Shown here piece after piece: positions 1 through 19,917 of a stretch of DNA of 19,917 bases (within the stretch, counting starts at the first letter, position 1; every line of letters starts with the position of its first letter). The notes beneath the pieces were generated by a model that was not told the DNA's origin, ran no database searches, and worked only from the letters and a program-made list of their open reading frames with translations. A program made the position numbers and the translations under genes. Source of the stretch: Fidelibacterota bacterium (GTDB lineage Bacteria > Marinisomatota > Marinisomatia > SCGC-AAA003-L08 > TMED6); assembly GCA_014239355.1 (NCBI GenBank), contig JAAZYZ010000066.1:1-19917 (forward strand). Direction: 5' to 3'.

Positions 1-518
1 ACTAATTTTTGATTAATAATTTCTTTTTTTGATATAGGCATATCATGTTTGCCATATTCTTCCTTGGTAGAAGGAGTTAAAATGGGGTGAGAAAATTTTT
101 GATTTTTTACCAAATTATCGCCAAAATCTAAATCATATACATGATGTTTAGATTTTTCAAAATCTCTCCAAAGACTCCCCGTAATATATTTTCTAACAAT
201 TACTTCTACAGGTAAAGGTTTTGCCTCTTTAACTAATAATATCTGAGGGTCAACTGATTTAATATAATGATTAGGCACAATATTTTTAGTCTTATTAAAC
301 CAAAAAGATGCTATGTCAGATAAAATTTGTCCTTTAAAAGGGATAGTACCTAAAACATGATCAAATGCTGATACTCTATCACTTGTCACCATTAAAATTT
401 GATTGTTAAAATAATAATTATCTCTCACTTTTCCACGATAATGTCTACCTAAACTATCTAAATTTTTCATAGAATCATTAAGTGTATATTGTAATTGATT
501 ATTGATGATGTCTTTCAT
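1..518 (-). CDS. purC: SAICAR synthase (phosphoribosylaminoimidazole-succinocarboxamide synthase), 3' end beyond window
   Basis: Catalyses ATP-dependent joining of aspartate to CAIR in cytoplasmic de novo purine synthesis. I read 172 codons from the ATG at 518 down to the window edge without a stop. Family hallmarks visible are a G-K-V-R-D strand near residue 27, the S-D-R-V-S-A-F-D motif near residue 40, and R-K-Y-I-T-G-S-L-W near residue 100. These match the longer (about 290-300 residue) form of the enzyme, so roughly the C-terminal 40% lies outside the window. Its ATG overlaps the purB TGA by four bases (ATGA), which implies translational coupling and one purine operon. The identification is secure; the missing end cannot be judged. 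Confidence 0.95.
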   Translation of the reverse strand, partial: MKDIINNQLQYTLNDSMKNLDSLGRHYRGKVRDNYYFNNQILMVTSDRVSAFDHVLGTIPFKGQILSDIASFWFNKTKNIVPNHYIKSVDPQILLVKEAKPLPVEVIVRKYITGSLWRDFEKSKHHVYDLDFGDNLVKNQKFSHPILTPSTKEEYGKHDMPISKKEIINQKL

Positions 519-1810
519 TTTAATCCCAACCTTTTAAATACTTTATTAATATTAATTAAAACTTTATCTAAATCAAATAAAGAATCAATTTCTTTTTCAG
601 TTAATAAATTTAATATATCTTTATCAGATTTAAGCAAAGTTTTAAAATCTTTATTTTGTTCCCAGACCTGCATAGCATTTTTTTGCACTAATTTATATGC
701 ATCTTCTCTTGAGACTCCTTTTTGAACTAAATTCAACAATACCTCCTGGCTAAATATTAAACCATTTGTTAAATTTAAATTTTTCAACATATTATCAGGA
801 TATATAATTAAATGTTCAAATAATTTATTCGCCTTAATAAGCATATAATCCATTAAATTAGTAGAGTCAGGAATAATGATTCGTTCAACTGAAGAATGAG
901 AGATGTCACGTTCATGCCATAATGCAACATTTTCCATAGCAGCCATTGCGTTTGAACGTAGCAATCTAGCAAATCCAGTTAATCTTTCTGTAATGATTGG
1001 ATTACGTTTGTGAGGCATCGCAGATGAGCCTTTTTGACCTTTAGCAAAAAATTCTTCGGCTTCTAAGACTTCTGTTCTTTGTAAATGTCTAATTTCAACT
1101 GCTATTTTTTCTATTGTACAACCAATTAATGCAATAGAAGATAAAAAATTTGCATGATGGTCTCTTTGTACTACTTGATTTGAGACAGATGCAGCTTTTA
1201 ACCCCAATCTTGAGCACGCTCTTTCTTCTACTGTAGGGTCTAAGTGTTGATATGTCCCAACAGCTCCAGAAATTTTTCCATATTGAATATCTTCTAAAGC
1301 GTAACTAAACCTATCTATGTGTCTTTTAATTTCTTCACTCCATAATGCTAATTTTAATCCAAAAGTAATAGGCTCAGCATGCACCCCATGTGAACGCCCA
1401 ATTTGAAAAGTATCTTTATGTTGTACTGCTAATTTTCTAAGAGTCCTGTGAAACGTTTTTAATTTAGATAAAATAATTTCACCGGATTCTTTGCATAAAA
1501 GAGCTAATGAAGTATCTAATAAATCAGATGAAGTCATGCCCAAATGTATAAAACGAGATGATGGCCCAATATTTTCTGATAAATTAGTTAAAAATGCAAT
1601 CACATCATGATGAGTTTCTTCTTCTATCTCCAAAACCCTAGCAACTGAAAACTTTGCTTTTTCTTTGATGATTTGTAAATCCTCAGATGGAACAATTTTA
1701 TCCTCACATAATACTTCTGTAACGGCTATCTCTACTTTTAGCCAAGTTGAGTATTTATTTTCATCTGACCATATTCTACCCATTTCTTTTGTAGTATATC
1801 TCTCTATCAT
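515..1810 (-). CDS. purB: Adenylosuccinate lyase
   Basis: Acts twice in purine synthesis, releasing fumarate from SAICAR and from adenylosuccinate; the first step uses the product of the purC gene directly downstream. The 431 residues match the usual length of the bacterial enzyme. The fumarase/aspartase superfamily signature S-S-A-M-P-H-K-R-N-P lies at residues 262-271 and carries the catalytic serine loop. The T-H-H-D motif is near residue 67 and G-R-S-H-G near residue 138 (catalytic His141). A GAAAGGG Shine-Dalgarno at 1816-1822 sits five bases before the ATG and supports the start. The stop overlaps the purC start. Confidence 0.97.
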   Translation of the reverse strand: MIERYTTKEMGRIWSDENKYSTWLKVEIAVTEVLCEDKIVPSEDLQIIKEKAKFSVARVLEIEEETHHDVIAFLTNLSENIGPSSRFIHLGMTSSDLLDTSLALLCKESGEIILSKLKTFHRTLRKLAVQHKDTFQIGRSHGVHAEPITFGLKLALWSEEIKRHIDRFSYALEDIQYGKISGAVGTYQHLDPTVEERACSRLGLKAASVSNQVVQRDHHANFLSSIALIGCTIEKIAVEIRHLQRTEVLEAEEFFAKGQKGSSAMPHKRNPIITERLTGFARLLRSNAMAAMENVALWHERDISHSSVERIIIPDSTNLMDYMLIKANKLFEHLIIYPDNMLKNLNLTNGLIFSQEVLLNLVQKGVSREDAYKLVQKNAMQVWEQNKDFKTLLKSDKDILNLLTEKEIDSLFDLDKVLININKVFKRLGLK

Positions 1811-1831
1811 GTATGCCCTTTCAATATATCA

Positions 1832-2959
1832 TTACTGATAATTTTTTAATTCCAAATTAATAGTTGCAATTTCTCCTTGGCGCCAAATTTCTAATTGAAT
1901 TTGATCTCCAGCTTTTCTAAAATTCTGTTTATTTACAGTATTAATATCTTCATTTGAATTAATTAAAATTCCATCTACTTTTAAAATAATATCACCAATT
2001 TTTAGCCCCGCTATCATTCCGGTAGATTTTTTTTCAATATCTACTATCACTGCTCCATTATTAAAAGGAACATTTAAATACTTTTGAACTGTTAGATTCA
2101 TCGGCTTTACAGTTAAGCCCGTAGAGTAAGTTCTTTGAACTTTTCCATATAAAATTAAATCATGCACAATATCTTTAACACGATTGATGGGGATAGAAAA
2201 ACCAATCCCAATTGACCCTTGATTAGCATTAGAGCCTGTCATAATAAAAGTATTTATACCAATAATCTCTCCATTTAAATTAATTAAAGGACCACCACTA
2301 TTTCCTTCGTTAATAGATGCATCAGTTTGAATCATATTTCGATATGCATGCTCTTTATTTCGAACCCCAAAATCGATATTTAAACCACTAATAATGCCAA
2401 TAGTGGCTGTTGGTTCATAAGATAAATCAAATAACCCTAGTGGGTTTCCTAATGCTACTACCCACTGACCAACTACTAAATCTTCAGAATCTCCAAAATT
2501 AGATACTGGAAAATCAAGCCCATCTACTTTTAATAATGCTATATCTGTTAATATATCATACCCTACTATTTCAGCTTTAAATTTATGACCTCCAGATAAA
2601 GTAACAAAAATATCAGAGGCATCTTTTATTACGTGTGTATTAGTAATAACATAACCACTATTACTATAAATTAAGCCCGAACCTAAACTTTTGATAATAG
2701 AATCTTTGTTGGTATATGGAGAAAAAATTCCATCTTTAATGCCCCATGATAAAGATTCATTATTATTTTTGTTTATTACAGAAATGCCCACAACACTTGG
2801 AGCAATAGATGCAATAGAGCTGATAATTCTAGGTTCATCCGAAATATACCCATAGGAATTGATTCCTTTATAATTAGTTGATAAATTTTGCCCATGATTA
2901 AACAATGCTATCAATAATAATAAAATAAAAACCAATAAGATAATAATACGATTAATCAT
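1832..2959 (-). CDS. DegQ/HtrA-type periplasmic serine protease with one PDZ domain
   Basis: Trypsin-like envelope quality-control protease of 375 residues from the chosen start. Residues 1-22 are an uncleaved signal anchor or signal peptide (N-R followed by about 16 Ile/Leu/Val/Phe). The catalytic triad is complete: His109 (T-N-T-H-V), Asp139 (L-T-D-I-A) and Ser221 (G-N-S-G-G-P). A single PDZ domain covers about residues 275-370, as in DegS, rather than the two PDZ domains of DegP. The frame is open for 24 more codons upstream, to an ATG at 3031. I prefer the ATG at 2959 because it places the hydrophobic anchor at the N terminus, has a GAGG ribosome site just upstream, and overlaps the end of truA by only 8 bases. 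DegS-like stress sensor or DegQ-like protease cannot be separated here. Confidence 0.93.
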   Translation of the reverse strand: MINRIIILLVFILLLLIALFNHGQNLSTNYKGINSYGYISDEPRIISSIASIAPSVVGISVINKNNNESLSWGIKDGIFSPYTNKDSIIKSLGSGLIYSNSGYVITNTHVIKDASDIFVTLSGGHKFKAEIVGYDILTDIALLKVDGLDFPVSNFGDSEDLVVGQWVVALGNPLGLFDLSYEPTATIGIISGLNIDFGVRNKEHAYRNMIQTDASINEGNSGGPLINLNGEIIGINTFIMTGSNANQGSIGIGFSIPINRVKDIVHDLILYGKVQRTYSTGLTVKPMNLTVQKYLNVPFNNGAVIVDIEKKSTGMIAGLKIGDIILKVDGILINSNEDINTVNKQNFRKAGDQIQLEIWRQGEIATINLELKNYQ

Positions 2960-3683
2960 AAAGGACCTCAGATAAAAATAATCCTTTTGCAGGTGCACAA
3001 ATAGGATAATTAAGTGTAGATTTATTATCAATTAACTTCATAAAGTCGTCAAATAAAAAATTTAATTTAGAAACTTCAATAGATGTCCCCACAATGAATC
3101 GTACCATATGATGTAAAAAGCGATTAGCTTTTATGTGATAAATTAAGTCATTTTGAGTGTGTTCCCAAAATGATTCATAAATAATACAAACTTTGTTATT
3201 AATTTCAGGATTATTTTTACTTAATGAAGAAAAATCATGGTCTCCTAATATTTCTTGAGCGCATTTATTTAATAAATTCAAATCAAACTTATGATTTACA
3301 AACCAAGAAATATTTTTTTTAAATGGAGAATATTGTGTGTTGATATAATATTTATATGATCTAAAGGTAGCAGAAAATCTTGCATGAAATTCATCACTAA
3401 TCTCCTCATATGATTTAATATAAATATCATTATTAATAATACCATTCACAGAATTAAAAAATTTATTTAAATTTAAATTTGATGGCAACTGTACTGATGC
3501 AATTTGGTTATAAGCATGCACACCTGAATCCGTTCTACCTGAAGCAATAATATTAGAAGTATGATTAGGCAATAAAATACTAAATGCTTTATTTAATTCA
3601 CCTTGAATCGTATTAGCATTTTGTTGCATTTGCCATCCATGATAGTGAGTTCCTTTATATTCAATAACAAATTTAATATTCAT
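2952..3683 (-). CDS. truA: tRNA pseudouridine(38-40) synthase
   Basis: Converts U38-U40 in the anticodon arm of many tRNAs to pseudouridine. The 243 residues fit the TruA family (about 245-270). The catalytic motif G-R-T-D-S-G-V-H-A lies at residues 49-57, with Asp52 the expected nucleophile. Other TruA landmarks are the N-terminal Y-K-G-T-x-Y-H-G-W-Q strand at residues 9-18, the F-H-A-R-F-S-A motif near residue 100, and F-L-H-H-M-V-R near residue 189. The ATG begins one base after the stop of the upstream cyclase-like gene, and its own stop overlaps the protease start, so it sits inside the same transcript. No good ribosome site is close to the ATG; a GGAGGGG about 20 bases upstream lies inside the preceding gene, so coupled translation is likely. 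Confidence 0.95.
   Translation of the reverse strand: MNIKFVIEYKGTHYHGWQMQQNANTIQGELNKAFSILLPNHTSNIIASGRTDSGVHAYNQIASVQLPSNLNLNKFFNSVNGIINNDIYIKSYEEISDEFHARFSATFRSYKYYINTQYSPFKKNISWFVNHKFDLNLLNKCAQEILGDHDFSSLSKNNPEINNKVCIIYESFWEHTQNDLIYHIKANRFLHHMVRFIVGTSIEVSKLNFLFDDFMKLIDNKSTLNYPICAPAKGLFLSEVLYD
2965..2970 (-). promoter_or_regulatory. Ribosome binding site deciding the protease start
   Basis: TGAGGT on the minus strand lies six bases before the ATG at 2959 and inside the 3' end of truA. It favours this start over the upstream in-frame ATG at 3031, which would put 24 extra residues before the signal sequence. Confidence 0.6.
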
Positions 3684-3684
3684 A

Positions 3685-5226
3685 TTATTTAGTTAATTCC
3701 CCTCCACAAGAAGGGCAAAATGAAAAGTTTTTATCATTTTTAAAACCACATTCTACACAAAATTTAAATACATCCATCTTCATTTTAGAACTAGTATCTG
3801 GTTCTATAAAATTTTCACTTGAGCTATTAGAAGTAAATACCATCTCTATCTCATCATTTAATATTTGATGTAATATAGGCTTCTCAATAAATAATTCTTT
3901 CAATTGTAACCCTGATATATGATTAGCTAATTCATTAATAACTAAATAAGCTTTATTTTGTATATCTAAAGCTGCTTTCGTATTACTATTATTTTGATAA
4001 AATTGCATTAAAAATGAGTAGATAAATAATGTATGAGAATCAATTTGTTGATTAGAAAATGTTGCATGTTCTGTTTTAATCAATGTTTCTAATTCATTAC
4101 TGTTTTTTTTATGAAACTCAAAAATTAATCGAATTAATTTGAATCTTATTTTATTAATTGAATCAGATTTAAAAAAATCTTCATGATATGATATTAAATT
4201 TAAGCCTTTATTATAATCCTGATTCTTCATAAAAATAATCAATGAATAATAACAAGCCTCAATAAAAAAATCAGAATTTGTATCAGTGAGAGATTGTTCA
4301 AAATATTCTTGTGATTCAAAAAAACTATTTGAATTAAAAGCAACTATACCTTTAATAAAATAAAAATAAGGCTTTGATTGGGAAGAATCTGATAAATCTG
4401 CACACATTTTATCAACCAATCGATTCAGACCAAGTTTGCTAAAAATATATAATATAGACAATTTAATATCATCTATATTTTGTTTATGATTTGTATCATA
4501 ATCTAAATGCATTTTATAATGATAAACAGCATAAGATAAATTATGCTTATTTTGAAATTTGACTGCTGCTTGATAATGGTCTACATTAGATCTAGATCGA
4601 TTATTTAGCAAATTTAAATCATATTTGTCAGACTTAATATTTTGTTTTTTTAAATACTGATGTACTTGGTTTTGTGATTCTTCATACCAATCTAATAAAT
4701 TTAAATATAATTTAAATATAGTTAGCTTGTTTGATATAGATTTAAATGAAAAATTAGCAATTGGCCTAATAAAAAAATGATTTTTTTTCCCTCTTAAAAT
4801 CAATTCATAATCTTCATGTGCATGATTATATAAATCTTCGCTAACTGCAATTCCGCCATATTCACAAATAGGCTCAATACTAGAAGCTAACTCATATCCT
4901 AATCCATATACTTCATCATTTTTTAAAGTAATTTCACCATAATGCAATCCAATCCTTAAAATAATATGCCGAGACTTAGTATTTCTATTATTTCTATTCT
5001 TGAGTCCTTGTTGTATTTCCACTCCACTTTGGATCATATTAGTAGGGTCATCAAATATAGCTACAATAGCATCACCAATACGCTTTACAATAGACCCTTT
5101 ATATTTTTCAATAATAGGTTCTATAATTTTATCGTGCTCTTTTAGTAACTCTAATGCTAAATTCTGATCATCTCCGGTTAGTTTACTATAACCAACCATA
5201 TCTGTAAACATCACATTTTTATTCAT
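3685..5226 (-). CDS. C1-like class III nucleotide cyclase domain protein with helical repeats and C-terminal zinc ribbon
   Basis: A 513-residue soluble protein. Residues about 1-165 are a class III adenylate/guanylate cyclase domain. Both metal-binding Asp positions are present, Asp9 in F-T-D-M-V-G-Y and Asp52 in I-G-D-A-I, plus Lys48. The positions that normally hold the base-selecting Asp and the transition-state Asn and Arg instead carry Glu105, Glu112 and Ser116 (motif V-Y-G-L-G-Y-E-L-A-S-S). Alone, a homodimer should be poorly active or inactive. Residues about 170-480 are mostly alpha-helical and TPR-like, without clear consensus repeats. The C terminus is a zinc ribbon with Cys490, Cys493, Cys504 and Cys507. 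The neighbouring TolB/TPR protein ends in a ribbon of the same spacing. An AAGAGA ribosome site precedes the ATG. The domain assignment is firm; the catalytic role and nucleotide are unknown. Confidence 0.85.
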   Translation of the reverse strand: MNKNVMFTDMVGYSKLTGDDQNLALELLKEHDKIIEPIIEKYKGSIVKRIGDAIVAIFDDPTNMIQSGVEIQQGLKNRNNRNTKSRHIILRIGLHYGEITLKNDEVYGLGYELASSIEPICEYGGIAVSEDLYNHAHEDYELILRGKKNHFFIRPIANFSFKSISNKLTIFKLYLNLLDWYEESQNQVHQYLKKQNIKSDKYDLNLLNNRSRSNVDHYQAAVKFQNKHNLSYAVYHYKMHLDYDTNHKQNIDDIKLSILYIFSKLGLNRLVDKMCADLSDSSQSKPYFYFIKGIVAFNSNSFFESQEYFEQSLTDTNSDFFIEACYYSLIIFMKNQDYNKGLNLISYHEDFFKSDSINKIRFKLIRLIFEFHKKNSNELETLIKTEHATFSNQQIDSHTLFIYSFLMQFYQNNSNTKAALDIQNKAYLVINELANHISGLQLKELFIEKPILHQILNDEIEMVFTSNSSSENFIEPDTSSKMKMDVFKFCVECGFKNDKNFSFCPSCGGELTK

Positions 5227-5243
5227 AAATATCTCTTATGCTA

Positions 5244-7001
5244 TTAATCGGATAATAATGAACTACCACATCCAGGACAAAACTTAAATGAATTTTCATT
5301 ATTAAATCCACAACTTGGACAAAATTTAAAAATAATAGGTTCATCAGTATTATCGGACTCTACTACCTCAGTATCGCTAATTGTAATATCATTAACTAAA
5401 GGAATATCTTCTATTTTCATAAATATTTCTTTATGTAGAGGCGGTAACTCTAAATAATCTTGTTTTATTTTTTCATCTCTAATTCTATCAGCTTTACGAT
5501 ACAATTCATCTTGAGCTAATTTTTGACATTCCTGAGAGTGTTTATAATCTTTTATTAAATAATAAGCTTGAGATAACCACCATAATTCTCTGCCCTTATG
5601 TTTCTCTTTATGCAAAGTTTTAATTTCATCTAATATCGGATCTAATTCTTCTTTTTTCCCTTCACCTTTTTTCGCATTAATTAAAGTCTGAACACATCGT
5701 GCTGGTAAGGTATAATATTCAGTAAAACTTTGAGTTTTATCTTCATGCCTACGTCTATTGCTAAGCATAACTGCTTGATCAATATATTTAGATGCATTCT
5801 CTAAATCATTATTTTGTAAATAAGCCTGTGCTAAAAATAATGTAGTAGTATCCATTGCAATTTGATGTTTACTTTCTTGATGTGTTTGATTAGCCTGCAT
5901 CAAATACTTAATAGCCTTTTCAGGGTCTGAATTATTTAGTTCAATCAAACCTAAGTGACGATAAATCATACCAAGAGCTGCTGAATCTTTTAATTTTTTG
6001 CATAATTCTAATGCTTCTAAGTATTGTTCGTGAGCTTTTTCTGTCCTTCCAATATAATACAATAAATTTGCATAACTTGTAATAGAACGACCTAGTTGTA
6101 CTTGGCTACTATCTCTAGCCATTTTAATACTTTCCTCTCGTAAGGATATTGCTTTTGCATAATCGCCTATTCTTTTATGTACATCTGATAAATTGGCTAC
6201 ACTATTAGAAATTTCAATTTCTGGTCTATCTAATTGTCGCTTAATGCTTATTGATCGCTTTAAATAATCACTCGCCTCTTCAAATTGTGACATTTGAGTA
6301 TAACATTGGCCAAGGGTATTTAATATATTTGCTTCTCTTGATAAAATTTCATTATTAGTAGTGATCCGTAAACCTTCTTTTAAATAATTGATAGCTTTAG
6401 AATATTTTCCCATTTGCTTATAAATTATACCAAATGATTCATAAATATTAGCTAACCCAATATCATCTTTATTCTTTTTGCCAATATTTTCTGCTTCTTC
6501 TAAAATAGTAATAGCATGATCAATTTTTTTTAATCTAAATTGAATAATAGCATAAAAATTTCTAGCTGTGATATAGGTAGGTTGAATATCAAAAGCTTGT
6601 TTAAATAATGCTGCCGCAATATCTAAATCTGCTGCAGATGAGGCATTAATATATGCATATTTAGCTTTCATTAATAATTCATAAGCATGGGGGTCAATAG
6701 CTTGTTCTTTCGCTGCTTGCTTTTTTAAATCATCGGGAACCTCAATACCTAATGAATCTAAAATCTTAACTATTATTTCATTTTTGACCTGTGATAAATT
6801 ATCAGAATTTTCCTCCCAATGTTCTGACCATAATTCATTAGAATTAATAACATTATGCATAATAATAGATAATCTAAATTGATCAGCCATTTTCATTAAA
6901 CTACCCTGAATAACATAATCTACATTTAATTCCTTGCCAATTTTATTAGGTTTTTCTAAATCTTTAATTTTTAAAATACTTGCACTTGATGGCGCTGCCA
7001 A
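5244..7001 (-). CDS. TolB-like/TPR/zinc-ribbon protein, downstream part of a stop-interrupted cyclase gene
   Basis: As an independent gene this would be 585 residues starting at a TTG at 7001 with no obvious ribosome site. The same frame is open up to 7070, directly after an in-frame TAA, and the extra 23 codons (P-D-D-E-F-F-C-Y-G-I-T-D) are recognisably the start of the TolB-like domain found behind class III cyclases in many bacteria. That domain continues here with V-D-Y-V-I-Q-G-S-L and E-L-W-S-E-H-W to about residue 80. About seven TPR units follow between residues 145 and 410. The end is a zinc ribbon with Cys561, Cys564, Cys575 and Cys578. I therefore read it as the back part of one roughly 826-residue protein whose front part is the 7071-7724 gene. 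Whether it is translated, by reinitiation or readthrough, is not visible. Confidence 0.8.
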   Translation of the reverse strand: MAAPSSASILKIKDLEKPNKIGKELNVDYVIQGSLMKMADQFRLSIIMHNVINSNELWSEHWEENSDNLSQVKNEIIVKILDSLGIEVPDDLKKQAAKEQAIDPHAYELLMKAKYAYINASSAADLDIAAALFKQAFDIQPTYITARNFYAIIQFRLKKIDHAITILEEAENIGKKNKDDIGLANIYESFGIIYKQMGKYSKAINYLKEGLRITTNNEILSREANILNTLGQCYTQMSQFEEASDYLKRSISIKRQLDRPEIEISNSVANLSDVHKRIGDYAKAISLREESIKMARDSSQVQLGRSITSYANLLYYIGRTEKAHEQYLEALELCKKLKDSAALGMIYRHLGLIELNNSDPEKAIKYLMQANQTHQESKHQIAMDTTTLFLAQAYLQNNDLENASKYIDQAVMLSNRRRHEDKTQSFTEYYTLPARCVQTLINAKKGEGKKEELDPILDEIKTLHKEKHKGRELWWLSQAYYLIKDYKHSQECQKLAQDELYRKADRIRDEKIKQDYLELPPLHKEIFMKIEDIPLVNDITISDTEVVESDNTDEPIIFKFCPSCGFNNENSFKFCPGCGSSLLSD

Positions 7002-7070
7002 ATTATTAATTTTGTTTAACTCAATGTTAATAGAGTCAGTAATACCATAACAAAAAAATTCATCATCTGG

Positions 7071-7073
7071 TTA
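7071..7073 (-). other. In-frame TAA interrupting a cyclase-TolB-TPR reading frame
   Basis: The codons read L-G-stop-P-D-D-E-F-F with no change of frame. Intact relatives carry an ordinary residue (often Asp or Glu) at this point of the TolB-like domain, between the first strand and the P-D-D-E-F-F segment. The stop is followed by C. A single substitution, for example GAA to TAA, is enough to explain it. Nonsense mutation, base-call error, readthrough or reinitiation all remain possible. Confidence 0.85.
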
Positions 7074-7724
7074 CCCTAAATTATTAATATAATGCATTGC
7101 GATTTTAATATTTTGGTTAGTTGATTTTTGATAATCAAAAAATTCTACCCCCCGTTCTTTCATCTGTCCAATTAAACTATCTAAAGATTCAGAATCAAAA
7201 TCAACTTTATTATTATATACTTTAAATATACGTTCTGGGTCTTTAATGTTTTTTAATACGACCCTACCAATATCTTTTACATAAATATCTTTTTCACTTC
7301 TAATAGAATTATAAACTGCTTGGGTTGTAAATATTTCATCTCCTGAAGCCACTGATTTAATACGAGCAGCTAAATTAATGCCATCACCAAATAAATCACC
7401 ATCTTCTTCATATACTTCAGCCATATGTATACCAATTCCTACATTGATTTGAAAATCTTTAGGACTAGTAGCATTAAATTTTTTGAGTTTATCTTGTATT
7501 TGTAAAGCAGCACCTGTTGCATCTGTAGCAGATGGGAATTCTATAAAAATAGCTTCATTAATATGTTTAATAATATTTCCATAATTAGTCTGAATAATTT
7601 CTTTGAGCATCTTATCATGCTCACTTAAGATTTCTAAAGCTAATTTTTTATCTTGTTTAACTAATTGTGGGTAATTAGCTAAACCCGTAAACATAATTGC
7701 TACAATTTTTTTTCTTTGGCCCAT
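7071..7724 (-). CDS. C2-like class III nucleotide cyclase domain protein, upstream part of a stop-interrupted gene
   Basis: 217 residues. The class III cyclase domain occupies about residues 5-170. It keeps Lys53, the base-selecting Asp110, and the transition-state pair Asn117 and Arg121 (F-G-D-G-I-N-L-A-A-R). Both metal sites are altered: Gly14 replaces the first Asp (M-F-T-G-L-A) and Glu57 the second (H-I-N-E-A). This is the reverse of the loss in the cyclase-like protein at 3685-5226. The last residues (I-K-I-A-M-H-Y-I-N-N-L-G) look like the first strand of a TolB-like domain. The TAA at 7071-7073 cuts the frame there, and the domain resumes in the same frame right after it. The cyclase domain itself is complete. 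The ATG follows the upstream stop by seven bases without a clear ribosome site, so coupling is likely. Confidence 0.85.
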   Translation of the reverse strand: MGQRKKIVAIMFTGLANYPQLVKQDKKLALEILSEHDKMLKEIIQTNYGNIIKHINEAIFIEFPSATDATGAALQIQDKLKKFNATSPKDFQINVGIGIHMAEVYEEDGDLFGDGINLAARIKSVASGDEIFTTQAVYNSIRSEKDIYVKDIGRVVLKNIKDPERIFKVYNNKVDFDSESLDSLIGQMKERGVEFFDYQKSTNQNIKIAMHYINNLG

Positions 7725-7731
7725 AATCTAT

Positions 7732-8280
7732 TTATTCAGAAAATGAAACTTTAATTAATTGGATCTCTCCTGTATCTGATTTAATTTCTAATTCAGATGC
7801 AGTATGGTCAAAAGATAATTTTTGTCCGCTAGACCCTGCTAAAATTGCTTTAATAGGAAAATGTAAATCAGAACCACTGATAGCTTTTACTTGAATCTGT
7901 AATAGCAAATCATTATTAGTCCCCTGTAGTTTAGGTATTTTATTTGCTGACATAGAAAAGCCTAATATCATACCTTTTTTATTATGATGTAAATCAGAGA
8001 ATATTTCTTCTGCACGACCTCCATTTATATCTAATAGTTGTAAATTATCGGGTAATTCAAATTGAAACCCTGCAATATCATCAACATTTTGACAATGTAT
8101 GCCAATCCAAAATGGGCCTGTTGACCACCCAGTACTGTATGAATAGCCAAATTGAATTTGATTATCAATAATAGTTGCATTGAAACTATTTGATGTAATC
8201 TGAGAAGAATTATCAGTTAAATTAGTTTCAATTGCTAATAAAAAAGTGCAAAAACTAAAAATAATTATTTTTTTAAACAT
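7732..8280 (-). CDS. Secreted cohesin-like domain protein
   Basis: 182 residues with a signal peptide (two Lys, then a hydrophobic stretch ending near residue 17). The mature part resembles the beta-sandwich cohesin-like domains of FCB-group secreted proteins: I-A-G-F-Q-F-E-L-P near residue 72, G-G-R-A-E-E in the middle, and G-M-I-L-G-F-S-M-S followed by K-I-P-K-L-Q-G-T-N-N-D-L-L-L-Q-I. It carries no other domain, so it is a stand-alone extracytoplasmic module. An AAAGGGG ribosome site six bases before the ATG supports the start. It is the first gene of the minus-strand block and lies seven bases before the cyclase-like gene. Its partner is unknown. Canonical cohesins bind dockerins, and dockerin repeats occur elsewhere in this window, but a direct link is only inference. 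Confidence 0.65.
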   Translation of the reverse strand: MFKKIIIFSFCTFLLAIETNLTDNSSQITSNSFNATIIDNQIQFGYSYSTGWSTGPFWIGIHCQNVDDIAGFQFELPDNLQLLDINGGRAEEIFSDLHHNKKGMILGFSMSANKIPKLQGTNNDLLLQIQVKAISGSDLHFPIKAILAGSSGQKLSFDHTASELEIKSDTGEIQLIKVSFSE

Positions 8281-8354
8281 TATTATCCCCTTTTTAAGAT
8301 AAATTATTATAAGCAGATTTTAATATATTACTATATACTAAATTTACATTTATT
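8281..8354 (+). promoter_or_regulatory. Divergent promoter region
   Basis: Only 74 bases separate two head-to-head transcription units, so both promoters must lie here or inside the flanking genes. On the minus strand a perfect TATAAT (8306-8311) lies 25 bases before the cohesin-like ATG. On the plus strand TATACT (8334-8339) lies 15 bases before the PorD-like ATG. Neither has a convincing -35 hexamer, and sigma factors of this group often use other signals. Confidence 0.4.
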
Positions 8355-9194
8355 ATGAAACTTTATAAAATTATTATATTATTGGTTATTATACCATCTA
8401 TTTACATAGCACAATTTTCAGAGGTGCTCATAGACATAGATTATTCAAATATAAGCGAAAAAGAAATGTTTATTTTTGAAAATTTTGAAAGTGAAATTCA
8501 AGCGTATTTTATGAATAATTATTTCTTCGATGATCCTGATGAATTAGAAATCATATTAGATATACATATTGTGATTGAAAATGTAAATAATAAGGGAGGA
8601 GAAAGAATTCTAAGTGCACAAATCTTATTCTCTAATCAAAAAGATCAACACCATTATTCAAAAAGTTTTGATTTTTTATACAATAAAGGAGAAGCTTTAT
8701 ATAAAACAGAAATGTTCCATCCATTAACTTCATTATTAAATTGCTATGCTTATCTTCAAATCGCATATGAACTAGATACTTATGAATATTTGGGTGGAAA
8801 TAAATATTTTTTAAAAGCACAAAATATTGCATCAAATGGGAAAAATAGTATGTATTCAAGAAACTGGCAGTCAAGGCTAAAAAAAATTAGAAAACAAACA
8901 GAACAAAATATATTTAGAGAGTTAAGATATAATTTTTGGGTTACCGTAGATGCATTAGATGCCTCTTCTCCAAATATAAAAGAAGCAAATAAATTTTATA
9001 CTAATTTTTATGAATCTATTATAGCATACGATGAATATTATGGATACGGAAAACCTTTATCTCAATTCTTAAATGCTTATAATATAGAAATTATGAGAAT
9101 ATCAACAAAATTAGAATATAAACAAATAATAGATTACTTATCAATATATGATGAGTCAAATAGAGTTATATATCAGAAATATTATCAAGATTAA
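8355..9194 (+). CDS. PorD-like (DUF4835) secreted protein
   Basis: 279 residues with a signal peptide (M-K-L-Y-K then a hydrophobic run to about residue 19). The body matches my knowledge of DUF4835, the family of the type IX secretion protein PorD: a C-Y-A-Y-L-Q-I-A-Y-E-L-D-T-Y segment followed by L-G-G-N-K-Y-F-L-K-A-Q near residue 150, then helical sequence ending with L-x-x-I-x-D-Y-L-S-I-Y-D near the C terminus. In Bacteroidota PorD is needed for gliding and T9SS function, but DUF4835 also occurs in related phyla where its job is not settled. It opens the plus-strand operon and overlaps the EnvC-like gene by 47 bases. No ribosome site is visible before the ATG. Confidence 0.75.
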   Translation: MKLYKIIILLVIIPSIYIAQFSEVLIDIDYSNISEKEMFIFENFESEIQAYFMNNYFFDDPDELEIILDIHIVIENVNNKGGERILSAQILFSNQKDQHHYSKSFDFLYNKGEALYKTEMFHPLTSLLNCYAYLQIAYELDTYEYLGGNKYFLKAQNIASNGKNSMYSRNWQSRLKKIRKQTEQNIFRELRYNFWVTVDALDASSPNIKEANKFYTNFYESIIAYDEYYGYGKPLSQFLNAYNIEIMRISTKLEYKQIIDYLSIYDESNRVIYQKYYQD

Positions 9195-10797
9195 ATTAAG
9201 TTTATTATTAATAAGTAGTATTGGTATAATGTGTGCGCAAGAGTATACAAGCGATCATATTGATCAAAAACAAGAAACACTTAATAATATTGATTCGGAA
9301 ATCAATTCCTTAGAAAAAAAGTTAAATCTGGAAGTTCAAAATATCGAAAACTCAGAAGAGATAATTCAAGAAATTCAAGAAAAATTAAATTTAGAGAGAA
9401 TCAATATTTCAAATAATAGATATGATAAAGAAAAGCAAAAAAAAATAATAGATGAAGCAAATATTATATTAGATAGTTTAAATAATGGTTTGTTAGTAAT
9501 CTTAGATAATAAAAAATCAGTTTCTAAAATACTAGATGAAATCAACCAAAATAAAAAAGTAATTAATTATAAATTGGTAGTTTTAGATGATAGTATTAGT
9601 GTGATAAATAAATCTATGAATAATAAACTTGACCAATTAGATGAAGTAAAAAAAACAACTAAAGATTTAGTAAAAGAAACCATTGCATTAAATAGCCCAA
9701 GTAATATAGAATTTATGTTAGAATCAGATACTTGGGATGTGTTTGTTGTAAACTCTACGCTATATCAGTTATTAATTACTAACCAAGAACAAAAATTTCA
9801 AACATTAAATACGCAATATGAAAAAATAAATTTAGACTATCAAACAGATAGTTTAATAAAAATAAATTTGAAATTAGAACAAGAGGTATGGGATAAAAAG
9901 AAAAATGAGTACACACAACAATTAAATAATTTTACTAGTTATCAAAATAAGCTAGATAAAATGATGGCTGATAAAAAGAAAGTGATAGAAAAATTAGTAT
10001 CAGAATATGAAAAATTTGGAGCTCAATTAAATCAAGCAAAATCAAAAGTTGTAGCACTTGAATTAGAATTAAATACAATTAATCAAAAAAATAAATTAGC
10101 CCTGGAAGAACAAGAAAAAATTAAATCACAACTCCTAATAAAAAAAGAATCTCGAAAAACAATTCGTAATGAAATCTTAAAATTAATTGAAAATTCTCAA
10201 AAATTTAAAGGTATAAAAATTAAAAAATTAAAAGGAAAATTGCCTTGGCCAATAAATGGGAAAATAATTACAAAATTTGGAAAGCATACAAATCCAGATA
10301 CTAAAGTGATAATTAATTATGATTTAATTGAAATACAACCAAATATGACTGAAGAAGAAATTATTATATTATTAGCAAAACAGATTAACCCAAATAATCC
10401 AAATAAATCAATAGTCAAAAAATTTCAAAATAAAACAATGAATTTAAAAAATGGAGATCGTGGTTTTGGTGTTTTTGGGCCACAAACAACAATAATGTGG
10501 AAAAAATATAACAAAATGAAAATTAAGAGTAAAAGCGAACCAATATATGCAATACACGATGGTATCATTGAAAATATAAATTTTGTTAATCCAATTGTAG
10601 GTGTAGTAATAATTATAAGACATGATGATGATTATTTTTCAGTATATAATGGAAATATAGAAGTATCAGTAATGAAAGGGAGTGTAGTTAAACCTGGCCA
10701 AAAAATTGGCTCTATTACTAAACAAAATGTTCTATCATTTCAACTTTGGAACAATAATAATCCAATTAATCCTGAACAGTGGTTGATTAAAAAATGA
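9148..10797 (+). CDS. EnvC-like murein hydrolase activator with degenerate M23 domain
   Basis: 549 residues. A signal-like hydrophobic stretch spans about residues 16-30 and ends in C-A-Q. Residues 35-350 are long coiled coil, rich in Lys, Glu, Asn and Leu, as in EnvC. From residue 365 (L-P-W-P-I-N-G-K-I) a LytM/M23 fold follows. The zinc and catalytic residues are largely gone: Glu395 sits where the D of N-G-I-D-I is expected, and the H-x-H site reads V-L-S-F-Q near residue 528. That suggests an activator of amidases rather than an enzyme. About 65 extra residues (398-463) split the M23 fold; part of them (G-D-R-G-F-G-V-F-G-P-Q-T) resembles a peptidoglycan-binding motif. The start at 9148 or 9151 lies inside the previous gene; no ATG, GTG or TTG occurs further down before the signal sequence. 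The stop overlaps the holB start (ATGA). Confidence 0.85.
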   Translation: MMSQIELYIRNIIKIKLSLLLISSIGIMCAQEYTSDHIDQKQETLNNIDSEINSLEKKLNLEVQNIENSEEIIQEIQEKLNLERINISNNRYDKEKQKKIIDEANIILDSLNNGLLVILDNKKSVSKILDEINQNKKVINYKLVVLDDSISVINKSMNNKLDQLDEVKKTTKDLVKETIALNSPSNIEFMLESDTWDVFVVNSTLYQLLITNQEQKFQTLNTQYEKINLDYQTDSLIKINLKLEQEVWDKKKNEYTQQLNNFTSYQNKLDKMMADKKKVIEKLVSEYEKFGAQLNQAKSKVVALELELNTINQKNKLALEEQEKIKSQLLIKKESRKTIRNEILKLIENSQKFKGIKIKKLKGKLPWPINGKIITKFGKHTNPDTKVIINYDLIEIQPNMTEEEIIILLAKQINPNNPNKSIVKKFQNKTMNLKNGDRGFGVFGPQTTIMWKKYNKMKIKSKSEPIYAIHDGIIENINFVNPIVGVVIIIRHDDDYFSVYNGNIEVSVMKGSVVKPGQKIGSITKQNVLSFQLWNNNNPINPEQWLIKK

Positions 10798-11876
10798 TCT
10801 ATGATAATTTAATTATAAATGAGACAATATGGACTGAACTTAAAACAATGGTTCAACATCAAAAATTGCCCCACGCATTATTATTCCATGGCCCTGATGG
10901 AACTGGTAAGGAAGCTCATGCAATTGAATTGGCTGCATTATTAAATAATTACACTCAACAAAATCAATTCGCAAAAATTAAAAAATTTCAACATCCTAAT
11001 ATCAATTTAATTATTCCAATGCCAAGAGAAAAAACTATTAATAAAAAGTCTAGTGCTTTGGATTGCCTATCTGAAAAATCACTTGAATATTTAATTGAAA
11101 TGAAAAAAAATAAAATGAATTCCCCTTATCAAACAATAAATTTTGATAAAGCGTCTAGTATACTTATTAATTCCATACGAGATATAAAAAAAAATGCGCA
11201 TTTTACTGTAGATAATGGGTCAGTCGTACATATAATCTTTGAAGCTGAAAAACTGTGCTCATCAAAAACAGAGCCAGGAAATGCTTTATTAAAAATATTA
11301 GAAGAACCTCCTAAGAATACATTTTTTATATTAATAGCTTCTAATAAAGAAAACTTATTAGATACTATTTTATCTAGATGCTGCAATTTCTATTTTCCAA
11401 AAATCTCAGATCAAAAAATAAAATTATATTTTGAAAATGAGACTACAATACAAAATTTAGATTTATTAATAAATATCACAAATGGATCAATGAAACAAAT
11501 TAATAATATGATTGATTCACAAATTAATATTTTAGAATTGATAGAGGATGCTAAAAAGATAATCGGAACACTAATGAAAAATAATGATTGGCAACCAAGT
11601 TATAAAAAAATGGAACAGTTATTTAAAGCAGATAAGCAAACTTTTAAAATCTTTATAAAAATTCTTATATTTGTATTAAATGATTTAGAAAAAATAAAAA
11701 ATAATAATTTTGATTGCTTAATTTTAGATGAGGTTAAGAAAACAAAAATATTAAACTATAGTGAATGTATAGAAATAGTTGAAAATATATATCAAAATTT
11801 ACAAAAAAATTTAAACCCATCTATTGGATTAGCATCAATGTTTATAAAAATGAAAAGAATATTATTTAAAGTATAA
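10794..11876 (+). CDS. holB: DNA polymerase III delta prime subunit
   Basis: Clamp-loader AAA+ subunit acting in loading of the sliding clamp at replication forks. 360 residues. The Walker A-like loop is G-P-D-G-T-G-K at 33-39, followed by Glu where Ser or Thr is usual, so ATP hydrolysis is doubtful, as in other delta-prime subunits. Residues 163-173 read N-A-L-L-K-I-L-E-E-P-P, a strong delta-prime/gamma landmark, and the S-R-C motif is at 194-196. The four-Cys zinc module of E. coli delta prime is absent, replaced by a segment with I-P-M-P. The ATG overlaps the EnvC-like stop by four bases, and metG follows after two bases. Confidence 0.85.
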   Translation: MIYDNLIINETIWTELKTMVQHQKLPHALLFHGPDGTGKEAHAIELAALLNNYTQQNQFAKIKKFQHPNINLIIPMPREKTINKKSSALDCLSEKSLEYLIEMKKNKMNSPYQTINFDKASSILINSIRDIKKNAHFTVDNGSVVHIIFEAEKLCSSKTEPGNALLKILEEPPKNTFFILIASNKENLLDTILSRCCNFYFPKISDQKIKLYFENETTIQNLDLLINITNGSMKQINNMIDSQINILELIEDAKKIIGTLMKNNDWQPSYKKMEQLFKADKQTFKIFIKILIFVLNDLEKIKNNNFDCLILDEVKKTKILNYSECIEIVENIYQNLQKNLNPSIGLASMFIKMKRILFKV

Positions 11877-11878
11877 AA

Positions 11879-13384
11879 ATGAAAAAATTCTATATTACAA
11901 CGCCTATTTATTATGTAAATGATCAGCCACATATTGGTCATGCATATACTACAATACTTGCAGATGTAATAAATAGATACTATAAAAGTATTGGGTATCA
12001 TACATTTTTTTTAACTGGCACAGATGAACATGGACTAAAAGTTCAGCAAGCTGCTCAAAAAAATGAAACTCCTGCTCAAGTACATGTGGACCAGCATGTT
12101 GAAGCATTCAAAAATATTTGGAAAAAATTAAATATTAAATATGATTATTTTATTAGAACAACGGATGTGAGTCATACTCAAAAAGTACAATATGCGTTAC
12201 AATATTTGTATGATAAAGGAGAAATATATTTAGATGAATATGAAGGCTTATATTCTGTTTCAGAAGAAAGGTTTATCACACAAAAAGAGGCAGATGAAGG
12301 AGATTTTAGAGAAATAAAGAAAATAAAAGAAAAAAATTATTTCTTTAGAATGTCAAAATATCAAAAAGAACTAATTACACATATTAATAATAATCCAGAC
12401 TTTATAAAGCCAGAATCACGTAGAAATGAAATTCTTAGCTTTTTAAAAAATCCATTAAATGACTTATGTATTTCAAGGCCTAAATCAAGATTAGAATGGG
12501 GGATTGAGATACCGTTTGATAACAATTATGTAACCTATGTTTGGTTTGATGCCTTACTAAATTACATTACTGGTATAGGGTGGAATGAAAATGAAAATTT
12601 TAATACTTGGTGGCCAGCAAACTATCATTTAATTGGTAAGGATATTTTAACAACTCATGCTGTATACTGGCCTACAATGCTAATGGCATTAAATATAAAA
12701 TTACCAAAAACATTGCTAGCTCATGGGTGGTGGCTTACAGATAATAATAAAATGTCTAAATCAATTGGTAATGTAATAAAGCCATTAGACATAGCTGATG
12801 AATTTGGGGTAGATAGTTTACGGTATTATTTGATGCGCAATATGGTATTAGGGCAAGATGCTTCTTTTTCAAGAGAAACATTTATTAAAAGATATAATTC
12901 AGATTTAGCTAACGATTATGGAAATGTAATTAATAGAATCACTATTTTAATTAAGAAAAATTTTAATGGTTTATGCCCAACCCCTGGAAAATATAAAAAA
13001 ACAGAATTAGATGTTATTGCATTTTTTAAGTCTAGATTATTAATTATAGACCAATATATGAAAGAACTCAAAATTCATGACGCGCTAGAAATAACTTTTT
13101 CACTAATACGTGAAATAAATAAATATCTAGAAATAAAACAACCTTGGAAGTTAGTTAAAGAAGATAAATCTCAAAAAAGTGCTGCTGCAACATGCTTATA
13201 TGTCAGTGTAGAACTACTACGAATTACCTCAGAATTACTCATCCCTTTTATGCCTAATAAAGCACAAATTACATTAGAGCATTTATCGCAAAAGGTAAGT
13301 AATAATCTAGAATTTGGAGTAATACAACCAAATACTCAAATTAAAAGCCCGGGTGCTTTATTCCCAAGGATAGAGAATGATTGA
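11879..13384 (+). CDS. metG: Methionyl-tRNA synthetase, zinc-less short form
   Basis: Charges initiator and elongator tRNA-Met. 501 residues, class I synthetase. The HIGH motif is at residues 18-21 and K-M-S-K-S at 291-295. The T-D-E-H-G motif follows strand C of the Rossmann fold. The connective domain (about residues 115-165) reads Y-S-V-S-E-E-R-F and lacks the zinc-binding Cys clusters of the E. coli enzyme. The C-terminal EMAP/Trbp111-type tRNA-binding domain is missing; the protein ends after the helical anticodon-binding domain. The stop overlaps the tatD start by eight bases. Confidence 0.97.
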   Translation: MKKFYITTPIYYVNDQPHIGHAYTTILADVINRYYKSIGYHTFFLTGTDEHGLKVQQAAQKNETPAQVHVDQHVEAFKNIWKKLNIKYDYFIRTTDVSHTQKVQYALQYLYDKGEIYLDEYEGLYSVSEERFITQKEADEGDFREIKKIKEKNYFFRMSKYQKELITHINNNPDFIKPESRRNEILSFLKNPLNDLCISRPKSRLEWGIEIPFDNNYVTYVWFDALLNYITGIGWNENENFNTWWPANYHLIGKDILTTHAVYWPTMLMALNIKLPKTLLAHGWWLTDNNKMSKSIGNVIKPLDIADEFGVDSLRYYLMRNMVLGQDASFSRETFIKRYNSDLANDYGNVINRITILIKKNFNGLCPTPGKYKKTELDVIAFFKSRLLIIDQYMKELKIHDALEITFSLIREINKYLEIKQPWKLVKEDKSQKSAAATCLYVSVELLRITSELLIPFMPNKAQITLEHLSQKVSNNLEFGVIQPNTQIKSPGALFPRIEND

Positions 13385-14135
13385 TACACACTGTCATCTA
13401 TATGATGAAAAATTATATGCTAATCTTGATGAAATTATTACAAATGCTTCTGAAGCTAATATTGAAAAAATGATTTGCATTGGAGATAACTTACAAACTT
13501 CTGAAAAAAGTATTAAAATATCTGAAACATATCAAAATATCTATGCTACTATTGGGATACATCCTCATGAATCAAAAAATACTCCTATATCATATTTATC
13601 TATGCTAGAAAAAAAAGCTACACACAAAAAGGTAGTAGCAATTGGTGAAATAGGGCTGGATTATTATTACAATTTTTCGGATTCTGATACTCAAAAAAAA
13701 GTGTTTCTTGATCAATTGAAATTGGCTAAAAAATTAAATTTACCTGCTGTAATACATTGCCGAGATGCATATGAAGATTTATATACTACAATTTTAAATA
13801 GCAACCATAAAAAAGGTGTAATACATTGTTTTTCTGGGAGTATTGAATTTGCAAAAAAAATTATTAATTTAGGTTTTTATATTTCATTTACTGGGATGAT
13901 TACCTTTGTGAAAGAATTAGAAAATATAATCCACAAGATTGATCTGAAACATATTATGATTGAAACTGATTCTCCATATTTGGCTCCAGTCCCGTATAGA
14001 GGGAAAATTAATCAACCAGCATATGTAAATAAAGTAGCAGAAAAAATAGCAGAGATAAAAAATATATCAATTGAAGAAGTTGAAAAAATAACTACTAATA
14101 ATGCAAATCTATTATTTAAGAAAATAGCCTCTTGA
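13377..14135 (+). CDS. tatD: TatD-family metal-dependent DNase
   Basis: 252 residues, TIM-barrel metallohydrolase of the TatD/YcfH type; members act as 3'-5' exonucleases on DNA, and other roles have been proposed. All metal ligands are present: His5 and His7 (D-T-H-C-H), Glu91 (G-E-I-G-L-D), His127 (I-H-C-R-D), His150 (I-H-C-F-S-G) and Asp198 (E-T-D-S-P-Y-L). Being next to metG is common in bacteria for the YcfH/YabD subgroup, and rsmA often follows, as here. The ATG lies inside the metG end, so translation is probably coupled. Its TGA overlaps the TTG start of rsmA. Confidence 0.93.
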   Translation: MIDTHCHLYDEKLYANLDEIITNASEANIEKMICIGDNLQTSEKSIKISETYQNIYATIGIHPHESKNTPISYLSMLEKKATHKKVVAIGEIGLDYYYNFSDSDTQKKVFLDQLKLAKKLNLPAVIHCRDAYEDLYTTILNSNHKKGVIHCFSGSIEFAKKIINLGFYISFTGMITFVKELENIIHKIDLKHIMIETDSPYLAPVPYRGKINQPAYVNKVAEKIAEIKNISIEEVEKITTNNANLLFKKIAS

Positions 14136-14878
14136 AAATTCCAGCTAGAAAAAAATGGGGCCAAAACTTTCTAATTGATCCTAATATAATTAATAAAATT
14201 ATTAAGGTGTTAAAACTGAAAAAAAATACCCATATTTTAGAAATTGGTCCTGGAAAAGGAGCTCTCACAAAACAACTAGCGGATATAGGAAATAAAATAA
14301 CTGCAATTGAAATTGATCCGATGCTATGTACATACTTGAAAGATTTAAAATTAAAAAATGTAAATATCATTAATGAAAATATTTTGAGTTTTGATTGTAC
14401 TAAAATTAAAAATAATTATGTGATTATTGGTAATTTGCCATATAATATTTCCACACCTATTTTATTTAAATTTATGGCTGAAAAAAAATGGGACCAGTTA
14501 GTTGTAATGCTACAAAAAGAAGTAGCAGAACGTATTGTTTCAAAAGAAAATAATAAAAAATATGGTCGAACAAGCATTATGATGCAGTCATTTTTTAATA
14601 TCGAATTAAAATTTAATATTCCAAATACAGTGTTTAGACCAATGCCAGAAATTAAATCATCCTTATTATCTATTACTCCCAAAAACCATTATGACTTGGA
14701 TTATAATCATTTAAAAATTGTAGTGAAAAATGCTTTTAAACATCGTAGGAAAAAACTAATTCATAATCTGAGGGATATAGTTGAACCAAGTATATTAAAA
14801 AAAGTGAAAGACAAAAGAGCAGAACAGTTAACTATCCAACAGTATCAGGAGCTTTCTCATTTTATAATTAAAAATTAG
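14132..14878 (+). CDS. rsmA: 16S rRNA (adenine1518/1519-N6) dimethyltransferase
   Basis: Dimethylates two adjacent adenines in the 3'-terminal hairpin of 16S rRNA (KsgA), a late step in 30S assembly. 248 residues. Motifs in order: G-Q-N-F-L at 10-14, the SAM loop E-I-G-P-G-K-G-A-L-T at 37-46, E-I-D at 60-62, and the catalytic N-L-P-Y at 101-104. Translation most likely starts at TTG 14132. It gives the usual short KsgA N terminus (K-K-W-G-Q-N-F-L) and a four-base TTGA overlap with the tatD stop. No in-frame ATG precedes the essential G-Q-N-F-L motif. Confidence 0.96.
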   Translation: MKIPARKKWGQNFLIDPNIINKIIKVLKLKKNTHILEIGPGKGALTKQLADIGNKITAIEIDPMLCTYLKDLKLKNVNIINENILSFDCTKIKNNYVIIGNLPYNISTPILFKFMAEKKWDQLVVMLQKEVAERIVSKENNKKYGRTSIMMQSFFNIELKFNIPNTVFRPMPEIKSSLLSITPKNHYDLDYNHLKIVVKNAFKHRRKKLIHNLRDIVEPSILKKVKDKRAEQLTIQQYQELSHFIIKN

Positions 14879-14892
14879 TCTTAAATTCCAAT

Positions 14893-16269
14893 ATGTTTCC
14901 AAAGTCAATATATATTAATAGACGAAAAAAATTATGTGATAATTTAGGCAGTGGGTATGTTCTCTTTCTTGGGCATCATAATACTCCTATGAATTTTTCA
15001 CATAATGCTTATCCATTTATACAAGATACAAATTTCTTATACTATGTTGGTATAGATATGCCAAGCTGTGCATGTCTGATAGATATAGAAAAAAATAAAA
15101 CAACATTTTATATGAATGAAAAAACAGTTCATGATATTATATGGATTGGAAAAACAAAATCTGTAAAAAGTTGGGGTGGAGATTGTGGCGCTGATGAAAT
15201 CAAATCTTTATCTGAATTAGATTTAGATTTGAAAAATAAACGCAATGTAATGTATCCTCCAATATTTAGAGCAGATAATAAGCTGCAAATAAAAGAACTG
15301 CTAAATATACCATTACATGAAATAGAAAAAAAATCATCTGTATCTTTAATTAATGCTATCATTAAACAACGATCTATTAAAATGGATGAAGAAATTGATG
15401 AAATAAAGGCTGCTTTAACAATAACAAATTTAATTCATTTAAAAGCAATGACTGCTTCTAAACCTGGAAAATATGAATATGAGGTTGTGGCTGAGATGGA
15501 GGCAATTATTAAAAGGAATGATGTCAAATTAGCATATCCAATTATATTTACAAAAAATGGGCAAATATTACATAATTCTGCATATCATAATAAAATCTTA
15601 AATGGAGATTTATTACTTAATGATTCTGGTGCAAATTCACTATTAAATTATGCTAGTGATATCACTAGAACATTCCCTGCAAATGGAAAATTTTCAAATC
15701 AACAAAAAGAAATTTATTTAATTGTACAAGAAATGCAAGAAGCTGTTATAAAACAATTAAAACCAGGAGTTAGCTTTAAAGAAATGCATAAATTATCAGC
15801 TTATATTGGAATCAAAAGATTAAAAGAAATTGGTTTATTAAAAGGTTCTAGTGAAGAAGCATTATCAAAAGGTGTCTATGGCTTATTCTATCCACATGGT
15901 TTAGGGCATATGTTAGGTCTAGATGTCCATGATATGGAATCCTTAGGTGAAGATATGGTTGGGTATAGTAAAAATATTAAAAGAGAAGCAGAATTTGGAA
16001 TTTCATTTTTAAGATTGGGTAAAAATTTAGAACCAGGTTTTTGTATTACAGTCGAACCAGGTATATATTTTATTCCAGAATTATTTAATCAGTGGGCAAA
16101 GGATAAAAAGCATAATCATTTAATAAATTATGATAAATTTGAATCATATTTAGGGTTTGGAGGAGTTAGAATAGAAGATAATATATATATTAATGATACA
16201 GGATCAGAAAATTTAAGTGATTTTATACCAAAAGAAATTTCTGAAATTGAAACGATTATGAATTCATAA
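14893..16269 (+). CDS. M24-family Xaa-Pro aminopeptidase
   Basis: 458 residues, PepP-type. Residues 1-140 form an aminopeptidase P N-terminal domain; about 165-455 are the pita-bread M24 domain. The dinuclear metal ligands are all visible: Asp244 (L-N-D-S-G), Asp256 (S-D-I-T-R-T-F), His339 (H-G-L-G-H), Glu388 (V-E-P-G-I-Y) and Glu428 (R-I-E-D-N). His335 and His346 match the two extra histidines of E. coli PepP. It releases N-terminal residues that precede proline, presumably in the cytoplasm since no signal peptide is seen. It lies 14 bases after rsmA, in the same operon. Confidence 0.93.
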   Translation: MFPKSIYINRRKKLCDNLGSGYVLFLGHHNTPMNFSHNAYPFIQDTNFLYYVGIDMPSCACLIDIEKNKTTFYMNEKTVHDIIWIGKTKSVKSWGGDCGADEIKSLSELDLDLKNKRNVMYPPIFRADNKLQIKELLNIPLHEIEKKSSVSLINAIIKQRSIKMDEEIDEIKAALTITNLIHLKAMTASKPGKYEYEVVAEMEAIIKRNDVKLAYPIIFTKNGQILHNSAYHNKILNGDLLLNDSGANSLLNYASDITRTFPANGKFSNQQKEIYLIVQEMQEAVIKQLKPGVSFKEMHKLSAYIGIKRLKEIGLLKGSSEEALSKGVYGLFYPHGLGHMLGLDVHDMESLGEDMVGYSKNIKREAEFGISFLRLGKNLEPGFCITVEPGIYFIPELFNQWAKDKKHNHLINYDKFESYLGFGGVRIEDNIYINDTGSENLSDFIPKEISEIETIMNS

Positions 16270-16277
16270 ATTTCTAT

Positions 16278-18257
16278 ATGCATATATTAAATAATATTCA
16301 AAAAAACATTCCCTTTACTACCAAATTATCAATGATTACATTATTTAGTTTTATTTTACTATTTACTATATGGCGTATACTTTTTCTTTGTTTTTATATT
16401 AATGACTTTAATTCTGAATGGTCGCTTTATTTTAAATCATTTTATATAGGTTATAGATTAGATGCAGTGCTTAGCGCATTCTTAACTCTTCCTGTTTTTA
16501 TTATATTTCAATTTTCTCAAATTAAATTTACTCAACGTATAATAAAATCATATAATTATTATTTAATTTTATTATGTATAATCATCAGTTTTTTATATGT
16601 AATCAATATTGAATTTTTTAAAGAATTTGGCATGCATTTAAATATACAGGCACAAATGTATGGTTTTGAATCTGGAGCAGAAACTTGGATTCAAGTGTGG
16701 TATGCCTACCCTGTATTTTTATATTTATTTATCATTTCATCTGTTACCTATTTTGTATTTATCATTAATAAATACATGATAAATTCAATCGATTATTTTG
16801 TGCCTTCTTCTATATATAGAGTAATCTCTCCTATTATATTATTTTTATTTATTATTATATCAGCTAGAGGAGGAATACAAGAAAGACCCGTATCTACAGG
16901 ACATGCATATTTTTCTAAAGTAGATGATATGGCAAATCATTTAGCAATGAACACTATTTACAACTATATTAGATCTTTAATTCAAAATTCAAAAGAACCT
17001 TTAATACAATATTATCAAAATGCAGATGAAATCACTCAACAAATAATAAATAATAATCGTTCCATAAATAATAATCGGCCAGATAAATCTTATAATAGAC
17101 CGAATATTATTATGATAGTATTAGAATCACATACTGGGACTAGATGTAATTTTTTGAATGAGAAACTAACTGATAATATCACTCCAAATTTAGATAAATT
17201 AGCACATAGTGGAATAAATTTTATTAATTGTTATGCAAATGGTCCAAGAACCGCTCATGGTTTAGGCTCAATACTATGTTCATGGCCTACAATCCCGGGA
17301 TACCCTTTAATTAGACAACCCCAATACAAAGTTAAAGGACAATCTACATTTGCAAGCATTTTTAAAAATATGGGCTATGAAACTGGGTTTTTGTATGGTG
17401 GGGATGCTGAATTTGATGAAATGAAAAGCTTTACATTGGTGAATGATTTTGATAAAATATATGATCATAGCGAAGACCCATATCTTAGTCAATTTAAATT
17501 AGATAATAAATATGGAGGTAGTAATCCATGGGGTGTTTTTGATGAATTTCTATTTAATAGATGCATCAATATTATGAATGAAAAAAATAATGATCAACCT
17601 ATCATGTTAACCCTGCTAACTACAACTAATCATGCACCTTGGATTATTCCAGAAAATCATAACAAAAAAATTACAAGATTTAATGAAAATACTGATATTG
17701 CTTTTTCTAAATCAAGAAGAACAATGAGATATGTTGATTTTGTGTTAGGTAATTTTTTTGAACAAGCAAAAGAACAAACAGATTGGTTTGAAAATACAAT
17801 TTTTATCATCACTGCCGATCATGGTTTAAATATTTTTAAAGATAAAATTAATGACCCGAGGAATGGCCATATTCCATTTATCATATATAATTCTCAATTA
17901 GAGTCTATGGAGATTGATAAGTTAGTATCGCATATTGATATTTTACCAACAATTTTGGATTTAATAGGAGAGTATGATGCTTTTGATGAAACATTATTTG
18001 GGAGTTCAGGCTTTGCAGATGATAAGGGTTTTGTATTTAGAAATAATGATTACAATATCCAATGTATCGAAAATGGATGGGTATATAGTGAAATGATAGA
18101 AACTAATTTTAAGGATTATTATAGACTACATCAGAGTGATGCTACTAATTTAATTAATAAAGAGTTATTTCAAAAAAACTGTAGGGCATATCTGCAATCA
18201 GCATTTTATGGGCAAAAAGAATTAATTCAAAAAGGCGTAAATAATTTAAACCCATAA
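16278..18257 (+). CDS. LtaS-type membrane sulfatase-family protein (probable phosphoglycerol or related headgroup transferase)
   Basis: 659 residues. The N-terminal 200 residues carry about five transmembrane segments (near 18-40, 58-80, 95-112, 145-163 and 182-197). A soluble sulfatase/alkaline-phosphatase-fold domain follows, facing the periplasm. Metal and catalytic residues: Glu283 (V-L-E-S-H), nucleophile Thr325 (G-P-R-T-A-H-G), His452 (T-N-H-A-P-W), and Asp513-His514 (T-A-D-H-G). A catalytic Thr rather than Cys or Ser, together with the membrane domain, points to the LtaS/MdoB/EptA superfamily and not to true sulfatases. In Gram-negative relatives the substrate is often unknown, so the donor and acceptor are not called. 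It is last in the plus-strand operon and overlaps the convergent cupin gene by 12 bases. Confidence 0.88.
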   Translation: MHILNNIQKNIPFTTKLSMITLFSFILLFTIWRILFLCFYINDFNSEWSLYFKSFYIGYRLDAVLSAFLTLPVFIIFQFSQIKFTQRIIKSYNYYLILLCIIISFLYVINIEFFKEFGMHLNIQAQMYGFESGAETWIQVWYAYPVFLYLFIISSVTYFVFIINKYMINSIDYFVPSSIYRVISPIILFLFIIISARGGIQERPVSTGHAYFSKVDDMANHLAMNTIYNYIRSLIQNSKEPLIQYYQNADEITQQIINNNRSINNNRPDKSYNRPNIIMIVLESHTGTRCNFLNEKLTDNITPNLDKLAHSGINFINCYANGPRTAHGLGSILCSWPTIPGYPLIRQPQYKVKGQSTFASIFKNMGYETGFLYGGDAEFDEMKSFTLVNDFDKIYDHSEDPYLSQFKLDNKYGGSNPWGVFDEFLFNRCINIMNEKNNDQPIMLTLLTTTNHAPWIIPENHNKKITRFNENTDIAFSKSRRTMRYVDFVLGNFFEQAKEQTDWFENTIFIITADHGLNIFKDKINDPRNGHIPFIIYNSQLESMEIDKLVSHIDILPTILDLIGEYDAFDETLFGSSGFADDKGFVFRNNDYNIQCIENGWVYSEMIETNFKDYYRLHQSDATNLINKELFQKNCRAYLQSAFYGQKELIQKGVNNLNP

Positions 18258-18611
18258 TTCTTTATCAATTGTTAAATCTCCACCTGCATCACCTGTATTA
18301 ATTACGCCCTTAGGTTCAATAACCAAAATTTTACACTCATTAGATGCTACAGGCTTATGATCTACCCCTTTTGGCACTACATACATTTCACCTTTAGATA
18401 AATTTACTTCTCCATCTCTAAATTTAAGTGTCATATTTCCATCTAGAACAATAAAGGTTTCATCAGTATGTATATGATTATGCCAAATGAATTCACCTTT
18501 TATTTTAGCGAGTTTAAATTGATAATCATTCATTTCTGCAATGATTCTAGGTGACCAATGCTTAGTGAATTTAGCATATTTTTTTTTAAAATTAATTTTC
18601 TTTGATAACAT
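18246..18611 (-). CDS. Single-domain cupin protein
   Basis: 121 residues, one cupin-2 beta barrel. The first cupin motif is visible as W-H-N-H-I-H-T-D-E-T-F with a following G, giving two or three His and a Glu as metal ligands. The second motif contains P-K-G-V-D-H-K-P. Similar small cupins resemble the C-terminal part of mannose-6-phosphate isomerases, but no substrate can be assigned. An AAAAGG ribosome site seven bases before the ATG supports the start. It converges with the LtaS-type gene, and their 3' ends overlap by 12 bases, so there is no room for a separate terminator between them. Confidence 0.88.
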   Translation of the reverse strand: MLSKKINFKKKYAKFTKHWSPRIIAEMNDYQFKLAKIKGEFIWHNHIHTDETFIVLDGNMTLKFRDGEVNLSKGEMYVVPKGVDHKPVASNECKILVIEPKGVINTGDAGGDLTIDKELWV

Positions 18612-18640
18612 AGAATATCCTTTTAATTACTTCCACAATA

Positions 18641-18796
18641 TTAAATAATATTTATAGTGTTAATTTGATAATCAAAAAAATATTCTAATAAAAAATTTTG
18701 GAAAGTAGATGTTTGAAACCACGCTAATACAATCCCTATAATAATGCATACTAGAATTTGAAAAATGAGATTATCTTTAATATTAATAAGATTCAT
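18641..18796 (-). CDS. Small membrane peptide, 51 residues
   Basis: A short open frame that fills most of the gap between the DUF2628-like gene and the cupin. Its ATG lies inside the last codons of the upstream gene (14-base overlap, ATGAATCTTATTAA), and it ends at TAA 18641-18643. The product has one clear transmembrane segment at about residues 11-27 (F-Q-I-L-V-C-I-I-I-G-I-V-L-A-W-F), preceded by N-I-K-D-N and followed by an aromatic-rich tail. No family is recognised. Overlapping-start organisation and membrane character, shared with the upstream small protein, support a real gene; the lack of a ribosome site and the short length count against it. Confidence 0.5.
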   Translation of the reverse strand: MNLINIKDNLIFQILVCIIIGIVLAWFQTSTFQNFLLEYFFDYQINTINII

Positions 18797-19049
18797 TTTT
18801 AGGAGTACCTAAATAACCAGATTTTAATAAATATTTTTGATGTAATTGATTAGCAAAAAATGGGATAATTAAATTAGAAAAACCTAAAGTTCCAATAGCA
18901 ACTAAAAAACAAATAATGGCCCAGGCCCACATATTTTTATATAAAAACCATAGAAATCCAAAAAATAAATTAGGCCAAGAAAAGCCTGTATAAATTGGCT
19001 CTGGATAATTATTTATAGGGTGGTATAAATAGCCTGATGTTTTTGACAT
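18783..19049 (-). CDS. DUF2628-like small membrane protein
   Basis: 88 residues. It begins with a hydrophilic stretch of about 22 residues, then F-S-W-P-N-L-F-F-G-F-L-W-F-L-Y-K-N-M-W, the aromatic membrane-entry pattern I associate with DUF2628. A second hydrophobic segment follows near residues 42-62, then N-Q-L-H-Q-K-Y-L-L-K-S-G-Y. Two transmembrane helices are likely. The function of the family is unknown to me. Its ATG comes two bases after the stop of the dockerin selenoprotein, so the two are probably cotranscribed, and the 51-residue peptide overlaps its 3' end. Confidence 0.65.
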   Translation of the reverse strand: MSKTSGYLYHPINNYPEPIYTGFSWPNLFFGFLWFLYKNMWAWAIICFLVAIGTLGFSNLIIPFFANQLHQKYLLKSGYLGTPKNESY

Positions 19050-19148
19050 ATTTACTCTAAAATAAAAGTTAATAATGTTACAATATCAGTAACATCTACA
19101 ATACCATCTTGATTAATATCAGGTATGCATTCTCCAGAAATATTATTA
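19050..19148. repeat. 99-base direct repeat, copy A
   Basis: Identical to 19819-19917, base for base. It covers the last 31 codons, the stop and two to three trailing bases of the dockerin selenoprotein gene. The two copies lie 769 bases apart in the same orientation. They diverge just after the stop codon; the other boundary is hidden by the window edge. Confidence 0.95.
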
Positions 19149-19804
19149 CCTAATATGTATTGAATAATAAAAATTGCATCTACAATATTAATTATGTTAT
19201 CAGAATTAACATCGCCTTGAGAAATATTACTACATGGGTCTGGATCGCAATCAGAACCACACTCTTCAAGCATATCGGCTATCCTACTATTAATTGACCA
19301 ACTTCCAGCATTATTCATTAAATCATACACTTGCATTTCATGATTTATAAAAACAGTGCTTGGAAATGCTCCTCCACTATTAAATAAATAAAACATCGTA
19401 GGTTGTTGTTCCTCTAGAATAATCTGACAAGAACCTCCATTTGGCATTTCTCCCCAATCTTCACATGAATAAGGTTGATTTGGGTCAGAAAATGCAATCA
19501 AAAATTTTACATGTTCATTATCTAGATAATCATGATGTAACTCGCCCGCCGGGCCAGTATGTCCTGTACGGCAAGGCCCTCACCATGAAGCTGCCATATT
19601 TATAAATATAACATTATGATTGCCACCATTTAATTCCCCATTCCAATCAGCAAGCTTCCAAGGGTCTCCATCTACATATCCATTTCCAGCATAGCATGTT
19701 TCTTTAATTACATTTTGATGTTCTTCATTTATATAATCACCTTCTTGATAATAACCAGGAAAGATTAAGGTTAAAAATAAAATAATATTTAATAAAAATT
19801 GCAT
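19052..19804 (-). CDS. Secreted thioredoxin-like selenoprotein with C-terminal dockerin (TGA read as selenocysteine)
   Basis: Read through one in-frame TGA (19580-19582), the frame gives 250 residues. Residues 1-18 are a signal peptide. A TlpA/thioredoxin-type fold follows: V-I-F-I-N-M-A-A-S-W, then U75-G-P-C78 exactly where thioredoxins have W-C-G-P-C, later the cis-Pro-like F-P-S-T-V-F-I at about 147-153. Residues 197-250 contain two dockerin-type calcium loops (D-V-N-S-D-N and D-I-N-Q-D-G), which may serve for surface attachment or sorting. The frame on both sides of the TGA is continuous and conserved in character, so a frameshift is not needed. Other window genes use TGG for Trp and TGA as stop, so a changed code is unlikely. 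An AAAGGGAG ribosome site precedes the ATG. The alternative is a nonsense mutation or read error. The redox partner is unknown. Confidence 0.8.
19553..19582 (-). promoter_or_regulatory. Candidate bacterial SECIS element with UGA codon
   Basis: Immediately after the TGA (19580-19582) the RNA can fold. One option pairs GCCGUA with UACUGGC (one bulged C) around a loop CAGGACA. Another pairs GGGCC just after the UGA with GGCCC around the same apical G-U-A/U-A-C stem. The loop guanines lie 16-17 bases after the UGA, inside the 16-37 base distance described for bacterial SECIS elements. The 39 bases after the TGA contain about 28 G or C, far above the surroundings. Confidence 0.6.
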
Positions 19805-19818
19805 AATCTCCCTTTCAC

Positions 19819-19917
19819 ATTTACTCTAAAATAAAAGTTAATAATGTTACAATATCAGTAACATCTACAATACCATCTTGATTAATATCAGGTATGCATT
19901 CTCCAGAAATATTATTA
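19819..19917. repeat. 99-base direct repeat, copy B (runs off window)
   Basis: Second copy of the dockerin 3'-end repeat. It extends to the last base of the window, so the true repeat may be longer. Confidence 0.95.
19821..19917 (-). CDS. C-terminal tail of a second dockerin-type protein, 5' part beyond window
   Basis: The last 31 codons and stop of a gene entering from the right edge. The visible part is a dockerin calcium loop (D-I-N-Q-D-G-I-V-D) and its final helix, identical to the end of the neighbouring selenoprotein gene at both protein and DNA level. It stops 16 bases before the next ATG, so both genes probably share a transcript. What the N-terminal domain is, and whether it also has selenocysteine, cannot be seen. 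Confidence 0.8.
   Translation of the reverse strand, partial: NNISGECIPDINQDGIVDVTDIVTLLTFILE

Follow-up and report, generated by a model that had tools for sequence, protein, structure and literature searches.

Among the described systems closest to the protein analysed here are the marine thioredoxin-like and peroxiredoxin-like selenoproteins with a UxxC motif that the GOS survey recorded (PMC2398784) and those entered as UxxC in Table 1 of PMC13188914, namely, thiol-disulfide isomerase-like, Redoxin family and Prx-like proteins. As described in these sources, they share with our protein the leading selenocysteine (Sec) of UxxC, the thioredoxin-like fold, Cys homologues and the marine occurrence; their names include no dockerin or type IX tails, which sets them apart by description, with overlap possible. 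Selenoproteins are rarely retained by aerobic bacteria according to PMC13188914, and no dockerin or type IX family appears by name in its table of 119. A search of the open-licence PMC literature found no exported dockerin or type IX selenoprotein family. For SAR406, three single-cell genomes are listed in PMC5029168 among the organisms with an orphan selD. The NCBIfam family NF041054 (WAxxUGC) is a ResA-like Sec family that weakly matches 7 of 37 domain rows of our alignment (best E-value 2.8e-10); the present protein, with the motif WUGPC instead of WAxxUGC, does not match it at E ≤ 0.01.

Three further systems provide points of comparison. The extracytoplasmic oxidoreductases ResA, TlpA and DsbE (CcmG) are 12–16% identical to our protein in the best structural rows but differ from it in having Cys where it has Sec, in lacking its extra conserved Cys37 and QPYSCxxW motif, and in a membrane anchor where it carries a C-terminal dockerin. 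The type I dockerins of cellulosomes consist of two calcium-loop repeats, as does this one, which, however, is fused to a redox domain and not to a glycoside hydrolase. Type IX secretion cargo has a sorting tail that is present in paralogues of our protein but absent from the protein itself.

The gene and its neighbourhood

The gene lies on the minus strand at the end of the window, i.e. the whole analysed stretch of 19 917 nucleotides.

19052..19804, minus strand: selenoprotein gene; ATG at 19804-19802, TAA at 19054-19052, 250 codons plus TAA
19580..19582, minus strand: in-frame TGA, codon 75, Sec75 of W-U-G-P-C, from the TGA/Cys alternation in homologues
19808..19815, minus strand: possible ribosome-binding site AAAGGGAG, identified by eye
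18783..19049, minus strand: DUF2628 gene directly downstream (PF10947, 24.3 bits); the same pair occurs in locus L001
19821..19917, minus strand: end portion of another dockerin gene immediately upstream, truncated by the window edge, within a 99-base repeat

Comparison with homologous loci makes it near certain that this gene encodes a selenoprotein, with UGA 75 read as Sec; for the joint reading, Sec decoding in an exported TlpA-like redox enzyme, we estimate a probability of roughly 0.87. The TGA is the sole one in its frame (context MAASW-U-GPCRTG) and falls, as the initial annotation had it, on the first Cys of a WCGPC motif. The predicted splitting by gene callers was reproduced as well: under table 11, the frame yields a stretch of 74 codons and, from a TTG start, an ORF of 149 amino acids. 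The 45 nt from the TGA onward are 64% GC, compared with 27% for the whole window, and the 14 of the 19 872 45-nt segments that reach this value, the highest in the window, all overlap the TGA site.

The 99 bases at 19819-19917, which run to the end of the window, exactly repeat 19050-19148 in direct orientation; the repeat is the tail of a tandem paralogue, and the assembly possibly broke there. The window is collinear with L001, a locus in the metagenome-assembled genome (MAG) EAC25, over p182, p279, p549, p360, metG, tatD, rsmA, pepP, the DUF2628 gene and the selenoprotein gene. The collinear genes share 58–84% identity, and p182 is partial at the L001 contig end. This gene order, including the DUF2628 gene next to the TGA gene, indicates that the window and L001 belong to the same lineage. 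The sulfatase and cupin genes of the window have no match among the loci. Three consecutive genes at 3685-7724 (minus strand) appear by eye to encode adenylate-cyclase-type and TPR proteins, two of which end in a zinc-ribbon-like CxxC...CPxCG tail.

The dockerin tail

19055..19219, minus strand: dockerin type I, residues 196-250 (PF00404 match, residues 197-244)
7732..8280, minus strand: protein with a predicted cohesin fold, a candidate dockerin partner (possible partner only)

The two dockerin loops noticed earlier at the C-terminus are borne out. The PF00404 match scores 31.1 bits against a cut-off of 22.9, both F/EF-hand-like calcium loops are present, and the dockerin structure 1daq from the PDB matches the tail with an E-value of 4.5e-5. 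In relatives, the dockerin is replaced or extended by type IX secretion system (T9SS) tails, PKD or beta-propeller domains. A Por_Secre_tail is carried by 21 of the 45 family rows, and SprA is encoded in 29 of 31 genomes, whereas the window protein has no Por_Secre_tail up to E 1. Paralogues with sorting tails may leave the cell via type IX secretion, and the dockerin may hold the enzyme on a cohesin-bearing protein, these being the weakest steps of the proposed mechanism.

That the dockerin docks the protein on a cohesin is a tentative proposal. The odds are about even that the protein is a Sec-containing exported TlpA-like reductase in which the dockerin is a mere calcium-binding spacer or stability module that tethers nothing, as suggested by the interchange of tails among the relatives and by the position of the selenoprotein gene, which no cohesin gene adjoins. 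Against such a spacer, cohesin domains score over the cut-off in 24 of 31 genomes compared with 1 of 14 controls, and the predicted cohesin-fold protein of the window is conserved in L001. This protein (7732-8280) occurs on 4 contigs, of which the longest has 71 620 bases. One cohesin match, G014:C90:4322-4684, itself has an in-frame TGA inside.

A broader scheme, rather unlikely as it stands, is that exported UxxC TlpA-like selenoproteins of Neomarinimicrobiota, some secreted by the type IX system and others docked on cohesins, make up an extracytoplasmic selenium redox layer, part of it beyond the cell itself. If real, such a layer, in bacteria of the open ocean, would be novel for bacterial selenoproteins both in where they are located and in how they are assembled. 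With this family, exported selenoproteins that carry tails are added to an uncultured marine phylum in which the use of selenium seems to have been hardly described.

The redox domain and its probable export

19754..19804, minus strand: signal-peptide-like N-terminus, about residues 1-17, by eye; helix 2-12 in the structural model
19250..19753, minus strand: TlpA/ResA-like domain, about residues 18-185, with Sec75, Cys78, Cys37, Cys114 and Pro148

The thioredoxin-like fold postulated in the initial annotation stands, with the amendment that the domain resembles ResA/TlpA more closely than it does classical thioredoxin: comparison of the predicted structure yields a TlpA/ResA-type thioredoxin-like fold. 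The residues of the UxxC motif and the conserved proline (W74, U/C75, C78 and P148) are invariant in the 45 rows. The curated cut-offs are not reached for Thioredoxin (14.4; cut-off 23.5), Redoxin (13.8; 26.6) or NF047696 (19.0; 230), and the domain is called TlpA-like by fold, outside membership of these models. The assignment as an exported TlpA/ResA-like redox enzyme is well supported, with the signal peptide recognized by eye.

The signal peptide would export the protein. Judging from the fold and conservation, Sec75 would attack and Cys78 resolve in the U-G-P-C centre, which would cycle between selenol/thiol and selenenylsulfide as it reduces extracytoplasmic disulfides, possibly with the participation of Cys114 and Cys37. 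A Sec peroxidase, with a peroxiredoxin- or AhpE-like use of the same fold, is a less probable alternative, and the reductase is favoured.

Codon 75 in homologous genes

A search of 5.8 billion proteins recovered 63 homologues. Residue 75 is covered in only 13 of these, with Cys in four and Trp in nine, the latter reading (A/S)xWWG(P/A/S)C at the active site; the remaining 50 align only from residues 82-140 onward, past the TGA. Standard annotation thus strips the active site from this family.

The genomes present a different picture. A genome scan yielded 44 loci, nearly all titled Neomarinimicrobiota or Marinimicrobia, the exceptions being one Myxococcota (L042), one FCB group (L011) and TMED bins. 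One of the scan patterns was [NG]QPY[ST]Cx[EQD]W, so that QPYSCxxW is invariant in the loci partly by construction, and the TGA/Cys site was part of no pattern. The codon at this site is TGA in 36 loci, TGT in 6 and TGC in 2, so each of the 44 loci has the Cys or TGA codon for which the initial annotation had proposed a search. A tree of 45 rows (37 with U and 8 with C), in which the inner branches are often weak (22 of 42 well supported), requires at least five Sec/Cys changes and places the window protein as the sister to L001 (100/95) within a nine-member all-TGA clade. The dN/dS ratio is 0–0.27 before the TGA (11 pairs, with dS saturated in one) and 0.02–0.39 after it (11 pairs, up to 110 codons), which implies that both sides are maintained as protein. 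The family provides graded Sec/Cys pairs, along with compact SECIS elements, for experiment.

The hairpin behind the TGA

19540..19558, minus strand: SECIS-like hairpin actggccc-GGC-gggcgagt with one mismatch, evaluated by a recoding test and against background TGAs

The bacterial SECIS model of PMC13188914 specifies a loop of 3-9 nt with a G within the first two, a stem of 4-16 bp, and a distance of 16-37 nt from the UGA. The hairpin behind the window TGA has this geometry, the apical GGC of its core gcccGGCgggc beginning at the 30th nt past the UGA (19550-19548). It stands out from synonymous recodings only modestly (z 2.47, p 0.04), and its energy is attained by 3.4% of background TGAs; the check for a SECIS-like element advised at the outset therefore came out in favour of Sec. 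The hairpin as such was evaluated without the −7.5 kcal/mol rule; the window core folds at −4.6 and the 55-nt stretch at −19.4 kcal/mol. When the 55 nt around the TGA are simply folded, they do not stand out (z −0.92), 34 of 200 shuffles being no less stable.

Of the 36 TGA genes, 32 have a contiguous-stem hairpin of −2 kcal/mol or better past the codon; none of the 8 Cys genes has one, and a sample of 5096 background TGAs gave 630. Locus L025, which contains N's, was left out of the hairpin tests. With 2000 synonymous recodings per gene, drawn from the codon usage of its own contig, the TGA genes have a mean z of 1.83 (p < 0.05 in 12 of 36) compared with 0.57 for the Cys genes (p < 0.05 in 0 of 8). 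The minimum free energy of the 39 nt past the codon, set against synonymous recodings, is a weak signal, with <0.05 in 7 of the 32 TGA rows scored and in none of the 7 Cys rows. Because the rows are related, pooled p-values are not independent evidence, and no conclusion here is based on them. The +30 loop register is common to the window, L001-L003 and L005-L008, with L004 a shifted variant. Among the 12 loci with a +23 loop, two pairs between third codon positions vary yet remain paired in all 12 (T-A 6, C-G 4 and A-T 2 for the first; C-G 10 and T-A 2 for the second); at the outer two positions of the stem, pairing is lost in 3 and 5 of these loci. Judging by comparison, SelB and a Sec-tRNA(UCA) would decode UGA 75 as Sec, guided by this GC-rich hairpin downstream.

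Selenocysteine machinery and the reading of TGA

Genes for Sec decoding were counted at curated cut-offs in the 32 genomes, which are MAGs, that carry the 44 loci and in 14 control genomes. In the relatives, selB was found in 29, selA in 29, selD in 27 and tRNA-Sec in 23 genomes, compared with 2, 1, 2 and 5 of the controls. All four components are over the cut-off in 18 of the 32 genomes and at least three in 27, and all six tRNA loci checked were called tRNA-SeC with the anticodon tca. In the collinear relative, genome G001, selB and selD are present together with a piece of selA at a contig end (contig of 7910 bases), and no tRNA-Sec over the cut-off was found; in G015, whose gene has the TGA, selD alone of the Sec components is over the cut-off. 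In the window, ARAGORN finds no tRNA and Rfam gives three hits, all far below gathering scores. Each of the 27 selD genes over the cut-off contains one in-frame TGA (context GAGUACK in G001), which makes SelD itself a selenoprotein in these genomes. The selB gene of G013 is in two adjacent pieces (G013:C63:22870-24725), perhaps through an assembly frameshift.

The Sec reading with which the initial annotation began is thus supported by the Sec/Cys alternation, the SECIS-like hairpins, the machinery of the relatives and the collinear locus with its own TGA. That the TGA is a genuine stop, or reflects a sequencing error or a pseudogene, has very little probability left: gene callers terminate at the TGA and the window's copy is known from a single contig, but the 36 TGA loci come from independent assemblies, purifying selection extends downstream of the TGA, the hairpins follow it, and the predicted structure folds across the site with pLDDT >90. 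Reading of TGA as tryptophan in this lineage (code 4) is equally remote. In its favour, the nine Trp entries are what table 4 would yield; but one of them, P0008, looks almost the same by eye as the L001 protein, the DNA of which has TGA, so that these entries are taken as table-4 translations of TGA. Against it, TGG occurs in 0 of the 44 loci, the relatives possess Sec machinery and, of 17 further complete genes checked in the window, none has an in-frame TGA and four terminate with TGA.

Paralogues and tandem clusters

The thioredoxin-like selenoprotein with a dockerin that had been proposed is thus well supported, and it is not a lone oddity but one of a family of paralogues that are often in tandem. 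A massive expansion, with dozens of copies per genome, was suggested by candidate counts and rejected at the sensitivity of the thioredoxin-domain profile, these counts consisting largely of dockerin matches. This profile has 8 matches in G017, 4 of which contain a TGA, and 7 in G020, of which 1 does; several of these matches are weak. As for a viral origin, no pattern match was found in viral_contigs and no tblastn match in phage records. At L002 1644-8928 and L003 4633-12423, a tandem cluster includes four paralogues, three of them TGA selenoproteins and one with Cys, along with a Redoxin-family gene and an outer-membrane-like gene (DUF6029 in L002). In L040, at about position 10142, two adjacent in-frame TGAs (W-TGA-TGA-P-C) might place Sec-Sec at the active site.
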